Positions 1 through 64,000 of a stretch of 64,000 bases of DNA are shown piece by piece. Position 1 is the first letter of the stretch. Every line of letters starts with the position of its first letter. The stretch comes from Algibacter pectinivorans (GTDB lineage Bacteria > Bacteroidota > Bacteroidia > Flavobacteriales > Flavobacteriaceae). The translations under genes were made by a program, and so were the position numbers. The notes under the pieces were generated by a model. That model was not told the origin of the DNA and did no database searches. It saw nothing but the letters and a program-made list of their open reading frames with translations. Where the stretch lies: NCBI RefSeq assembly GCF_900112595.1, contig NZ_FOMI01000001.1:496001-560000 (forward strand), written 5' to 3'.

Positions 1-353
1 CCAGCATCTAAAACCCACAATAAACCAGCTGCCATCCATAACGAACTACTAAACGGAAACGCTAGTAGCGTTAAACTACATAATATGGCGCCTATTAAGA
101 AAAAAGGCTTACGTCTTCCAAATTTTGGACTCCATGTTTTATCGCTTAATGCTCCAATAATAGGTTGTACTAATAACCCTGTTACTGGACCAGCAAGATG
201 TAAAATTGGAATTTGATCTGGACTTGCTCCTAAAAAATCGTAAATTGGTGTTACGGCACTTTGTTGTAAACCAAAACTATATTGAATCCCGAAAAACCCA
301 ACATTCATATTTAAAATTTGCCAGAAACTTAACTTTGGTTTTTTTATTATCAT
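1..353 (-). CDS. MFS transporter, sugar permease type (partial, N-terminal part)
   Basis: The first 117 codons of a gene that runs off the left edge of the window. I translated it from the ATG at 353 on the minus strand: it begins MIIKKPKLSFWQILNMN and continues into hydrophobic segments. It carries the classic MFS loop 2-3 motif as GALSDKTWSPKFGRRK. The opening residues resemble the GPH/SLC45-like permeases that import maltose or other oligosaccharides in flavobacteria; this substrate is inferred from resemblance and from the LacI regulator and TonB-dependent receptor next door. It starts only 14 bp after the stop of the glutaredoxin-like gene, so the two are probably cotranscribed. Family call is firm; substrate is not. 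Confidence 0.85.
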   Translation of the reverse strand, partial: MIIKKPKLSFWQILNMNVGFFGIQYSFGLQQSAVTPIYDFLGASPDQIPILHLAGPVTGLLVQPIIGALSDKTWSPKFGRRKPFFLIGAILCSLTLLAFPFSSSLWMAAGLLWVLDA

Positions 354-367
354 AATAGTTTAGTTTT

Positions 368-751
368 TTAGTGGTGTCTATTTTTTGTGGTGTCTAGTTT
401 TTTAAGAAAATCTTTAAAATCGGTATTATTCATAATTAGCTTACCGTTTAAATCTACTATTGGTAAAGACAAATTATCCAGTGAAATGCCTGCTTTTTGC
501 AGTTTAATAACCATTTCTCTTTGTTTTAAAAGGTTTACATCTACATCGTAATATGTAAAGTCTATCTTTTTATTTTTTAGGTAAGCTTTAGTATCTATAC
601 AATAATGACAGGTATCACTACCGTACACAATTATTGTTTTTAAATTCTCTTTAGCTGTTAAGCTACCTTGTAAACCTGGTTCTGTTTTTTGAGCTAAGCA
701 ATCTTCTCCTGATGTAATAATTAATAATATTGAAAAAACAAGAGCTTTCAT
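368..751 (-). CDS. Secreted glutaredoxin/thioredoxin-fold protein
   Basis: A 127-residue protein with an N-terminal signal peptide (about residues 1-20) and a glutaredoxin-like fold. The redox motif CHYC is at residues 48-51 after a beta strand (IIVYGSDTC), and the expected cis-proline is in LSLPIVD (Pro97). Proteins of this shape reduce or shuffle disulfides, and the signal peptide puts it in the periplasm. It lies between the TonB-dependent receptor and the MFS permease on the same strand, 14 bp before the permease, so it may service a protein of the same uptake locus; that role is an inference. CHYC differs from the common glutaredoxin CPYC and resembles DsbA/NrdH-like variants. Confidence 0.75.
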   Translation of the reverse strand: MKALVFSILLIITSGEDCLAQKTEPGLQGSLTAKENLKTIIVYGSDTCHYCIDTKAYLKNKKIDFTYYDVDVNLLKQREMVIKLQKAGISLDNLSLPIVDLNGKLIMNNTDFKDFLKKLDTTKNRHH

Positions 752-848
752 CTGTTTATATTTTTTCTGATTTGAATAATGATGACAATCTTATAATTAC
801 ACCTATCTAAACGTTAATTATAAATTATCAGCATTTAAACTTTAAATA

Positions 849-885
849 AAAAGAGTTGAAACTTAAAACAAACCCCAACTCTTTT
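849..885 (-). terminator. Probable intrinsic terminator downstream of the TonB-dependent receptor
   Basis: Inverted arms at 849-858 and 876-885 (AAAAGAGTTG / CAACTCTTTT) with a 17-nt loop lie 28 bp past the receptor stop. In the minus direction the second arm runs straight into a T-rich tail. It would separate or attenuate transcription between the receptor and the two genes further downstream. Confidence 0.55.
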
Positions 886-913
886 AGTTACAAACTCAAA
901 CTAAACTATTTTA

Positions 914-3637
914 TTAAAATTTATATTGTAATGATAATGTTGAAGAACGACCACTAATTGATCTAGCTCTTACTAAACGATCATTTCCAAAAGCACCATC
1001 ACCATTTCCTTCAACCTCTGTAATACCAACTGTATCAAAAAGGTTGTTTACACTTAATACTACAGAAAGTCCTTTTGTTAAACCAGCTCTTCCTATTAAA
1101 TTGAAGTATGCGTATGCAGGCATAACTAAATCGTTATCATCTTGGGCATAAGATTTTGAAGTACCTAATACACTTAAAGCAACACTATGGGCTCTATTAG
1201 CACCAAAGTTATAAGACGGTGATAGGTTATAAACTAAATCTGCTTGTCTTCTTGGAGTATTTCCTTTGTTAGCACCACCATCAATCTCTGCTTTAGTCCA
1301 AGTAAAAGACCCATTAAAGTTAAAGTTTTCGCCAAAAGCTAAAGCCGTTTCTGCCTCTAAACCTAAAGCTTTAAATGGATTTCCAACCGATCTGTTTAAC
1401 TCATTACTTAACCCTTCATCAGTATTACTCATAAAACCTGTTAAGTTAAGTGTACCGTTGTTAAGTCTTTTCTTTAATCCAACTTCAAGTTGAGATAATT
1501 GGTCATATTGAACATCGGCTAAACCATTTGTTCCATAATTATTTCTATCAGCTGCTCTACCAGAAGCACCAGAACTATATCTTCCAAATACTGCTGCTCC
1601 ATCATTCAACTTATAGTTAAGACCTAATGAGTAAGACACAAAGTTATAATCATCATTAATTGGCTGACCTGCATTACCTATAATTAATGGCACAGTTTCT
1701 TCAATACTTTCAATCGTTCCATTTCCATCATAATCAAAGTTACCTTGACTTGTTGGACCACCCTGAATATTACCGTTTACACGAACGTTCTCAAAACGCA
1801 CACTACCATCAAAGTTTAATTTATCGTTAATATCAGCATCAATACCTACATAAGGAGAATTCACATTGTGCACTGTGTTATATTTACGTTGGCAACAGTT
1901 GCCCCAAACTGGAGTACCGTAAGAGAATTGGCCACCTCTTGAAACACCATCAAAATCTGCTAATCTTGCTTCTCCACCACCTTTAACTTCAGATAGGAAA
2001 GAACTCCATTGCCATCCAATTTTAGTGTTTTGAGTTGCTGTGAATAAACCTGCTGTAATTCCAACATTATCGCTAACTTTCTTGCTTATTTTTACATCTC
2101 CAAAAAAGTTACTTAAGTCTTCAATTGAAACATCGAACATGTGTATAATTTGAGCTAATCCGTTTGAAGGATTAAAAGCTTCTCTATCACCATTTGAATA
2201 AACCAATGATGGTATATCTCCAGCTGTAGCAAACTCACCTATATGTGATTGTACACCTGCTTTACCTGTATAAGGGTCTGGATTTCCGTCTTCATCTAAT
2301 CTATCTGGATCATCTACATCGTTATCAGCCGTTAACATAGCTTCAATTTCAGCAACCGTACCTACAGCCGCGGTAAATGGTGCAACCCATTGTCCACTAT
2401 TATTTGAATATCTACCTTTACCTGTTACTTTCCAACCTTCACCTAAATCGAAAGAAAACTCAGCACCCAACGCTTTAGAAATAGGGTTATTACCATTTCT
2501 AACGTCATTTACATGTCTTTCACCAGAAAAAGGAGATGTACCAGCACTTTGTTGTAAGTATGCAGACTGTGATGCATCTGAAGTAATATCAAACCCAGGT
2601 AAATTAGAATACGTAGGATCTGAATTACTACCCTCTAAACGCATAGGCATTGGCATATACATAACAGATTTATCATTTAAAAATTTAACATAGGTACGCA
2701 CGTAACCGCTTTCAAAACGTTTAGTAAGGTTTGCTTTAAACTGTCCCCCTTTATTACCTTGGTAACCTATTTCTCTTGGTCCTTCTCCAGTTCTCATAAA
2801 TCCACCAATATGATACTCTAAGCCATTTCCTAACGGCGTACCATACTCAAAATCTAATCTACTAGTTTGATAATCTAAACCAAAAGTTGTTGCTATAGAA
2901 CCTCCTTCTTCAGACCCTGTTTTACTTATCATGTTAATAATACCTGCTGGACCGTTAGAGGTTTGCGTAGATGCAGAACCACCTCTAATAGCTTCAACTC
3001 TACCAATATTAGAATCGATTCTTAAAAAGTTATCGGCATTCCCAAAAGAGGTATCTCCAAATAAATTTAGTGGTAAACCATCTTCTTGAATTTGGAAATA
3101 TCTTGATCCACCAGAAGATACTGGTACACCACGCACATTAAAGTTAGCGTTACCTTCACCACCAGAAGACTCTGCACGTATACCCGGAATGTTTCTAAAA
3201 AGCTCTCCGGCACTTCGTGGTGCAGCTTGCTCAATAAGTTTGGCTCCCATTGTAGATACCGATATACTAGACTCTAGTCTAGATTTAGGATTAACAACTC
3301 CAGTTACAATAATTTCGTCTAAAGATTGCGCATCTTCTTCCATTGTAAAATCGACAACAAGATCGCCTCCATCAATGGTAACAGTTTTTGATGTTTTAGC
3401 ATACCCAATAAAAGTAGCAGATAAGGTATACTTACCATTTTCCAGATTACTAATAGCATAATTGCCATCAAAATCTGTAACAGCACCTTTAGTAGTACCA
3501 TCTACAATAACATTAACACCTGGTAAAGGTATACCTGTTTTATCCTTCACGTTTCCTGTTATTGATTGCGCTACGGCAGTACCCACCGAAAGCAGCAATA
3601 TTATCAATAAAACTCCATTTTTTTTAATTGAATTCAT
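914..3637 (-). CDS. TonB-dependent outer-membrane receptor with carboxypeptidase-like N-terminal domain
   Basis: A 907-residue outer-membrane receptor that imports a ligand using energy from TonB. After a signal peptide (residues 1-23) comes a carboxypeptidase-regulatory-like domain of about 85 residues (SITGNVKDKTGIPLPGVNV onward). A TonB-box-like stretch follows (DEIIVTG, near residue 107), then the plug domain (RNIPGIRAESSGGEG) and a long beta-barrel ending in an aromatic residue (LSLQYKF). There is no SusD partner and the length and plug are not SusC-like, so I call it a general TonB-dependent receptor. Divergent LacI regulator, paired operators and nearby MFS permease suggest a carbohydrate ligand. 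The barrel contains an unusual Cys-Cys pair (WGNCCQRKYN) near residue 590. Confidence 0.9.
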   Translation of the reverse strand: MNSIKKNGVLLIILLLSVGTAVAQSITGNVKDKTGIPLPGVNVIVDGTTKGAVTDFDGNYAISNLENGKYTLSATFIGYAKTSKTVTIDGGDLVVDFTMEEDAQSLDEIIVTGVVNPKSRLESSISVSTMGAKLIEQAAPRSAGELFRNIPGIRAESSGGEGNANFNVRGVPVSSGGSRYFQIQEDGLPLNLFGDTSFGNADNFLRIDSNIGRVEAIRGGSASTQTSNGPAGIINMISKTGSEEGGSIATTFGLDYQTSRLDFEYGTPLGNGLEYHIGGFMRTGEGPREIGYQGNKGGQFKANLTKRFESGYVRTYVKFLNDKSVMYMPMPMRLEGSNSDPTYSNLPGFDITSDASQSAYLQQSAGTSPFSGERHVNDVRNGNNPISKALGAEFSFDLGEGWKVTGKGRYSNNSGQWVAPFTAAVGTVAEIEAMLTADNDVDDPDRLDEDGNPDPYTGKAGVQSHIGEFATAGDIPSLVYSNGDREAFNPSNGLAQIIHMFDVSIEDLSNFFGDVKISKKVSDNVGITAGLFTATQNTKIGWQWSSFLSEVKGGGEARLADFDGVSRGGQFSYGTPVWGNCCQRKYNTVHNVNSPYVGIDADINDKLNFDGSVRFENVRVNGNIQGGPTSQGNFDYDGNGTIESIEETVPLIIGNAGQPINDDYNFVSYSLGLNYKLNDGAAVFGRYSSGASGRAADRNNYGTNGLADVQYDQLSQLEVGLKKRLNNGTLNLTGFMSNTDEGLSNELNRSVGNPFKALGLEAETALAFGENFNFNGSFTWTKAEIDGGANKGNTPRRQADLVYNLSPSYNFGANRAHSVALSVLGTSKSYAQDDNDLVMPAYAYFNLIGRAGLTKGLSVVLSVNNLFDTVGITEVEGNGDGAFGNDRLVRARSISGRSSTLSLQYKF

Positions 3638-3684
3638 TTTGTCCTAATTTAGATTATTTGATAATTTATTTAGTTAATTTTTAT

Positions 3685-3692
3685 CAAATCTA
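3685..3692 (-). promoter_or_regulatory. Candidate -7 element for the TonB-dependent receptor
   Basis: On the minus strand this reads TAGATTTG, an exact match to the Bacteroidota -7 consensus TAnnTTTG, 48 bp before the receptor start codon. The -33 region is poor, which fits a promoter needing an activator or one governed by the operators upstream. Confidence 0.45.
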
Positions 3693-3726
3693 CAGCAAAA
3701 CATATATATAAATAATTATTTAGCAT

Positions 3727-3761
3727 CGAAAACGTTTTCGTTTATACCGAAAACGTTTTCG
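3727..3761. promoter_or_regulatory. Two tandem LacI-family operators
   Basis: Two identical perfect 14-bp palindromes, CGAAAACGTTTTCG, at 3727-3740 and 3748-3761. Their central CG step and A/T-rich arms are typical of LacI/GalR operators. Their centres are 21 bp apart, two helical turns, so two repressor dimers could sit on the same DNA face. They lie between the regulator gene and the TonB-dependent receptor and can control both. Confidence 0.85.
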
Positions 3762-3805
3762 AAAATACTTTTAATTATTATATTTATGCTTTAAAAACTC
3801 ATTTT

Positions 3806-4834
3806 ATGAAACCTGTAACTTTAAAAGAAATCGCCGAACAATTAAATATTTCTGTTACCACAGTTTCAAAAGCCTTAAAAGACTATCCGGATGTAAGTAA
3901 AAAAACTAAAGGGTTAGTAAAAGAACTGGCAAAAACATTAAACTATAAGCCAAATACGTTTGCTGTTAACTTAAGAACCAAAGAGTCTAAAACTATAGGC
4001 TTAGTAATTCCAGTAATCGTTCATCATTTTTTTTCGAATGTTATAAAAGGTATTATATCGCAGGCAGAAAAAAAAGGTTATTTGGTTATCATTCTTCAAT
4101 CTAATGAGTCTTATGAGTTAGAAAAAAAACACATTGGTTTATTATTAAGCCAGCGTGTAGACGGCATTATAATTTCAATAGCTAACGGTACAGCCGATTT
4201 TAAGCACTTAAACGACGTTATAGTACAAGAGAAACCTTTAGTCATGTTCGATAAAATTGCTAAACTTGTTAAGTGTTCAAAAATTATTATTGATGATAGA
4301 AAAGCCGCTTACACTGCTACGCAACATCTAATTGATATTGGTTGTAAACGCATTGCGCATTTTAGGGGTGGACTCTTACCTCAGAACTCTATTGATAGAT
4401 TTTTAGGCTACAAACAAGCTTTAATTGATAATGGTATGGCTTACGATCCAACTTTAGTTTATATCTGTGAACTTGGTGATAAAAGTTTTGAAGAAGGTAA
4501 ACAAAACGCAAGGCAACTATTACACGATCATGACAATGTTGATGGTATTTTTATAAATACAGACTTAGTAGCTATTGGTGCCATGACCGAATTTAAAGCT
4601 CTAGGTGTTAAAATCCCAGAGGATATTAAAATTGTAGGCTTTAGTAATTGGTTTATGTCTTCGGTAATATCTCCAACATTAACAACAATTGATCAACCCG
4701 GTTATAAAATGGGTAAAACTGCGTTTAAGCAACTTTATAAAGAAATGAAAGCTATTAAAAATAAAAAGCCAAAAAAAAGCACAATTATTACCCTTGAAAC
4801 TGCACTCGTTAAAAGGGAATCAACTAAAAGTTAA
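3806..4834 (+). CDS. LacI/GalR-family transcriptional regulator
   Basis: A 342-residue DNA-binding regulator. The N-terminal helix-turn-helix and hinge helix occupy residues 3-55 (VTLKEIAEQLNISVTTVSKA, then the YKPN hinge motif), followed by a periplasmic-binding-protein-like sensor domain from residue 60 (KTIGLVIPVIVHHFFSNVI) to the end. Length is normal for the family. It is transcribed divergently from the TonB-dependent receptor, with two matching palindromic operators in the 168-bp gap. It likely senses a sugar and controls the receptor-redoxin-permease group and perhaps itself. The effector cannot be told from sequence. Its 3' end lies 6 bp from the convergent queG. Confidence 0.95.
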   Translation: MKPVTLKEIAEQLNISVTTVSKALKDYPDVSKKTKGLVKELAKTLNYKPNTFAVNLRTKESKTIGLVIPVIVHHFFSNVIKGIISQAEKKGYLVIILQSNESYELEKKHIGLLLSQRVDGIIISIANGTADFKHLNDVIVQEKPLVMFDKIAKLVKCSKIIIDDRKAAYTATQHLIDIGCKRIAHFRGGLLPQNSIDRFLGYKQALIDNGMAYDPTLVYICELGDKSFEEGKQNARQLLHDHDNVDGIFINTDLVAIGAMTEFKALGVKIPEDIKIVGFSNWFMSSVISPTLTTIDQPGYKMGKTAFKQLYKEMKAIKNKKPKKSTIITLETALVKRESTKS

Positions 4835-4840
4835 TATGCG

Positions 4841-5767
4841 CTAAGTTTTCAAAAAGTCTATATTACGCTTCAAGCCAGAAAATTTGGTGCGCTTTACTGC
4901 CGATTTTTGAAACACTTTACTAAAGGTTTCCTGTGTGACTTCTTCCCAATCTTTTCTAGTCATTTCTAACAAGTCGGGATGCGGATTAAAAAGTGGCTCG
5001 TTATGCGGTTTAGAAAACCGATTCCATGGACAAACATCTTGACATACATCGCAGCCAAACATCCAATTGTCCATTTTACCTTTAAATTCCGTTGGGATAT
5101 TTTCTTTTAACTCTATAGTAAAATAAGAGATACATTTACTACCATCTACTACATAAGGTTCGGTAATAGCTTGGGTAGGACACGCATCTATACAAGCAGT
5201 ACATGTTCCACAATGGTCTGTTGTTACAGAATCATATTCTAAATCTAAATCGATTATTAATTCGGCTATAAAATAAAAGGATCCTACTTGTTGGGTTAGC
5301 AAATTACTATGTTTACCAATCCATCCTAATCCGGATTTTGCAGCCCAAGCTTTATCTAGAACCGGAGCAGAATCAACAAAAGCACGACCATGTACTTCGC
5401 CTATTTCATCTTGAATAACATGAAGTAACGATTTTAATTTATCTTTTATAACAAAATGATAATCGGCACCGTATGCGTATTTTGAAATTTTAAAACTGTT
5501 GCTATTTTGTTCTTCCGCAGGATAATAATTTAACAATAAAGAAATAACACTTTTAGAATCTTCTACCAATTTTGTTGGGTCTAAGCGTTTATCAAAATGG
5601 TTTTCCATGTATTGCATTTGCCCGTTCATGTTATTATTAAGCCATTTCTCTAAACGAGGAGCTTCTTCTTCAAGAAAACCTGCTTTACTAATACCGCACG
5701 ACAAAAACCCTAAACGTTTAGCTTCGGCTTTTATGAAGTTTGAGTATTTAGCTTTGTTATTAATCAC
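4841..5767 (-). CDS. queG: Epoxyqueuosine reductase QueG
   Basis: A cobalamin-dependent iron-sulfur enzyme that performs the last step of queuosine synthesis, reducing epoxyqueuosine in tRNA. At 308 residues it is the normal size. It shows the catalytic-region signature [10 protein letters not shown] (residues 131-140), a first 4Fe-4S motif [12 protein letters not shown] (Cys186, 189, 192, 196) and a second set [10 protein letters not shown] (Cys239, 242, 246). The start is GTG at 5765-5767 (minus strand), because no in-frame ATG precedes the conserved region; the gene begins 2 bp after the P450 stop, indicating translational coupling. The 3' end converges on the LacI gene. Confidence 0.95.
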
Positions 5768-5769
5768 CT

Positions 5770-7104
5770 TTATTTTTTATTAAATTTCAATTTAACATCT
5801 ACGGGTTTTAATGTAATTAACGGATTTATTTTTATACTATTGTTATCTGAAGTTATATTGAATTTTTTCACAATGATTTTAACGGCTAAAATCATTTCAT
5901 ACATAGCAAAACCATTGCCAATACACAACCTAGGCCCCGCACCAAATGGCATATAATAGGGCAATATTTCTTTTCTGTTTTCCTCTAAAAAACGCTCAGG
6001 AATATAAGCTTCAGGATTATTCCAGTATTTTTTATTACGATGCAGCTCGTAAATTGAAATACCTATCATGGTTCCTTTTTTTAAATGATAATCTTCTATA
6101 CTATCGTCTTCAATATTTACTCTATCCGTTATCCACGCAGGTGGATATAATCGTAAACTTTCTTCAATAGCACATTTAGTATAATTTAACTGAGATATGG
6201 TTTCTAATGGCGATAAACTTTTAAGACTACTTTTACTAATTTCGTCTTCCACTTTACGCAAAACCTCATTGTTTTCTGCTAGTAATTTTAAAGTAAATGT
6301 TAATGCATTTGCCGTAGTTTCATGCCCCGCAACAAACAAAATTAGAATTTCATCTATTAATTGTTTATTGCTCATGGTGCTACCATCTTCATACTGTGCA
6401 TGTAATAGCATGTCTAACAAATCATTATGCGATTGGTTTGATTTACGCCTATGTTCAATTATTGAATTAATAATACACCTACTTTCCTTTACCAACTTCA
6501 TGTGATAACTAATATCTCCCTTTAAATAGTACCAAAGTTTGTTATAAGGCATGCGTAACTCTTTCACAATAAACAGTTGAAGTTTTTCAATTATAAATTG
6601 TAATCTTTCTAAAACCTCTTTTTTTGCTGAGAAATTAAATAATGATTTTGCTACAACTTTAAAAGCTAGCTCATTCATTATAGGGTATAAATCTACCAAG
6701 CCATTTGACTCTATGTTATCGACTTGTTTCTCGACAGTATTATTAATAATTGAAACCAAGTCGTTAATTTTTTCTTTGTGGAATGCTGGCTGAATTAACC
6801 GGCGCTGTTTTAGCCAATAATCGCCACTAGCGGTTAACAAGCCATATCCTACATATTTAGATAAGTACGTAGTTTGAATTTTTGATTTACGATAAGATCT
6901 ATGCTGCTTTTGAAGCACATGCTTCGCAAAATTTACATCGCGCGTTAAAACCACATACCCATAAAATGGTGATTTTACAGCAAATGTTTCGCCAACCTCA
7001 TTAAACCATTTGTTATGAAAAACAATAGGGTTTTTGGCCATAGAATTTGCGTTTAACAAAAACTTATAAAACGGCACTTTTTTGGGATATGTATATTTTG
7101 ACAT
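5770..7104 (-). CDS. Cytochrome P450
   Basis: A 444-residue soluble heme monooxygenase. Diagnostic motifs are the oxygen-activating I-helix AGHETT (259-264), the K-helix ESLR (315-318), PERF (369-372), and the heme-ligand loop [10 protein letters not shown] with the proximal cysteine at 394. No membrane anchor or signal peptide is visible, so it is cytoplasmic, and no ferredoxin partner is encoded nearby. Substrate is unknown; related bacterial P450s hydroxylate fatty acids, terpenes or sterols. It sits 2 bp upstream of queG on the same strand, so they share a transcript although no metabolic link between them is evident. Confidence 0.95.
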
Positions 7105-7181
7105 TTATTTTCTCATTTAAAAAAACCTAAAATAGTTCTTTGCTTTAAAAATACAGTTTTTATACACCACTAAAAAAACAA

Positions 7182-7210
7182 AAAAACCGAAGCATTTAAC
7201 TTCGGTTTTT
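7182..7210 (-). terminator. Intrinsic terminator after the di-heme peroxidase gene
   Basis: Perfect 11-bp stem (AAAAACCGAAG at 7182-7192, CTTCGGTTTTT at 7200-7210) with a 7-nt loop and T-rich tails on both strands, 29 bp beyond the peroxidase stop and before the P450 gene. Confidence 0.8.
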
Positions 7211-7238
7211 ATTATTGTAGTAAAATAAGGTTTAGCAA

Positions 7239-8579
7239 TTACATGCAACCCATATCTATAGATGATTGAGAATCTGCATTAATAATACAATTTCCACTAG
7301 GTAAACTTTCTGGTTGATAACGTTTTAAGTTTGGATCGTAAAGAGAGTTTTCAACAAATAAAGTAAGTAAATCGATTTCATCTTCTGTTAAATTTAAAGG
7401 CACAAACTGCTCTGATAAATTACTTGATGGCACCTCTTTATTTTCTGCCACGGCATTATTTTTATAGCTTATTACATCGCGCACCGATTTTAAACTACCA
7501 CCATGCCCAAAAAACTCAACATCCAATAAATTATATAATTGAGGCGTTTTAAACTTATAATTATCTTCGCTATTACCGGTAAAACCACCGCGTCCTTTTT
7601 TGGTAGCCTCATCAATTACGGTCATAACATTTTCGCCTGCTAAATCATTCATACCTAATGCATGAAACTCCATTCCGTTAAGTCCAGGTCCGGAGTGGCA
7701 GCTATAACATTGTCCTTTATCAAAAAACAACAACGCCCCTTTTAATTCATCGGTACTCATAGCAGAATTATCACCATTTAACCACTTTTGAAAGGGTGCC
7801 TCGTTTGACAAAACTGTTCTTTCATAGGCCGCAATAGCTAAACCTGCGTATAACTTACTAAAACATTCTTCTTGAGGAACATCTGGAAATGCAGCAGTAA
7901 ATAACTCTTTATATTCAGTATTAAGCACAAAGTCTTCTTTAATTACAAGTCGATGCACATCTAAACCAGCTATGGCTTGTGTTTCTACGCCCTCAAAACC
8001 TAAACTATTAACCTCTTTAGGAGTGCCTACTGTCCAACTTGCCTCGGTTCCTGCATTAGTTCCAACACCACCAAATTGACCGTTCCATAGCATAACATCT
8101 TGGTAAGCACTGTTAATTATTGATGGACTTCTTATAGGTTGTACATCGATTTCTGCTTCTACATAATTTGGTGCTTTTACACGTCCTTCTCCATGGTTAC
8201 CAAAACCAAAACCACCTTCTCCAATACCTTGTAATATACCGCTTTGGAATCCTGCTGCTGCATGATGACAACTAGCGCAAGAATAGGTATATCTTCCTTC
8301 TGGCCTACTAGGATTTTCTCCTAACATGGTTTCATGAAAAAGAAATTTACCCAATGCTACTTTTGCTTCTGTGATACTATTTTTTGCATCACTAGGAATA
8401 TCTGAATAATTGTTTGAGGCTGGAAGTATTAAAGATTCTTTAGAACCATATAATTCTTCAATACGCTGCTCTAGAATAGACTGAGAAGGTCTTTCTATAT
8501 AATCGTCTTGATCTGTTGCACAAGAGTTTAAAAAACCGACAACTATAACTAAAAGACTACAGTACTTTAAAGTTTTCAT
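7239..8579 (-). CDS. Di-heme cytochrome c peroxidase/MauG-family lipoprotein
   Basis: A 446-residue periplasm-facing lipoprotein: the N-terminus ends in the lipobox LNSC with Cys20 as the lipidation site. Two c-type heme motifs are present, CASCH at 101-105 and CYSCH at 291-295, the arrangement of bacterial di-heme cytochrome c peroxidases that reduce hydrogen peroxide with electrons from cytochrome c. It is about 100 residues longer than classical enzymes, the extra being at the N-terminus and around residues 105-200. MauG-like homologues can instead oxidise protein side chains, so peroxidase activity is a family-level call. A terminator follows it; it is probably monocistronic. Confidence 0.9.
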   Translation of the reverse strand: MKTLKYCSLLVIVVGFLNSCATDQDDYIERPSQSILEQRIEELYGSKESLILPASNNYSDIPSDAKNSITEAKVALGKFLFHETMLGENPSRPEGRYTYSCASCHHAAAGFQSGILQGIGEGGFGFGNHGEGRVKAPNYVEAEIDVQPIRSPSIINSAYQDVMLWNGQFGGVGTNAGTEASWTVGTPKEVNSLGFEGVETQAIAGLDVHRLVIKEDFVLNTEYKELFTAAFPDVPQEECFSKLYAGLAIAAYERTVLSNEAPFQKWLNGDNSAMSTDELKGALLFFDKGQCYSCHSGPGLNGMEFHALGMNDLAGENVMTVIDEATKKGRGGFTGNSEDNYKFKTPQLYNLLDVEFFGHGGSLKSVRDVISYKNNAVAENKEVPSSNLSEQFVPLNLTEDEIDLLTLFVENSLYDPNLKRYQPESLPSGNCIINADSQSSIDMGCM

Positions 8580-8760
8580 AATAAAAAAACTGGTTACAAT
8601 TTACACAGTAAATGTAAATCGTTAACCAATAAAACCTTACAAAAAATAGACAACAAACCAATAAAATAGTTGTGCTGTTAAAATTTCGTTAAAGCGCAAA
8701 TTTCGCCTATAAAAAACCTACTTTACCTCTAGACTTTAAGTTATTTACCATAATAATTTG

Positions 8761-9783
8761 TTAAAACAACCCACCTTGTGTCGGGCCCTTTATTTTTCCG
8801 AGGTGTTTATACGCTTGTTCTGTAACCTCTCTACCTCTAGGCGTACGCATTATAAACCCTTGTTGTATTAAAAACGGCTCGTATACTTCCTCTATAGTTT
8901 CTGAACTTTCGCTTACTGCAGTGGCAATAGTAGATATACCAACCGGACCGCCTTTAAACTTTTCGATAATGGTAGTTAATATTTTATTATCCATCTCATC
9001 TAAACCATGGGCATCAACATTTAAAGCCTCTAGGGCATATTTGGCTATTTTAATATCAATACTTCCGTTGCCTTTTATTTGGGCAAAATCTCGAACACGA
9101 CGTAATAATGCATTTGCAATACGAGGTGTACCTCGACTACGACCCGCTATTTCTATAGCGGCTTCCATGGAAATGGGTACGTCTAGAATAGTAGCACTAC
9201 GCTGCACGATGGTGGTTAATAAATCGGTTTTATAATATTGTAGCCTACTTTGAATACCAAAACGGGCACGCATGGGAGCCGTTAATAACCCAGACCTAGT
9301 TGTAGCTCCTATTAAAGTAAAAGGATTTAGATTTATTTGAACCGTTCTTGCATTTGGGCCCGTTTCAATCATGATATCAATTTTATAATCCTCCATGGCC
9401 GAATACAAATATTCTTCCACTATAGGGCTTAATCTATGGATTTCATCGATAAATAAAACATCGCGGTCGTCAAGATTAGTAAGCAATCCTGCTAAGTCTC
9501 CAGGCTTATCTAATACAGGCCCAGAGGTTACTTTTATACCCACTTCTAGCTCGTTGGCTAAAATATGTGCTAATGTTGTTTTTCCTAGTCCTGGTGGACC
9601 GTGAAAAAGCGTATGATCTAAGGCTTCGGTTCTTAAATTTGCAGCTTGAACAAATATTTGAAGGTTTTCCAATACTTGATCCTGCCCTGTAAAATCATCA
9701 AATGATAAGGGTCTTAATTTTTTTTCTACATCAAATTCTTCTGGTGAAAAATTTTCGTCTGTTGGATCTAGGTTTTCGTTCAT
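8761..9783 (-). CDS. ruvB: Holliday junction branch migration helicase RuvB
   Basis: The 340-residue AAA+ motor that drives branch migration at Holliday junctions with RuvA. It has Walker [10 protein letters not shown] near residue 64, Walker B DEIHRL near residue 113, the sensor region GATTRSGLL and the C-terminal winged-helix part beginning [16 protein letters not shown]. Length and motif order match the family throughout. It has no ruvA or ruvC beside it in this window and appears to be transcribed alone; a terminator of the upstream OmpA-family gene separates them. Confidence 0.98.
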
Positions 9784-9888
9784 AGTATAGCGCCTTTAAA
9801 CAGGGCTTAGAATAACACTTAGGTTGAATTTAATTAGATTACCGCATGTGCGAGAATGACTAAAAAGTCTATACAAGCAAATATAAAG

Positions 9889-9919
9889 AAAAAGCCTTTC
9901 CGAATTGGAAAGGCTTTTT
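9889..9919 (-). terminator. Intrinsic terminator after the OmpA/PD40 gene
   Basis: Perfect 13-bp stem (9889-9901 and 9907-9919, core AAGCCTTTCC/GGAAAGGCTT) with loop GAATT, located 27 bp past the end of the OmpA-family gene. It closes the three-gene T9SS/adhesin unit. Confidence 0.8.
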
Positions 9920-9945
9920 AATTATTTGATTAACTAGTATTGTTA

Positions 9946-11832
9946 TTACTTTAAAATAGTAAACTCACAACGTCTATTTATATCGTATTCTCTATCGTCG
10001 CAAATGCCTTCTTTAACACATGCGTTAAGTGGTTGCATTTCGCCATAACCAATACTTTTTAAACGATTTCTATCAATACCCTGACTTACTAGATATTCTA
10101 GCGTTGAAGCGGCACGTTTTTTAGATAAGTTTAAATTGTACTCATCTGGTCCGCGAGCATCAGTATGCGCAGAAACCTCTACTTCCATACTTGGATATTT
10201 CTTCATTAAATCTACTAGTACTTGTAAAGTATTAGCAGCATCCTCGCGAATTATAGCGGCATCGAAATCGAAGAAAATTTTATCTAAATTAACTTGAACA
10301 TCGCCTTTTTCATTTTCCTTAACACGCTCTTCAGCATCAGCAAAAGATTCTAACGTTAAGTAAATATCGTGTTGTACTTTACCTTTGCTATCGGTTGAAA
10401 ACTCCACATCCTGAGGAATATACGCTTTTTGAGTACCTCGAACTTTATACTTTTTATTTGGTTCTATTTTAAAGATATAATAAGCATCATCTCCAACAAT
10501 GGTATCTTGAATAACCGTATCGGACTCATCAAATAAAGTTACCAATGCGCCTTTAAGTAAAGCTTTGCTATTTAAATCTTGTACAACCCCTTCTACTTGA
10601 TATTTTGTTAAAGGATTTTCTACTCTTGAGAATCCAAATACTCTATCGTAACCGGTTTTATTTGAAGACACATAACCTTTGTTATCTTTCTCTCTAATTA
10701 CATACGCAAAGTCATCTAAACTACTATTTATAGAACTTCCTAGGTTTACTGGTTTATCGAATGTATCATTAACTAAGTTGCTTCTAAACACATCTAAACC
10801 ACCAAAACCTAAATGGCCAATAGAAGAAAAGTATAGTACGTTAAACTCACTAATAAAAGGAAACTGCTCTCTGTGTTTGGTATTTATAGTGTCTCCTAAA
10901 TTTTCTGGTTCGCCGTAAGTACCATCTTCATTAATGGCTACTTTATAAATATCGAAACTTCCGTAAGTTCCTGGCATATCACTAGCAAAATATAGTGTTT
11001 TTTCATCTTTACTTAATGCAGGATGCTCTGTACTATAAGAGTTTGAAGTAAATGGTAACGCGGTAACATTAGTCCACTCGCCATCTACCAATTCTGCTTT
11101 ATAAATCTTAATATGGGCTATACGTTCTTGATCTGTTTTTTTACGTGTGGTATTGGTTCTATTAAAATACATGGTTTTACCATCTTTAGTAAAAACAGGG
11201 CTACTTTCGTGCGAACTTGTATTAATAGCCTCAGAAAATGGTTGAATATCTTCTAAGACGTTCTGACTGCTTAACGTAGCACTATAAATATCTAAATAAG
11301 GCAAATTATTCCAGGTATAATTTGGATTTTCTGAGTTACGCCCCGATGCAAATGCTACTTTATTATCGCCATAAAAAGATAATCCAAAATCGCTACTTGA
11401 ATTTTTATTTTCAATTTGTTTTAATTTGAAATTATGCGGTGTTGTTTTATCGGTTTGCTCAATAAGCGCTAAGGTATTAATAGGCTTATTATAATACATT
11501 TTTAAATGCTTATCTGCTTCATTATATTCTTTAACACCTTTTAAGGCTTGTGCAAATCTAAAGTGATATTCTATATCGATAGAATCCCCATATTCAACAA
11601 ATAATTCTCTGTACGTTTTAACAGCCTTTTGCAAACTTGTATTGTAATAATAACTATCTGCTAAATTTTGAAGTACTGTTTGATTACGCTCTTTGGTTTC
11701 GTAAATTTCTGCTGCATCTTTGTAAGCTCTCATTTCGAAAAGCTTATTAACATGCTTTAAATTTTTCTTTTGAGCATGACCCAATCCACTAACTAATAAT
11801 AGGCCTGCAAGTATGTATGTATATTTTTTCAT
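9946..11832 (-). CDS. OmpA-family protein with TPR, PD40 and peptidoglycan-binding domains
   Basis: A 628-residue envelope protein. After a signal peptide (1-20) it has TPR-like helices (about 25-130), WD40-like PD40 repeats (about 140-410; motifs such as GKTMYFNRT and EKTLYFASDMPG), a carboxypeptidase-regulatory-like domain (about 415-490) and a C-terminal OmpA domain (about 505-628). The OmpA domain carries VSAHTDARGPDEYNLNLS and RAASTLEYLVSQGI, which bind peptidoglycan. This architecture matches the PorE-like/SprF-associated family of gliding and T9SS loci. It is the last gene of a three-gene set with a PorP/SprF-like protein and a T9SS adhesin, so it may anchor that system to the wall. 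Confidence 0.9.
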   Translation of the reverse strand: MKKYTYILAGLLLVSGLGHAQKKNLKHVNKLFEMRAYKDAAEIYETKERNQTVLQNLADSYYYNTSLQKAVKTYRELFVEYGDSIDIEYHFRFAQALKGVKEYNEADKHLKMYYNKPINTLALIEQTDKTTPHNFKLKQIENKNSSSDFGLSFYGDNKVAFASGRNSENPNYTWNNLPYLDIYSATLSSQNVLEDIQPFSEAINTSSHESSPVFTKDGKTMYFNRTNTTRKKTDQERIAHIKIYKAELVDGEWTNVTALPFTSNSYSTEHPALSKDEKTLYFASDMPGTYGSFDIYKVAINEDGTYGEPENLGDTINTKHREQFPFISEFNVLYFSSIGHLGFGGLDVFRSNLVNDTFDKPVNLGSSINSSLDDFAYVIREKDNKGYVSSNKTGYDRVFGFSRVENPLTKYQVEGVVQDLNSKALLKGALVTLFDESDTVIQDTIVGDDAYYIFKIEPNKKYKVRGTQKAYIPQDVEFSTDSKGKVQHDIYLTLESFADAEERVKENEKGDVQVNLDKIFFDFDAAIIREDAANTLQVLVDLMKKYPSMEVEVSAHTDARGPDEYNLNLSKKRAASTLEYLVSQGIDRNRLKSIGYGEMQPLNACVKEGICDDREYDINRRCEFTILK

Positions 11833-11940
11833 CTGTAAATTTTATTTTATATTAATTGTCAGATGTAACATTCTATTGATTGTTAATTCATTTGACATAT
11901 ATCTCAATAAAGAATGTTTCATGTTTTCCTAATATTAATG

Positions 11941-12897
11941 TTAAAAGAATCTTGGTGAACGATCGTATCCGCTTTTAAAGCCAAATAAATCAACATCAAA
12001 CAAAATGAATATTTCGTGCGATCCAGAATTAAAATCTCCTAAATTAGAGGTTGTATAATCGTAAGCATATCCTACTTTTAGATCTGGTGTTACTCTAAAA
12101 TTTACTAAAGCACTCATAGCATCGCCTAAACGGTATCCTAAACCAGCCTCTAGTTTTTCGTTAATTAACACGTTTGCCGTAACATCGATAGCCATTGGAG
12201 CACCTTTTACGCCTCTAGCCATAAATGCTGGTTTTAGTTTTAAATCATTATTAAGATCGAAAACATATCCACCGGTTAAAAAATAGTGTACATTTTGAAC
12301 CCCTGTAGCTGTAATGCCGTTTTTATTCTCGAGGTGTTTTGTTGAAAGCATATTTGGTGCCGATAAACCTAAATAATAAGAATCGGTAAAAAAGAAAGCA
12401 CCAATACCTAAATTTGGAAAAGCTTTACTAATGTTTTCATCGAATGCCTGATCGGAACTTGATCCTCCAGATTGTAATTGAAAGCCGTTAAAATTAGTAT
12501 CAAAAAGCGTTACACCGGCTTTTACACCAAATGATAGTTTACTTTCTAATCCTACCGGTAACACATACGCTACATCTGCATAAATGTTATTTTCGTTTAC
12601 GACATCGCCAATATTATCGTTGGTAAAAGAGATTCCCATCTCTATTTTATCGTTTATAGGTGTGTGGGCGAAAAAGCTTCCTGTTTTTGGAGCGCCTTCT
12701 AGTCCTACCCATTGCGTTCGGTACAATCCTCCTAAATTTAAAATCCCTTCTTCTGCTGTAGCATAGGCAGGATTAATAATACTCATGTTATACATGTAAT
12801 GTGTAAACTGAGGATCTTGTTGTGCGTTACCTTGAAAAGACAGTATAATTATACTTAACAAAGCAGCTATTCTATGATATATATTTAAATGTTTCAT
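11941..12897 (-). CDS. PorP/SprF-family type IX secretion membrane protein
   Basis: A 318-residue outer-membrane beta-barrel protein with a signal peptide (about 1-25), then QQDPQFTHYMYNMSIINPAY, the hallmark opening of the PorP/SprF family. The rest is alternating strands rich in aromatic residues and glycines, with GGLYRTQWVGLEGAPKT early on. In Flavobacterium johnsoniae SprF is needed to secrete or attach the adhesin SprB, and each SprF-like protein tends to sit next to its own adhesin. The same order is seen here: the giant adhesin is immediately upstream and the OmpA/PD40 gene downstream. A dedicated role for this adhesin is inferred. Confidence 0.9.
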   Translation of the reverse strand: MKHLNIYHRIAALLSIIILSFQGNAQQDPQFTHYMYNMSIINPAYATAEEGILNLGGLYRTQWVGLEGAPKTGSFFAHTPINDKIEMGISFTNDNIGDVVNENNIYADVAYVLPVGLESKLSFGVKAGVTLFDTNFNGFQLQSGGSSSDQAFDENISKAFPNLGIGAFFFTDSYYLGLSAPNMLSTKHLENKNGITATGVQNVHYFLTGGYVFDLNNDLKLKPAFMARGVKGAPMAIDVTANVLINEKLEAGLGYRLGDAMSALVNFRVTPDLKVGYAYDYTTSNLGDFNSGSHEIFILFDVDLFGFKSGYDRSPRFF

Positions 12898-12924
12898 GTT
12901 CTTAAATTTTGCTTATTGTATAAA

Positions 12925-15900
12925 TTATCTGCTTAAGTATAAACGTCCTTGTTCTGGTTTGTTTTCACCATCGTTATAGTTGAAAATGTAGAAATAAACA
13001 CCTACTGGTAAATCACCTTTTGATACGACTCTACCTTGATTAGACGTACCGTCGAATCTTGGTGAATTAGCGTTTCCTTTATAAACCACGTTTCCGTTTC
13101 GGTTAAAAATTTCTATTTCGAAATTAGGATATAGAATAGCTAAGTTATCGATATCGAAAGTATCGTTAGTGCCATCGCCATTAGGAGAAAATCCATCTGG
13201 AATTTGAAGTTTACCACAAGCCGTTAAATCTGGCGTTACCTGTAAACGTACACTACTTTCACATCCGGTTGCAGCATCTACTAATGCCACATAATATGTA
13301 GTATTAGTTAAGGATGAGTTATTTGAAATTGCTGACCCACCTGTTGCTGCATCGTACCATCTTAGATTATCGCCTGTATTGTCATACTCTGTAATATTAT
13401 CCGATAATGTATTAATAGTAGGATTATCATTTATACAATATTCTAAAGTTGAATCCTTTAAAGTTGGTGTAGGCGCGTCGTTAATAGTTACATTAATTTG
13501 CTCGACACCTAAAGACTCACAACCATTGCTCGTTTGTGTTACATAATAATCTTCGCCATCTACTAAGCTATCTGTATCTTGTAATGGCATTGTAAGTGCC
13601 ATATCATCATACCAATTAGCCGTTCCTGTTGCGCTAATACTAGCAGATAAATCTGCAACTGTTGGATTGTTTTCCATACAGAATTCTGGATTTGGATCTA
13701 GAACACCAACTGCCGGCGTATCCGTAACTGTTACTACAATTTCTGCTGTAGCATCTGGAGAACATGGTGAAACCGCTGTTACAGTATAAATATATGTGCC
13801 AGAAGTATCGACAGCAGGATCAAAAACACCTGTTGTGCTTGTTAGTTCTGGAGACCATACACCACCGCTTTGTGCACCTGTTCCTAATAAAGTAAATAAA
13901 TCGATAGCATCAGAGCTAGTACAGATATCTAGAGTATTGTTTTCTCCTGCATTTGGAGCTAAGGTTACTTCTACTTCAACTTGATTTGTAAACGTTCCAC
14001 AGCTGTTAGTAAGGGTGTACACAAAAGTACCATCTACATCAACTAAAGGATCAAAAACACCTGTTCCGCTTGTTAATGCTGGAGACCATGTTCCGCCAGT
14101 ATCTGCACCACCTAAAAGCGTAAATAAATCGACTGTTCCTTCATTACTACACATAACCTGCTGGATGTTTGTGTTTGAACCCGCATTTAAAGGCTCTTCA
14201 ATAGTAATTGTTATTGTTACACTATCATCTACACAAGGAGAAGAAGCGCTTACTAAATACGTATAATTGTATGTACCTGCAGAAACACCTGTAACATCTA
14301 AGGTATTACCAGTTATAGTACCGGCACTATCATCATTTTGCCAAGTTCCTGTAGTATCTTGAGTGCCATCTAATCCTGTAAATAAGTCGATACTTGTATT
14401 ATCATTACAAGATATAATTGCTGTTGCATTTGCAGCACCTGCGTTTGGTGACTGATAGATGGTTGCTGTTACCGCTGTTCTAATTGTAGATTCACATCCT
14501 GTTGTAGCATCGGTTTGACTCGCATAGTACATTTGACCATCTACCAAAGCAGTATCGCTATCTAATAGGTTACCCTCTGTAGCTGCATCATACCATTTAA
14601 TGTTTGTACCCGTAGCCTCTAGACTAGCTACTGTAGCACTATCACAAAATTCTTGAATAGCATCTGCCGTAGGAGCTTCAATAGTATCAATAATAATACT
14701 TACAGTAACTAACTCATCATCACAACTTCCTATGGCATCAACATCAAAAGTAAAGTTATAGATTCCAGCAGCAAGTCCATCTAATGTTACTTCGTTTCCG
14801 CTTAAAGCGCCCGAAGCATTGTCATCTGCCCATGTTCCTGTTTGATCTTCGCCTTCTAATAAGTCAAATAAATTATAGGTTTGCCCTGAAGTAATTTCTG
14901 AAATACAAAATTCTACTGGTGCATTTACCGTTCCAGATTCTGGAGCATCGGTTACAATTACTGTTACCGTTGAACTGTTTTCACAGCTATTTGCATCTGT
15001 TATAGTATAAGTAAAGTTATAACTACCTATAGCTAATGCTGTTAAATCTACATTGCTTGACGTTAAAGCGCCAGAACTATTATCGTCGGTCCATGTTCCA
15101 CCTGCTTCTTCTCCGGTTAATTGTCCGAATAAATCTAAAGGTGAATTTGCTACTAAATCATTTTCACAAAATGTAGCTGGCATTGGTGTTCCTGTTTCTG
15201 GTAATGGATTGATGGTTATTTGAACTGTTACCAGCTCATCATCACAACTTCCTATCGCATCTACATCGAATGTAAAGTTATAAGTTGCTGGGGGTAATCC
15301 AGATAAATCTACCTCGTTACCAGTTAAAACTCCGGTACCATTATCATCACTCCATGTTCCTGTTTGGTCTTCGCCTTCTAATAAGGTAAATAAATCGAAC
15401 GTTGCCGATCCTGTGCCTTCACAAAACATGGCTGCTGGATTTACCGTTCCAGATTCTGGAGCATCGGTTACAATTAGTGTTACCGTTGAACTGTTTTCAC
15501 AGCTATTTGCATCTGTTATAGTATAAGTAAAGTTATAACTACCAATGGCTAATGCTGTTAAATCTACATTGCTTGACGTTAAAGCGCCAGAACTATTATC
15601 ATCTGTCCATGTACCACCTGCATCTTCTCCGGTTAATTGTCCGAATAAATCTAAAGGTGAATTTGCTACTAAATCATTTTCACAAAATGTAGCTGGCATT
15701 GGTGTTCCTGTTTCTGGTAATGGATTGATGGTTATTTGAACTGTTACCAGCTCGTCATCACAACTTCCTATGGCATCTACATCGAATGTAAAGTTATAAG
15801 TTGCTGGGGTTAATCCAGATAAATCTACCTCGTTACCAGTTAAAACACCTGTACCATTATCATCACTCCATGTTCCTGTTTGGTCTTCGCCTTCTAATAA

Positions 15901-17598
15901 GGTAAATAAATCGAACGTTGCCGATCCTGTGCCTTCGCAAAACATTGCTGCTGGGTTTACCGTTCCAGATTCCGGAGCAGGTTCGATAGTAATTGTAATA
16001 ATTTCGGTATCAGAACATGTACCATTATCTATAGTATAATTAAAAGAATAAGGACTTCCTTCTACAGTTAAAGAAGTAATATCTAAACTGTTTGAAATTG
16101 TATTATTATTTGAATCCGCCCAAGTACCACTATTATTATCTTGCGAACCATCTAAAGCATCAAATAAATTATATGGTGAATTTGCCGTTAAATCATTTTC
16201 ACAAAACACAGCGTTTAAAGCAACTCCTGCATTTGGATCATCTAATACAACAACTTGTACTGTTGTAGAATTTTCTGGACAAGGGTTTGGAGTTACGTTT
16301 TGCGAATAGGTATAATTATATGTACCTGCGGTTAAACCTGACAAATCAATAGGAGAAGTAATAACAGGATCTGTACTTGCAGCACCTGCTGTCCATTGCC
16401 CACCTAAATCATGATTTTCTACTAATGAAAACAAATCGAATTCTGAAGGTAAATCTGCTATACAAAATGAAGCTGGATTTGCTGCTGAAGCATTACCAGA
16501 ACTTAAAGATTCGAAAACCGAAATGGTCACTTCTGAAACGCCATCAGGACAAACGCCATTACTTGGCACTGTATAAATAAATATATAATCGCCAGATGTA
16601 GTTAAGCTAGAAATATTAATGGTTCCTAAATGTCCATTAGATGTAGCTTGTGGTCCAGACCATGAACCTGTAGTGTCCTTGGTTCCACCCAATTCATCAA
16701 ATAAATTAAAATCTGCAACTGGTAAACTGTCATTACAATATGCTAAGCTACTCGATGTACCCGGATTAACTGGATCATCTATCGCTACTGTAACAGCCAC
16801 CGGATCGCTAACACAAATAAAATTATCAACTTGAATATAATAGGTTCCATTTTCCAAAACCTCTGTAGAGGCTAACGAAGGTGCTATTGGATCTCCAGAC
16901 CCATCTAAATTTCTATACCAATAAAAATTACCTGTAGTACCAGGATCTAAATCGGCAATGGTAGCATTAGCATCAGAACAGAAAGGCTGACTAGTAGCAG
17001 GAGTAGCTTCAACAGGGGAACCACTAACAATTATTCTAGCTCCTTCTATTTGTCCTTTACAACCAGAATTATCAACAAAAACGATATAATGGTTTACCAT
17101 ACTACTTGGAATGGCATCACCAAAATTAACACTATTGGTTAGAGCTAAATCTGAATAAATTTCTACAGATCCATTTGCTGGAATGCTAGCACTTAAAACG
17201 TCGTCAACATACACTTGGTAGGTTGCATTTTCATTACTACAATACACTCTATCTAAGTTTTGCCCAGAAGCATCCACGATGAAATCTATAGTAATAGGCA
17301 TTCTAGTAACACAAGTCCCCGAGTTGTTACCTGCATAATAAATGCCTTCGTCTACAAGTTCATTAGCATTAAAAGAATTTCCACCTGTAGGGGAATCATA
17401 CCATACAATGCCATCTCCACCATCGGTGGCATTAGCATTTAAATCGCCAAAAGAATAACCAGCAGCAACACAAATAGGAGGTGGTGCAGGATTGTTAACT
17501 GTCGGGCATTGGGAAAATCCTGAATAAGACATCCCAAATAGCAACAAGAAAAATAACGCATAAGAGTGCGTAATTTTTTGAGTAGGTTTGGTTTTCAT
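12925..17598 (-). CDS. Giant T9SS-secreted repeat adhesin with type B gliding-motility-associated C-terminal domain
   Basis: About 1557 residues from the preferred start at 17598 (MKTKPTQKITHS, followed by a signal peptide ending near SGFSQC); an upstream in-frame start at 17631 would add eleven residues with no signal-peptide logic. The body is a string of Ig-like repeats with motifs such as FCE...LFDLL and GTW.DD. The C-terminus (LQIPDGFSPNGDGTNDTFDI, then GLYLSR-like end GRLYLSR) is the type B sorting domain that directs export through T9SS and surface attachment. Two repeats are nearly identical at DNA level. It heads a three-gene unit with SprF-like and OmpA-like proteins. Probably a surface adhesin; its target is unknown. 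Confidence 0.92.
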   Translation of the reverse strand: MKTKPTQKITHSYALFFLLLFGMSYSGFSQCPTVNNPAPPPICVAAGYSFGDLNANATDGGDGIVWYDSPTGGNSFNANELVDEGIYYAGNNSGTCVTRMPITIDFIVDASGQNLDRVYCSNENATYQVYVDDVLSASIPANGSVEIYSDLALTNSVNFGDAIPSSMVNHYIVFVDNSGCKGQIEGARIIVSGSPVEATPATSQPFCSDANATIADLDPGTTGNFYWYRNLDGSGDPIAPSLASTEVLENGTYYIQVDNFICVSDPVAVTVAIDDPVNPGTSSSLAYCNDSLPVADFNLFDELGGTKDTTGSWSGPQATSNGHLGTINISSLTTSGDYIFIYTVPSNGVCPDGVSEVTISVFESLSSGNASAANPASFCIADLPSEFDLFSLVENHDLGGQWTAGAASTDPVITSPIDLSGLTAGTYNYTYSQNVTPNPCPENSTTVQVVVLDDPNAGVALNAVFCENDLTANSPYNLFDALDGSQDNNSGTWADSNNNTISNSLDITSLTVEGSPYSFNYTIDNGTCSDTEIITITIEPAPESGTVNPAAMFCEGTGSATFDLFTLLEGEDQTGTWSDDNGTGVLTGNEVDLSGLTPATYNFTFDVDAIGSCDDELVTVQITINPLPETGTPMPATFCENDLVANSPLDLFGQLTGEDAGGTWTDDNSSGALTSSNVDLTALAIGSYNFTYTITDANSCENSSTVTLIVTDAPESGTVNPAAMFCEGTGSATFDLFTLLEGEDQTGTWSDDNGTGVLTGNEVDLSGLPPATYNFTFDVDAIGSCDDELVTVQITINPLPETGTPMPATFCENDLVANSPLDLFGQLTGEEAGGTWTDDNSSGALTSSNVDLTALAIGSYNFTYTITDANSCENSSTVTVIVTDAPESGTVNAPVEFCISEITSGQTYNLFDLLEGEDQTGTWADDNASGALSGNEVTLDGLAAGIYNFTFDVDAIGSCDDELVTVSIIIDTIEAPTADAIQEFCDSATVASLEATGTNIKWYDAATEGNLLDSDTALVDGQMYYASQTDATTGCESTIRTAVTATIYQSPNAGAANATAIISCNDNTSIDLFTGLDGTQDTTGTWQNDDSAGTITGNTLDVTGVSAGTYNYTYLVSASSPCVDDSVTITITIEEPLNAGSNTNIQQVMCSNEGTVDLFTLLGGADTGGTWSPALTSGTGVFDPLVDVDGTFVYTLTNSCGTFTNQVEVEVTLAPNAGENNTLDICTSSDAIDLFTLLGTGAQSGGVWSPELTSTTGVFDPAVDTSGTYIYTVTAVSPCSPDATAEIVVTVTDTPAVGVLDPNPEFCMENNPTVADLSASISATGTANWYDDMALTMPLQDTDSLVDGEDYYVTQTSNGCESLGVEQINVTINDAPTPTLKDSTLEYCINDNPTINTLSDNITEYDNTGDNLRWYDAATGGSAISNNSSLTNTTYYVALVDAATGCESSVRLQVTPDLTACGKLQIPDGFSPNGDGTNDTFDIDNLAILYPNFEIEIFNRNGNVVYKGNANSPRFDGTSNQGRVVSKGDLPVGVYFYIFNYNDGENKPEQGRLYLSR
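14933..15964 (-). repeat. 516-bp tandem duplication inside the adhesin gene
   Basis: Two direct copies of a 516-bp unit, 14933-15448 and 15449-15964, each encoding 172 residues (two Ig-like modules). Landmark words such as CCAGATTC recur at exactly 516-bp spacing (14933, 15449, 15965). Sampled stretches differ at only scattered positions, including synonymous changes and one Asp/Glu exchange. Confidence 0.9.
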
Positions 17599-17773
17599 AG
17601 TTTGAAATTTAAAATCAAATAAACAATACAATCTTAATAAGTTAAGTAAGACCCCTGTAAGAAACAGATTAAAGTAACCTTTAAAATTTTGTGCAATTTA
17701 ACAGATTTTTTTGTATTTCATCGAATTTATACAATAAATTTCACTTTTTGCCTAAAAAAATTTGAAATAAAAG

Positions 17774-17800
17774 AAAACCCACCTTAAAAAGGTGGGTTTT
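17774..17800 (-). terminator. Intrinsic terminator of the ACIII-oxidase operon
   Basis: Perfect 12-bp stem (17774-17785 and 17789-17800, core CCCACCTT/AAGGTGGG) with a three-base loop and T-rich tail, 28 bp past the stop of cox1 and before the adhesin gene. Confidence 0.85.
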
Positions 17801-17827
17801 TTATATAATAAACTATGTTATATCGTG

Positions 17828-19621
17828 TTAGTGCTGCAATTCTTCCTCGCCATCCTTTAATGGAATATTTTGAGGAACAAAGTCTACATCATGTCCTGGT
17901 TTGCTATAATCGTAAGCCCAACGATATACATGAGGAATTTCTCCTGGCCAGTTTCCATGAATATGCTCTACAGGTGTTGTCCACTCCAATGTAGTAGACT
18001 GCCATGGGTTTTGTACAGCTTTTTTACCGTAGTACATACTAATAAAGAAATTGTATAGGTATATTACTTGAACCACTCCACCAACTAAAGCAAAAATTGT
18101 TATAATAACATTTACGTTTGCTAAATCATCAAATAAAGGGAAATTACTATTTGTATAATAACGTCGTGGTAAACCAGCCATTCCTATAAAATGCATTGGG
18201 AAAAATACCCCGTACGCACATACTGCAGTAATCCAGAAGTGAATGTATCCTAAATTTTTATTTAACATACGCCCATACATCTTAGGATACCAATGATAAA
18301 TACCTGCAAACATACCATATAAAGCAGATATACCCATTACTAAGTGGAAGTGTGCCACAACAAAGTAAGTATCATGTACATTAATATCTAATGCACTATC
18401 TCCTAATATAATACCTGTTAAACCACCTGTTATAAATGTTGATACAAAACCAATAGAAAATAACATGGCAGGATTCATTTGTAAATTACCTTTCCATAGT
18501 GTGGTTATCCAGTTAAATGCTTTTACAGCTGAAGGAATTGCAATTAACAATGTTGTAAATGTAAATACAGACCCTAAGAAAGGATTCATTCCTGAAATAA
18601 ACATATGGTGACCCCAAACAATAGTTGAAAGGAAGGCAATTGCCAATATTGAAGCAATCATTGCTCGGTAACCAAAAATAGGTTTACGTGAGTTAGATGC
18701 CATAATTTCCGAAACCAGACCCATTGCAGGTAAGATTACAATATATACTTCAGGGTGTCCTAAGAACCAAAATAAGTGTTCGAATAAAACTGGCGATCCT
18801 CCTTGATAATGTAAAACTTCACCTTGGATAAAGATATCAGATAAGAAGAATGACGTTCCAAAGCTTCTATCCATTATTAATAATAGCGCTGCTGATAATA
18901 ATACCGGGAATGAAATAATACCAATAATAGCAGTTACAAAAAACGCCCATATTGTTAAAGGTAACCTTGTCATAGACATACCTTTTGTACGTAAGTTTAT
19001 AACAGTAACTACATAGTTTAATGACCCTAATAAAGACGAAGCAATAAAAATAGCCATAGATACTAACCATAAGGTCATACCCATACCTGAACCTCCTTGA
19101 GCCATTGGTAAAGCACTTAATGGCGGATAAATAGTCCAACCCGCTGCTGCTGGTCCTGCTTCAACAAATAAAGAAGATACCATTATAATACATGATAAAA
19201 AGAATAACCAGTACGATACCATGTTTAAAAAACCAGATGCCATATCTCGAGCACCAATTTGCAATGGAATTAATAGGTTACTAAATGTACCACTTAAACC
19301 TGCTGTTAATACGAAAAATACCATGATGGTACCATGTATAGTAACCAATGCTAAATAAATATCGGCATCCATAACTCCATCTGGAGCCCATTTACCTAAT
19401 AATGCTTCAAACAATACGTTTGGCTCTTCTGGCCATGCAATTTGCATACGAAACATAAAAGACATTATAACCCCAATAACTCCCATTATAGTACCTGTAA
19501 CTAGGTACTGCTTAGCAATCATTTTATGGTCTTGACTAAATATATATTTAGTTACAAACGTTTCTTTATGATGATGTCCGTGATCGTCGTCGTGAGCGTG
19601 GTTATCTGCGTGTGCTGACAT
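17828..19621 (-). CDS. ctaD: Cytochrome c oxidase subunit I
   Basis: The 597-residue catalytic subunit of a heme-copper oxidase, which reduces oxygen to water and pumps protons across the inner membrane. It has twelve or so membrane helices and the binuclear-centre signatures HPEVYIVILPA (CuB histidine and cross-linked tyrosine, with the Glu of an A1-type enzyme), WGHHMFISGM (CuB histidines) and HFHLVMG (heme ligands). The N-terminal cytoplasmic tail is histidine-rich: seven His in the first 18 residues. It is the last gene of the operon, 29 bp after cox2, with a terminator following. Subunits III and IV are not in this window. Confidence 0.97.
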   Translation of the reverse strand: MSAHADNHAHDDDHGHHHKETFVTKYIFSQDHKMIAKQYLVTGTIMGVIGVIMSFMFRMQIAWPEEPNVLFEALLGKWAPDGVMDADIYLALVTIHGTIMVFFVLTAGLSGTFSNLLIPLQIGARDMASGFLNMVSYWLFFLSCIIMVSSLFVEAGPAAAGWTIYPPLSALPMAQGGSGMGMTLWLVSMAIFIASSLLGSLNYVVTVINLRTKGMSMTRLPLTIWAFFVTAIIGIISFPVLLSAALLLIMDRSFGTSFFLSDIFIQGEVLHYQGGSPVLFEHLFWFLGHPEVYIVILPAMGLVSEIMASNSRKPIFGYRAMIASILAIAFLSTIVWGHHMFISGMNPFLGSVFTFTTLLIAIPSAVKAFNWITTLWKGNLQMNPAMLFSIGFVSTFITGGLTGIILGDSALDINVHDTYFVVAHFHLVMGISALYGMFAGIYHWYPKMYGRMLNKNLGYIHFWITAVCAYGVFFPMHFIGMAGLPRRYYTNSNFPLFDDLANVNVIITIFALVGGVVQVIYLYNFFISMYYGKKAVQNPWQSTTLEWTTPVEHIHGNWPGEIPHVYRWAYDYSKPGHDVDFVPQNIPLKDGEEELQH

Positions 19622-19650
19622 AATCTTATATCGTGTTTATCTTTTTTTAA

Positions 19651-20724
19651 TTAATTAACTAGAGAGTTCTTGAATTCCTTTTGTTCTGCAATCCAAGCGT
19701 CATATTCTTCTTGAGTTTCAACTATAATCTTCATTTGCATATTGTAGTGAGACTTACCACAAATCTTGTTACAAAGTAATAAATAATCAAACTCATAACG
19801 CTCTAAAGCATCTTCACCTTTAGCTACAAGTTCTTTACTATTTTCAACTCTAATGTTGTTAATGTTTTGAACTTTTTCTATCATTTGAGGTGTTTGACGC
19901 ATATCAGCAGTAGTTACTGTTGGTGTAAATCCAAATTGCGTAATCATACCAGGAACACAGTTCATTTGTGCTCTAAAGTGCGGCATATACGCTGAATGTA
20001 AAACATCTTGAGAACGCATTTTAAATAATACTGGTCGGCCTACAGGTAAATGTAACTCTGTAGTAATAATATCATCTTGAGCGTTAGGATCAGACTCATC
20101 TAAACCTAAAATATTAGCACGATCAATATCAATTAAACGTACATTAGCTTTACCCAAAGTGTTATCGGCACCAGCATATCTAGCTTTCCAGTTAAATTGT
20201 TGTGCATATAACTCAACAACTAAAGGGTCGTCACTTTCGTCTACACCCATAATGTTTATCCATGTACTTAAACCATAAATAATTAAACCTGCTAAAACAA
20301 TTACAGGAATAATGGTCCAAATAGCTTCCAGCTTATTATTATCGGCAAAGAACAATGCTTTTTTACCCTTTTCCCCTTTGTATTTAAAAGCAAAATAGTG
20401 TAATAAGAACTGAGTAAATGTTTGTACAATAAAAATAAGGGTCATAGAAATAACCATTAAATTATCGATAGTTGGTCCGTGTTCTGATGCAGAGTTAGAC
20501 ATTAAAGGTAAATCACCCCATTTAACAAAACATACAATGGTAATTATGTAAATGAAAGCTAAAAAGCCCATCATTAAATATCCATTTAATGTATTATCCT
20601 TATCTGTTGCAACTCCGGCAATTGTACTTTCGTTTTTAGCCTGAGCCAAATCAAAAATCTTTACCATTTGCCAAATGGCAACTAAAATAAATACTAAAAC
20701 TATAATTGTTAATAAAGCAGTCAT
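19651..20724 (-). CDS. ctaC: Cytochrome c oxidase subunit II
   Basis: A 357-residue subunit that receives electrons at a CuA centre. It has an N-terminal membrane helix, further helices around residues 50-70 and 90-110 and 135-155, then a periplasmic cupredoxin domain. The CuA ligand set is visible as HSAYMPHFRAQMNC and LLCNKICGKSHYNM (Cys-x3-Cys-x3-His-x2-Met). The residue between the cysteines that is Glu in many oxidases is Lys here (CNKIC), which seems common in this phylum. The three-helix N-terminus is longer than in proteobacterial subunit II. It is sandwiched between actF and cox1. Confidence 0.95.
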   Translation of the reverse strand: MTALLTIIVLVFILVAIWQMVKIFDLAQAKNESTIAGVATDKDNTLNGYLMMGFLAFIYIITIVCFVKWGDLPLMSNSASEHGPTIDNLMVISMTLIFIVQTFTQFLLHYFAFKYKGEKGKKALFFADNNKLEAIWTIIPVIVLAGLIIYGLSTWINIMGVDESDDPLVVELYAQQFNWKARYAGADNTLGKANVRLIDIDRANILGLDESDPNAQDDIITTELHLPVGRPVLFKMRSQDVLHSAYMPHFRAQMNCVPGMITQFGFTPTVTTADMRQTPQMIEKVQNINNIRVENSKELVAKGEDALERYEFDYLLLCNKICGKSHYNMQMKIIVETQEEYDAWIAEQKEFKNSLVN

Positions 20725-20753
20725 TGGTATCGTTCGTCTTTATTTATATCTAA

Positions 20754-22118
20754 TTAATAATGAAATTCTTCACTTTCTTTTCTAAAAGGATATCCTTTTA
20801 CAAGTAATGGTGCTTTTGTTAAGGCGCTAAATACTACAAATATAAATAACCCTGCAAAAAGTAAAATTGAACTTATTTCTGGTATTCCAATAAACCATCT
20901 ATCTCCAACTGTAGCTGGCATTATCATATTAAAAATATCTATATAATGTCCAAATAAGATTACTAAACCAGTCATAACCACAAACCATGGCATACGCTTG
21001 TAATCTGCATTCATAAGCATTAATAATGGGAACACAAAGTTCATAACTACCATTCCTAAAAATGGTAATTTATAATCTTGGAAACGCGTTACAAAGTAAG
21101 TTACCTCTTCTGGAATGTTTGAATACCAGATTAACATAAATTGTGAGAACCATAAATACGTCCAGAATATACTAATTGCAAACATAAATTTAGCAACATC
21201 ATGTAAATGATTTGCATTTACAAACTCTAAGAAACCTTTAGATTTTAGGTATATTGTAATTAATGCTATTACCGTAATTCCACTTACAAACATACTAGCA
21301 AACACATACCAACCAAATAATGTAGAGAACCAGTGCGGATCTACACTCATAATCCAGTCCCAAGACATCATAGATTCTGTATAAATAAAGAATACTAAGA
21401 ATGCCGCAGAAATACGGAATGATTTTTTAAAGTTACTATTATCTTCAGCTGTATCTTGAGCAATCGAAAATTTTCTTGAAAAGTGACGGTAAGCATACCA
21501 ACCTCCAATAAAAATAAGACCTCTAATAACAAAACCACCAAGATTTAACCATCCTGTTTTACCTTCAATAAGTTTGTCGTGCGCCACAACCTCAGGATCC
21601 ATCCATATAAATATGTTATAGTGTCCTATGGTACCAGAAGCCACTGCTATAGCTAAAACTATTAAGGCACCTGGTAAAAGGTAAGCTGTTATACCTTCCA
21701 TTACTCTAAATAAAACTGGAGACCATCCTGCTTGAGAAGCTATTTGTATAGCATAAAATGCTAATACACCTAAAGCAATCATCATAAAAAAGAAGGCTGC
21801 TACGTATAATGCAGACCAAGGTCTATTTGCTATTTGGTGTTGCACATGTTCTACATGTTCTTTGTGCTCATCCACTTCAGCATGTGCTGTATCTCCATGA
21901 TTATCATGTGTATCTGCTACTGCATGTGCATCATGAGTTGGTGCCGCATGTCCCGCTTCTTCACCATGTCCACCTCCGTGGTGTGCTTCTTCTGCAAGTA
22001 AGTGCTCCACTTCTTCAAAAGATAAATGAGATGTCAAAAAACCATAACCAACTCCTATTGCTCCTAAAAGCATTAGAACGAAAGAAAATGTCTTTAATTT
22101 ATTTGAAAATGTATACAT
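20754..22118 (-). CDS. actF: Alternative complex III subunit ActF (NrfD-like quinol oxidation membrane subunit)
   Basis: A 454-residue polytopic protein with about ten membrane helices, homologous to the smaller NrfD-like subunit of alternative complex III, which oxidises menaquinol and passes electrons toward the oxidase. After the first helix (about 10-30) it has an unusual soluble stretch, residues 42-95, with thirteen histidines plus many Asp/Glu (HHGGGHGEEAGHAAPTHDAH), before the second helix at about 100. The membrane core (GYFAWYLFASMFVSG-like segments and FWTYLWFSQFMLIWYSNIPE) is conventional. Gene order actE-actF-cox2-cox1 and spacings under 30 bp confirm the complex. Confidence 0.93.
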   Translation of the reverse strand: MYTFSNKLKTFSFVLMLLGAIGVGYGFLTSHLSFEEVEHLLAEEAHHGGGHGEEAGHAAPTHDAHAVADTHDNHGDTAHAEVDEHKEHVEHVQHQIANRPWSALYVAAFFFMMIALGVLAFYAIQIASQAGWSPVLFRVMEGITAYLLPGALIVLAIAVASGTIGHYNIFIWMDPEVVAHDKLIEGKTGWLNLGGFVIRGLIFIGGWYAYRHFSRKFSIAQDTAEDNSNFKKSFRISAAFLVFFIYTESMMSWDWIMSVDPHWFSTLFGWYVFASMFVSGITVIALITIYLKSKGFLEFVNANHLHDVAKFMFAISIFWTYLWFSQFMLIWYSNIPEEVTYFVTRFQDYKLPFLGMVVMNFVFPLLMLMNADYKRMPWFVVMTGLVILFGHYIDIFNMIMPATVGDRWFIGIPEISSILLFAGLFIFVVFSALTKAPLLVKGYPFRKESEEFHY

Positions 22119-22140
22119 ATCTATAATAATCTTATCAATC

Positions 22141-22692
22141 TTACTTTTCTAAATCTGCTTTCAACTTTAAAACGTACGACACAACTTGCCAACGCTCTTC
22201 TTCATTCAATTGGTTAGCATAAGAACCCATTGCATTTTTACCATAATAAATAGTGTGGTAAATACTTCCTGCATTAATAGCTCTTCCTGCATCATCATAA
22301 CTTGGAATACCAAGAATTTTTTCACGTTTCACCAAGTTACCTTGTCCGTTACCTTTATTACCATGACAAATTCCGCAGTAAATATCATATAACTCTTTAC
22401 CTCTATTTAAATCTACTTGGGTAGAATCTAATGGGCTATTTAAGGTTGCCTTTGCAAAATCGTAACCTGCGGTAGAATTTTCTATATCGAAAGGAACAAA
22501 ACCTCTAGGAATAGAACCTTGAGCAGGTAATTGCGCTTCTACACCATTTGCAAATGCTGCTTCGCCATAGGTTTCATATCCTGCAGATTCATACATATTT
22601 GGCATGAATTGATAGTTAGGTGCTGTACTCTTATTACAAGATGTAGCTACAAAAACTACTGCTAATACTAATATTTTAATTAAGCTTTTCAT
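22141..22692 (-). CDS. actE: Alternative complex III subunit ActE (monoheme cytochrome c)
   Basis: A 183-residue lipoprotein-type cytochrome: the N-terminus MKSLIKILVLAVVFVATSCN gives a lipobox with Cys19, and a single c-heme motif CGICH is at about residue 132, followed by GNKGNGQG. A methionine for axial ligation is available in NAMGSYANQ. In ACIII this subunit carries electrons from the core toward the oxidase. It sits 8 bp after actD and 22 bp before actF. Family assignment rests on motif plus gene order. Confidence 0.92.
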   Translation of the reverse strand: MKSLIKILVLAVVFVATSCNKSTAPNYQFMPNMYESAGYETYGEAAFANGVEAQLPAQGSIPRGFVPFDIENSTAGYDFAKATLNSPLDSTQVDLNRGKELYDIYCGICHGNKGNGQGNLVKREKILGIPSYDDAGRAINAGSIYHTIYYGKNAMGSYANQLNEEERWQVVSYVLKLKADLEK

Positions 22693-22700
22693 ATCTATTA

Positions 22701-23231
22701 TTAATGGGCTTTATCAACTAAATTAATTTCTACTGCTCCAGTTTCTGCTAATAAACTTTCTAGTTCTTTCTCATTACCGTTTACTGCAATTTCCATTAAA
22801 AAATGGTCGTCTGTAGTTCTTGGATCTGGATTCTCAGCATTTTTAAAAGGCCACATTCTACTGCGTAAGTAAAATGTAATTACCATTAAGTGAGCTGCAA
22901 AAAACACAGTAAGCTCAAACATAATTGGTACAAAAGCTGGCATATTTTCAATATAACTGAAACTTGGTTTACCACCAATATTTTGAGGCCAATCTTCAAT
23001 CATAATAAAATTCATCATGGTAATGGCTACAGTTAACCCAATTAATCCGTATATAAATGCTGTAATAGCAATACGAGTTGGTGCTAATCCCATAGCTTTG
23101 TCTAACCCGTGTACTGGGAAAGGAGTATATATTTCCTCGATATGAAATCTTTGTGCCTTAACTTTTTTAACAGCAGACATTAAGATATCATCATCGGTAT
23201 AAATAGCGTGAATAACTTTTGAAGCTTCCAT
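22701..23231 (-). CDS. actD: Alternative complex III subunit ActD (DUF3341)
   Basis: A 176-residue protein with an N-terminal ferredoxin-like soluble part (VIHAIYTDDDILMSAVKKVK) and two membrane helices (about 58-80 and 98-122), matching the DUF3341 family that is the ActD subunit of alternative complex III. It contains no redox-cofactor motif, so its role is structural. The tell-tale family string is IEEIYTPFPVHGLDKAMGL. It begins 9 bp after actC ends and ends 8 bp before actE. Confidence 0.93.
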   Translation of the reverse strand: MEASKVIHAIYTDDDILMSAVKKVKAQRFHIEEIYTPFPVHGLDKAMGLAPTRIAITAFIYGLIGLTVAITMMNFIMIEDWPQNIGGKPSFSYIENMPAFVPIMFELTVFFAAHLMVITFYLRSRMWPFKNAENPDPRTTDDHFLMEIAVNGNEKELESLLAETGAVEINLVDKAH

Positions 23232-23240
23232 TGACTATGT

Positions 23241-24983
23241 TTAGTTGATTAATTTTTTAGCTTGTCCAGACCAATCATCACGCTCTGCTCTTCCTGGGAA
23301 AGAACCTGTAATGCTGTCTAACAAATCATATTCGTTTTTTGTCATTTTACTAACTTGAAGGAATGTATAAATACCTATGCTATTTAATACTTCTTCCATT
23401 TTAGGACCAATGCCATTTACTTTCTTTAAATCATCAGCAGTTTGAGTAGCCGGATCGAAAGCACCAATGCTTCCTAATAGGTTACTTACTTTTTCTGAGT
23501 TATCTTCAGTAGAAGGAATCGTTTCTTTTACTTCAGCCACAGGCTTAACAATTGCATTACCTGATGTTCTTGCATCTGCTCCTGTTCCAGCTAAACTATC
23601 GCCTCTTTCTCTAATGTTTTTATAAAGTTCTCCAGATGACTTTAAAATTGTTTTAACCTCTGCTTGTGCAATTACTGGGAAGGTTCTAGAGTATAATAAG
23701 AATAGTACAAAGAAGAATCCTATAGTTCCAATAAAAATTCCAATATCTACAAATGTAGGTGAGAACATAGTCCATGAAGATGGTAAGTAATCTCTGTGTA
23801 ACGACGTTACAATAATTACAAAACGCTCAAACCACATACCTACGTTTACAACAATAGAGATAAAGAAAGAGAACATAATACTTGTTCTTAATTTCTTGAA
23901 CCACATAAACTGCGGCGAGAATACGTTACAAGACATCATCATCCAATATGCCCAAGCATAAGGACCAGTTGCTCTGTTTAAGAAAGCGTATTGTTCGTAC
24001 TCAACACCAGAATACCAAGCAATAAATAACTCTGTAATATAAGCTACACCAACTATAGAACCTGTAATCATAATTACAATGTTCATTAACTCGATGTGTT
24101 GTACTGTAATATAATCTTCAAGGTTACACACTTTTCTCATGATAATAAGAAGTGTATTTACCATGGCAAATCCTGAGAATACCGCACCTGCCACAAAGTA
24201 TGGCGGGAATATTGTTGTATGCCAACCAGGAATAACAGATGTTGCGAAGTCAAAAGATACAATAGTATGTACCGAAAGTACTAATGGCGTTGCTAATCCT
24301 GCAAGTACCAATGATACTTCTTCAAAACGTTGCCAATCTTTTGCACGACCAGACCAGCCAAAGCTTAATAAAGCATAGATTTTCTTTTGAAACGGTCTAA
24401 TAGCTCTATCTCTTAGCATAGCAAAATCTGGTAATAAACCTGTCCACCAGAAGACTAACGACACAGATAAATACGTAGAAATTGCAAATACATCCCAAAG
24501 TAAAGGCGAGTTAAAGTTTACCCATAATGAACCAAATTGGTTTGGTATAGGTAATACCCAATACCCTAACCATGGACGACCCATGTGAATAATTGGGAAT
24601 AAACCAGCCTGTACAACAGAAAATATTGTCATTGCTTCTGCAGAACGGTTAATTGCCATTCTCCATTTTTGACGGAACAGTAATAGTACAGCAGAAATAA
24701 GTGTTCCTGCGTGACCAATACCAACCCACCAAACGAAGTTAGTAATATCCCAAGCCCAACCAACGGTCTTGTTTAAACCCCAAGTTCCAATACCTGTAGA
24801 TACTGTGTATAAAATACATCCAATTCCCCAAAGGAAAGCTACTAACGAGATACCAAAAACTATCCACCATTGCTTGTTTGCTTTTCCTTCTACAGGTTTG
24901 GCCACATCCACAGTAACGTCGTGGTATGATTTTTCGCCTGTAACTAAAGGTCTTCTAATAGGTGCTTCGTAATGAGACGCCAT
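23241..24983 (-). CDS. actC: Alternative complex III subunit ActC (NrfD-like) with C-terminal helix-hairpin-helix tail
   Basis: A 580-residue NrfD/PsrC-like membrane protein with about ten helices in residues 35-455, forming the quinol-binding membrane core of ACIII. The extra feature is the C-terminus: after a low-complexity linker (about 460-515) there is a helix-hairpin-helix-like module (NGIGPKMEEVLNSIGIYTFL, residues 523-542, then the terminal WSGQAKKLIN). The same type of module is known on other proteins of this phylum, for example as tails on ribosomal L21. It is not part of the minimal ActC. The tail would lie at the end of the last helix; its purpose is unknown. Confidence 0.95.
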   Translation of the reverse strand: MASHYEAPIRRPLVTGEKSYHDVTVDVAKPVEGKANKQWWIVFGISLVAFLWGIGCILYTVSTGIGTWGLNKTVGWAWDITNFVWWVGIGHAGTLISAVLLLFRQKWRMAINRSAEAMTIFSVVQAGLFPIIHMGRPWLGYWVLPIPNQFGSLWVNFNSPLLWDVFAISTYLSVSLVFWWTGLLPDFAMLRDRAIRPFQKKIYALLSFGWSGRAKDWQRFEEVSLVLAGLATPLVLSVHTIVSFDFATSVIPGWHTTIFPPYFVAGAVFSGFAMVNTLLIIMRKVCNLEDYITVQHIELMNIVIMITGSIVGVAYITELFIAWYSGVEYEQYAFLNRATGPYAWAYWMMMSCNVFSPQFMWFKKLRTSIMFSFFISIVVNVGMWFERFVIIVTSLHRDYLPSSWTMFSPTFVDIGIFIGTIGFFFVLFLLYSRTFPVIAQAEVKTILKSSGELYKNIRERGDSLAGTGADARTSGNAIVKPVAEVKETIPSTEDNSEKVSNLLGSIGAFDPATQTADDLKKVNGIGPKMEEVLNSIGIYTFLQVSKMTKNEYDLLDSITGSFPGRAERDDWSGQAKKLIN

Positions 24984-25011
24984 AATTATATAATTGATTC
25001 TTTAATTAAAT

Positions 25012-28000
25012 TTATGCTTCAGTTGTATTTCTCACTTTAGTATGATACTGCACGTTAGGCTTAGTACCAACACTTTCTAATAAATGATACATACGGTCAT
25101 CTTCTTTAAGTTTTGCAACTTTAGAAGCTTTATCGTTGATATCTCCAAATACCATTGCTCCACTACTACAAGCTGCAGAACATGCTGTTTGGAATTCACC
25201 ATCTTTAATTTCTCTTCCGTCACGTTTTGCATCAAGAATAGTTTTCTGTGTCATTTGAATACACATAGAACATTTTTCCATAACACCACGAGAACGTACT
25301 ACAACATCTGGGTTTAATACCATACGACCTAAATCGTCGTTCATATGATAATCAAACTCATCGTTACCATTGTACAAGAACCAGTTAAAACGACGTACTT
25401 TATAAGGACAGTTGTTTGCACAGTATCTAGTACCTACACAACGGTTATACGCCATATGGTTTTGACCTTGACGACCGTGCGATGTCGCTGCCACAGGACA
25501 AACGGTTTCACAAGGTGCGTGGTTACAATGCTGACACATTACTGGTTGGAAAGCTACCTGAGGATTATCAGCAGCTTGCTCCATTTCTCCAAATCCACCT
25601 AAAGATCCGTTATCTCCAAATAATCCAGAGAACCCCTCTTTTTTAGCATCATCTCCTTCAAATGTATCATCAGAAGAATAATATCTATCAATACGTAACC
25701 AGTGCATATCACGGCTACGACGTACTTCACTTTTACCAACTACAGGTACATTGTTTTCTGCATGACAAGCTATAACACAAGCCCCACATCCTGTACAAGA
25801 ATTTAAATCGATTGATAGATTGAAGTGATGCCCAATTGAACGATCAAATTCATCCCATAAATCTACATCTGGAGAAGTTACTGGAGTTTCCTTGTGGTTT
25901 AATGAAACCGTAGGAACCTTATTCCAAACATCTCTATCTGCTGTATTAAATATCTCTAAAGTTGTTTCTTTAATAATATCGCCACGTCCCATTAAGGTGT
26001 TGTGTAACTGTACTGAAGCAAATTCATGCTCACCGGCAGCTAACTCTACTGATACGTTTTGTACATTACTAAAGTTATGATATAATGCATAGGCGTTAAC
26101 TCCTGTTTGCATTTCTTCTTTTAAACCTAATGTTTTACCGTAACCAAATGCTAATCCAACAGTACCTTTAGCTTGTCCTGGTTGAATCATTACTGGCACT
26201 TTTAAAGACGCTCCATTTACAGTAACATTGGCATAACTACCATTTAATGCACCGTTAGCAACGTGTTTATTCATTAAACCTAATGCATCGGCATCGGCTT
26301 TAGACACGGTTAAATAGTTATCCCAAGATGCTCTTGTTAAAGGATCTGGAAACTCTTGTAACCATGGGTTGTTGGCTTGTTGTCCATCACCCATACCAAC
26401 TTTGGTATATAAGGTTAACTCTAAACCACCGTTTGATTTTGCAGAAGATGCTAATGCTCTAGCTGCATTTCCTGAAGGTACTCCGGCAGAAGCTTCTGCA
26501 TTTGATGTATCTTCAGTTTGTGTAGCAATAGTTCCAACAAAAACACCATCGTGTAATGCTTTGTTAAACGACCCACCACTTAAAATTCCAGTACCCCAAG
26601 TATCTTTAATATAATCATGGTAAGAAACACTATTTCCTGTCCACTTTAATAAACATTCTTGAAACTGTCTTGTATCAAATAAAGGACGTATTGTAGGTTG
26701 CGTTAAACCATAGTGTCCTTTTTTAATTTCAACATCACCCCACGATTCTAAATAATGTGGTGCTGCTGCTATATATTGTGCTTGCGAAGACGTTTCGTCT
26801 ACTTTCATAGAAAACGCTACAGACAACTCTACTTTCTTTAATCCTTCAGCAAAATCTGAAGCATTTGGTAAGGTATAAATAGGATTTACACCACTCATTA
26901 TAATAGCTCCAACACGACCAGCTTTCATATCGGAAACCAATTTAGCCACGGCAGCATCGCTACCTTGTCTTGTTTTAATTGGAGTCGATTTATCAAAAGC
27001 CTTACTACCTAGAGCTTCGTTTATTTCTAAAACAACTGTTTGTGCATTAACATCTTGAATACCTGTTACTACAACTCCGTTGCTTCCTGCTTTTTTAAGT
27101 TGAGAAGCCGCTTTTTTAACAGCATCTTCTACTTTTTCAGGTAGGGTTCCTGAAACAGATCCACCAACTACATAGCTATATAATTTAGCTAAAGCTAACT
27201 TTTGTTCTGTAGGCGTTAATGGTACACGCTTATCGGCATTAGCACCAGTAAGGGACATGTTCGATTCAAACTGAATATGTCTTGACATTTTGCCATCTTT
27301 TGGCGCCTTGTTTTTTGCATAACCAGAATCAAATCCGCCACCTTGCCAATCTCCTAAGAAATCTGCACCAATAGAAACAATTGTCATCGCCTTAGCAAAA
27401 TCGTAATTTGCTAATCCGCGCTCTCCATATTTAGCTTGGTAAGCATCTAATGCAGCAGATTCTGAAACAGAATCGTAAACTACATGACTTACATTACCAT
27501 ATTTTTCTTTAAATTCTGAAATTAACTTACTAGTAGATGGGCTTGCAAATGTTTGTGTTAACAACACAATATTTTTATTAGCCGCAGCAACGTTGGTTAA
27601 TTTTTCGGTAGTTTCAGAATCAAAATCGCTCCAAGAAATAGCAGCATCGCCTTTCTTAGGACCTTGAACTCTTAAACTATCATACAATCCTAAAACCGAA
27701 GCATTCACTCTAGCATTAGCACTACCATTGGTAGCTGCCATCGTATTATTTTCAATTTTAATTGGACGACCTTCACGCGTTTTTACTAAAACACTAGCAA
27801 AATCGAAACCATCTGCAATTGTAGTTGCATAGTAGTTAGCAACACCAGGAATAATCTCTGTTGGTTGCACTACATAAGGAATAGATTTTTTTACAGGCCC
27901 TTCACAAGCAGCTAAAGAAGCCGCAGCAGTACTGAACCCTACATATTTTAAGAAATCGCGACGCGTTGTAGATGTTTCCTCCAAGGTTTCTTTATCACCT

Positions 28001-28116
28001 AAAAATTCATCAGTAGGAATTTCAGCTACAAACTCGTTTTGTTTTAGCGTCTCAACAATAGAGCTATTTTCGTTTAGCTCTTCAACACTTTTCCAGTATT
28101 TCTTGTTTGATGACAT
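25012..28116 (-). CDS. actB: Alternative complex III subunit ActB (molybdopterin-like domain fused to iron-sulfur protein)
   Basis: A 1034-residue periplasmic subunit. Residues 48-70 (RRDFLKYVGFSTAAASLAAC) form the variant twin-arginine signal used by this family. The following 700 residues resemble molybdopterin oxidoreductases but in ACIII carry no molybdenum. The C-terminal third is a ferredoxin-like protein with four cysteine sets, for example CTGCGACVIACHAENNVP, CQHCNHAPCETVCP, CVGTRYCANNCPYKVRRF and CSMCIQM. It relays electrons from quinol through iron-sulfur clusters to the hemes of ActA. Located 28 bp before actC. Length and order match the family fully. Confidence 0.95.
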   Translation of the reverse strand: MSSNKKYWKSVEELNENSSIVETLKQNEFVAEIPTDEFLGDKETLEETSTTRRDFLKYVGFSTAAASLAACEGPVKKSIPYVVQPTEIIPGVANYYATTIADGFDFASVLVKTREGRPIKIENNTMAATNGSANARVNASVLGLYDSLRVQGPKKGDAAISWSDFDSETTEKLTNVAAANKNIVLLTQTFASPSTSKLISEFKEKYGNVSHVVYDSVSESAALDAYQAKYGERGLANYDFAKAMTIVSIGADFLGDWQGGGFDSGYAKNKAPKDGKMSRHIQFESNMSLTGANADKRVPLTPTEQKLALAKLYSYVVGGSVSGTLPEKVEDAVKKAASQLKKAGSNGVVVTGIQDVNAQTVVLEINEALGSKAFDKSTPIKTRQGSDAAVAKLVSDMKAGRVGAIIMSGVNPIYTLPNASDFAEGLKKVELSVAFSMKVDETSSQAQYIAAAPHYLESWGDVEIKKGHYGLTQPTIRPLFDTRQFQECLLKWTGNSVSYHDYIKDTWGTGILSGGSFNKALHDGVFVGTIATQTEDTSNAEASAGVPSGNAARALASSAKSNGGLELTLYTKVGMGDGQQANNPWLQEFPDPLTRASWDNYLTVSKADADALGLMNKHVANGALNGSYANVTVNGASLKVPVMIQPGQAKGTVGLAFGYGKTLGLKEEMQTGVNAYALYHNFSNVQNVSVELAAGEHEFASVQLHNTLMGRGDIIKETTLEIFNTADRDVWNKVPTVSLNHKETPVTSPDVDLWDEFDRSIGHHFNLSIDLNSCTGCGACVIACHAENNVPVVGKSEVRRSRDMHWLRIDRYYSSDDTFEGDDAKKEGFSGLFGDNGSLGGFGEMEQAADNPQVAFQPVMCQHCNHAPCETVCPVAATSHGRQGQNHMAYNRCVGTRYCANNCPYKVRRFNWFLYNGNDEFDYHMNDDLGRMVLNPDVVVRSRGVMEKCSMCIQMTQKTILDAKRDGREIKDGEFQTACSAACSSGAMVFGDINDKASKVAKLKEDDRMYHLLESVGTKPNVQYHTKVRNTTEA

Positions 28117-28187
28117 ATTATATAATTGAATTACTTCTTAATTTTTATTTAATGTTTTCCGCTTTCGCGGCGAGAAAAACTACTTAA

Positions 28188-29528
28188 TTAGTAGTGACAC
28201 TTACCACATTCTAGACCACCCATTTGAGCAGCTGTTAACTCATCGACACCATACTTTTTAGATAACTCTTCGTGTATTTTAGTATAGTAAGCATTATCTT
28301 TTACATCAATGTTAGTTTCTCTGTGACAGTTAATACACCAGCCCATAGTTAAAGGCGCATGTTGGTACATAATTTCCATCTCTTCAACAGGACCATGACA
28401 AGTTTGACACTCTACACCTGCAACAGTAACGTGTTGTGAGTGGTTAAAATAAGCAAAATCTGGTAGATTATGAATACGCACCCATTTTACTGGTTGAGAA
28501 TCTCCTGTATATTTTTGCTCGGCATCATCCCATCCTGCAGCTGCATATAACTTTTTGATTTCGCCATCATAAAATTCTTTAGAATACTCTGGAGACGTTT
28601 CGCCATTATACTCATAAATTGACTTATGACAGTTCATACAAACATTTAACGAAGGAATACCCGATGTTTTACTTACTCTTGCAGAAGAGTGGCAATACTT
28701 ACAATCGATTCCGTTATCACCAGCATGTATTTTATGTGAAAAATGTATTGGTTGCACTGGTTGGTACCCTTGATCTACTCCTATTTGAGATAAATACCCG
28801 TACACAAAGTATGCACTAGATAATAAAAAGAATATAGCGACAACCAGCATTAAAAACTGATTTTGAACAAACGCTTTCCATAACGGTGTTCTATTTGAAG
28901 CCTCTGGCAAATCAATACCCTGTGCTCCTGCAAAACGACGTAATGTTTTATTTACTAAATACAATCCTGCAGCTAAAAGCATAAACAAGATTGCCAAGGC
29001 ACCTAAAATAATTTCGTTTGAAATACCTCCAGAATTTCCACTAGTCGCTTCAGTTCCTCCAACTGGAGTAGCTGCTTGCGCAGGCGCTTTCTTTTCTTCG
29101 GCTGTGTAAGCCAAAATGTTGTTTATATCATCATCCGACAATTGAGGAAAAGCAGTCATTGCAGCACCACCAAACTCGTCGTATACTTTTTTCGCATAAG
29201 CATCGCCAGATTTAATAAGCCCCGCACTATTACGAATCCAAGCTTGAATCCAAGTACGATCTAAACCTTGCTCGTCACTTAATCGCGCCTCTACGTTACG
29301 TAAAGCTGGCCCTGTCATCTTTTTATCTAGTTGATGACATGCTGCACAATTAGCATTAAATAATGATTTTCCTTTTGCTGGGTCTCCTTCCTGAGCAGAA
29401 AGAGCCGTTGTAAATGCTAGTAAAAAAACTAAGCTTAAACTAAGAAGGTTTGTGCTTAATTTACGGTGAATCACCTTTCTCATATTGTTGGTCAAATTAA
29501 CTTCTAAACTTTGGTATGATTTTTTCAT
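28188..29528 (-). CDS. actA: Alternative complex III subunit ActA (multiheme cytochrome c)
   Basis: The operon's first gene, 446 residues as drawn. The likely true start is the internal ATG at 29483 (MRKVIHRKLS), which puts a normal signal peptide at the very N-terminus; the longer form only adds 15 residues. Six CxxCH heme motifs are present: CAACH in an N-terminal monoheme domain, then after a membrane helix (about 175-195) and a second one (about 225-245) CKYCH, CMNCH, CQTCH, CINCH and CGKCH. The last five form the pentaheme domain typical of ActA; the N-terminal domain is a fused single-heme cytochrome. It passes electrons from ActB toward ActE and the oxidase. Confidence 0.95.
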   Translation of the reverse strand: MKKSYQSLEVNLTNNMRKVIHRKLSTNLLSLSLVFLLAFTTALSAQEGDPAKGKSLFNANCAACHQLDKKMTGPALRNVEARLSDEQGLDRTWIQAWIRNSAGLIKSGDAYAKKVYDEFGGAAMTAFPQLSDDDINNILAYTAEEKKAPAQAATPVGGTEATSGNSGGISNEIILGALAILFMLLAAGLYLVNKTLRRFAGAQGIDLPEASNRTPLWKAFVQNQFLMLVVAIFFLLSSAYFVYGYLSQIGVDQGYQPVQPIHFSHKIHAGDNGIDCKYCHSSARVSKTSGIPSLNVCMNCHKSIYEYNGETSPEYSKEFYDGEIKKLYAAAGWDDAEQKYTGDSQPVKWVRIHNLPDFAYFNHSQHVTVAGVECQTCHGPVEEMEIMYQHAPLTMGWCINCHRETNIDVKDNAYYTKIHEELSKKYGVDELTAAQMGGLECGKCHY

Positions 29529-29566
29529 TACTATAAATGGAAAAATGCAGTTAAAAAAATCTCTCG

Positions 29567-29597
29567 CAAAAGTAATATTAAAAGTCGATTTTAGAAA
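29567..29597 (-). promoter_or_regulatory. Promoter of the ACIII-cytochrome oxidase operon
   Basis: In the minus direction TTTC (29594-29597), a 19-bp spacer, then TACTTTTG (29567-29574), an exact TAnnTTTG -7 match. Transcription would start near 29560, ahead of either possible actA start codon. Confidence 0.6.
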
Positions 29598-29774
29598 TGT
29601 TAGTGAACTGTTAATTGATAATTTAGAGGGATTCTAAATAAGAAAAAGAGCCGCATTTAAGTTTATAACGTATACATTTGTATAAAATTTAATAAACTAT
29701 TACTATTATTAAATCTACAGACCCTCTATTACTAGATGATTATAAATAAGTTACACAATAAAAAGAATACAAGC

Positions 29775-30164
29775 ATGAAACCATTGAACCTGAAAAATAA
29801 ATTTTTAAGCCTTATATGTTTTGTTTTACTATCGACATATAGTTTTTCTCAACAAGGCAATGTTGCCATAAATCAAGACAAACATATTACCGTTTTATTG
29901 GATTTAAAGAAAGAATTAAACAAAGATGAAACTAGCTCTGAGCGTTATAAAATTCAGGTTTATTCTGGCAACAGAGCCGGTGCTTACAGTGCACAAGAGG
30001 AGTTTACAAGCGCTTTTGGCAGTTGGCATCCATCTATGCAATACGAAACACCAAACTTTAAAATTTGGGCAGGAAACTTTAGAACACGATTAGAAGCAGA
30101 CCGCGCTTTAAAGAAAATTAAAACAAAATTTCCTCATGCCTTTATTTTTAAGCCTAAGAAATAA
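29775..30164 (+). CDS. SPOR-domain protein, secreted
   Basis: About 129 residues from the preferred start at 29775, where MKPLNLKNKFLSLICFVLLS makes a proper signal peptide ending at FSQ; an earlier in-frame ATG at 29736 adds 13 residues without sense. The C-terminal 75 residues (YKIQVYSGNRAGAYSAQEEF through FKPKK) form a SPOR domain, which binds denuded peptidoglycan glycan strands. The rest is a short linker. Related small SPOR proteins occur widely in flavobacteria; the cellular role is unassigned. Divergent from the ACIII operon, convergent with infB, sharing a terminator. Confidence 0.85.
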   Translation: MKPLNLKNKFLSLICFVLLSTYSFSQQGNVAINQDKHITVLLDLKKELNKDETSSERYKIQVYSGNRAGAYSAQEEFTSAFGSWHPSMQYETPNFKIWAGNFRTRLEADRALKKIKTKFPHAFIFKPKK

Positions 30165-30190
30165 AAAACCACGTTATAATAACAAAAAAA

Positions 30191-30217
30191 GAGCGACCAA
30201 ATGGTCGCTCTTTTTTT
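30191..30217. terminator. Bidirectional intrinsic terminator between SPOR gene and infB
   Basis: Perfect 8-bp GC-rich stem GAGCGACC/GGTCGCTC (30191-30198, 30203-30210) with loop AAAT, flanked by an A-run on the left and a T-run on the right, so it works for both convergent genes. Confidence 0.9.
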
Positions 30218-30243
30218 ATATTCAAGTTAGTAAACTATATGGT

Positions 30244-33021
30244 TTACTTTAACTTCTTTTTAACCTCTACTTCGTGGAAAGCTTCAATTACATCGCCCTC
30301 TTTAATATCGTTGTAGTTTTTAATTTGCATACCACAGTCGTAACCCTTAGTTACTTCTTTAGCATCATCTTTAAATCGTTTTAACGATGTTAACTCGCCT
30401 GTATAAACAACCACACCATCACGTATTAAACGAATACCGGCATTACGTGTTATTTTACCATTGGTTACCATACAACCTGCAATAGTACCAATTTTAGATA
30501 CTTTAAATATCTCTCTAATTTCAGCTGTACCAAGTATTTCTTCTTTCAGCTCTGGAGATAACATACCTTCCATAGCGTCTTTAAGATCGTTAATAGCATC
30601 GTAAATAATAGAGTATGTACGGATATCAATTTCTTCTTTATCGGCAATCATTCTTGCGTTTCCTACTGGTCTCACATTAAATCCTACAATAATAGCATCT
30701 GAGGCCGAAGCTAATAACACATCACTTTCTGTGATGGCTCCAACACCTTTATGTAAAATATTTACTTGAATCTCTTCAGTAGATAATTTCTGGAATGAAT
30801 CTGTTAAGGCTTCTACCGAACCATCAACATCACCTTTAAGGATAATATTCAGCTCTTGGAAATCACCTAATGCAATACGACGTCCAATTTCATCTAATGT
30901 AATATGACGTTGTGTTCTAACCGATTGCTCACGTTGTAATTGTGCACGTTTAGAAGCAATTTGTTTAGCTTCACGCTCGTCTGCAAATACATTAAACTTA
31001 TCACCCGCTTGTGGTGCCCCATCTAAACCTAAAATAGATACTGGTGTTGAAGGTCCTGCCTCAACAACATCATGTCCTCGCTCATCATGCATGGCTTTAA
31101 TTTTACCACTATGCTGACCCGCTAACACGTAATCTCCCACTTTTAATGTTCCTGCTTGTACTAATATAGTTGACACATATCCACGACCTTTATCTAGGAA
31201 GGCTTCTACTACAGTTCCAATAGCTGGTTTATTTGGGTTTGCTTTAAGCTCTAATAACTCGGCTTCTAGCAATACTTTTTCTAATAATTCTTTTACTCCT
31301 GTACCTTTTTTAGCTGAAATATCGTGAGATTGTACTTTACCACCCCAATCTTCAACCAATAGGTTCATTTGCGCTAAGCCTTCTTTAATTTTTTCAGGGT
31401 TAGCGGCTGGTAAATCTATTTTATTAATAGCAAAAACAATTGGTACTCCTGCAGCTTGCGCATGCGAAATAGCCTCTTTTGTTTGCGGCATAATATCATC
31501 ATCGGCAGCGGCTACAATAATAGCAATATCGGTAACTTGAGCACCACGAGCACGCATTGCTGTAAAGGCCTCGTGACCCGGTGTATCTAAGAACGCTATT
31601 TTTTGTCCGTTTTCTAACTCAACACCATAAGCACCAATGTGCTGCGTAATTCCACCAGACTCTCCTGCAATTACATTTTCTTTACGTATATAATCTAGAA
31701 GTGATGTTTTACCATGATCGACGTGACCCATCACCGTAACAATTGGTGCACGCGTTTTTAAGTCTTCTGGTCTATCAACTACTTCTTCAATAGATTCTTC
31801 AATATCTGCAGTAACAAACTCTACTTGATACCCAAATTCTTCGGCTACGATAGATAATGTTTCAGCATCTAAACGCTGATTCATAGTTACCATCATACCA
31901 AGCGACATACAAGCAGAAATAATTTGCGTAACGCTAACATCCATCATAGTTGCCATTTCACTAGCCGTAACAAATTCTGTTACTTTTATGATTTTGCTTT
32001 CTGCTGCTTCGATTTGTTGATCGATTTCAGTTTGCTCTCTATGCTTATCTCTTTTATCTCTTCTGTTTTTAGCACCGCGCCCTCTGTTAGATTTACCTTG
32101 AAGTTTCTCAAGTGTTTCGCGCACTTGCTTTTTAACATCTTCTTCTGAAGGTTCTTCTTTTACAACATTACGACGACCTGCTCCTGCACCTGGTTTTCCT
32201 CTAAATCTGCTATCTCCTCCTCCAGGTCTTGCACCGCCACGGTTATCTTGTGGTGCTCCAGCTTTACTAATACGACGACGTTTTCTTTTATTGGCGTCTC
32301 CTGCTTTGGCAACTGGTTTCTTTTCTTCTTTCTTCTTTTTAGGCTTATTAAACTGCGATAAATCAATTTTATCTCCTGCTATTTTAGGCCCTGTAAGTTT
32401 TTTGTATTGCGTTTCTACCTTTTCCTCTGGCGTTACCAATTCGCCATCTACTACCACTTGTTTAAGTTGTGGTTTAGCAGGACTTTCTTCTTTTGGTTCC
32501 GACTTAGTTTCAGGCTTGTTTTCTGCTTTAGGTGTTTCCTTTTTTACAGGTTCTTCCTTTTTAGCTTCAACTTTAGACTCCGCTTTAGGCGTTTCATTAA
32601 CCGCTTTAGCAACCTCTTTTTTAGGTTCGGCAGGCGTTTCATCGGCTTTCTTTTTAGGATCTAAATCTATTTTTCCAACAGTTTTAGGTCCTGAAAGTTC
32701 TGCAGATGCTTTAACTACTTCGTCTTTTCTAGCTTTTTCTCTGGCTTCTTGTGCTTTTTGCTTAGCTTCTAATTCTTTTTCACGTTTAATACGTAAATCT
32801 TCCTTTTCCTTTAGCTTTGCTTCGCTTACTGCTTGAGACTTAACTTTTTTATTAGCATCTGTTTCAAATTCTCCAGACAAGAGATTATAAGTCTCCTGAG
32901 AAATTTTTGTAGTTGGACGCTTCTCTATTTCTACGCCTTTAGAATCTAAAAATTCTACAGCGCGATCTAGAGAGATGTTAAGCTCGCGTAATACTTTATT
33001 TAATCTAATTGTTTCAGCCAT
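30244..33021 (-). CDS. infB: Translation initiation factor IF-2
   Basis: The 925-residue GTPase that brings initiator tRNA to the ribosome. Residues 1-50 form the IF2 N-terminal domain; residues 55-330 are a long Lys/Glu/Pro/Ala-rich, partly coiled linker with an Arg/Gly-rich stretch (NKRKRRRISKAG, then PGGGDSRFRGK). The GTPase follows with VTVMGHVDHGKTSLLDYI near residue 430, DTPGHEAF and NKIDLP, then the C-terminal domains. The long linker is normal for the phylum. It is the third gene of rimP-nusA-infB, 80 bp after nusA; a TATATTTG (minus strand, 33041-33048) in that gap may be an extra promoter. Confidence 0.98.
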   Translation of the reverse strand: MAETIRLNKVLRELNISLDRAVEFLDSKGVEIEKRPTTKISQETYNLLSGEFETDANKKVKSQAVSEAKLKEKEDLRIKREKELEAKQKAQEAREKARKDEVVKASAELSGPKTVGKIDLDPKKKADETPAEPKKEVAKAVNETPKAESKVEAKKEEPVKKETPKAENKPETKSEPKEESPAKPQLKQVVVDGELVTPEEKVETQYKKLTGPKIAGDKIDLSQFNKPKKKKEEKKPVAKAGDANKRKRRRISKAGAPQDNRGGARPGGGDSRFRGKPGAGAGRRNVVKEEPSEEDVKKQVRETLEKLQGKSNRGRGAKNRRDKRDKHREQTEIDQQIEAAESKIIKVTEFVTASEMATMMDVSVTQIISACMSLGMMVTMNQRLDAETLSIVAEEFGYQVEFVTADIEESIEEVVDRPEDLKTRAPIVTVMGHVDHGKTSLLDYIRKENVIAGESGGITQHIGAYGVELENGQKIAFLDTPGHEAFTAMRARGAQVTDIAIIVAAADDDIMPQTKEAISHAQAAGVPIVFAINKIDLPAANPEKIKEGLAQMNLLVEDWGGKVQSHDISAKKGTGVKELLEKVLLEAELLELKANPNKPAIGTVVEAFLDKGRGYVSTILVQAGTLKVGDYVLAGQHSGKIKAMHDERGHDVVEAGPSTPVSILGLDGAPQAGDKFNVFADEREAKQIASKRAQLQREQSVRTQRHITLDEIGRRIALGDFQELNIILKGDVDGSVEALTDSFQKLSTEEIQVNILHKGVGAITESDVLLASASDAIIVGFNVRPVGNARMIADKEEIDIRTYSIIYDAINDLKDAMEGMLSPELKEEILGTAEIREIFKVSKIGTIAGCMVTNGKITRNAGIRLIRDGVVVYTGELTSLKRFKDDAKEVTKGYDCGMQIKNYNDIKEGDVIEAFHEVEVKKKLK

Positions 33022-33101
33022 AAATCGCCTTTAAAATACTCAAATATATGTATTATACCCTTTCGGACATAATGAAAATGCAAATCTGCACTTTTTATTT
33101 A

Positions 33102-34334
33102 CTAATCTTCAAATTCTTCTTTAAGAATTCTAATAACATCTTGGATGGTTTCTTCCTCCAAGTCGGTTCTCTTAACAAGGTCTTTAACGTCTTGTTCTAA
33201 TATACTTTTTGCAGTGTCTAAACCTGCTTTACTAAACTCTTCAATAATCCAGCCTTCAATTTCGTCTGTAAACTCACGTAACTCAACATCTTCTTCTGCG
33301 CCTTCTCTAAATACGTCGATTTCGTAACCCGTTAATTGACCAGCTAAACGGATGTTATGACCACCTCTACCAATAGCTTTACTTACTTCTTCTGGCTTTA
33401 AGATAACCTCGGCACGTTTTGTTTCTTCATTTAATTTAATTGAAGTTACACGTGCAGGACTTAATGCTCTAGTAATAAATAATGGCAAGTTATTGGTGTA
33501 GTTAATAACATCAATATTTTCGTTACCTAACTCACGAACAATACCGTGAATTCTAGACCCTTTCATACCAACACAAGCCCCAACAGGATCTATTCTATCA
33601 TCATAAGAATCGACTGCTACTTTTGCTTTTTCGCCTGGTATTCTTACCACATTTTTAATAGTAATTAAACCATCAAAAACTTCTGGAATTTCTTGTTCAA
33701 ATAATTTTTCTAAGAACTTAGGGGAACTTCTAGACATGATAATAGTTGGTTTTGCACCTTTAAGCTCCACACTATCAATTACACCTCTTACATTATCTCC
33801 TTTTCTAAAGAAATCTGAAGGTATTTGTCTGTCTTTTGGAAGTACAATTTCGTTACCTTCATCATCTAACAAAATTACTGCTCTATGACGAATATGGTGT
33901 ACTTCGGCTGTATAAATTTCTCCTACTAAATCTTTAAATTGCTTATAAATTATAGTATTATCGTGCTCATGGATTTTAGAAATTAAGTTTTGACGTAATG
34001 CTAAAATAGCACGTCTACCTAAATCGATAAGCTTTACTTCTTCAGATACATCCTCACCAACCTCAAAATCAGGCTCAATTTTACGAGCTTCAGTTATTGT
34101 AATTTCTTGATTAGGCTCCTCAACTTCACCATCGGCAACAACAACTCTATTTCTCCATATTTCTAAATCGCCTTTATCTGGATTTACAATAATATCAAAA
34201 TTATCATCATCTCCAAATTTCTTTTTTAAGGCACTTCTAAATACATCTTCTAAAATTGCCATTAACGTTACTCTGTCAATTAGCTTATCATCTTTGAATT
34301 CTGAAAAAGATTCAATTAACGCGATATTTTCCAT
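33102..34334 (-). CDS. nusA: Transcription termination/antitermination factor NusA
   Basis: A 410-residue RNA-polymerase-binding factor controlling pausing, termination and antitermination. It has the N-terminal polymerase-binding domain (1-130), S1 domain (about 135-205, including YTAEVHHIRHRAVIL), and two KH domains (about 230-350) with RIPGEKAKVAVDSYD, GACVGMKGSRI and IGRGGHNIRLAGQLTG. It lacks the acidic C-terminal repeats found in enterobacteria, as usual outside that group. Sits 11 bp after rimP and upstream of infB. A terminator-like hairpin in the operon leader could allow self-regulation. Confidence 0.98.
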   Translation of the reverse strand: MENIALIESFSEFKDDKLIDRVTLMAILEDVFRSALKKKFGDDDNFDIIVNPDKGDLEIWRNRVVVADGEVEEPNQEITITEARKIEPDFEVGEDVSEEVKLIDLGRRAILALRQNLISKIHEHDNTIIYKQFKDLVGEIYTAEVHHIRHRAVILLDDEGNEIVLPKDRQIPSDFFRKGDNVRGVIDSVELKGAKPTIIMSRSSPKFLEKLFEQEIPEVFDGLITIKNVVRIPGEKAKVAVDSYDDRIDPVGACVGMKGSRIHGIVRELGNENIDVINYTNNLPLFITRALSPARVTSIKLNEETKRAEVILKPEEVSKAIGRGGHNIRLAGQLTGYEIDVFREGAEEDVELREFTDEIEGWIIEEFSKAGLDTAKSILEQDVKDLVKRTDLEEETIQDVIRILKEEFED

Positions 34335-34345
34335 AACTCTTTAAA

Positions 34346-34807
34346 TTAAAATTTAATCATAACTTTTGCTTCTACAATATTTTCGTAAGGAATATTAATT
34401 TCCTTTTTAACAGTTACTTTGCCTTTACCAACTGGTTTAGGCTCTCTAACTTTCCACTCTAATTTGATATTATCTTCGGTTGCTTCGGTAAGTGTGCCTT
34501 CAATCTCTTCAGAGCTCGTTCTTACGCTTAGCGTTCGTTTAATATTTTTTTTATACTGGCGTTTGTGTGTTAAAGGTGAAGCTGCTCCTGCCGACATAAC
34601 TTCTATAGAAAAATCATACTCCTCTTCATCTAAACTATGCTCAATGGCTCTGCTTATAAAAATACAATCTTCTACTAAAACCCCATTGTCGCCATCTATA
34701 ATGACCTTAATATGATTTTCTGTATTTACCGAAAAATCTATTAAAAACAAATCTGGACGTTCTAGTAACGCCGCCTCCAGTAACTCTTTTGCTCTCTTTT
34801 TAAACAT
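34346..34807 (-). CDS. rimP: Ribosome maturation factor RimP
   Basis: A 153-residue factor for maturation of the 30S subunit. It shows the family's two-part fold with IKVIIDGDNGVLVEDCIFIS (central N-domain motif) and EVMSAGAASPLTHKRQYKKN (the conserved S-x-G...PL motif), followed by a small Sm-like C-domain. First gene of the rimP-nusA-infB operon. Start is the ATG at 34807; a hairpin with a T5 tail ends 10 bp upstream of it. Confidence 0.95.
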   Translation of the reverse strand: MFKKRAKELLEAALLERPDLFLIDFSVNTENHIKVIIDGDNGVLVEDCIFISRAIEHSLDEEEYDFSIEVMSAGAASPLTHKRQYKKNIKRTLSVRTSSEEIEGTLTEATEDNIKLEWKVREPKPVGKGKVTVKKEINIPYENIVEAKVMIKF

Positions 34808-34816
34808 TTTTAGTAT

Positions 34817-34842
34817 AAAAAGAGGGGACTTTACGTCCCCTC
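34817..34842 (-). promoter_or_regulatory. Terminator-like hairpin in the rimP-nusA-infB leader (candidate attenuator)
   Basis: On the minus strand a perfect 8-bp GC-rich stem GAGGGGAC/GTCCCCTC (34842-34835, 34829-34822) with a 5-nt loop is followed by TTTTT (34821-34817). It has all parts of an intrinsic terminator but lies inside the leader, between the promoter candidate and the rimP start codon. Confidence 0.65.
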
Positions 34843-34870
34843 ATATCTTTAATTCCGCCTTTCAACGATG

Positions 34871-34878
34871 CAAATATA
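34871..34878 (-). promoter_or_regulatory. -7 promoter element for rimP-nusA-infB
   Basis: Minus-strand TATATTTG, an exact TAnnTTTG match, 64 bp upstream of the rimP start. It predicts a leader of roughly 55 nt that contains the hairpin at 34822-34842. The -33 region is only weakly matched. Confidence 0.5.
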
Positions 34879-34941
34879 TAATATTTTATTGATTTTTAAA
34901 GGAATATTTCATAAATTTAGATACACCACAACTTCTAAATT

Positions 34942-35766
34942 ATGAAAAAAATACTTGTTCCTACCGATTTTTCTGATCAGGCCGAAAACGCCTTAAAAGT
35001 AGCTGCACAACTAGCTAAAACTCATAATGCAGAAATTTACTTGCTTCACCTTATTGAAATGCCTTTGCACGAAGTTGATGCCATGAGTACGCAAAGCGAG
35101 TTGCCTGAAGCTATGTTTTTTATGAAATTAGCGCACAAGAGGTTTGAATCTATTTTAAGAAAACGATACCTAAGCGATGTTGTAGTGCACGAAACCGTAG
35201 ATTTTAACGAGATTTTTAAAGGCATTTTTCATAATTGCAAAAAGTACGATGTAGACCTAATTGTTATGGGCTCTAACGGTGTTAGCGGATTACGAGAAAT
35301 GCTCATTGGAAGTAATACCGAAAAGGTAGTTAGAACCTCCGAAATACCGGTACTTGTTGTTAAAAAAGAACATGAAACCTTTAATGTATCTAACTTTGTT
35401 TTTGCCTCCGATTTTAAAGATGAAAGCAAAGAAACTTACAAAAAGGCCATAACGTTTGCCAAAAAGTTTAATGCCAAACTACATTTGTTAACGGTTAATA
35501 CGCCTAATAAATTTATGCCTTCGGAAGTTACTAGTAAACGCATGCAGGACTTTGTATCGTCGGCAGATTTTGATAACTACACCCTAAACACCTATAACGA
35601 TGTGACCATTGAAAAGGGCATTATGAATTTTTCTGAATCTATTGGTGCCGATTTAATTGGTATGAGCACCCATGGTAGACAGGGTATTTCGCATTTTTTT
35701 AATGGCAGTATTAGTGAAGATTTGGTAAATCATGCCAAACGCCCAGTAGTTACTTTTAAAATTTAG
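34942..35766 (+). CDS. Universal stress protein, two tandem UspA domains
   Basis: A 274-residue cytoplasmic protein made of two UspA-like domains (about 1-140 and 148-274). The first starts KKILVPTDFSDQAENALK and carries the nucleotide-loop motif VMGSNGVSGLREMLIGSNTE; the second ends with GMSTHGRQGISHFFNGSISE and the typical RPVVTFKI tail. Both loops keep the G-x2-G-x9-G-S pattern seen in ATP-binding members. A TTG-N20-TAAATTTA promoter candidate is at 34889-34919. Its role in stress survival is by family only. Divergent from rimP. Confidence 0.93.
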   Translation: MKKILVPTDFSDQAENALKVAAQLAKTHNAEIYLLHLIEMPLHEVDAMSTQSELPEAMFFMKLAHKRFESILRKRYLSDVVVHETVDFNEIFKGIFHNCKKYDVDLIVMGSNGVSGLREMLIGSNTEKVVRTSEIPVLVVKKEHETFNVSNFVFASDFKDESKETYKKAITFAKKFNAKLHLLTVNTPNKFMPSEVTSKRMQDFVSSADFDNYTLNTYNDVTIEKGIMNFSESIGADLIGMSTHGRQGISHFFNGSISEDLVNHAKRPVVTFKI

Positions 35767-35889
35767 TAACTAAAACCACCACGCCGTACGTTGTTAAATA
35801 TCAATATTTTAGCCAATACGCCATGTACGGCACCCAAAATAAATAGCTAATGGCGTTTAAGCGGCTATTTTTGTTTATTTTTGCAGCCT

Positions 35890-37842
35890 ATGCAAGAGTT
35901 AAAACTTTCTGATTGGTTACCTACCACAAACAAAGAGGTGAAAATACGCGGATGGGAAGCCCTAGATGTTATCCTGTTTAGCGGCGATGCTTATGTGGAT
36001 CACCCAACTTTTGGGCCCGCAGTTATTGGCCGTATGCTAGAAAGTTTTGGGTTACGTGTGGCTATTGTACCTCAGCCCAATGTAAACGATAATCTTCAGG
36101 ATTTTGTTAAGCTTGGGGCTCCAAAATTATTTTTTGGTGTTACTGGAGGTTGCATGGACCCTATGATTAGCAATTATAATGCGAATAAAAAACGCCGTGA
36201 TAAGGATGCCTATACACCAAATGGCGATATTGGCTTTCGTCCGGATTACGCTACTACCGTTTATTCCAAAATATTAAAAGACAAATGGCCAGATGTACCG
36301 GTTTTAATTGGTGGTATTGAGGCTTCGTTGCGTCGTGTTACACATTACGATTATTGGAGCGATAAGTTATTACCTTCTATTTTAGAAACCTCGAAGGCCG
36401 ATATGTTAGTTTATGGTATGGGCGAACAACCCTTACGCGAAGTGGTTAGATTACTAGAAAAAGGCGTTCCTTTTAGTAGTATAAACACCGTAAACCAAAC
36501 AGCAGTACTTTTAAATGCAGACGATAAAATACCAAAAAACAGCAATTGGGAAGATGTTGAAATAGCGTCGCATGAAGTATGTTTAAAGGATAAGAAAAAA
36601 TACGCATCTAACTTTAAAGTGATAGAGCAGGAGTCTAACAAATTGGCTGCACGACGTATTTTTCAGAAAATTGGAGATAAAACCTTAATGATTAATCCGC
36701 CGTATCCTACTATGACAGAAGCGGAAATAGATGCCTCTTTCGATTTACCATATACGCGCTTACCACATCCAAAATATAATAAACGAGGGCCTATTCCGGC
36801 TTTCGAAATGATAAAGTTTTCTATTAACATTCACCGTGGGTGTTTTGGAGGCTGTAGTTTCTGTACCATATCGGCACACCAAGGGAAATTTATTGCATCG
36901 CGTAGTAAAGAGTCTATTTTAAAAGAAGTAGATACAGTGGCTAATATGCCAGATTTTAAAGGTTATTTATCTGATATTGGTGGGCCAAGTGCCAACATGT
37001 ACCAAATGAAAGGGAAAGTACAAGCTATCTGCGACAAGTGTGTGGCACCTAGTTGTATCTCGCCAGTTATTTGTAGCAATTTAGATACCTCGCATAAGCC
37101 TTTAACCGAATTATATCAGGCTGTTGATAGTCATCCAAAAGTAAAAAAATCGTTTATTGGTTCGGGAATTCGCCATGATATGTTGGTGCCAGAATTTAAT
37201 AAAAATGCCGATCCTAAAGAGTTAGATGATTATACCGAGGAGGTCATGACCAAACACGTTTCTGGCCGACTTAAAGTAGCACCAGAACATACCAGCGATC
37301 CGGTTTTAAAACTAATGCGTAAACCATCGTTTAGTTACTTCCATAAGTTCAAGGAGCGTTTCGATAAAATTAATATTGCTAAAGGTTTAAAGCTACAGCT
37401 AATCCCTTATTTTATATCGAATCATCCGGCTTGCGAAGTAGAAGATATGGCAAACCTAGCTGCCGAAACTAAGGATATGGGTTTCCAGTTAGAGCAAGTA
37501 CAAGGCTTTACACCAACACCTATGACGGTGGCTACGGTTATTTACTACAGTGGTTACCATCCATACACGCTTAAAAAAGTAAACACGCCTAAAACCCGTA
37601 AAGAAAAAGACGAGCAACATCGTTTTTTCTTCTGGTATAAGGATGAAAATAAAGCGTGGATTAAAAAGACGCTAAATAAAGTTGGCAGACCCGATTTATT
37701 AAAAGTGTTACTGCCCGAAAAAACCGAAAAGTGGCGTAAAAACAAACCAACCGGCGAAGCTAAACACACCTTTGATGATGCTGTACCTTTTAACAGACGA
37801 AAAAATAAGGCTAAATTTAAGAGTAAGAAGAAGCGTAGGTAG
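35890..37842 (+). CDS. YgiQ-family radical SAM protein
   Basis: About 650 residues. I choose the ATG at 35890 (MQELKLSDWLPTT); an in-frame TTG nine bases earlier is less likely. The N-terminal YgiQ-specific domain (GDAYVDHPTFGPAVIGRMLE) is followed by the radical SAM core with the 4Fe-4S motif HRGCFGGCSFCTI near residue 325 (Cys-x3-Cys-x2-Cys), and a C-terminal YgiQ tail (FTPTPMTVATVIYYSGYHP). These proteins use S-adenosylmethionine to form a 5'-deoxyadenosyl radical; the substrate of the YgiQ family is not established. TAnnTTTG-like words (TATTTTTG at 35866 and 35876) precede the start closely. Confidence 0.93.
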   Translation: MQELKLSDWLPTTNKEVKIRGWEALDVILFSGDAYVDHPTFGPAVIGRMLESFGLRVAIVPQPNVNDNLQDFVKLGAPKLFFGVTGGCMDPMISNYNANKKRRDKDAYTPNGDIGFRPDYATTVYSKILKDKWPDVPVLIGGIEASLRRVTHYDYWSDKLLPSILETSKADMLVYGMGEQPLREVVRLLEKGVPFSSINTVNQTAVLLNADDKIPKNSNWEDVEIASHEVCLKDKKKYASNFKVIEQESNKLAARRIFQKIGDKTLMINPPYPTMTEAEIDASFDLPYTRLPHPKYNKRGPIPAFEMIKFSINIHRGCFGGCSFCTISAHQGKFIASRSKESILKEVDTVANMPDFKGYLSDIGGPSANMYQMKGKVQAICDKCVAPSCISPVICSNLDTSHKPLTELYQAVDSHPKVKKSFIGSGIRHDMLVPEFNKNADPKELDDYTEEVMTKHVSGRLKVAPEHTSDPVLKLMRKPSFSYFHKFKERFDKINIAKGLKLQLIPYFISNHPACEVEDMANLAAETKDMGFQLEQVQGFTPTPMTVATVIYYSGYHPYTLKKVNTPKTRKEKDEQHRFFFWYKDENKAWIKKTLNKVGRPDLLKVLLPEKTEKWRKNKPTGEAKHTFDDAVPFNRRKNKAKFKSKKKRR

Positions 37843-37985
37843 TTTACACGCCTAAAGTGTCTTTTTGTTGTTTTTAAGAATATTTTATTTAAGTAAATGC
37901 ATTCTGAGTTCTTAAACTTATATCGCCCATGAGTGCTAAAGTGTATGAATTCTGTTAATATTTACGAGTAAGTTTATCGGTGTAG

Positions 37986-38017
37986 ATTGTCCCCTTGAGG
38001 GGACTTTAGGGGTGTTT
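37986..38017 (+). repeat. Left inverted repeat of the DUF559 cassette
   Basis: 32 bp, starting ATTGTCCCCTTGAGGGGAC and ending TTTAGGGGTGTTT; can form a 6-bp hairpin with loop TTGA on its own. Perfectly matched in reverse complement at 38410-38441. Confidence 0.95.
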
Positions 38018-38029
38018 TTAGATAAAAAT

Positions 38030-38404
38030 TTAATCAATTTTCTCACTCAACCTCTTCACAGTCTCTTCAACCACCAACAAAACGCTAAACATATTCTTTT
38101 TTACCTCCTGATTCGAAAACCTTAAAAAAGTAACTTCATAGGCCTCTAATTCAGCTTGTCTTTTAGAATCATATTCAAAAGAATGGTCATGACTTTGTCC
38201 ATCTATTTCTATAGCTAAACCAATTTCATGACAGTAAAAATCAACAATATAGTTTAGCATAGGTACTTGCCTGTGAAATTGAACACCGTAAGCGCATTGT
38301 TTAATGCATTGCCACAATAAAACCTCGGGTAATGTACTGTTTTTTCTTAGCTGTCTTGCCAAAAATTTTAATTCTGGATGGTATGGGATTATTTTGTTTT
38401 TCAT
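38030..38404 (-). CDS. DUF559 endonuclease-domain protein
   Basis: A 124-residue protein of the DUF559 family, which has a restriction-endonuclease-like fold related to very-short-patch-repair nucleases. The characteristic core is FHRQVPMLNYIVDFYCHEIG followed by LAIEIDGQSHDHSFEYD, then the terminal LRFSNQEVKKN. Candidate metal ligands are Asp55, Glu66 and Asp68, with Glu27 earlier; all are present, so it looks intact. Family members are usually annotated as endonucleases without tested function. It is enclosed by perfect inverted repeats, the right one starting 5 bp upstream of the start codon, so promoter and ribosome binding must lie within or overlap that repeat. Confidence 0.9.
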   Translation of the reverse strand: MKNKIIPYHPELKFLARQLRKNSTLPEVLLWQCIKQCAYGVQFHRQVPMLNYIVDFYCHEIGLAIEIDGQSHDHSFEYDSKRQAELEAYEVTFLRFSNQEVKKNMFSVLLVVEETVKRLSEKID

Positions 38405-38409
38405 TATTG

Positions 38410-38441
38410 AAACACCCCTAAAGTCCCCTCAAGGGGACAAT
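38410..38441 (-). repeat. Right inverted repeat of the DUF559 cassette
   Basis: Exact reverse complement of 37986-38017; the tag AAACACCCCTAAAG faces the gene and the hairpin GTCCCC/GGGGAC lies on the outside. Confidence 0.95.
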
Positions 38442-38845
38442 TGTTACGGCATATCTTTACCTGCGATTTTTAGTGTTTATGTGAACTTCATTTTAAACCA
38501 CATTTTATACTACAAACTATAAACCTATACCGCGCCCTTTAAAATATAATCATGCTATATAGGTTTTAAACTATATATTAAGGTTGTTCTAATTTAGTGA
38601 AAATAAAAATGACTTAAAAACACCTCAAACCAATAGTTGTGCTACAACTTAAACTACAACACATAAAAGTTAATTAAAGTGTAACGAAAAACGTAAGTTA
38701 CTAGTCTGATTATTATTTAATGTAAAGCTTATGAGTCTGGATTAGCCCCTTGAGGGTTATCGAAATGAAAATATATTTTTATTGAACATACAGAGCGCAG
38801 CTCATAGGGGTGTTTTTATTGGCAAGCAAACTAAAGCCTAAGCTT
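38442..38845. other. 404-bp stretch without a supported protein gene
   Basis: AT-rich spacer between the DUF559 cassette and a small minus-strand ORF. It holds a 9-bp inverted pair AAACCTATA (38521-38529) / TATAGGTTT (38558-38566) and, at its right end, a degenerate relative of the cassette repeat (38746-38818). I see no ORF with convincing coding character and no tRNA. Confidence 0.6.
38746..38818 (+). repeat. Split, degenerate copy of the DUF559-cassette repeat
   Basis: CCCCTTGAGGG (38746-38756) and TAGGGGTGTTTTTA (38805-38818) reproduce the two conserved blocks of the 32-bp repeat in the same orientation as the left copy, but 48 bp of unrelated sequence replaces the short linker between them. 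Confidence 0.7.
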
Positions 38846-38992
38846 CTACTTTTTTATTTTTTTAGGAGTGTCCTTTTTTCTTGTTGCTACCGCATGTGCC
38901 AACACCGCGACTTCTATTAGTAAAATTGTAATTTTAGCTTTTTTACTTCTTGTTAAAGCACTTGTAAGTCCTAATACTTTTGTAATTATCAT
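38846..38992 (-). CDS. Small basic protein, hypothetical (48 residues)
   Basis: An ORF too short for usual listing, read from the ATG at 38992: it begins MIITKVLGLTSALTRSKKAK, has a hydrophobic run ITILLIEVAVLAHAVA (residues 21-36) and ends in a lysine-rich tail. This looks like a single membrane helix with basic flanks. Codon choice is like the neighbours. I do not recognise a family with certainty. It lies alone between repeat debris and the small plus-strand gene at 39226. Confidence 0.4.
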   Translation of the reverse strand: MIITKVLGLTSALTRSKKAKITILLIEVAVLAHAVATRKKDTPKKIKK

Positions 38993-39225
38993 AATTTCTA
39001 TTTTTAAGGACAAATTATGAATAAACCTTATGGGTGGTTGACTTGATAGCTATTTATTTTGACTGGATTGGGGGTTTTGATTAACCTACAGAGAGTTTTG
39101 CGGATATTTTTTACAAGTAATTTCTAATAGTTTTTTACACTTCAAACCCTATTCAACACTTTGATTTGTAGGTTTTTATACTAAATTTCATTATATTTAT
39201 ATGTTGAATTTCTATATGTAGAATT

Positions 39226-39471
39226 ATGTATACACCAATAAGTGAAGAAGAAAAATTAAAGCATCCGTATTACCAAATAATGGAGTTAAAAAAAGAAGAG
39301 CTAATGGTTGAATTGAATTCTTGGTCTCGTTTGAAATTAATTGATTGGTTATCTTGGAATGATAGAAATGGTGTCTATCGAGATGAAGACTCTCTAGCCG
39401 AATTGGGTAATATTTTAGGAAAAGATGAAGCTATCGAAATTATGAGTAGACAAATTTTAGAAAATCAGTAA
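39226..39471 (+). CDS. Hypothetical small acidic protein (81 residues)
   Basis: Begins MYTPISEEEKLKHPYYQIME and continues with predicted helices rich in Leu, Glu and Trp (ELNSWSRLKLIDWLSWNDRN). There is no signal peptide, membrane segment or catalytic motif, and I do not recognise the family. The segment DRNGVYRDEDSLAELGNILG suggests a small helical adaptor. It is followed 15 bp later by the remains of another small gene on the same strand, which suggests a former two-gene unit. Confidence 0.6.
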   Translation: MYTPISEEEKLKHPYYQIMELKKEELMVELNSWSRLKLIDWLSWNDRNGVYRDEDSLAELGNILGKDEAIEIMSRQILENQ

Positions 39472-39486
39472 AATGCTGCTAATTGT

Positions 39487-39798
39487 ATGTTGACTATGGT
39501 TCGTTTAGGTTCTAATTTTGGTAAAAACATTTATATTATGAAACCAAATAGAAGAGGGCAAATTGTAAAATTTCACACACCTTATCATGACGAAGACCCT
39601 TAACAACTTTATGTAGTTTTAGAATTTTTTGAAGACGGAGAACAATCGAGAGTTTTGATTACACCCACAAATACCGGACTTTCAATTCCAGGAACACTCA
39701 AGGTTTATTCTAAGGATTTAGAGACAGACGTGATTACAACGCGGCAATTGAAGCGTTATTTAGAGGATTTGAAAAATGAAAATAAAATTATCGAATGA
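39487..39798 (+). pseudogene. Small gene interrupted by an in-frame stop
   Basis: One reading frame runs from ATG at 39487 (others in frame at 39496 and 39538) to TGA at 39798, broken only by TAA at 39601-39603. The upstream part includes MKPNRRGQIVKFHTPYHDED and the downstream part QLYVVLEFFEDGEQSRVLI, which read as one continuous beta-rich protein of about 100 residues. A single base change (CAA or GAA to TAA) would explain the break. It is not recognised as a known family. It sits directly after the 81-residue gene on the same strand. Confidence 0.65.
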
Positions 39799-39896
39799 AA
39801 TTTAAAATTACTCGAACAAGAATATCTAGAAAGTTTCAATATATAATTTAGCCTAAATTAATTTTTAAAAAACTTAAAAATTAATCTAAATTTTTA

Positions 39897-39904
39897 TAAA
39901 TTTG
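39897..39904 (+). promoter_or_regulatory. -7 element of the methyltransferase gene
   Basis: TAAATTTG, a perfect TAnnTTTG match, 13 bp before the ATG at 39918. It predicts a very short leader, or use of the second ATG at 39930. Confidence 0.55.
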
Positions 39905-39917
39905 TAACCATTGTGTA

Positions 39918-41201
39918 ATGTTGAACAAGATGGTTATAAAAGATTGTTATTCGCTCTCCGAAGCTGCTGAATTACTAGGTAAAAGTAAAGAAACTTTAAG
40001 AAGATGGGACAAAGAAGGAAAACTTTGTGCTTTAAGAGAACCTATAAGTGAATATCGCATATATAAAAAAGAAGATATTAATAATCTTATCAAACCGTTG
40101 TTTGAAAATTTTGACGAAGATGTAGACAATTCAGTGAACCCAATTAAAGAATTTAAAGTTTTAGAGCTCTTTGCCGGAGCAGGAGGATTAGCAATTGGAC
40201 TTGAAAAGGCGGGCATTAAATGTGCTGCATTAAACGAAATTGATAAATGGGCGTGCCAAACATTAAGAGAAAACCGCCCTCATTGGAATGTTTTAGAAGG
40301 GGATATTAAATCCTATAATTTTGAAGAATTTAATGGTGAGGTTGATATTGTAACAGGTGGGTTTCCTTGTCAAGCTTTCAGTTATGCAGGAAAGAAATTA
40401 GGATTAGAAGATGCTCGAGGAACTTTGTTTTATGAGTTTGCTCGTGCAGTTAAAGAAGTCAATCCGCCAATTTGTATTGGTGAAAATGTAAAAGGGTTGC
40501 TTTCTCATGAAAAAGGAGAAACTTTAAAAGGCATGTTGTCAATTCTTGATGAAATAGGTTATAGAGTAGTACCTGTTCAGGTTTTAAAAGCTATAAATTA
40601 TAAAGTACCGCAAAAGCGTGAACGAATAATTTTGGTTGGTGTTAGAAAGGATATTGATATTAAATATGAATATCCAAAACCCTATCAAACCATTTACAAT
40701 TTATCAGATGCCTTAAAGAAAGGAAAATTATATAATTCTAATGTTCCTAAATCCGAAGGTTCAAAATATCCAGATCATAAAAAAGAAATTTTAGATTTAG
40801 TTCCGCCAAAAGGATATTGGAGAAATTTACCATTAGATATTCAGAAAGTATACATGGGGAAAAGTTTTTATTTAGGTGGTGGCAAAACAGGAATGGCTAG
40901 ACGAATTGGCTGGGATGAACCTAGTTTAACTTTAACTTGTAGTCCTGCTCAAAAGCAAACGGAGCGTTGCCATCCAGATGAAACTAGGCCTTTTACTGTG
41001 CGAGAGTATGCACGCATCCAAACTTTTCCAGATGAATGGAAGTTTATGGGTTCTGTATCTCAACAATACAAGCAAATAGGGAATGCAGTGCCTTGTAATT
41101 TAGGTAAAGAAATCGGGTATTCTATTATTAGTTTCCTTAATAAATATTACTTGAAATCAAATAAATTAGAGGCTTCAATTTCTCTAGACAAAGCAATATA
41201 G
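39918..41201 (+). CDS. DNA cytosine-5 methyltransferase with N-terminal MerR-like helix-turn-helix
   Basis: A 427-residue type II modification enzyme. Residues 10-55 are a MerR-like DNA-binding domain (YSLSEAAELLGKSKETLRRW). The methyltransferase follows with motif I LELFAGAGG (82-90), motif IV GGFPCQAFS with the catalytic Cys151, motif VI ENVKGL (189-194), motif VIII QKRERI (232-237) and motif X QIGNAVP near 393. All catalytic parts are intact. The N-terminal domain may let it regulate its own expression, as known for some methyltransferases. The 3' end overlaps the convergent putative endonuclease by 55 bp. Target sequence cannot be proven; GGNCC is suggested if the partner is Eco47II-like. 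Confidence 0.95.
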   Translation: MLNKMVIKDCYSLSEAAELLGKSKETLRRWDKEGKLCALREPISEYRIYKKEDINNLIKPLFENFDEDVDNSVNPIKEFKVLELFAGAGGLAIGLEKAGIKCAALNEIDKWACQTLRENRPHWNVLEGDIKSYNFEEFNGEVDIVTGGFPCQAFSYAGKKLGLEDARGTLFYEFARAVKEVNPPICIGENVKGLLSHEKGETLKGMLSILDEIGYRVVPVQVLKAINYKVPQKRERIILVGVRKDIDIKYEYPKPYQTIYNLSDALKKGKLYNSNVPKSEGSKYPDHKKEILDLVPPKGYWRNLPLDIQKVYMGKSFYLGGGKTGMARRIGWDEPSLTLTCSPAQKQTERCHPDETRPFTVREYARIQTFPDEWKFMGSVSQQYKQIGNAVPCNLGKEIGYSIISFLNKYYLKSNKLEASISLDKAI

Positions 41202-41857
41202 CCTTGTTTAAAGAAGTCCTCAGTATCTAGGTTTAAAATCATTAAATCTAGATTTGATACTAATTTATCGTAAAAATTATCAAATCCTGTAATTCTATAC
41301 CAAAATTCTTTTCCTATAATTACAGGGAATTGAGTATCAATTTTCTTATAATGTTGACTCAGTTGAGATTCTTCTCCATAAAGAACTCCTAAAATTAAAT
41401 CTGAGTTATTCATATTCAAAGAATTAGTTCTAGCAAGATTGGTAACAGTTGTAAATTTTTTTAAAAGCGGATTTACGTCTTCTGAATTTATTGTATTTGG
41501 TCCAGATTTTAGCTGACACCATTTTTTTCGATTGTCAACTTTATCTATAAATTCAATATCCATTCCTTTAATTAAAGAACCGTTAGCAAGATTTAATTCA
41601 ACAAACATATTTTGTATTCTTGTCCCAAAGGAAGTATTTATTGAAGTTCCCAATATTCTTGGATAATAGAGTGCCTTAGCAATCCCTAAAGGCGTAAAAT
41701 TATCTTCAAGAATTTTAGAAAGATATTTAACTATAATTGGATTTATCTTATAAGATTTAAGTTTTGAATGAGTTTTTAAAGCATTGATTTTATGGTTTTC
41801 AAAAATCTTTTCCTTAAAATATTCAGTAATAATTTGTAAAAGCTCATTTTCATTCAT
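41147..41857 (-). CDS. Putative type II restriction endonuclease, Eco47II-like
   Basis: A 236-residue protein convergent with the cytosine methyltransferase and overlapping its last 55 bp. The region YYPRILGTSINTSFGTRIQ, then GMDIEFID (98-105) and KKWCQLKSGPNTIN (111-124), resembles the Eco47II/Sau96I group of enzymes that cut GGNCC. Asp100 and the QLK at 115-117 could form a variant PD-(D/E)xK site. The position beside a solitary methyltransferase strongly supports an endonuclease role; the exact specificity is from memory of the family and less certain. No disruption is seen, so the system is probably active. Confidence 0.75.
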   Translation of the reverse strand: MNENELLQIITEYFKEKIFENHKINALKTHSKLKSYKINPIIVKYLSKILEDNFTPLGIAKALYYPRILGTSINTSFGTRIQNMFVELNLANGSLIKGMDIEFIDKVDNRKKWCQLKSGPNTINSEDVNPLLKKFTTVTNLARTNSLNMNNSDLILGVLYGEESQLSQHYKKIDTQFPVIIGKEFWYRITGFDNFYDKLVSNLDLMILNLDTEDFFKQGYIALSREIEASNLFDFK

Positions 41858-41946
41858 AACAACTAATATATTTATAATTTTATATTTTTTTAAAGACTGC
41901 TAAATCCATTACTATTAACTAATTACATTTTCATATATTCCTTGAT

Positions 41947-42333
41947 TCATAGTTCAATAAATTCTTTTAAAATAGGTAAATCTGCCTCTGCCCAATCTAA
42001 AGTAATCAATTCATCTTTATCAGCAAGTAAAAAGCTACAATGTTCTCTTAATTTTAATTCACCAGAAAGATATTCAGCTATAAAAGGTATTAATTTAATC
42101 TTAAAGTTTGGGTATTGATGTGTAACAGGAGTTAGTCTTTCTTTAACTTCAATTTTAATATTTAGTTCTTCAAAAACCTCTCTTTTAATACAATCGAGTT
42201 CTGATTCCCCTGACTCAATCTTTCCTCCTGCAAACTCCCATTTTAAAGGAAGTTTCATTGTTTCACTCCTTTGAACTGCTAAAATTTTATCTTCAAATTG
42301 AATAATAGCGCAAGTGACGAGTATGGTTTTCAT
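41947..42333 (-). CDS. MutT-like NUDIX hydrolase
   Basis: A 128-residue NUDIX protein with a complete signature GGKIESGESELDCIKREVFEEL (residues 36-57, glutamates placed for metal binding), preceded by LKWEFAGGK. That opening and the size match the MutT branch, which removes 8-oxo-dGTP and protects against mutation; other nucleotide substrates are possible. It lies behind the restriction endonuclease on the same strand, 89 bp away, and 19 bp after a small orphan gene. Placement next to a restriction system may be incidental. Confidence 0.9.
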   Translation of the reverse strand: MKTILVTCAIIQFEDKILAVQRSETMKLPLKWEFAGGKIESGESELDCIKREVFEELNIKIEVKERLTPVTHQYPNFKIKLIPFIAEYLSGELKLREHCSFLLADKDELITLDWAEADLPILKEFIEL

Positions 42334-42352
42334 TAATTTATTTCTAACTTTT

Positions 42353-42601
42353 CTATGCTACTAATTTCACTTCAGCTAAAAACACATCAAGTTCATTTTC
42401 AGTATCAAAACAAAAATGGCTTTCTGATTTGTTTTGAAAAAAATTTATTAATTCTAAATGCGATTTGAATACTCTAAATGATACACCTTCATAATTATAG
42501 ACAAAAAAGACTTCTGTTAAATCTCGATTGTTAAGCAATATTGTTTCTATAGTTCGACATGCTGTTATATATTCTGTATCTATTACCTCAAAAGTATTCA
42601 T
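42353..42601 (-). CDS. Hypothetical protein (82 residues)
   Basis: A short soluble protein beginning MNTFEVIDTEYITACRTIET, with alternating strands and helices (VFFVYNYEGVSFRVF, then LELINFFQNKS). I do not recognise it. It has no signal peptide or membrane segment. It lies 19 bp upstream of the NUDIX gene on the same strand, so the two probably share a transcript. Confidence 0.6.
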   Translation of the reverse strand: MNTFEVIDTEYITACRTIETILLNNRDLTEVFFVYNYEGVSFRVFKSHLELINFFQNKSESHFCFDTENELDVFLAEVKLVA

Positions 42602-42668
42602 CTTACTTATTCTTTTTCTATTAGCTAATATATCAAAAAGACCTCAACCAACTTGTCAAAATAAACCA

Positions 42669-43484
42669 TTACCCCTTCAAAACCTCCAATTCCAGCAAGT
42701 ACAATATCTTCTTGTCTTTTTCGGTGAGTTTTTTCGTTACTTCGCTGGGGTTAAAATGCAGCTTAAACGAGTAAATAGCACTTTCAAGATTAGTAATATT
42801 ATAGCCTATAAATTTTAAGGCTTTTGTGGGGTTAAATGTACCGTCTATCACGAGGTCGTTTAATTTACTTTCGTCGTACCAAATACCAAAACCACTATCG
42901 GCTAAGGTTTTCCACGGAAACAGTGCACTTGGGTCTACTTTTCGTCCTGGAGCTACATCGGCATGACCAATAATATTTTGTTTGGGGATGTTATACTTTT
43001 CGCTTAAATGCTCTAGCAACCAAATTAGGTTATTTATTTGAGCGTAAGAGAATGGTTCTTCGCCATCATTATCCAACTCAATACCAATAGACACGCTGTT
43101 TAAATCGGTTACGTTGCCCCAACTGGAATTTCCGGCGTGCCAACCACGAAGCAAATCGTTAAGCATTTGGGTAATACTACCATCGTCGCAAATAACGTAA
43201 TGCGAACTTACTTGGGTACGCTTAAGCGCAAAGGTTCTGTACGTTTGCTCGCAACTCTCTTGATCGGTATGATGGATAACAATAAAATTAGGCTTACGCA
43301 TACTAAAATTCTGAGATTCCTTAACACCAACCAATTGATTTCCTATACTATCTGGCTGAATATATTGCAAATCCTTACCAAGTGCTTTGGCCTGTTTTTT
43401 ATAGGCGGTTTTAGACGCTTTATACAAATCGTTAGAGCAACTTGCTAACAGCAAACAAATAAGAAGTGATTTTAAATATCTCAA
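42669..43484 (-). CDS. N-acetylmuramoyl-L-alanine amidase, lipoprotein (Amidase_2)
   Basis: A 271-residue zinc amidase that cuts the bond between muramic acid and the stem peptide of peptidoglycan. The N-terminus MRYLKSLLICLLLASC ends in a lipobox (Cys16), so it is a lipoprotein like AmiD. Metal and active-site elements are FIVIHHTDQ, the RGWHAGNSSW loop, GIELDNDG and GHADVAPGRKVDPS. Downstream residues 205-271 form an additional helical tail. It starts 12 bp after polA ends on the same strand. Confidence 0.93.
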   Translation of the reverse strand: MRYLKSLLICLLLASCSNDLYKASKTAYKKQAKALGKDLQYIQPDSIGNQLVGVKESQNFSMRKPNFIVIHHTDQESCEQTYRTFALKRTQVSSHYVICDDGSITQMLNDLLRGWHAGNSSWGNVTDLNSVSIGIELDNDGEEPFSYAQINNLIWLLEHLSEKYNIPKQNIIGHADVAPGRKVDPSALFPWKTLADSGFGIWYDESKLNDLVIDGTFNPTKALKFIGYNITNLESAIYSFKLHFNPSEVTKKLTEKDKKILYLLELEVLKG

Positions 43485-43496
43485 AATTTTAAATTA

Positions 43497-46349
43497 TTAA
43501 TGCGCTTCTAGCCAGTTTACACCTGTATCTACCTCAACATCCAACGGAACCTCCATTTTAAAGGCATTTTCCATTTCGGTTTTAATAAGGGTTTTCATGG
43601 TTTCTAGCTCTGGTTTATACACATCAAAAACCAATTCATCATGCACTTGCAATAGCATTTTGGTTTTATAATTACCGGCTTCGAGCTTATTGTAAATGTT
43701 AATCATGGCTATTTTTATAATATCGGCAGCACTACCTTGTATAGGTGCGTTTACGGCATTACGTTCGGCAGCACTACGCACCACCGCATTTCTTGAATTT
43801 ATATCTTTTAGGTAACGCCTTCTGTCTAACACCGTTTTTACATAGCCATTATCGCGTGCAAAATCGACTTGCTCGCTCATGTATTTTTTAAGTTTTGGGT
43901 AGGTTTCGTAGTAGGTATCGATAAGCGCTTTGGCTTCGCCTCGCGATAAATCGGTTTGGTTACTTAAACCAAAAGCAGACACGCCATAAATAATACCAAA
44001 GTTTACCGTTTTAGCGTTGCTACGCTGCTCGCGTGTTACCTCTCCAATAGGCACTCCAAATACTTTCGATGCGGTAGAGGCATGAATATCTTCGCCGTTT
44101 TTAAAGGCTTCAATCATGGTTTCCTCTTTACTTAAAGCGGCAATAATACGCAGTTCTATTTGGCTATAATCGGCAGCCAATAAAGTGTACTCATCACTTC
44201 TTGGTATAAACGCTTTTCGTACTTGACGACCACGTTCTGTACGTATTGGTATATTCTGTAAATTCGGGTTATTACTACTTAAACGACCTGTTGCGGCAAC
44301 GGTTTGCATATAATCTGTATGTACACGACCCGTAGCGGCTTCTACCTGTAATGGCAAGGCATCAACATAGGTACTTTTTAGTTTCGATAATCCACGAAAC
44401 TCCAATATATTCTGGATAATCTCATGGTCTTTAGCTAAGTACGATAAAATATCTTCGCCTGTTTTATACTGCCCTGTTTTGGTTTTTTTAGGCTTATCTA
44501 CAAGTTTTAGTTTTTCAAATAAAATAATACCCAATTGTTTTGGCGAGGCAATATTAAATTCCTCACCAGCAACCTCGTAAATTTTACTTTCTAGGGTGTT
44601 TATATCGTTATTTAAGGCTTCGGACAACGAATTTAAAAACGCCACATCCAAATTAACGCCTTCCAACTCCATGGCAGCAAGTACGCGTAATAGCGGCACT
44701 TCAATATCATCAAATAATTTCTGGGTATTGGCTTCGCCCAATTCTTTTTCAAAATGCTCTTTGAGTTGCAGGGTTATATCGGCATCTTCAACAGCGTATT
44801 CTGTTTGCTTATCCAAAGGTACTTCGCGCATGGATAATTGATTCTTTCCCTTTTTACCAATTAACTCGGTAATAGAAATGGGCGTGTAGTTTAGGTAGGT
44901 TTCTGCCAGCACATCCATATTGTGTCGCATGTCTGGATTAATTAAATAATGCGCTAACATGGTATCGAACAATGGCCCTTTTACTTCAACATTATATTTG
45001 GCTAATACTTTAATATCGTATTTTAAATTCTGACCAATCTTCTGAATGTTTTCAGCTTCAAAAAAGCCTCTTAACTCCTCAATAACGGCTTGCGCTTCGG
45101 TTTTATCTTCCGGAAACGGTACATAAAACCCCTTGCCTACTTCCCATGAAAATGCAATACCAACCAACTCTGCCGTTAGCGGGTTTAAGCCCGTGGTTTC
45201 GGTATCAAAACACACCGAGGTTTGGTTCATTAAATTTTTAACAAACAACTTAGTGGCCATTCCTGGTGCTACGCTTTGGTAAAAATGCGATACGGTTTCG
45301 GCCGTTTTTCTGGTGTACGTGTCTGTTTCGGTTGGCGCTTTCGCGGAATTTGGGTCGCCTCCAAACAAACTAAATTGCCCTGCTCCAGCACTTTCTGCTT
45401 CTTTTGGTGTTACTTTTGGGGCTGCTTTTTCTGAAGCTGTATTGGTAGTAGTAGCAGCTTGCCCTTCATCTGAAAATGTTTTAGTAAAATTATCTATTAA
45501 TCGTCTAAATTCTAATTCTTGAAAAATCTCGACTACCTTCGGGATATCGGGATGGTCCAACTCAAAATCTTTAGCATTAAATGTTACCGGAACATCTAGC
45601 ATAATAGTGGCTAATTTTTTAGAGAGCAAACCTAATTCTTGGTTGGCCTCCACCTTCTCCTTCATTTTACCTTTAAGCTCGTGGCTATTAGCAAAAAGAT
45701 TTTCCATACTGCCATAAGCCGCTAAGAATTTTTTAGCTGTTTTTTCGCCAACACCGGGTAAACCTGGTATATTATCACTGGCATCGCCCATCATCCCTAA
45801 AAAGTCAATGACCTGCAAAGGATCTGTAACTTCAAACTTTTTCTGTACTTCTGGTATGCCCCAAGTTTCGTAACCACCACCAAACATAGGGCGGTACATA
45901 AAAATGTTTTCGCTTACTAATTGTGCAAAATCCTTATCTGGCGTTACCATAAAAGTTTGGTAGCCTTCTTTTTCGGCTTGTTTAGCAAGGGTTCCAATAA
46001 CATCATCGGCCTCGAAACCTTCTTTTACCATAATAGGAATATGCATAGCCTTTAAAATATCTTGTATAATAGGTACTGCAATTTTTATAGCCTCGGGCGT
46101 TTCGTCTCGGTTAGCTTTGTAAGCTTCGAACATTTCTACCCTATCCGAACTTCCGCCTTTATCAAAACAAACGGCTAAATGGTCTGGGCGCTCACGTTTT
46201 ATAACATCTAAAAGTGAATTCATAAACCCCATAATAGCCGAGGTATCTAGACCTTTAGAGTTTATTCTTGGGTTTTTTATAAAGGCATAATAGCCACGGA
46301 AAATTAATGCATAAGCATCAACTAAAAATACGCGTTTGTTATCGGACAT
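43497..46349 (-). CDS. polA: DNA polymerase I
   Basis: A 950-residue repair and Okazaki-fragment polymerase. Residues 1-290 are the 5'-3' exonuclease (VFLVDAYALIFRGYYA; GDASDNIPGLPGVGEKTAKK). A variable Ala/Thr-rich linker spans about 300-350. The 3'-5' exonuclease keeps its acidic residues (CFDTETTGLNPLTAELVGIA), so proofreading is likely. The polymerase domain has DYSQIELRIIAAL, NFGIIYGVSAFGL and QVHDELVFD. The linker codes through a CGCTTTCGCG-type word that recurs elsewhere in the window. It is the first gene of a pair with the amidase. Confidence 0.98.
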   Translation of the reverse strand: MSDNKRVFLVDAYALIFRGYYAFIKNPRINSKGLDTSAIMGFMNSLLDVIKRERPDHLAVCFDKGGSSDRVEMFEAYKANRDETPEAIKIAVPIIQDILKAMHIPIMVKEGFEADDVIGTLAKQAEKEGYQTFMVTPDKDFAQLVSENIFMYRPMFGGGYETWGIPEVQKKFEVTDPLQVIDFLGMMGDASDNIPGLPGVGEKTAKKFLAAYGSMENLFANSHELKGKMKEKVEANQELGLLSKKLATIMLDVPVTFNAKDFELDHPDIPKVVEIFQELEFRRLIDNFTKTFSDEGQAATTTNTASEKAAPKVTPKEAESAGAGQFSLFGGDPNSAKAPTETDTYTRKTAETVSHFYQSVAPGMATKLFVKNLMNQTSVCFDTETTGLNPLTAELVGIAFSWEVGKGFYVPFPEDKTEAQAVIEELRGFFEAENIQKIGQNLKYDIKVLAKYNVEVKGPLFDTMLAHYLINPDMRHNMDVLAETYLNYTPISITELIGKKGKNQLSMREVPLDKQTEYAVEDADITLQLKEHFEKELGEANTQKLFDDIEVPLLRVLAAMELEGVNLDVAFLNSLSEALNNDINTLESKIYEVAGEEFNIASPKQLGIILFEKLKLVDKPKKTKTGQYKTGEDILSYLAKDHEIIQNILEFRGLSKLKSTYVDALPLQVEAATGRVHTDYMQTVAATGRLSSNNPNLQNIPIRTERGRQVRKAFIPRSDEYTLLAADYSQIELRIIAALSKEETMIEAFKNGEDIHASTASKVFGVPIGEVTREQRSNAKTVNFGIIYGVSAFGLSNQTDLSRGEAKALIDTYYETYPKLKKYMSEQVDFARDNGYVKTVLDRRRYLKDINSRNAVVRSAAERNAVNAPIQGSAADIIKIAMINIYNKLEAGNYKTKMLLQVHDELVFDVYKPELETMKTLIKTEMENAFKMEVPLDVEVDTGVNWLEAH

Positions 46350-46517
46350 TTTGTTTATTTTGATGGAATATCAAAACTACAAAAAGTTATGATTAAAATG
46401 TCTATTAACCGATTTGGATTTCTTTCATTATCCTACTAAATCTTAAGTATAAGTTAAATTAGTAATGCATTTAAAAAGATACTTTATATTACTAGTATAT
46501 TTGAATAAAAAAGAAAA

Positions 46518-47747
46518 ATGCTACGTTGGATACTATTTATTGTTTTCTACCTTGTAATAAGCTTTTACGGTTTCCAAGCCATAAAAACAGTCACTAAAAA
46601 CACCTACATTCACTATTTATTTATTGCCTTAACATTACTTGTTGCGGCCAATTTTATAATTCAGTTTACCATATACTCAGAGGGTCGTGTATTAAACCCT
46701 GCCAAAAGTTATGCCTTTGGTTTTCTGTTGGCCTTTATATCCTTTAACTTAGTTTTGGTCCCTATTTTATTGGGCGAAGATATTATTAGAGGCATTTTAG
46801 GTATTTATGATAAAGTAGTTACTAAAAACGAAAACTTCTATCTGCCATCGCGCCGTAAGTTTATAAGTCAAGTAGCCCTTGGTTTAGCTGCCATACCATT
46901 TACATCGTTACTTTACGGTATGTATCGTGGTAAATACCGCTTTAGGGTTTTAAATTACACCTTACATTTTGAAGACTTACCAGACGCTTTCGATGGGTAT
47001 AAAATAACACAAATTAGCGATATCCACTCGGGTAGTTTTGATAATAAAGAAAAAATAGAATATGGTATAAACCTTATTAACGAGCAACAATCGGACGTTA
47101 TCTTTTTTACCGGCGATATGGTAAATAATAAAGCCTCCGAAATGCAAAATTGGAAATCCCTTTTCGGCACCCTTAAGGCTAACGATGGTGTGTTTTCGGT
47201 ATTAGGAAATCATGATTATGGCGATTATGTAGATTGGCCAACAACCGAAGCCAAAAACAAAAACCTTAACGATTTAAAGCAAATCCAAAAGGAAATGGGC
47301 TTTAATTTACTTTTAAACGAAAGCCGATTTATTGAAAAAAACGGACAACGCATTGCCATTGTTGGTGTAGAAAACTGGGGTAAAGGCGGTTTTAAAAAAG
47401 CGGGCGATTTAAAAAAAGCAGCCCAAAACATTCATGCTAACGATTTTAAGGTACTACTAAGCCACGACCCATCACACTGGGAAGAAGAAGTTATAAAAGA
47501 CGATTACCACTACCATTTAACCCTAAGCGGACACACACACGGTATGCAATTTGGCATAGAAATACCTGGCTGGATTAAGTGGAGCCCTGTAAAATGGCGT
47601 TACAAATATTGGGCAGGCATTTATAAAGAAATGGGGCAATACATTAATGTAAACCGAGGCTTTGGCTATTTAGGCTATCCGGGACGCGTTGGTATATGGC
47701 CAGAAGTAACCGTAATAGAACTTAAAAAAGGCACAGCAAATTCGTAA
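46518..47747 (+). CDS. Membrane-anchored metallophosphoesterase (YkuE/YaeI-like)
   Basis: A 409-residue protein with four N-terminal membrane helices (about 1-125) followed by a twin-arginine-like stretch (SRRKFISQVALGLAAIP) and a calcineurin-type phosphoesterase domain. Metal ligands are in ISDIHSG, TGDMVNN, GNHDYG, LLSHDPS and GHTHGMQFG, the complete set. Related enzymes cleave phosphodiesters of lipids such as UDP-2,3-diacylglucosamine; the substrate here is unknown. Monocistronic and divergent from polA. Confidence 0.9.
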   Translation: MLRWILFIVFYLVISFYGFQAIKTVTKNTYIHYLFIALTLLVAANFIIQFTIYSEGRVLNPAKSYAFGFLLAFISFNLVLVPILLGEDIIRGILGIYDKVVTKNENFYLPSRRKFISQVALGLAAIPFTSLLYGMYRGKYRFRVLNYTLHFEDLPDAFDGYKITQISDIHSGSFDNKEKIEYGINLINEQQSDVIFFTGDMVNNKASEMQNWKSLFGTLKANDGVFSVLGNHDYGDYVDWPTTEAKNKNLNDLKQIQKEMGFNLLLNESRFIEKNGQRIAIVGVENWGKGGFKKAGDLKKAAQNIHANDFKVLLSHDPSHWEEEVIKDDYHYHLTLSGHTHGMQFGIEIPGWIKWSPVKWRYKYWAGIYKEMGQYINVNRGFGYLGYPGRVGIWPEVTVIELKKGTANS

Positions 47748-47890
47748 TACAAAGACTTGTATTTATAAAGAAATTGCTTATTTTTATAGTTAAGCATCGC
47801 TATTTAAGCAATATTGTACCGCATAAATAGCAAATACTAAAAATTTACGTAGGTTTGTATTAAGCACACTCGATTAATAAAAAACATTGT

Positions 47891-48187
47891 ATGTCAAAAT
47901 TTGGGGAACTTATAGATGTCGAAATTCCAGTATTACTAGATTTCTACACAGAAAATAACGAACAAACAGAGGCTATGCATCTCGTACTAAGAGATGTTGC
48001 AGCTGCACTTGGCGATAAAGCTAAAGTTATAAAAATTGATGTCGATAAAAATCAAGAACTTGCCGAAGCTTTACGTGTTAAGTCTTCACCCACACTTATA
48101 ATTTATAAAGACGGCCAAATGAAATGGCGCCAAAGTGGCGAGCAAGATGCCAATACGCTTATAAATTTACTTCAAGATTTTAAATAA
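47891..48187 (+). CDS. Thioredoxin-fold protein lacking all cysteines
   Basis: A 98-residue protein with the complete thioredoxin fold outline: IPVLLDFYT strand, the VIKIDVDKNQELAEALRVKS core, the cis-proline motif SSPTLIIYKDG (Pro67) and the terminal helix. However the usual WCGPC is replaced by ENNEQTEA (21-28), and there is no cysteine anywhere. It therefore cannot do thiol chemistry and more likely acts as a binding or chaperone-like protein. No signal peptide. It stands alone between the phosphoesterase and a repeat. Confidence 0.85.
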   Translation: MSKFGELIDVEIPVLLDFYTENNEQTEAMHLVLRDVAAALGDKAKVIKIDVDKNQELAEALRVKSSPTLIIYKDGQMKWRQSGEQDANTLINLLQDFK

Positions 48188-48216
48188 CACTTAAAAAGGT
48201 AGTAGCCGCATATTTT

Positions 48217-48327
48217 GGGCGTTACTCATAAAGGGTCGGGCTTTCTGCTATACCTACCGGCAGGCAGGCAGGTCTTTTTTTGCCATTTACGGCAGCAAAA
48301 AAAGGATGCCGCGGCAATCCCTAACGC
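48217..48327. repeat. REP-like intergenic repeat with inverted ends
   Basis: A 111-bp block starting GGGCGTTACTCATAAAGGG and ending CAATCCCTAACGC, with terminal inverted words GCGTTA (48219-48224) and TAACGC (48322-48327). The interior holds CGGGCTTTCTGCTATA, a short tandem GGCAGGCAGGCAGG and an imperfect palindrome around GCAAAAAAAGGATGCCGCGG. It is more GC-rich than its surroundings. I recognise this pattern as a dispersed repeat common in flavobacterial intergenic DNA. Confidence 0.7.
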
Positions 48328-48400
48328 AAATCCAGAACATAACTAAGTCGGTGCTAAAATAACACGTACAAACGTCTGTACGCTCTGTAAAAAAGACAAC

Positions 48401-49063
48401 TTAAAAGATAGACGTACTCAAAGCATCAAAACGATATCCTTTATTGCTAAAATAAGCCAATACTTTAGGTAAAGCGTATTGCATATTTTTACTGGCCTTT
48501 ACACTATCATGAAAAACAATAACACTACCTGCAGCAGTTTTACTAAGCACATTCTGTAAACAAGCTTCTGGAGTCATGGACTTATCCCAATCAAAAGACA
48601 ACACTTCCCACATAATTATACTATACCCTAAAGCCATGAGTTTTTTACCCTGTTTGGGTGTTATTTGTCCGTAGGGCGGTCTAAAAAGGTTAACGGTATG
48701 GGCTTCTGGAATTTGAGATGTAATAGCTTCCTGCGCTTTATATACATTATCTAAATAGTCTACAGCTTTTGTTTTCCAACCTTTAATATGGTTATGCGTA
48801 TGGTTGCCAATAGCATGCCCATCATTAATAACATTATTAAAAATCTCAGGATACTTTAAAACGTTGTTACCAATACAAAAAAAGGTAGCCTTAGCGTTGT
48901 ATTGCTTTAAAACCTTTAAAGTCCAATTGGTAATCTCTGGCGTTGGTCCGTCATCAAAAGTTAAATAAATAACTTTCTGGCTTGTAGGCACTTCCCAAAT
49001 ATACTTCGGGAATAACTTTTTAACTACAACAGGTGTTTTTACTGGTGTTAAGCCCACGCCCAA
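48401..49063 (-). CDS. Polysaccharide deacetylase (NodB domain)
   Basis: A 220-residue carbohydrate esterase family 4 enzyme that removes acetyl groups from N-acetylated glycans. It has motif 1 LTFDDGPTP, motif 2 HTHNH, motif 3 RPPYGQ, motif 4 WEVLSFDW and motif 5 VIVFHDS, all intact. No signal peptide, so it may work in the cytoplasm or be exported another way. There is no ATG: candidates are TTG at 49063 or GTG at 49057; the shorter is about equally likely. It follows the DUF2723 gene by 10 bp, suggesting linked envelope glycan work. Confidence 0.88.
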   Translation of the reverse strand: MGVGLTPVKTPVVVKKLFPKYIWEVPTSQKVIYLTFDDGPTPEITNWTLKVLKQYNAKATFFCIGNNVLKYPEIFNNVINDGHAIGNHTHNHIKGWKTKAVDYLDNVYKAQEAITSQIPEAHTVNLFRPPYGQITPKQGKKLMALGYSIIMWEVLSFDWDKSMTPEACLQNVLSKTAAGSVIVFHDSVKASKNMQYALPKVLAYFSNKGYRFDALSTSIF

Positions 49064-49073
49064 ATAAGGTTAA

Positions 49074-52000
49074 TTAATTTAAGCTATCCACATCTACAGG
49101 TACTTCGCTATCCACAGGGATATCGGCATCCGTTCTCAAGGTATCTTCAGGCTCTTCATCGCCATAAAAATGATTAAAAGACCTTAAGTAATTATTAAAA
49201 ATATCGCCTTCGGTTTCAGCAAATTCAATATCATATCTAATTAACACATCAACCAAGCCTTTATAACGCTGTATATCGGTATAAATTTCCTCAAATAAAC
49301 GTTCCTGTTTATCCACTTTTAAACTGCTGTAATACGATAAGTTTTCTTGGTATTTATTAGCCACTTCTTTAAACAAACGTTGGGCTTTTTCTTTGTTACC
49401 AACTTCGTAATACGCTCCAATAAAAGGTTCTAAAAGCGTGTAATAACCAAAGTATTCTACAGGCATGTTTTCCATGGCTATATCTGCTATTTCTTCAGCT
49501 TTATCTAATTTCTTTTCGTTAATTAACTGTTCAGATAAACGGGCTAAATTCCCTCTATAAGTAATAGAGTTTTTACGCGTTTCCACATCATGATAAATAT
49601 CTGGACTACCGCTATTACCCCAATCCCAGTTCTTAACTTTCTCGTACATTAAATCGCTATCTACACGCCCCATATCAAACGGATTAGCTCTATCTACAGG
49701 CGTTTTAATTGGCACTAACTTGTAGCACATACCATCTAATTGCAGGTAATCTTTCATCCAAATATAATCGTCGTCTCCAAAACTACCGCCAGTAAAGTAA
49801 ATAGGGCGTTTCCAATCGTTATTGGCAACAATATCTAGCATTAACAAACGGTTTTTATAAAGTGCTCCACCGGAAACCTTAATATTAATTTCGGGTACAA
49901 TTTTATCGGCATCTTCAGGCTTTACAATACCAGATTTTAAAGCGTTTTCTTTATTTACAGGAATACGTAAATATGGCGTTGGTAAATATGTAGCGTTAGC
50001 ATCTTGCTCTCTTACATTCGATAAATCGACACCACGCTGTTGCAATACATACTTGTATTTAGTTTTTGGGTTATCGCTACCTACAAAATCTAAAAACTGC
50101 TTAACATTTAAGGTATCATTAATAACCTGCTGAATAATGATATAATCGTTAGTGCCGTACTTATATAACTCGTGTGTTAATTGCGAAGGTATAGGGTCGC
50201 TCTCGTAAGCCTTACGCTTCATTTGGTCTATGTACCAATCGGTTTGAAATAAACTGGTATTAACCACACGAACGTCGGTTCTATACCCTTCAATTTCTTG
50301 TGCGTACCACAATGCGAACGTATCGTTATCGCCAATGGTAAATAGTATACCATTTTCGGCACAAGAATCTAAATACATTTTTGCCATAGCTCTGGCTGTG
50401 TATTTATCGGATCTATCATGGTCGTCCCAATTGTTTGCAACCAAAATACCAGGAACTAACAATAAACAAACCACTGTAATTATTGGAGCTGCTAATGTTT
50501 TAGGTATATACGTTTTAAGGGCATCGTAAATAGCATATACTCCAAAACCAATCCATAAAGCAAACACATAAAACGATCCTACTACCGAGTAGTCGCGCTC
50601 TCTAGGTTCAAAAGGTCGTACGTTGGTATATACTTGAATAGCAATTCCTGTAAACAAGAAAAACACAAGCATAACCCAAAATAATTTTTTGTCTTTATTA
50701 AATAAAAAGAAGAACCCAATAAGCCCTAAAATTAAAGGCAATAAGTAATAGGTATTTCTAGCTTTATTATTTTTAACATCGCTAGGCAAATTGTCTTGAG
50801 ACATGCCTAAATGCCATTCGTCAATAGGTTTTATACCCGAAATCCAGTTGCCGTGGTTATCATATCGTCCTTGAATATCATCTTGTCTACCAGAGAAATT
50901 CCACATAAAATAACGCCAGTACATATACCCCAATTGATATTCAAAAAGGTAAGCAATATTACTCGCTAACGATGGTTTTTCAATATCGATATAATCTTTA
51001 AATTGCTTTAAAAAATTATTATAATCTTCATAATCAATAGCACCTTGTGCGACATCATTTCTAAACTTTGCCACAGCCGAACGGAGCTCGTTTTCCATTC
51101 GGTATTCTGGTTTTAAATTAAAATCTAAAAACCCAGAAAACATCATGTAATTTTCGGCATGCTCAGAACTCCACATACGTGGTAAAATAGAAGCATGTTT
51201 AGAGTTGTAATTCTGCTTTGCGTTTTTCCAGTTATTTACAACAACGTACTTTCCTTTTTCTTCGTCTTTTTCATATTTAGGTTTATCATCCACATACGGA
51301 TTGTTTTCATCTAAATACGCATATTGATCGGTAAACTGAGGCCCATAAAACAAGTGTGTTTCTGGATACTGCTCTAAATTATAATAGGCTAATAACTCTC
51401 TGGCACTAGACGGATTATTCTCGTTAATTACCACGTTAGCATTAGCACGAATAGGCAACATTAACCAGGTAGAAAACCCAATAATAACAAAGGTTAAACA
51501 AAGTACAGCTGTATTTAAGTGCACATAATTTTTTTGACGTGTATATTTTAACGCATAAAAAATAATAGCCACCAAAGCAATTCCTGCAATTATAGAACCC
51601 GAATTAAAAGGCAAACCAATGGTGTTTACAAAAAACACTTCCATGGCACTAAAAATTCTAAGAATGTTAGGCGCTAATAATTTAAATACAAACAGTAAAA
51701 CACCCACCGAGGCGACGTTTGCAATTATAAAATTTTGAATGGTTATGGTTTTATAATTTTTAAAGTAATAAATAAGTCCTAGTGCTGGTATGGTTAATAG
51801 TCCCATAAAGTGCACCCCAAAAGAAAGCCCGATAACAAAGGCTATTAAAATAAGCCAACGGTTACCACGAGGTTTATCCATGTCTTGCTCCCAACGTAAA
51901 CCTAACCAGAATAAAACCGACATAATTAAAGTGGCCATGGCATACACTTCGGTTTCGGCAGCATTAAACCAAAACGAATCTGTAAAAGCAAAAGCTAAAC

Positions 52001-52385
52001 TACCTACCAATCCGCTACCTAAAATAGCCATAGATTTACCTTGAGACATATCATTTTTCCCAGCAACTAAATGTTTTAGCAGCAGCGTAATAGTCCAAAA
52101 CATAAAAAGAATAGTAAAAGCACTAGCAATGGCACTCATCATGTTCATCATAAAACCAACTTGCGAAGGCTCTAAAGCAAACATAGAGAAAAACGCTCCT
52201 AGCATTTGAAATAAAGGTGCTCCCGGTGGATGACCAACCTGTAATTTTGCCGAGGTTAATATATACTCGCCAGCATCCCAAAAACTTACGGTAGGTTCAA
52301 CGGTTAAACTGTAAGTTATAAGCGCTATTAAAAAAGAAATCCAACCTAAAATGGTATTCCATTTTTTATAGTTTGCATCTGCCAT
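49074..52385 (-). CDS. DUF2723 integral membrane glycosyltransferase (GT117-like)
   Basis: A 1103-residue protein with about a dozen membrane helices up to residue 690 and a soluble C-terminal part with TPR-like repeats (about 950-1060). The N-terminal luminal motif TVEPTVSFWDAGEYILTSAK is the DUF2723 signature and resembles the acidic catalytic loop of protein O-mannosyltransferases. Members of this Bacteroidota-typical family are thought to transfer sugars from lipid carriers to proteins, consistent with widespread O-glycosylation of exported proteins. The exact donor is unknown. It precedes the deacetylase by 10 bp. Confidence 0.88.
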   Translation of the reverse strand: MADANYKKWNTILGWISFLIALITYSLTVEPTVSFWDAGEYILTSAKLQVGHPPGAPLFQMLGAFFSMFALEPSQVGFMMNMMSAIASAFTILFMFWTITLLLKHLVAGKNDMSQGKSMAILGSGLVGSLAFAFTDSFWFNAAETEVYAMATLIMSVLFWLGLRWEQDMDKPRGNRWLILIAFVIGLSFGVHFMGLLTIPALGLIYYFKNYKTITIQNFIIANVASVGVLLFVFKLLAPNILRIFSAMEVFFVNTIGLPFNSGSIIAGIALVAIIFYALKYTRQKNYVHLNTAVLCLTFVIIGFSTWLMLPIRANANVVINENNPSSARELLAYYNLEQYPETHLFYGPQFTDQYAYLDENNPYVDDKPKYEKDEEKGKYVVVNNWKNAKQNYNSKHASILPRMWSSEHAENYMMFSGFLDFNLKPEYRMENELRSAVAKFRNDVAQGAIDYEDYNNFLKQFKDYIDIEKPSLASNIAYLFEYQLGYMYWRYFMWNFSGRQDDIQGRYDNHGNWISGIKPIDEWHLGMSQDNLPSDVKNNKARNTYYLLPLILGLIGFFFLFNKDKKLFWVMLVFFLFTGIAIQVYTNVRPFEPRERDYSVVGSFYVFALWIGFGVYAIYDALKTYIPKTLAAPIITVVCLLLVPGILVANNWDDHDRSDKYTARAMAKMYLDSCAENGILFTIGDNDTFALWYAQEIEGYRTDVRVVNTSLFQTDWYIDQMKRKAYESDPIPSQLTHELYKYGTNDYIIIQQVINDTLNVKQFLDFVGSDNPKTKYKYVLQQRGVDLSNVREQDANATYLPTPYLRIPVNKENALKSGIVKPEDADKIVPEINIKVSGGALYKNRLLMLDIVANNDWKRPIYFTGGSFGDDDYIWMKDYLQLDGMCYKLVPIKTPVDRANPFDMGRVDSDLMYEKVKNWDWGNSGSPDIYHDVETRKNSITYRGNLARLSEQLINEKKLDKAEEIADIAMENMPVEYFGYYTLLEPFIGAYYEVGNKEKAQRLFKEVANKYQENLSYYSSLKVDKQERLFEEIYTDIQRYKGLVDVLIRYDIEFAETEGDIFNNYLRSFNHFYGDEEPEDTLRTDADIPVDSEVPVDVDSLN

Positions 52386-52528
52386 TTGTATGTGTTTTTA
52401 TTTGCTTTGGCGAATTTAACAATAAATATGAAATGAGCGGTAACTATTTAGTTTGTCTTAACATATAAGCCGGATACTATACGCTTTAAAAAAACATTGA
52501 ATTTTGATAAAAATTTTTAATAAAAAGC

Positions 52529-52558
52529 TTGTACAAAGTATTTTTTATATTAAATTTG
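52529..52558 (+). promoter_or_regulatory. Promoter of tRNA-Gln
   Basis: TTG (52529-52531), 19-bp spacer, TAAATTTG (52551-52558): an almost ideal Bacteroidota housekeeping promoter, ending 17 bp before the tRNA. Confidence 0.8.
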
Positions 52559-52575
52559 CACCCTCATTACACGAA

Positions 52576-52648
52576 TGGCCTATGGTGTAACTGGCAACAC
52601 GTTGGTTTTTGGTACCAAAGAGTCCAGGTTCGAGCCCTGGTGGGCCAA
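52576..52648 (+). tRNA. tRNA-Gln (anticodon TTG)
   Basis: A 73-nt cloverleaf: acceptor arms TGGCCTA/TGGGCCA, D-arm around GGTGTAACTGGCAACACG, anticodon stem TTGGT/ACCAA with loop TTTTGGT giving anticodon TTG, and T-arm CCAGG-TTCGAGC-CCTGG. The CCA end is not encoded. Decodes CAA (and CAG by wobble). A strong promoter precedes it and a perfect terminator follows. Confidence 0.95.
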
Positions 52649-52660
52649 CATTAATTTAAA

Positions 52661-52690
52661 ACCCTTACTTTTTAAGTAAGGGTTTTTTTA
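52661..52690 (+). terminator. Terminator of tRNA-Gln
   Basis: Perfect 10-bp stem ACCCTTACTT (52661-52670) / AAGTAAGGGT (52674-52683), three-base loop and a T-run. Because the next gene ends just beyond on the other strand, it may serve both. Confidence 0.9.
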
Positions 52691-52692
52691 TT

Positions 52693-53979
52693 TTAAAAGG
52701 AATTATCTAAATATTCGTCGCTTTTATCGATATTAATTTCTGCCCACAAAGGCAAATGATCGCTTACTTGAAAGGTATTCCACGGAGAATTCAAATAAAA
52801 ATCGGTAAGCTCTTCGGTTTTTAAAGCCACTAAATTTTTGGTGTAGGTTTGTGTTTCTTTAGCCTTTTCTAATTGACGTTCTATTCTTTTTCGTCGTGTT
52901 TTAGAGATGGTATCTAGCGCCAATTCTGCCTCAATACCTTCAATTTTAATTTTCAACTTTTCAATATCGTCTTTAAAGGCAGCCTTATTGCGTGTAATAT
53001 AATTTACAACATCTGTTTTAAACAACGGAAATTGTTCTTCGGTGTATATATAATTGAAGAAATTAAATATTCTATCGGTATTATTATGATCTCTCCCTGT
53101 TGATCGGTTTGAATCTTTCCAATCAAAATCTAAATTAGAGGTTTTATAATATGAAATTTGATCGTAAAATTTAGTACGATCCTTATTTGAGCCTTTTCTG
53201 TTTTTTATAGTCTCAAAACCATATTTAGCAAGTGCATCGTAGGTTACATTGTTTTCGTTTACAATATTAAAATCGCCAACAATAAAGTAATTATAAGGAT
53301 TAAACCATTTTGTACTAGGGTCTTTTTTAGTGCCTTCTTTTTCGGCATTTTCGCTAATTAACTTAGCTACTTTATCAATTTCCTCAACGCGTCTTTTAAA
53401 ATGATTTGATTTTTCGCTATCCTTACCGTAATAAATATGTACCGTAGTTACTTTAAACTTAAACCATCCTGCTTGAAAAGAACACTTAAACGGCGTTCTA
53501 GCAAATTGCCGTTCAATAACGCCGTCGTTATTTCTAATTAACATGTTTTGAGGCAACACCAGCTCGCCTGCCACACCATTAAATTTAACCGTACGTTTAT
53601 CGTAAATAAAACCTAGCCTCTCGTTGTTTCCTCCACTTTTCCAAGCTGCAACATCGGTAAGAATATATTCATACTCATCACCAAGCATACGCATAACTTT
53701 TTGTAACGGTGCCAAATCATCATTAATTTCTTGAATTGCCAATACATCAAACCTAGATATAATTTCGGCTATATAAACAAAATCATCTTCTTTTCTAGGC
53801 CCGAATTTTTTGCTATTGCAATCGAACTCTCTAATATTCCAAGAGCCAAAAATTAAGGTTTCATTTAATCGTCTTTCGGGAATTTTAGTGTCTAAACCGC
53901 GACGCAATTCTTTTAAAAGGGTGACACAACGTAGAATGTATTCCTTTTTTTTAAAATATTTAATTCTGTAATATTCCAT
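52693..53979 (-). CDS. Endonuclease/exonuclease/phosphatase-family protein
   Basis: A 428-residue EEP-superfamily hydrolase, probably cytoplasmic since no signal peptide is seen. Catalytic elements are FGSWNIREFD, VLAIQEIND (metal Glu), VTTVHIYYGK, YFIVGDFNIVNE and, near the C-terminus, VSDHLPLWAEI. Between GDFN and SDH there is an inserted charged coiled coil of about 75 residues (KLKIKIEGIEAELALD onward), absent from the minimal fold. Substrate is unknown: members act on DNA, RNA, phosphoinositides or sphingomyelin. Convergent with tRNA-Gln. Confidence 0.85.
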   Translation of the reverse strand: MEYYRIKYFKKKEYILRCVTLLKELRRGLDTKIPERRLNETLIFGSWNIREFDCNSKKFGPRKEDDFVYIAEIISRFDVLAIQEINDDLAPLQKVMRMLGDEYEYILTDVAAWKSGGNNERLGFIYDKRTVKFNGVAGELVLPQNMLIRNNDGVIERQFARTPFKCSFQAGWFKFKVTTVHIYYGKDSEKSNHFKRRVEEIDKVAKLISENAEKEGTKKDPSTKWFNPYNYFIVGDFNIVNENNVTYDALAKYGFETIKNRKGSNKDRTKFYDQISYYKTSNLDFDWKDSNRSTGRDHNNTDRIFNFFNYIYTEEQFPLFKTDVVNYITRNKAAFKDDIEKLKIKIEGIEAELALDTISKTRRKRIERQLEKAKETQTYTKNLVALKTEELTDFYLNSPWNTFQVSDHLPLWAEINIDKSDEYLDNSF

Positions 53980-54114
53980 TTTTAATTGATTTAATATAGA
54001 AAACCATTAATCAATTTTAGGAAGAAATTATGTTTGAAAACATTTTTTATAGAAAAAAATATTTTCAAACTACGATACAGCAAAAAACACCACTTTAACT
54101 AAAAACATTATAAT

Positions 54115-54768
54115 TTACAAATCCTTGGTTTTTGCTAAACCTTTGTCTCTTTTAAATATAGCACTACGATTTTTAGGCATAGTTTCATAAATAAGTTCTT
54201 CGCTTCCATCGGTATACAGCGCTGAGACTATTAACGTATTTTTCCTACCTGTATAACTTTTAACATCCAATTTGTTTCTTTTTATTAACCCGTTTTTGCG
54301 GCTCTCGGTAAATACATTATATTTTGATATACTAGTTCCATTTATAGAAGCCACAACCCGGTAATATTTAAGAGTTCTTTTTTCTATTTCTTTAGTATCT
54401 TCTATTTCCTCTGTTTTAACGATAGCTTCAGTAGGCTCTATATCCTCTTTAAAATTATCATTTACTACTTTTAATTTTAACACTACTATATCGCCATTTG
54501 TATAAACCATTACTGTATACATCCCTGACTCCATTTTATTTAAGTCTACGGCAATATTATTTGAATAATTATCAAAGGTGGTACGCTTAAAAGTAGATTT
54601 ATTATATAAAAACAATTTAGTTATAACATAGTCTGGGTGAGAAATACTCAAAGTATTGTCGACTATACTTTGTTCTAAATTAAAATCATTTCCTGTGTTA
54701 GGATACAATTTACTTTGTGCTTTTAAACTTAAAGAGCTAATGAGAATAATAATTAATACTTTTTTCAT
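54115..54768 (-). CDS. Hypothetical secreted protein (217 residues)
   Basis: Has a signal peptide (MKKVLIIILISSLSLKAQ, residues 1-18). Residues 55-105 include VDLNKMESGMYTVMVYTNGD, which resembles the beta-sandwich strands of T9SS C-terminal sorting domains, although here it is in the middle rather than at the end. An acidic linker (TEEIEDTKEIEKR) separates it from a basic C-terminal half rich in Lys and Arg. I do not recognise a named family. It is transcribed alone, with a long untranslated upstream region. Confidence 0.65.
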   Translation of the reverse strand: MKKVLIIILISSLSLKAQSKLYPNTGNDFNLEQSIVDNTLSISHPDYVITKLFLYNKSTFKRTTFDNYSNNIAVDLNKMESGMYTVMVYTNGDIVVLKLKVVNDNFKEDIEPTEAIVKTEEIEDTKEIEKRTLKYYRVVASINGTSISKYNVFTESRKNGLIKRNKLDVKSYTGRKNTLIVSALYTDGSEELIYETMPKNRSAIFKRDKGLAKTKDL

Positions 54769-55082
54769 AACTTAAAAATTTAAGATCAAACTCTTTTACT
54801 GTAAAGGCTTATGTTACAACTACTGTAAGACATCATTAATCAATTATTTTTCACAATAAATTGTGACATATAAACTATACTAAACTAAAACTGTTTTATT
54901 AACTTAATATAGACTTTTAATACAACACCATAAACCTACAATTCATAAAAGCACAGCAAAAGCAGATGTGATTTTTTGTAATATTTAGATGTCAAATATA
55001 AATAATATCGATTTTAGAAGAAAGTTCCCAATGGGTTTAAATTTTTTTTTTAGATGAAACGTTATTTATTAAGATTAACAAC
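54769..55082. other. 314-bp intergenic region with a palindrome and a candidate minus-strand promoter
   Basis: No gene seen. It holds the palindrome TCACAATAAATTGTGA (54851-54866) and, in the minus direction, TTTC (55020-55023), a 19-bp spacer and TATATTTG (54993-55000). Together they predict a leader of more than 200 nt for the gene ending at 54115, or a small RNA. Confidence 0.5.
54851..54866. promoter_or_regulatory. 16-bp palindrome, possible regulator site
   Basis: Perfect 7-bp arms TCACAAT/ATTGTGA separated by AA, 83 bp upstream of the 217-residue secreted protein. The half-site TGTGA recalls CRP/FNR-family sites but in inverted order, so the cognate regulator is uncertain. Confidence 0.45.
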
Positions 55083-56714
55083 CTATAAATCCATAGCCTT
55101 TATACTTTCTATTCTGTTTCTTTCTAAAAAGGCATCTATAGTTTCGAAGTGCTCAATAACGCGTTGGTCTTTAAATTCAAAAACTTTATTGGATAACCCC
55201 TGTAAAAAATCGCGATCGTGAGACACTAATACTAAGGTGCCGTCAAAATCTATTAAGGCTTCTTTTAACACATCTTTAGATTTCAAGTCTAAATGATTGG
55301 TAGGTTCATCTAAAATAAGCAAATTAACGGGTTCTAATAATAACTTTACCATAGCTAATCTTGTTTTTTCTCCTCCAGAAAGCACACCTACTTTTTTATC
55401 GATAGCCTCTCCTTTAAACATAAATCGACCTAAAATATTTTTTAATTGTTTTCTAATATCACCTTGTGCTATTTCATCGACAGTTTGAAAAACAGTTAAA
55501 TTTTCATCTAGTAGTGCTGCCTGATTTTGCGCAAAATAACCAACCTTAACATTGTGCCCTAAGACGCATTCACCTTCAACTTCAATCTCATTTAATATGG
55601 CTTTAATCATTGTAGATTTTCCTTCACCATTTCTTCCAACAAAACACACTTTTTCGCCTCTAGATATAGACATACTAGCATTTTTAAATACTACATGACT
55701 ACCGTAAGATTTAGATATTTCTTTAACTGTAATTGGATAATCCCCTGAACGTTGTGTTTTTGGGAATCGTAATTTTAAAGCGGAAGTGTCTATATCGTCA
55801 ATTTCAATAATCTCTAATTTTTCAAGCATACGCTCTCTAGAGTTTACTTGGTTGGTTTTAGAAAATGTACCTTTAAAACGATCTATAAACGCTTGATTAT
55901 CGGCAATAAATTTTTTCTGTTCTTCAAAAGCTTTTATTTGGTGTGCGCGCCGCTCTTCTCGTAATTGTAAATAATGCGAGTAGTTTGCTTTATAATCGTA
56001 AATTCTACCCATAGTAACTTCAATAGTTCTATTAGTAATATTATCAATAAATGCTCTATCATGAGAAATCACAACAACGGCATTAGCCTTATTAAGTAAA
56101 AAATCTTCTAACCAAATAACCGATTCTATATCAATATGGTTTGTTGGTTCATCTAATAAAATAAGATCCGGCTTTTGTAGTAAAATTTTAACCAATTCGA
56201 TACGCATACGCCATCCGCCACTAAACTCATTGGTTTGTCTTGTAAAATCTTCTTGTTTAAAACCTAAACCTTTTAAAGCTTTTTCTACTTCGGCATCGTA
56301 ATTAACATCTTCAAGTGCATAATATTTTTCTCCTAAATCTGAAACACGCTCAATAATTTTCATGTACTCATCCGACTCGTAATCGGTACGGGTTTCTAAC
56401 TGCTTATTTAAGTCCTCCATCTCGTTACGTAATTTAAAAACATGACTAAAAGCCTTTGAAGCTTCATCAAAAACCGTAGTATTATCCTCTGTTAACAAGT
56501 GCTGTGGTAAATATGCAATTACGGCCTCTTTAGGACACCTTACATGACCTCGCGTAGCATTTTGCACACCAGCAATAATTTTCATCATGGTAGATTTTCC
56601 TGCGCCATTTTTACCCATAAGGGCAATTTTATCATTTTCATTAATGGTGAAAGATACATCACTAAATAAGGTATGCCCACTAAACTCTACTACTAAATTA
56701 TCTATAGAAATCAT
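55083..56714 (-). CDS. ABC-F family ATPase (ribosome-associated type)
   Basis: About 543 residues from the preferred start at 56714 (MISIDNLVVEFSGHTLFSDV); a longer start at 56735 adds seven residues that family members lack. Two ABC ATPase halves are fused without membrane segments: Walker A GKNGAGKST and GRNGEGKST, signatures FSGGWRMR and LSGGEKTR, Walker B LILLDEPTNHID and LLILDEPTNHLD. The linker of about 80 residues with basic helices fits the P-site tRNA interaction motif of translational ABC-F proteins. Its likely role is in rescuing or regulating ribosomes. Divergent from the barrel gene. Confidence 0.93.
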   Translation of the reverse strand: MISIDNLVVEFSGHTLFSDVSFTINENDKIALMGKNGAGKSTMMKIIAGVQNATRGHVRCPKEAVIAYLPQHLLTEDNTTVFDEASKAFSHVFKLRNEMEDLNKQLETRTDYESDEYMKIIERVSDLGEKYYALEDVNYDAEVEKALKGLGFKQEDFTRQTNEFSGGWRMRIELVKILLQKPDLILLDEPTNHIDIESVIWLEDFLLNKANAVVVISHDRAFIDNITNRTIEVTMGRIYDYKANYSHYLQLREERRAHQIKAFEEQKKFIADNQAFIDRFKGTFSKTNQVNSRERMLEKLEIIEIDDIDTSALKLRFPKTQRSGDYPITVKEISKSYGSHVVFKNASMSISRGEKVCFVGRNGEGKSTMIKAILNEIEVEGECVLGHNVKVGYFAQNQAALLDENLTVFQTVDEIAQGDIRKQLKNILGRFMFKGEAIDKKVGVLSGGEKTRLAMVKLLLEPVNLLILDEPTNHLDLKSKDVLKEALIDFDGTLVLVSHDRDFLQGLSNKVFEFKDQRVIEHFETIDAFLERNRIESIKAMDL

Positions 56715-56936
56715 ATTATTTGTATAAGAAAACACAAAACTAACAAAAGAGAATCATTAGAAAACATAATAATTTCAAAAATAAATATTGAAACACTTAC
56801 CTATTAAACCACTAATAATCAAACCGTAAAAAAACAACTAACAATAAAACATAAAATCTTAAATAATTAATAATACAAATTTTGTAATGACTATGTTTTA
56901 AAAGCGTCTTAATGGGCTAAATAAAAAAACTACGTT

Positions 56937-57839
56937 ATGAAATTTAGATTACTAATTACATGTATTACAGTACTAACCTTGGTTGTACAAAACACACAAG
57001 CACAAATTAATCCTGATGGATTTTTTAACAAAAAAGGCGAAGCTAATATTTCGTTATCTTACACTTATGAAAGTTTCGAGAAATTCTATTTAGGATTAGA
57101 CGAAGTAGATGGTGTACCTGCGCATAGTGAAATTGATCAAAACATTTATAATATTTATGCTAACTATGGTATAACAGATAATATTACTGCTATTGTAAAT
57201 TTACCATATATAAAAGCAACAGGTAACGGAGCAGCAGACCCTGTAAATGGATCGACAGAACAATCAGATTTACAAGACATAAGCGTATTAGTTAAATGGG
57301 CACCTTTTGTATCTAGCCATAAACATGGTACCACCACTGGAGTTATAGCAATAGGAGGGTCTTACGCCTTTGATTACGAACCTAATGGTATACTATCTAT
57401 AGGAAACGGAGCCTCGTCTTTTGACACTAAACTAGGTTTACAATACAATAATAATTCTGGCTTTTTTGGAAATGCATTTGTTGGATACTCTATTAGAGGA
57501 GAAGCCGATAATAATTTAGGTTTAGGTACTGGCGCTAAATTTGATGTTCCAAATAGCGTTAACGCACAAATAAAATTAGGGTATGCAGGAAAATCTTTCT
57601 ATGCCGATGCTTGGTTCGATGCTCAAAAAACCAATGGAGGTCTAGACATAAACTCACCCGATTTTGCTGGAAATTTCCCTGAAACTAAAGTAAATTACTC
57701 TAGAATAGGATTAAACCTTTACGCTCCTGTTACTAAAAACATTGGTGTAAGCCTAGGTTCTGGTACGGTTGTTAGTGGAAGAAACACTGGAAAAGGTACT
57801 TATTATACTGGTGGCCTTACTATAGGCTTAGGAAAATAA
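56937..57839 (+). CDS. Outer-membrane protein, MetA/phenol-degradation-pathway-like barrel
   Basis: A 300-residue protein with a signal peptide (1-23, ending TQAQ). The rest is a series of amphipathic strands with aromatic girdle residues (NISLSYTYESFEKFYLG; NITAIVNLPYIKATG), matching the barrel family named after MetA of phenol degradation. Such proteins are putative channels and no substrate is implied here. C-terminal strand ends TIGLGK rather than with an aromatic residue. Followed by a strong terminator; monocistronic. Confidence 0.75.
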   Translation: MKFRLLITCITVLTLVVQNTQAQINPDGFFNKKGEANISLSYTYESFEKFYLGLDEVDGVPAHSEIDQNIYNIYANYGITDNITAIVNLPYIKATGNGAADPVNGSTEQSDLQDISVLVKWAPFVSSHKHGTTTGVIAIGGSYAFDYEPNGILSIGNGASSFDTKLGLQYNNNSGFFGNAFVGYSIRGEADNNLGLGTGAKFDVPNSVNAQIKLGYAGKSFYADAWFDAQKTNGGLDINSPDFAGNFPETKVNYSRIGLNLYAPVTKNIGVSLGSGTVVSGRNTGKGTYYTGGLTIGLGK

Positions 57840-57860
57840 AACAACAATCTAATTCAATAA

Positions 57861-57895
57861 AAAAAGCTAAGTAAAACCTATTTACTTAGCTTTTT
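57861..57895. terminator. Intrinsic terminator after the MetA-like gene
   Basis: Perfect 15-bp stem (57861-57875, 57881-57895; core AGCTAAGTAAA/TTTACTTAGCT) with loop ACCTA and a T-run, 21 bp beyond the stop codon. Confidence 0.9.
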
Positions 57896-57973
57896 TTATT
57901 GACAATTACCAATTACACCCTAAAGCATTAAATATCAATACTTTTAATTTTCCAAAAAGAATACAGCACACTA

Positions 57974-58004
57974 TTTGGTAATCAAATATTTAATCGTAAA
58001 TTTG
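57974..58004 (+). promoter_or_regulatory. Promoter of the rplM-rpsI operon
   Basis: TTTG (57974-57977), exactly 19 bp, TAAATTTG (57997-58004): both elements match the phylum consensus perfectly. Start of transcription near 58011. Confidence 0.85.
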
Positions 58005-58008
58005 CAAA

Positions 58009-58023
58009 CTCTTTTTGAAAGAG
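58009..58023 (+). ncRNA. Hairpin in the rplM leader (possible ribosomal-protein leader)
   Basis: CTCTTT (58009-58014), loop TTG, AAAGAG (58018-58023), at the very 5' end of the predicted transcript, 29 nt before the L13 start. Autoregulatory leaders have been proposed upstream of L13 in Bacteroidia; this hairpin is a candidate but short. Confidence 0.4.
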
Positions 58024-58052
58024 GAATGTTTAATAATTAAAAAATCAATAGT

Positions 58053-58508
58053 GTGGACACATTAAGCTACAAAACGATTTCGGCCAACAAAGCTACTGCT
58101 ACTAAAGAGTGGGTTTTAGTTGATGCTGAAGGTCAAGCGCTTGGTCGTTTAGCTTCTAAAGTTGCAAAACTAATTAGAGGAAAACACAAGCCAAATTTCA
58201 CACCTCATGTTGATTGTGGAGATAACGTAATTGTTATTAACGCAGAGAAAATCACATTATCCGGAAACAAATGGACTGACAAGTCATACATTCGTCACAC
58301 CGGATACCCAGGAGGTCAAAAAAGTTTAACTGCTACAGAATTGTACGGAAAAGATCCTGCAAGAGTAGTAGAAAAAGCGGTTAAAGGTATGTTACCTAAA
58401 AACAAATTAGGAGCAGCTTTATTTCGCAATTTAACAGTTGTTGTTGGAACAGAGCATGCACATGCAGCTCAAAAGCCAAAAGCAATAAATCTAGAAGAAT
58501 TTAAATAA
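58053..58508 (+). CDS. rplM: 50S ribosomal protein L13
   Basis: A 151-residue core ribosomal protein. The start is GTG at 58053 giving MDTLSYKTISANKATATKEW, the conserved flavobacterial N-terminus. Motifs HVDCGDNVIVINAEK and RHTGYPGGQK are characteristic. First gene of the operon; rpsI starts 1 bp after its stop. A perfect promoter and a small hairpin precede it. Confidence 0.98.
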   Translation: MDTLSYKTISANKATATKEWVLVDAEGQALGRLASKVAKLIRGKHKPNFTPHVDCGDNVIVINAEKITLSGNKWTDKSYIRHTGYPGGQKSLTATELYGKDPARVVEKAVKGMLPKNKLGAALFRNLTVVVGTEHAHAAQKPKAINLEEFK

Positions 58509-58509
58509 C

Positions 58510-58896
58510 ATGGAAGTAATTCACAAAATTGGCCGTAGAAAAACGGCTGTTGCGCGCGCTTATGTTTCTCCAGGAAAAGGAAACATTACAATCAATAAAA
58601 AAGACTTAGCTAACTATTTTACTACTGCTACTTTACAGTACAAAGTAAAACAACCTTTAGCTTTGACTAACAATGACGCCAACTTTGATATTACAGTAAA
58701 TGTATATGGAGGTGGTATTACTGGACAAGCAGAAGCTGTTCGTTTAGCAATTTCTCGTGCAATGTGCGAAGTTGATGCTGAAAACAGATTAATCTTAAAG
58801 CCAGAAGGTTTATTAACAAGAGATCCAAGAATGGTTGAACGTAAGAAATTCGGTCAGAAGAAAGCTCGTAAGAAGTTTCAATTCTCGAAACGTTAA
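58510..58896 (+). CDS. rpsI: 30S ribosomal protein S9
   Basis: A 128-residue ribosomal protein beginning MEVIHKIGRRKTAVARAYVS and ending in the conserved basic tail KKARKKFQFSKR, which reaches the P-site tRNA. Separated from rplM by one base, so translation is coupled. A short palindrome follows its stop codon. Confidence 0.98.
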   Translation: MEVIHKIGRRKTAVARAYVSPGKGNITINKKDLANYFTTATLQYKVKQPLALTNNDANFDITVNVYGGGITGQAEAVRLAISRAMCEVDAENRLILKPEGLLTRDPRMVERKKFGQKKARKKFQFSKR

Positions 58897-59086
58897 TATC
58901 CTGGACTTGGTTCAGGATCTGTATTACAGATTCCTTTATCATTTTCAAACTATAAAAATAAATTAAAACAGTTATTGTTGTCCGAGTCTGAAAAGGCAGG
59001 ATTTAGTTTAGCATCTAAATGGTTAAGGCGATTTATAAAATGACCACTTAATCATTGCTATTCAACAGAACGTAAACTATTACAAA
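58897..59086 (+). other. 190-bp spacer between rpsI and rpsB with a dispersed-repeat-like palindrome
   Basis: ATCCTG (58898-58903) and CAGGAT (58913-58918) flank GACTTGGTT right after rpsI; this word resembles the common intergenic repeat CCTGAAC...GTTCAGGAT of Bacteroidota. The remaining 165 bp contain no ORF and no clear consensus promoter; it may include a leader for rpsB. Confidence 0.5.
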
Positions 59087-59860
59087 ATGGCAGTAGAAGT
59101 AAAAGAATTACTTGAAGCAGGTGTGCACTTTGGACACCTTACACGTAAGTGGGACCCTAATATGGCACCTTACGTATATATGGAGCGTAACGGCATCCAT
59201 ATTATAAACCTTTACAAAACAGCGGCTAAAATTGAAGAAGCCGGAGCAGCACTTGCAAAAATTGCAGCTTCTGGACGTAAAATTTTATTCGTTGCAACAA
59301 AAAAACAAGCAAAAGATATTGTTGCTGAAAAAGCTGGCGAAATTAACATGCCTTACATCACTGAAAGATGGCCAGGTGGAATGTTAACTAACTTTGTTAC
59401 TATTAGAAAAGCGGTTAAAAAAATGGCTTCTATTGATAGAATGAAGAAAGACGGCACATTCATGACATTATCTAAAAAAGAGCGTTTACAAGTTGATCGT
59501 TTAAGAGCTAAGTTAGAGAAAAACTTAGGTTCTATTACAGATATGACGCGTTTACCAGGTGCTTTATTTGTTGTAGATATTAAGCGTGAGCATATCGCGA
59601 TTAAAGAAGCTCAAAAATTAAACATTCCTATTTTTGCAATGGTTGATACCAACTCTGACCCACGTCAAGTTGATTATGTAATTCCTGCAAATGATGATGC
59701 TTCTAAATCGATTGATAAAATCTTAACGCATGTTGCAGCAGCAGTATCTGGTGGATTAGCAGAGCGTAAAGCAGAAAAAGACGCTTCGGCATCGGCCAAA
59801 GACGCTCCTAAAGCTAAAGCAGCTCCAGCTAAAAAAGCAGTAGCTGAAGAAGAAGAATAA
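59087..59860 (+). CDS. rpsB: 30S ribosomal protein S2
   Basis: A 257-residue ribosomal protein with the S2 signatures LLEAGVHFGHLTRKWDPNM, TERWPGGMLTNFVT and VDTNSDPRQVDYVIPANDDA. The last 35 residues are an Ala/Lys-rich tail with an acidic end (PAKKAVAEEEE), commonly seen in this phylum. It precedes tsf by 86 bp, the classical rpsB-tsf pairing. Confidence 0.98.
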   Translation: MAVEVKELLEAGVHFGHLTRKWDPNMAPYVYMERNGIHIINLYKTAAKIEEAGAALAKIAASGRKILFVATKKQAKDIVAEKAGEINMPYITERWPGGMLTNFVTIRKAVKKMASIDRMKKDGTFMTLSKKERLQVDRLRAKLEKNLGSITDMTRLPGALFVVDIKREHIAIKEAQKLNIPIFAMVDTNSDPRQVDYVIPANDDASKSIDKILTHVAAAVSGGLAERKAEKDASASAKDAPKAKAAPAKKAVAEEEE

Positions 59861-59946
59861 ATAACATTAATACAACATAATTAAGTCGTTTAATTCTTTT
59901 CTTTATAGAAAATTATATTGAACGACTTTTTTAAATTATAACTACT

Positions 59947-60921
59947 ATGAGTACTACAGTAAAAGTTACAGCCCAAGAGGTTAATAAATTAAGACAAGCA
60001 ACTGGTGCAGGTATGATGGATTGCAAAAAAGCTTTAGTAGAAGCTGAAGGTAATTTTGATAAAGCCATTGAAGTGCTTCGTAAAAAAGGACAAAAAGTAG
60101 CTGAAAAAAGAGCCGATAGAGATTCTTCTGAAGGTGCAGCTGTTTCTAAAATTAATGCAGACCAAACTGAAGGTGTTGCTATTGTTTTAGGTTGTGAAAC
60201 TGATTTTGTTGGTAAAAACGAAAACTTTTTAGCATTAGCAAACCAATTAGCTGATATTGCTTTAAACACAAGCTCTAAAGAGGAGTTTTTAGCTGCCGAT
60301 TTTGGAGGTATGACTGTTGCAGAAAAACTAGTTGAACAAACTGGTGTTGTTGGTGAGAAATTAGAAATCAACGCTTTTGAGAAATTAGAAGCTGCTTATG
60401 TTGGTACTTACGTTCACATTAACAAAATTGCTGCTTTAGTTGGATTAACTGCTAAAGTTGATAACGCCGATGTTTTAGTTAAAGATGTAGCAATGCAAGT
60501 TGCTTCAATGGGTGCTACTTCATTATCTTATAAAGACTTTGATCCTGCATTCGTAGCATCGGAAACTGAAGCTAGAATTGCAGTTATTGAAAAAGATAAT
60601 ATTGAATTAGGACGTTTAGGTAAAACACTTAAAAACGTACCTAAGTATATTTCTATGGCTCAATTAACTCCTGAAGTTATTGCTGAAGCTGAAGAGGCTG
60701 CAAAAGCAGAATTAAAAGCTGAAGGTAAACCAGAACAAATCTGGGATAGAATTTTACCAGGAAAAATGGAACGTTTTATTTCTGATAATACAACTTTAGA
60801 TCAAGAGCAATGCCTTTTAGACCAAAAGTTTATTAAAGACGAAAAGAAAACTGTTGCCGATTATGTATCTTCTTATGGAGATGTTCAAATTTCAGGTTTC
60901 AAACGTGCTTCTGTAGGATAA
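59947..60921 (+). CDS. tsf: Elongation factor Ts
   Basis: A 324-residue guanine nucleotide exchange factor for EF-Tu. The UBA-like N-terminus carries VNKLRQATGAGMMDCKKALV and the core has ETDFVGKNENFLALA, both diagnostic. It is about 40 residues longer than the E. coli protein, normal for flavobacteria. Terminated by a strong hairpin before pyrH. Confidence 0.98.
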   Translation: MSTTVKVTAQEVNKLRQATGAGMMDCKKALVEAEGNFDKAIEVLRKKGQKVAEKRADRDSSEGAAVSKINADQTEGVAIVLGCETDFVGKNENFLALANQLADIALNTSSKEEFLAADFGGMTVAEKLVEQTGVVGEKLEINAFEKLEAAYVGTYVHINKIAALVGLTAKVDNADVLVKDVAMQVASMGATSLSYKDFDPAFVASETEARIAVIEKDNIELGRLGKTLKNVPKYISMAQLTPEVIAEAEEAAKAELKAEGKPEQIWDRILPGKMERFISDNTTLDQEQCLLDQKFIKDEKKTVADYVSSYGDVQISGFKRASVG

Positions 60922-60954
60922 ACGATTTCGCGAAAGCGCAAAAATATAAATAGC

Positions 60955-60990
60955 AAAACCACTATTCTTTATTAAGAGTAGTGGTTTTTT
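60955..60990 (+). terminator. Intrinsic terminator after tsf
   Basis: Stem AAAACCACTATTCTT (60955-60969) paired with the region 60974-60988 (one G-T pair) and a T-run to about 60991. Just upstream is a CGCGAAAGC word (60929-60937) that recurs in the window. Confidence 0.85.
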
Positions 60991-61078
60991 TATTCCAAAA
61001 AACGCGTTTTATATAAATTCAAAAAATAAAAAAAATGTGTAGCTTTGCCAAAGTTCTAAATCGAAATACTAATAACCG

Positions 61079-61786
61079 ATGAAATACAACAGAATACTTC
61101 TAAAATTATCTGGCGAAGCTTTAATGGGAGAACGCCAATACGGCATAGACCCAGATCGTTTAGCAGAATATGCGCAAGACATAAAAACCATTACCGATAA
61201 AGGCATTGAAGTTGCCATAGTTATTGGAGGTGGTAATATTTTTAGAGGTGTTGCTGGAGCAAGTAAAGGTATGGATCGTGTTCAAGGCGACCACATGGGT
61301 ATGTTAGCCACTGTTATTAACGGACTTGCATTACAAGGTGCCTTAGAAGATGCCGATATACCAACAAGACTGCAAACCGCCATTAAGATAAACGAAGTTG
61401 CCGAACCTTTTATTAGAAGAAAAGCCATGCGCCACCTAGAAAAAGGACGTGTAGTTATTTTTGGAGGTGGAACAGGAAATCCTTATTTTACTACAGATTC
61501 TGCAGCAGTTTTAAGAGCTATAGAAATTGAAGCCGATGTTATTTTAAAAGGCACTCGTGTTGATGGTATTTATAATGCCGACCCAGAAAAAGATACAACT
61601 GCCGTAAAGTTTAACTCAATTTCTTTTGATGATGTGTTAAGAAAAGGTTTAAAAGTTATGGATACTACAGCATTTACCTTAAGTCAAGAAAACAAATTAC
61701 CAATAATTGTTTTTGATATGAATAAAAAAGGAAATTTACTTAAAGTAGTTTCTGGCGAAAATATAGGAACAGTTGTAAACGTGTAG
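61079..61786 (+). CDS. pyrH: UMP kinase
   Basis: A 235-residue amino-acid-kinase-fold enzyme that phosphorylates UMP to UDP in pyrimidine synthesis. It shows [20 protein letters not shown] at the start, [28 protein letters not shown] and [16 protein letters not shown], all typical. Lies between tsf and frr in the usual order, 53 bp before frr. Confidence 0.98.
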
Positions 61787-61839
61787 TTTTTGGCGTAATT
61801 TTTGAACCATTATATATAATTTGAAAAAAGTTTAATACA

Positions 61840-62397
61840 ATGAACGAAGACATACAATTTATATTAGATAGTACTAAGGAATCTATGGGTAATGCCTTAG
61901 CACATCTAAAAAAACAATTTTTAAACATTAGAGCAGGAAAAGCAAGTCCTGCCATGTTAGGAAGTGTTATGGTCGATTATTATGGTTCGCAAACACCACT
62001 TAGTCAAGTTGCCAATGTAAACACTCCAGATGGTAGAACCATTACCGTACAACCATGGGAAAAAAACATGCTTCAAGAAATTGAGCGTGGAATTGCTTAT
62101 GCAAACCTTGGTTTTAACCCAATGAACAATGGCGACACTATAATTATTAATGTACCGCCATTAACCGAAGAGCGTCGTAAAGACTTAGCAAAACAAGCAA
62201 AATCTGAAGCTGAAGATGCTAAAGTAAGCATTAGAACCGCTAGAAAAGATGCTATGAACGAGGTAAAGAAAAATGATGATGTGTCGGAAGATTTAAAAAA
62301 GAATGCCGAAATAGACATACAACAAATTACCGATATTCACGTTAAAAAGGTCGATGAGCTTTTCGATATTAAAGAAAAAGAAATAATGACTGTTTAA
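61840..62397 (+). CDS. frr: Ribosome recycling factor
   Basis: A 185-residue factor that splits ribosomes after termination together with EF-G. The sequence carries FLNIRAGKASPAMLGSVMVD, the YGSQTPLSQVANVNTPDGRT hinge and the long three-helix bundle with RKDLAKQAKSEAEDAKV. Length is normal. Cotranscribed with pyrH; a weak terminator follows. Confidence 0.98.
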   Translation: MNEDIQFILDSTKESMGNALAHLKKQFLNIRAGKASPAMLGSVMVDYYGSQTPLSQVANVNTPDGRTITVQPWEKNMLQEIERGIAYANLGFNPMNNGDTIIINVPPLTEERRKDLAKQAKSEAEDAKVSIRTARKDAMNEVKKNDDVSEDLKKNAEIDIQQITDIHVKKVDELFDIKEKEIMTV

Positions 62398-62420
62398 TAC
62401 AAAACAACATTTAAATTTTA

Positions 62421-62447
62421 AAGGCGGCTTTAGGTCGCTTTTTTTTA
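62421..62447 (+). terminator. Terminator after frr
   Basis: Short stem GCGGC (62424-62428) / GTCGC (62434-62438), extended by A-T pairs, followed by T8. Weaker stem than others in the window but a good T-run. Confidence 0.65.
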
Positions 62448-62477
62448 TAAATTATTTAGCTTCTTGCGTTATAACTA

Positions 62478-63749
62478 ATGTTTAAATATTTCTCTGTTTT
62501 TTTATTATTGGCAAGTACTACTTTGGTGCAAGCGCAATCTTTTAATAAAGAAATTGAAGAGCCTAAGCAAGATTCCCTTAATAAAAGAAAGTTGCTAAAA
62601 AGCCTTGGTAACGGCTATTTACCATCCAAATACTTCGATGCCGATTTACGATATTTAATAAAATACAACCAATACGAAGGCGTAAGAACGGGTATAGGTA
62701 TTGTAACAAACAAGGCGTTTTCTGAAAAATACAGACTAAATTCTTACGGGGTTTATGGCTTTAGAGACCACCGTTTTAAATATAGCTTAGGTGGTGGCAT
62801 TAGGCTAGCCGAACAAACAAATACCTGGCTAAATTTAACCTACACAGACGACTTACAAGAAACGGGAAGTACCAAATTTTTAACAGACAAACGTTTTTTT
62901 CAATTCTTTGAACCGCGTTTGTTAAACATTAGTTTATTTCATAAACATATTACAAAATCTATTGCTCTAGAGCACGAAATAAATTATAAATGGCTTGCAG
63001 AAACAGAGTTTACTACAAGCAAAATAGAACCTACTTACGCATATGGTTTCAATGTTAACGGCAATTCTTATCAAAATTTCGATATAACCTCTGCTAAAAT
63101 AGCACTACAATGGAGCCCATTTAACACATTAACAACTACAGAAAATAATAAAGAAACTACAAACGAAACCTATCCAAAATTTTCATTTCAATACACCAAA
63201 AGTTTTAAAAATGTTTTGGGTGGCGACTTTAATTTTTCTAAACTAGATTTTAGAACCCTGTGTTACATAGGTGATAAAAAAAATGCATTTTCTGAGGCAA
63301 CAATAGTATTTGGTTTGGCGTTAGGAGACCTTCCATTAACTCACCTTTACCATGCCTACCCAAACAACATTAATAAAGAAAAAATACTACAGCGCTTTTC
63401 TGTGGCAGGTTTAAATAGTTTTGAAACCATGTTTTTTAACGAATTCTTTTCCGATAGGTTTACAACTCTTCAATTTAAACATTTTTTAAAGCCATTTAAT
63501 ATTTCTAAAAGCTACCAACCACAATTGGTACTAATAACACGATATGCCATTGGCGATATGAAATTTCCCGAACGACATGAAAATATAACTTTCAGCAGCT
63601 TAGAAAAAGGCTATACAGAATCTGGCTTCGAATTAAACAAGCTACTTTTTGGATTTGGTTTAAGCTTTACATACAGGTATGGTGCATACCATCTACCTAG
63701 TATAGACGATAATGTGGCATTTAAATTTACATTTAACATTACTTTATAA
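62478..63749 (+). CDS. Outer-membrane beta-barrel protein (resembles the C-terminal barrel of DUF5686 proteins)
   Basis: A 423-residue protein with a signal peptide (1-19, ending VQAQ). The remainder is composed of barrel-like strands with YFDADLRYLIKYNQYEGVR, FGLALGDLPLTHLYHAYPN and the C-terminal FKFTFNITL. The passage around NEFFSDRFTTLQFKHFLKP is similar to the barrel part of DUF5686/carboxypeptidase-like outer-membrane proteins, but the N-terminal domain of those is missing. Function unknown. It begins 81 bp after frr and is probably a separate transcription unit. Confidence 0.7.
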   Translation: MFKYFSVFLLLASTTLVQAQSFNKEIEEPKQDSLNKRKLLKSLGNGYLPSKYFDADLRYLIKYNQYEGVRTGIGIVTNKAFSEKYRLNSYGVYGFRDHRFKYSLGGGIRLAEQTNTWLNLTYTDDLQETGSTKFLTDKRFFQFFEPRLLNISLFHKHITKSIALEHEINYKWLAETEFTTSKIEPTYAYGFNVNGNSYQNFDITSAKIALQWSPFNTLTTTENNKETTNETYPKFSFQYTKSFKNVLGGDFNFSKLDFRTLCYIGDKKNAFSEATIVFGLALGDLPLTHLYHAYPNNINKEKILQRFSVAGLNSFETMFFNEFFSDRFTTLQFKHFLKPFNISKSYQPQLVLITRYAIGDMKFPERHENITFSSLEKGYTESGFELNKLLFGFGLSFTYRYGAYHLPSIDDNVAFKFTFNITL

Positions 63750-63878
63750 ACCAACACGATACGCAGGCATTAAAAGCATAGCACTAGCTACCGCCCCTTT
63801 TAATTTTAAATACAAGTCTAGTGCCATTAATTAATAAGGTTTATTATAATTGTTAACAGGTATTATCCTTGTTTTTTC

Positions 63879-63886
63879 TACCTTTG
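63879..63886 (+). promoter_or_regulatory. -7 promoter element of the RND/MMPL-type gene
   Basis: TACCTTTG, an exact TAnnTTTG match, 21 bp before the ATG at 63907. The -33 region (around 63857) is not a good match. Confidence 0.5.
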
Positions 63887-63906
63887 CGCATCTTTTTTAC
63901 TAAGGC

Positions 63907-64000
63907 ATGTTTAAACTTTTTACAAAGAATTTTTGGGACGTTACGGCAAGATTAATTTTACGTAACAAAATTGGTATTTTATTAGGTATTATTATTACTA
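63907..64000 (+). CDS. RND/MMPL-type transporter (partial, N-terminus only)
   Basis: The first 31 codons before the right edge: MFKLFTKNFWDVTARLILRN, then a hydrophobic segment KIGILLGIIIT that would be the first membrane helix. The opening matches large RND-superfamily (MMPL/patched-like) exporters of flavobacteria. Too short for a firm call. Confidence 0.5.
   Translation, partial: MFKLFTKNFWDVTARLILRNKIGILLGIIIT

Follow-up and report, generated by a model that had tools for sequence, protein, structure and literature searches.

Solitary DUF559 genes inside inverted hairpin repeats: candidate nuclease partners of BoxC/PIT-type repeats

DUF559 is a widespread protein domain of uncharacterised function, the known Vsr enzyme acts at T:G mismatches, and the BoxC/PIT repeats of Escherichia coli have been known since the 1990s. 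YcjD-like proteins were assigned near Vsr within PD-(D/E)XK in 2005 (PMC1189080), and Caulobacter VsrA, which has a DUF559 domain, is treated in its report as a Vsr with a proposed role in mismatch repair and is described as leading to the SOS response in a methylase mutant (PMC12907096). BoxC, PIT and TM repeats are reported to adopt an intrastrand purine-motif triplex that is stable in vitro, although footprinting in E. coli cells was unsupportive; in strain MG1655 they are always intergenic and include inverted pairs (PMC4666352). The same report describes BoxC/PIT as blocking DNA polymerase in vitro, TM loci as unstable, and BoxC/PIT as lacking promoter and terminator activity; according to its authors, writing in 2015, mobility genes were never found in the surroundings of TM_ECO (PMC4666352). 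The literature consulted on BoxC/PIT links no enzyme to these repeats. By title or the start of the abstract, no paper among those listed from the open-access literature, to which the search was confined (subscription papers lying outside it), joins DUF559 with repeats.

Another described combination of hairpin repeats and an enzyme is the REPtron, which consists of TnpA-REP/RAYT together with GTAG REPs (PMC8266576, PMC3733652). CGTC REPs without a transposase and a GGGGWSAS motif in the terminal inverted repeats (TIRs) of some Y1 genes have also been described (PMC3733652), and the Y1 genes of Bacteroidetes are reported to have atypical structures (PMC6006769).

In this study, we analyzed a 64,000-nt stretch of the Algibacter pectinivorans genome (hereafter, the window), in which a small DUF559 gene is enclosed by a pair of perfect inverted repeats, designated as arms. 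We found that solitary DUF559 genes are very often located inside inverted copies of a short pyrimidine-loop-purine hairpin repeat. In an arm, the hairpin is joined to a G-rich tag by a second loop, which measures about 3 nt or is longer and then often a hairpin. We give an even chance to the reading that BoxC/PIT-type repeats have the solitary DUF559 protein as their dedicated Vsr-like nuclease, in a repeat-plus-nuclease system with a presumed mechanism.

The DUF559 element in the window

The genome is 3.65 Mb in size, and the element is located on its contig 9, with the following features (positions are those of the window).

37986–38017, plus strand: left arm, ATTGTCCCCTTGAGGGGACTTTAGGGGTGTTT; hairpin stem 37989–37994 / 37999–38004; tag directed toward the gene
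37990–37995 (TCCCCT), 37998–38003 (AGGGGA) and 38008–38013 (AGGGGT), plus strand: predicted pyrimidine strand, purine strand and third strand of the left-arm candidate triplex
38030–38404, minus strand: DUF559 gene, 124 aa, small predicted Vsr-like PD-(D/E)XK nuclease (open reading frame, profile and structure model)
38410–38441, minus strand: right arm, 32-nt exact reverse complement of the left arm; tag directed toward the gene
about 38745–38817, plus strand: third arm, degenerate, whose second loop is long; GCCCCTTGAGGG and TAGGGGTGTTT are separated by about 50 nt that include an AT-rich palindrome (by eye, partly in computed searches)

As the preliminary description had it, the arms are exact reverse complements over 32 bp (37986–38017 and 38410–38441), the spacing between arm and gene is 12 nt at the stop side and 5 nt at the start side, and the whole unit spans 456 bp. 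Its account of the arm as a hairpin plus a tag agrees with the folding of the arm as DNA (−5.6 kcal/mol, z −2.3, with a folding tool that covers the hairpin only). The arm pair had an inverted-repeat score of 32, and all 462 control intervals, taken from related loci, stayed below 16; a chance origin of the pair is thus excluded. An Rfam search gave no relevant match.

At up to 3 mismatches, the 27-nt arm core is absent elsewhere in the genome, where the two window arms are its sole copies, and only one full copy of the element (counting near-identical ones) is present. The other two small DUF559 proteins of this genome are 37 and 39% identical to the window protein. A small DUF559 gene at C12:471191–471511 (L003) lies between arms of its own type, AAGGGAAGG ... 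GGAAGGGTT, with a hairpin-capable second loop of 32 nt, and another at C9:596469–596789 (L005) lies between the own-type arms AGAGGGGA/AGGGGTGT and AGGAGGGA/AGGGAGGT. The degenerate long-loop arm at 38745–38817 has matches of 60–73 nt in the congeners G003 and G001 and a shorter match in G007, and it appears to be a member of a separate dispersed family, as these observations suggest. By eye, similar long arms replace the usual upstream arm at two related loci (L046 and L056). Near the element, a cytosine-methyltransferase-like gene (39918–41201, by eye) is overlapped by an opposite-strand gene (41147–41857), which may be its restriction partner.

The window protein matched DUF559 (PF04480) with 96.6 bits (E = 1e-27), above the curated cut-off of 20.6. 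Among NCBIfam models it matched PRK09767, which we take to be the YcjD model, below the cut-off of that model. An AlphaFold2 model based on an alignment of 72 sequences had a mean pLDDT of 90.3. When this model was submitted to Foldseek, the best match was 3hrl (NGO0050, E = 5e-6), annotated just as 'putative endonuclease-like protein', followed by 3r3p, the catalytic domain of the homing endonuclease I-Bth0305I (E = 2.3e-3, and E = 0.0048 by sequence profile); the match to the Vsr structure 1vsr was weak (E = 0.26). In the acidic core, D55 is invariant among the 72 sequences, and E66, D68 and H72 are nearly invariant. Judged from the structure model, the window protein is a one-domain Vsr-like PD-(D/E)XK nuclease with predicted catalysis.

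Arms at related loci and in related genomes

Loci for comparison were selected purely by protein similarity: genome contigs were scanned, and 79 loci were obtained from the best 80 of 563 matches. Flank repeats were testable at 77 of the 79, the flanks of L099 and L105 being too short, and the control consisted of 462 intervals positioned elsewhere in the same loci; an earlier comparison had used three letter shuffles per locus. An inverted-repeat score of at least 13 was found at 53 of the 77 DUF559 loci versus 5 of the 462 control intervals, and a score of at least 16 at 43 of the 77 versus none of the 462. Two loci on the same contigs as G001 and G006 (L044 and L053) were dropped from most analyses and kept in the 77-locus and arm-orientation counts. 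The orientation of the arms was examined at the 79 loci with the 28-nt core of the window arm, allowing 6 mismatches and a distance of 130 nt at most. The tag was directed toward the gene in 26 of the 32 loci having an upstream arm and in 35 of the 36 having a downstream one, as judged from the nearest arm; the remaining loci had no arm on that side. In some clades, the tags are directed outward rather than inward; four Flavobacterium loci (L074, L076, L077 and L085) represent one such clade.

The tags of other clades are GGGGGATGT, GGGGTGTGT and GGGGTGGGT, in addition to AGGGGTGT. Mapped on the protein tree, tag type required 10 changes versus 26.1 in shuffles, with 0 of 200 shuffles that low, for 66 labelled and counted rows out of 76 (L044, L053 and the frameshifted L066 and L102 were excluded; eight outward-tag loci were labelled by hand, and L059 and L061, in which two tag types tied, by list order). 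Tag type therefore tracks the protein tree. Stop codons or frameshifts were observed in the DUF559 relatives at L009, L010, L042, L051, L066, L102, L103 and L105, and these broken relatives suggest turnover through decay.

Similar arms can also accompany DUF559 genes of other phyla. Among 10 plasmid-borne DUF559 loci, the inverted-repeat score was 20 in Deinococcus, 40 in Pseudanabaena, 23 in Sphingomonas and 11 in Picosynechococcus, and the remaining six scored 7–10, which corresponds to background. On the Pseudanabaena plasmid (L335), the gene is enclosed by a perfect 40-nt inverted repeat, more copies of which are present downstream.

The preliminary description had proposed a dispersed repeat family, to be sought in this genome and its relatives. 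The search yielded no further copy in the own genome; in the relatives the copies are abundant, and the proposal was borne out there. An arm model gave matches at E ≤ 0.1 in 71 of 299 genomes of the family, and several relatives have from 10 to at least 25 arm copies, with at most the best 25 candidates scored per genome; in some relatives, arms far outnumber DUF559 genes. The copies are spread genome-wide in G108, G188 and G100 and largely clustered in G184 and G165. In G108, 14 copies have a common 28-nt core with a sharp 3′ edge and AT before the core, and the similarity is weaker farther upstream. Neighbouring arms form doublets with outward tags in 4 of 4 pairs at G188 loci, 4 of 4 at own-genus loci and 28 of 43 at DUF559 loci. 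The spacer of the 28 doublets at DUF559 loci is 84–98 nt in 17 and 11 nt in 4, and a 23–24-nt spacer is alike in G188 and G001 (by eye).

At the level of genomes, a strong DUF559 match (E < 1e-20) was found in 26 of the 33 with strong arms (E < 1e-5) versus 79 of the 266 others (299 genomes, p = 7e-8; the thresholds were set after viewing the lists, and the tally was made by eye). Along with the 53 of 77 loci, these counts bear out the co-occurrence of the repeat with DUF559 that the preliminary description had proposed to look for, which is regular in the relatives. Seven of the 33 arm genomes (G007, G188, G150, G233, G258, G293 and G313) had no strong DUF559 match and also none with the family profile, with which eight genomes were re-searched and two DUF559 genes were found in G249. 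Arms can thus occur in the absence of the enzyme, or the gene was lost later. Of these seven, G188 has 18 arm copies, and the G233 genome is 68% complete.

A Y1 transposase was considered as the true mobiliser and rejected: Y1 matches numbered 69 in 15 of 22 arm-bearing genomes, and no arm was present at any of the 30 loci fetched.

Relation of the tag to the purine strand and to BoxC repeats

An antiparallel purine-motif triplex needs a mirror relation, whereas pairing of the tag with the pyrimidine strand needs a direct repeat. We defined the mirror rule as a third strand that reads the purine strand backwards, with G over G and A or T over A. In the window arm, TCCCCT, AGGGGA and AGGGGT align as six possible triads, and the rule holds at 6 of 6 positions; the predicted triplex is short, its innermost triad leaving a 2-nt loop. 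A pair-change count for the type-A hairpin covered a single pair only.

We compared 138 distinct arms of DUF559 loci, including those from plasmids, E. coli and the own genome. The mean third-strand score was 5.96 for the own arm and 3.11 for shuffled letters, and with swapped tags it was 4.97, the largest of 2000 permutations, which treat related arms as independent, being 5.18. Six hairpins were found in the control intervals of this test, and 5 of the 6 had a mirror score of at least 6 (mean 6.25); the rule is thus not restricted to gene-adjacent copies. These six hairpins may be further arms of arrays.

A second test was based on 20 small DUF559 genes taken from the top Pfam scores and not by similarity to the window protein (frames of less than 180 aa without a stop; own-genome genes and one gene of G085 were excluded) and on 20 DUF559 domains in proteins of more than 1000 aa (the second domain of one G246 region was excluded). 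Pyrimidine-purine hairpins were present on both sides at 17 of 20 small versus 0 of 20 large loci and on one side at 3 versus 2, whereas a plain inverted-repeat score of at least 13 failed to separate the sets (5 of 20 versus 3 of 20). With a short second loop, the only setting in which the large-protein loci were scored, an arm score of 6 was found at 6 of 20 small loci, and on both sides at 1.

When the second loop was allowed to reach 60 nt, a usable hairpin was found on 33 of the 40 sides of the 20 small loci. Of these, 27 had a mirror third strand (p ≤ 0.05), distributed over 19 of the 20 loci, versus 5 with a direct repeat; the shuffles repeat the whole search, with as many as 12 candidate hairpins considered on each side, and the count is 30 of 33 when the choice of hairpin is not repeated. 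Compared side by side over the 33, the mirror was better than the direct repeat on 28, tied on 3 and worse on 2. The same comparison on 18 pairs that had been preselected for matching is not counted as evidence. The mirror rule in the small loci depends on allowing long second loops, and the second loop is often 10–42 nt and can itself be a hairpin. In the own genome, the arms of own type at the three small DUF559 genes fit the rule, as assessed without shuffling.

For the tag, the best interpretation is the third strand in a predicted intrastrand purine triplex, and the mirror rule would offer a simple prediction of the cognate repeat of a DUF559 gene. A REP-like guide tag was rejected, because there is no fixed word across clades and the mirror beats the direct repeat on 27 versus 5 of 33 sides. 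The likeness to REP/RAYT noted in the preliminary description therefore stands for the anatomy, with an unrelated nuclease, and falls for the tag, which mirrors its own purine strand by clade.

In E. coli MG1655, ycjD (1351407–1351760) is annotated as coding for a DUF559 protein, and the repeat adjoining it is TM_ECO no. 9, located at 1,351,239–1,351,204 according to Table 1 of PMC4666352. The window arm, with the stem TCCCCT/AGGGGA, did not fit the TM_ECO consensus CCCTCNCCC... Judged by sequence layout, the window-type repeats probably belong with the BoxC/PIT/TM triplex repeats, and DUF559 at small nuclease genes may be the missing enzyme of the BoxC repeat family.

Places matching a BoxC query were present in 5375 of the 5426 E. 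coli genomes, with a median of 18, and ycjD was detected by megablast in 3365 of the 5426. From 60 records sampled at even steps, 59 chromosomes were counted (one short record was left out), and the number of BoxC-like places per chromosome was 14–31 in the 37 with ycjD versus 2–18 in the 22 without it, by statistics that ignore phylogeny. After one place was subtracted from the ycjD carriers, the difference had a p value of 7e-9, uncorrected for phylogeny. Among the genomes without ycjD, eight had 14–16 BoxC-like places and one had 18. Such high counts are expected if the gene is lost before the repeats decay, and also if the two are independent of each other.

Explanations and comparison with known systems

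If solitary DUF559 proteins are the nucleases of these repeats, the protein would recognize the folded arm cognate to it wherever that strand becomes exposed, as in the lagging strand or in supercoiled or extruded DNA, and would nick or cut at or beside it. Repair of the break would copy arms or doublets to new sites and, occasionally, the gene situated between two doublets. The system would act like a REPtron whose enzyme is unrelated and whose DNA folds differently, and after loss of the gene the arms would persist and then decay. In a wider version, to which we give slightly less than an even chance, DUF559 proteins are dedicated nucleases of triplex repeats (BoxC, PIT and TM) across bacteria: the protein of each clade would read its own third-strand-coded arm, spread singlets and REPIN-like doublets and ride between them, which would make a pan-bacterial selfish system that includes ycjD and BoxC.

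The main rival, which we consider unlikely, is that DUF559 handles the replication or repair trouble caused by triplex-forming repeats and does not spread them, so that many copies are tolerated only with the nuclease and the gene and the repeats are kept together. This caretaker role accounts for the E. coli correlation equally well, since a higher number of BoxC-like places with ycjD fits tolerance as well as spreading. The polymerase block and TM instability described above (PMC4666352), the Vsr-like fold of the DUF559 model and the link between VsrA and the SOS response (PMC12907096) are also consistent with it. However, such a role alone leaves unexplained why the gene is positioned between inverted arms of its own clade type and why a gene-bearing array is present in some genomes and absent in others.

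The presence and absence of such an array were found among the 10 genomes of the own genus (G000–G009). In G006, conserved flanks on either side enclose an arm-spacer-arm-gene-arm-spacer-arm array, and at the same place G003 has a related array that also bears the gene; the DUF559 copy of each array has a stop codon. In G007, G008, G001 and G005, merely 28–32 bp lie between these flanks. The right flank is less conserved in G000, G004, G009 and G002, in which no arm was found in the 150 nt after the left flank and no DUF559 was found there by protein search. The presence/absence is clear, but the junctions of occupied and empty sites are too diverged to read a target-site duplication or the exact end of the unit. 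A single arm of G008 is missing from the same gap in seven aligned congeners (G000, G001, G003, G004, G006, G007 and G009), and the left part of this region was unmatched in G002 and G005. A single arm of G007 was rejected as proof of insertion, as G008 and G003 have decayed remnants at the corresponding place and other sequence is found elsewhere. A stretch of about 95 bp in G006 (L010, 2776–2880, contig C4), separate from the arms, has many matches across the genus. The genus of G114, with one genome, was uninformative.

The element of the window is located downstream of the same neighbouring gene in G001. The sequence past this gene varies between congeners, among which no clean empty site for the element was found, and in G004, the nearest congener, this position is taken by other sequence, by eye a gene. 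The comparison of empty and filled sites suggested in the preliminary description thus succeeded for a gene-bearing array and not for the window element.

That description had also suggested a minimal mobile element, in which the 456-bp unit would move whole, with the arms as terminal inverted repeats and DUF559 as a one-domain transposase or nicking enzyme. The perfect 32-bp ends near the gene, the presence/absence at one locus among congeners, the stop-codon copies in G003 and G006, and the two DUF559 genes with arms located 3.1 kb apart in G304 agree with this proposal. Against it, the own genome has just two arms, few relatives were detected either among viral contigs (7 loci) or among plasmid records (33 of 72,556), and neither a target-site duplication nor a unit end was seen at the diverged junctions. 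Furthermore, the arms within an element were no more alike than those of different elements (19 elements, p = 0.25), which gives no sign of paired arm movement. As the arms also outnumber the genes in several relatives, whole-unit transposition becomes less likely, and we regard it as quite unlikely. Concerted evolution of the two arms was unsupported in the same 19 elements (p = 0.25).

A homing-type process is very improbable in our view. DUF559 would cut gene-less arm or doublet sites, and repair from a gene-bearing array would copy the gene in, with the arms as homology. The second-best structural match to the window protein, the I-Bth0305I catalytic domain, and the frequent location of the gene inside doublet arrays are in line with such a process, but no DNA-binding domain stands beside the nuclease, and gene-less arms are common, so homing would be inefficient. 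That the arms are ordinary signals, terminating transcription in both directions or stabilising mRNA without a particular connection to DUF559, is hardly credible: they are hairpins at gene ends and seem intergenic in relatives (by eye), but they are tied to solitary DUF559 genes, match the clade in type and have a mirror-coded third strand, and BoxC/PIT was reported to be without promoter or terminator activity (PMC4666352).

Linking DUF559 and BoxC gives each of them a partner and makes a role of ycjD in making, keeping or processing BoxC testable. If the protein recognizes the folded arm, three-stranded DNA would be a natural substrate of the DUF559 nuclease family, and systems that pair REP-like repeats with a nuclease would have arisen a second time, independently.

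Among known proteins, Vsr and VsrA have the fold family in common with the window protein, and VsrA has a DUF559 domain; they differ in that Vsr acts at T:G mismatches and in that the main text of the VsrA report contains neither 'inverted repeat' nor 'palindrom' (PMC12907096). The solved structure nearest to the window protein is Neisseria NGO0050 (3hrl), and a DUF559 locus in a Neisseria gonorrhoeae record has a downstream repeat with a 9-triad mirror (by eye).

The REPtron is similar in its hairpin plus tag, in the inverted copies that flank a nuclease gene, in its dispersed singlets and doublets, in clade-matched pairing and in the occurrence of arms without the gene. The dispersed copies and inverted doublets that characterize REPtrons were found in the relatives and not in the own genome. 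The enzymes differ, an HUH Y1 enzyme there and a predicted PD-(D/E)XK Vsr-like nuclease here, as do the tags, which here mirror the stem; the window arm has no GTAG tag. It starts with TGTC, an allowed variant for CGTC REPs, whose stems, however, have an AT start that the arm lacks, and the GGGGWSAS motif of the TIRs at Y1 genes resembles the tag of DUF559 arms (PMC3733652).

BoxC/PIT/TM_ECO repeats have a similar pyrimidine-loop-purine-loop-purine layout with a G-rich mirror third strand, are likewise dispersed and intergenic, form inverted doublets and, in TM_ECO no. 9, adjoin the DUF559 gene ycjD. Their stem is 9 nt versus 6 nt in the window arm, and the letters are different. In addition, no mobility genes are reported near TM_ECO (PMC4666352), whereas the window-type repeats regularly enclose a nuclease gene.
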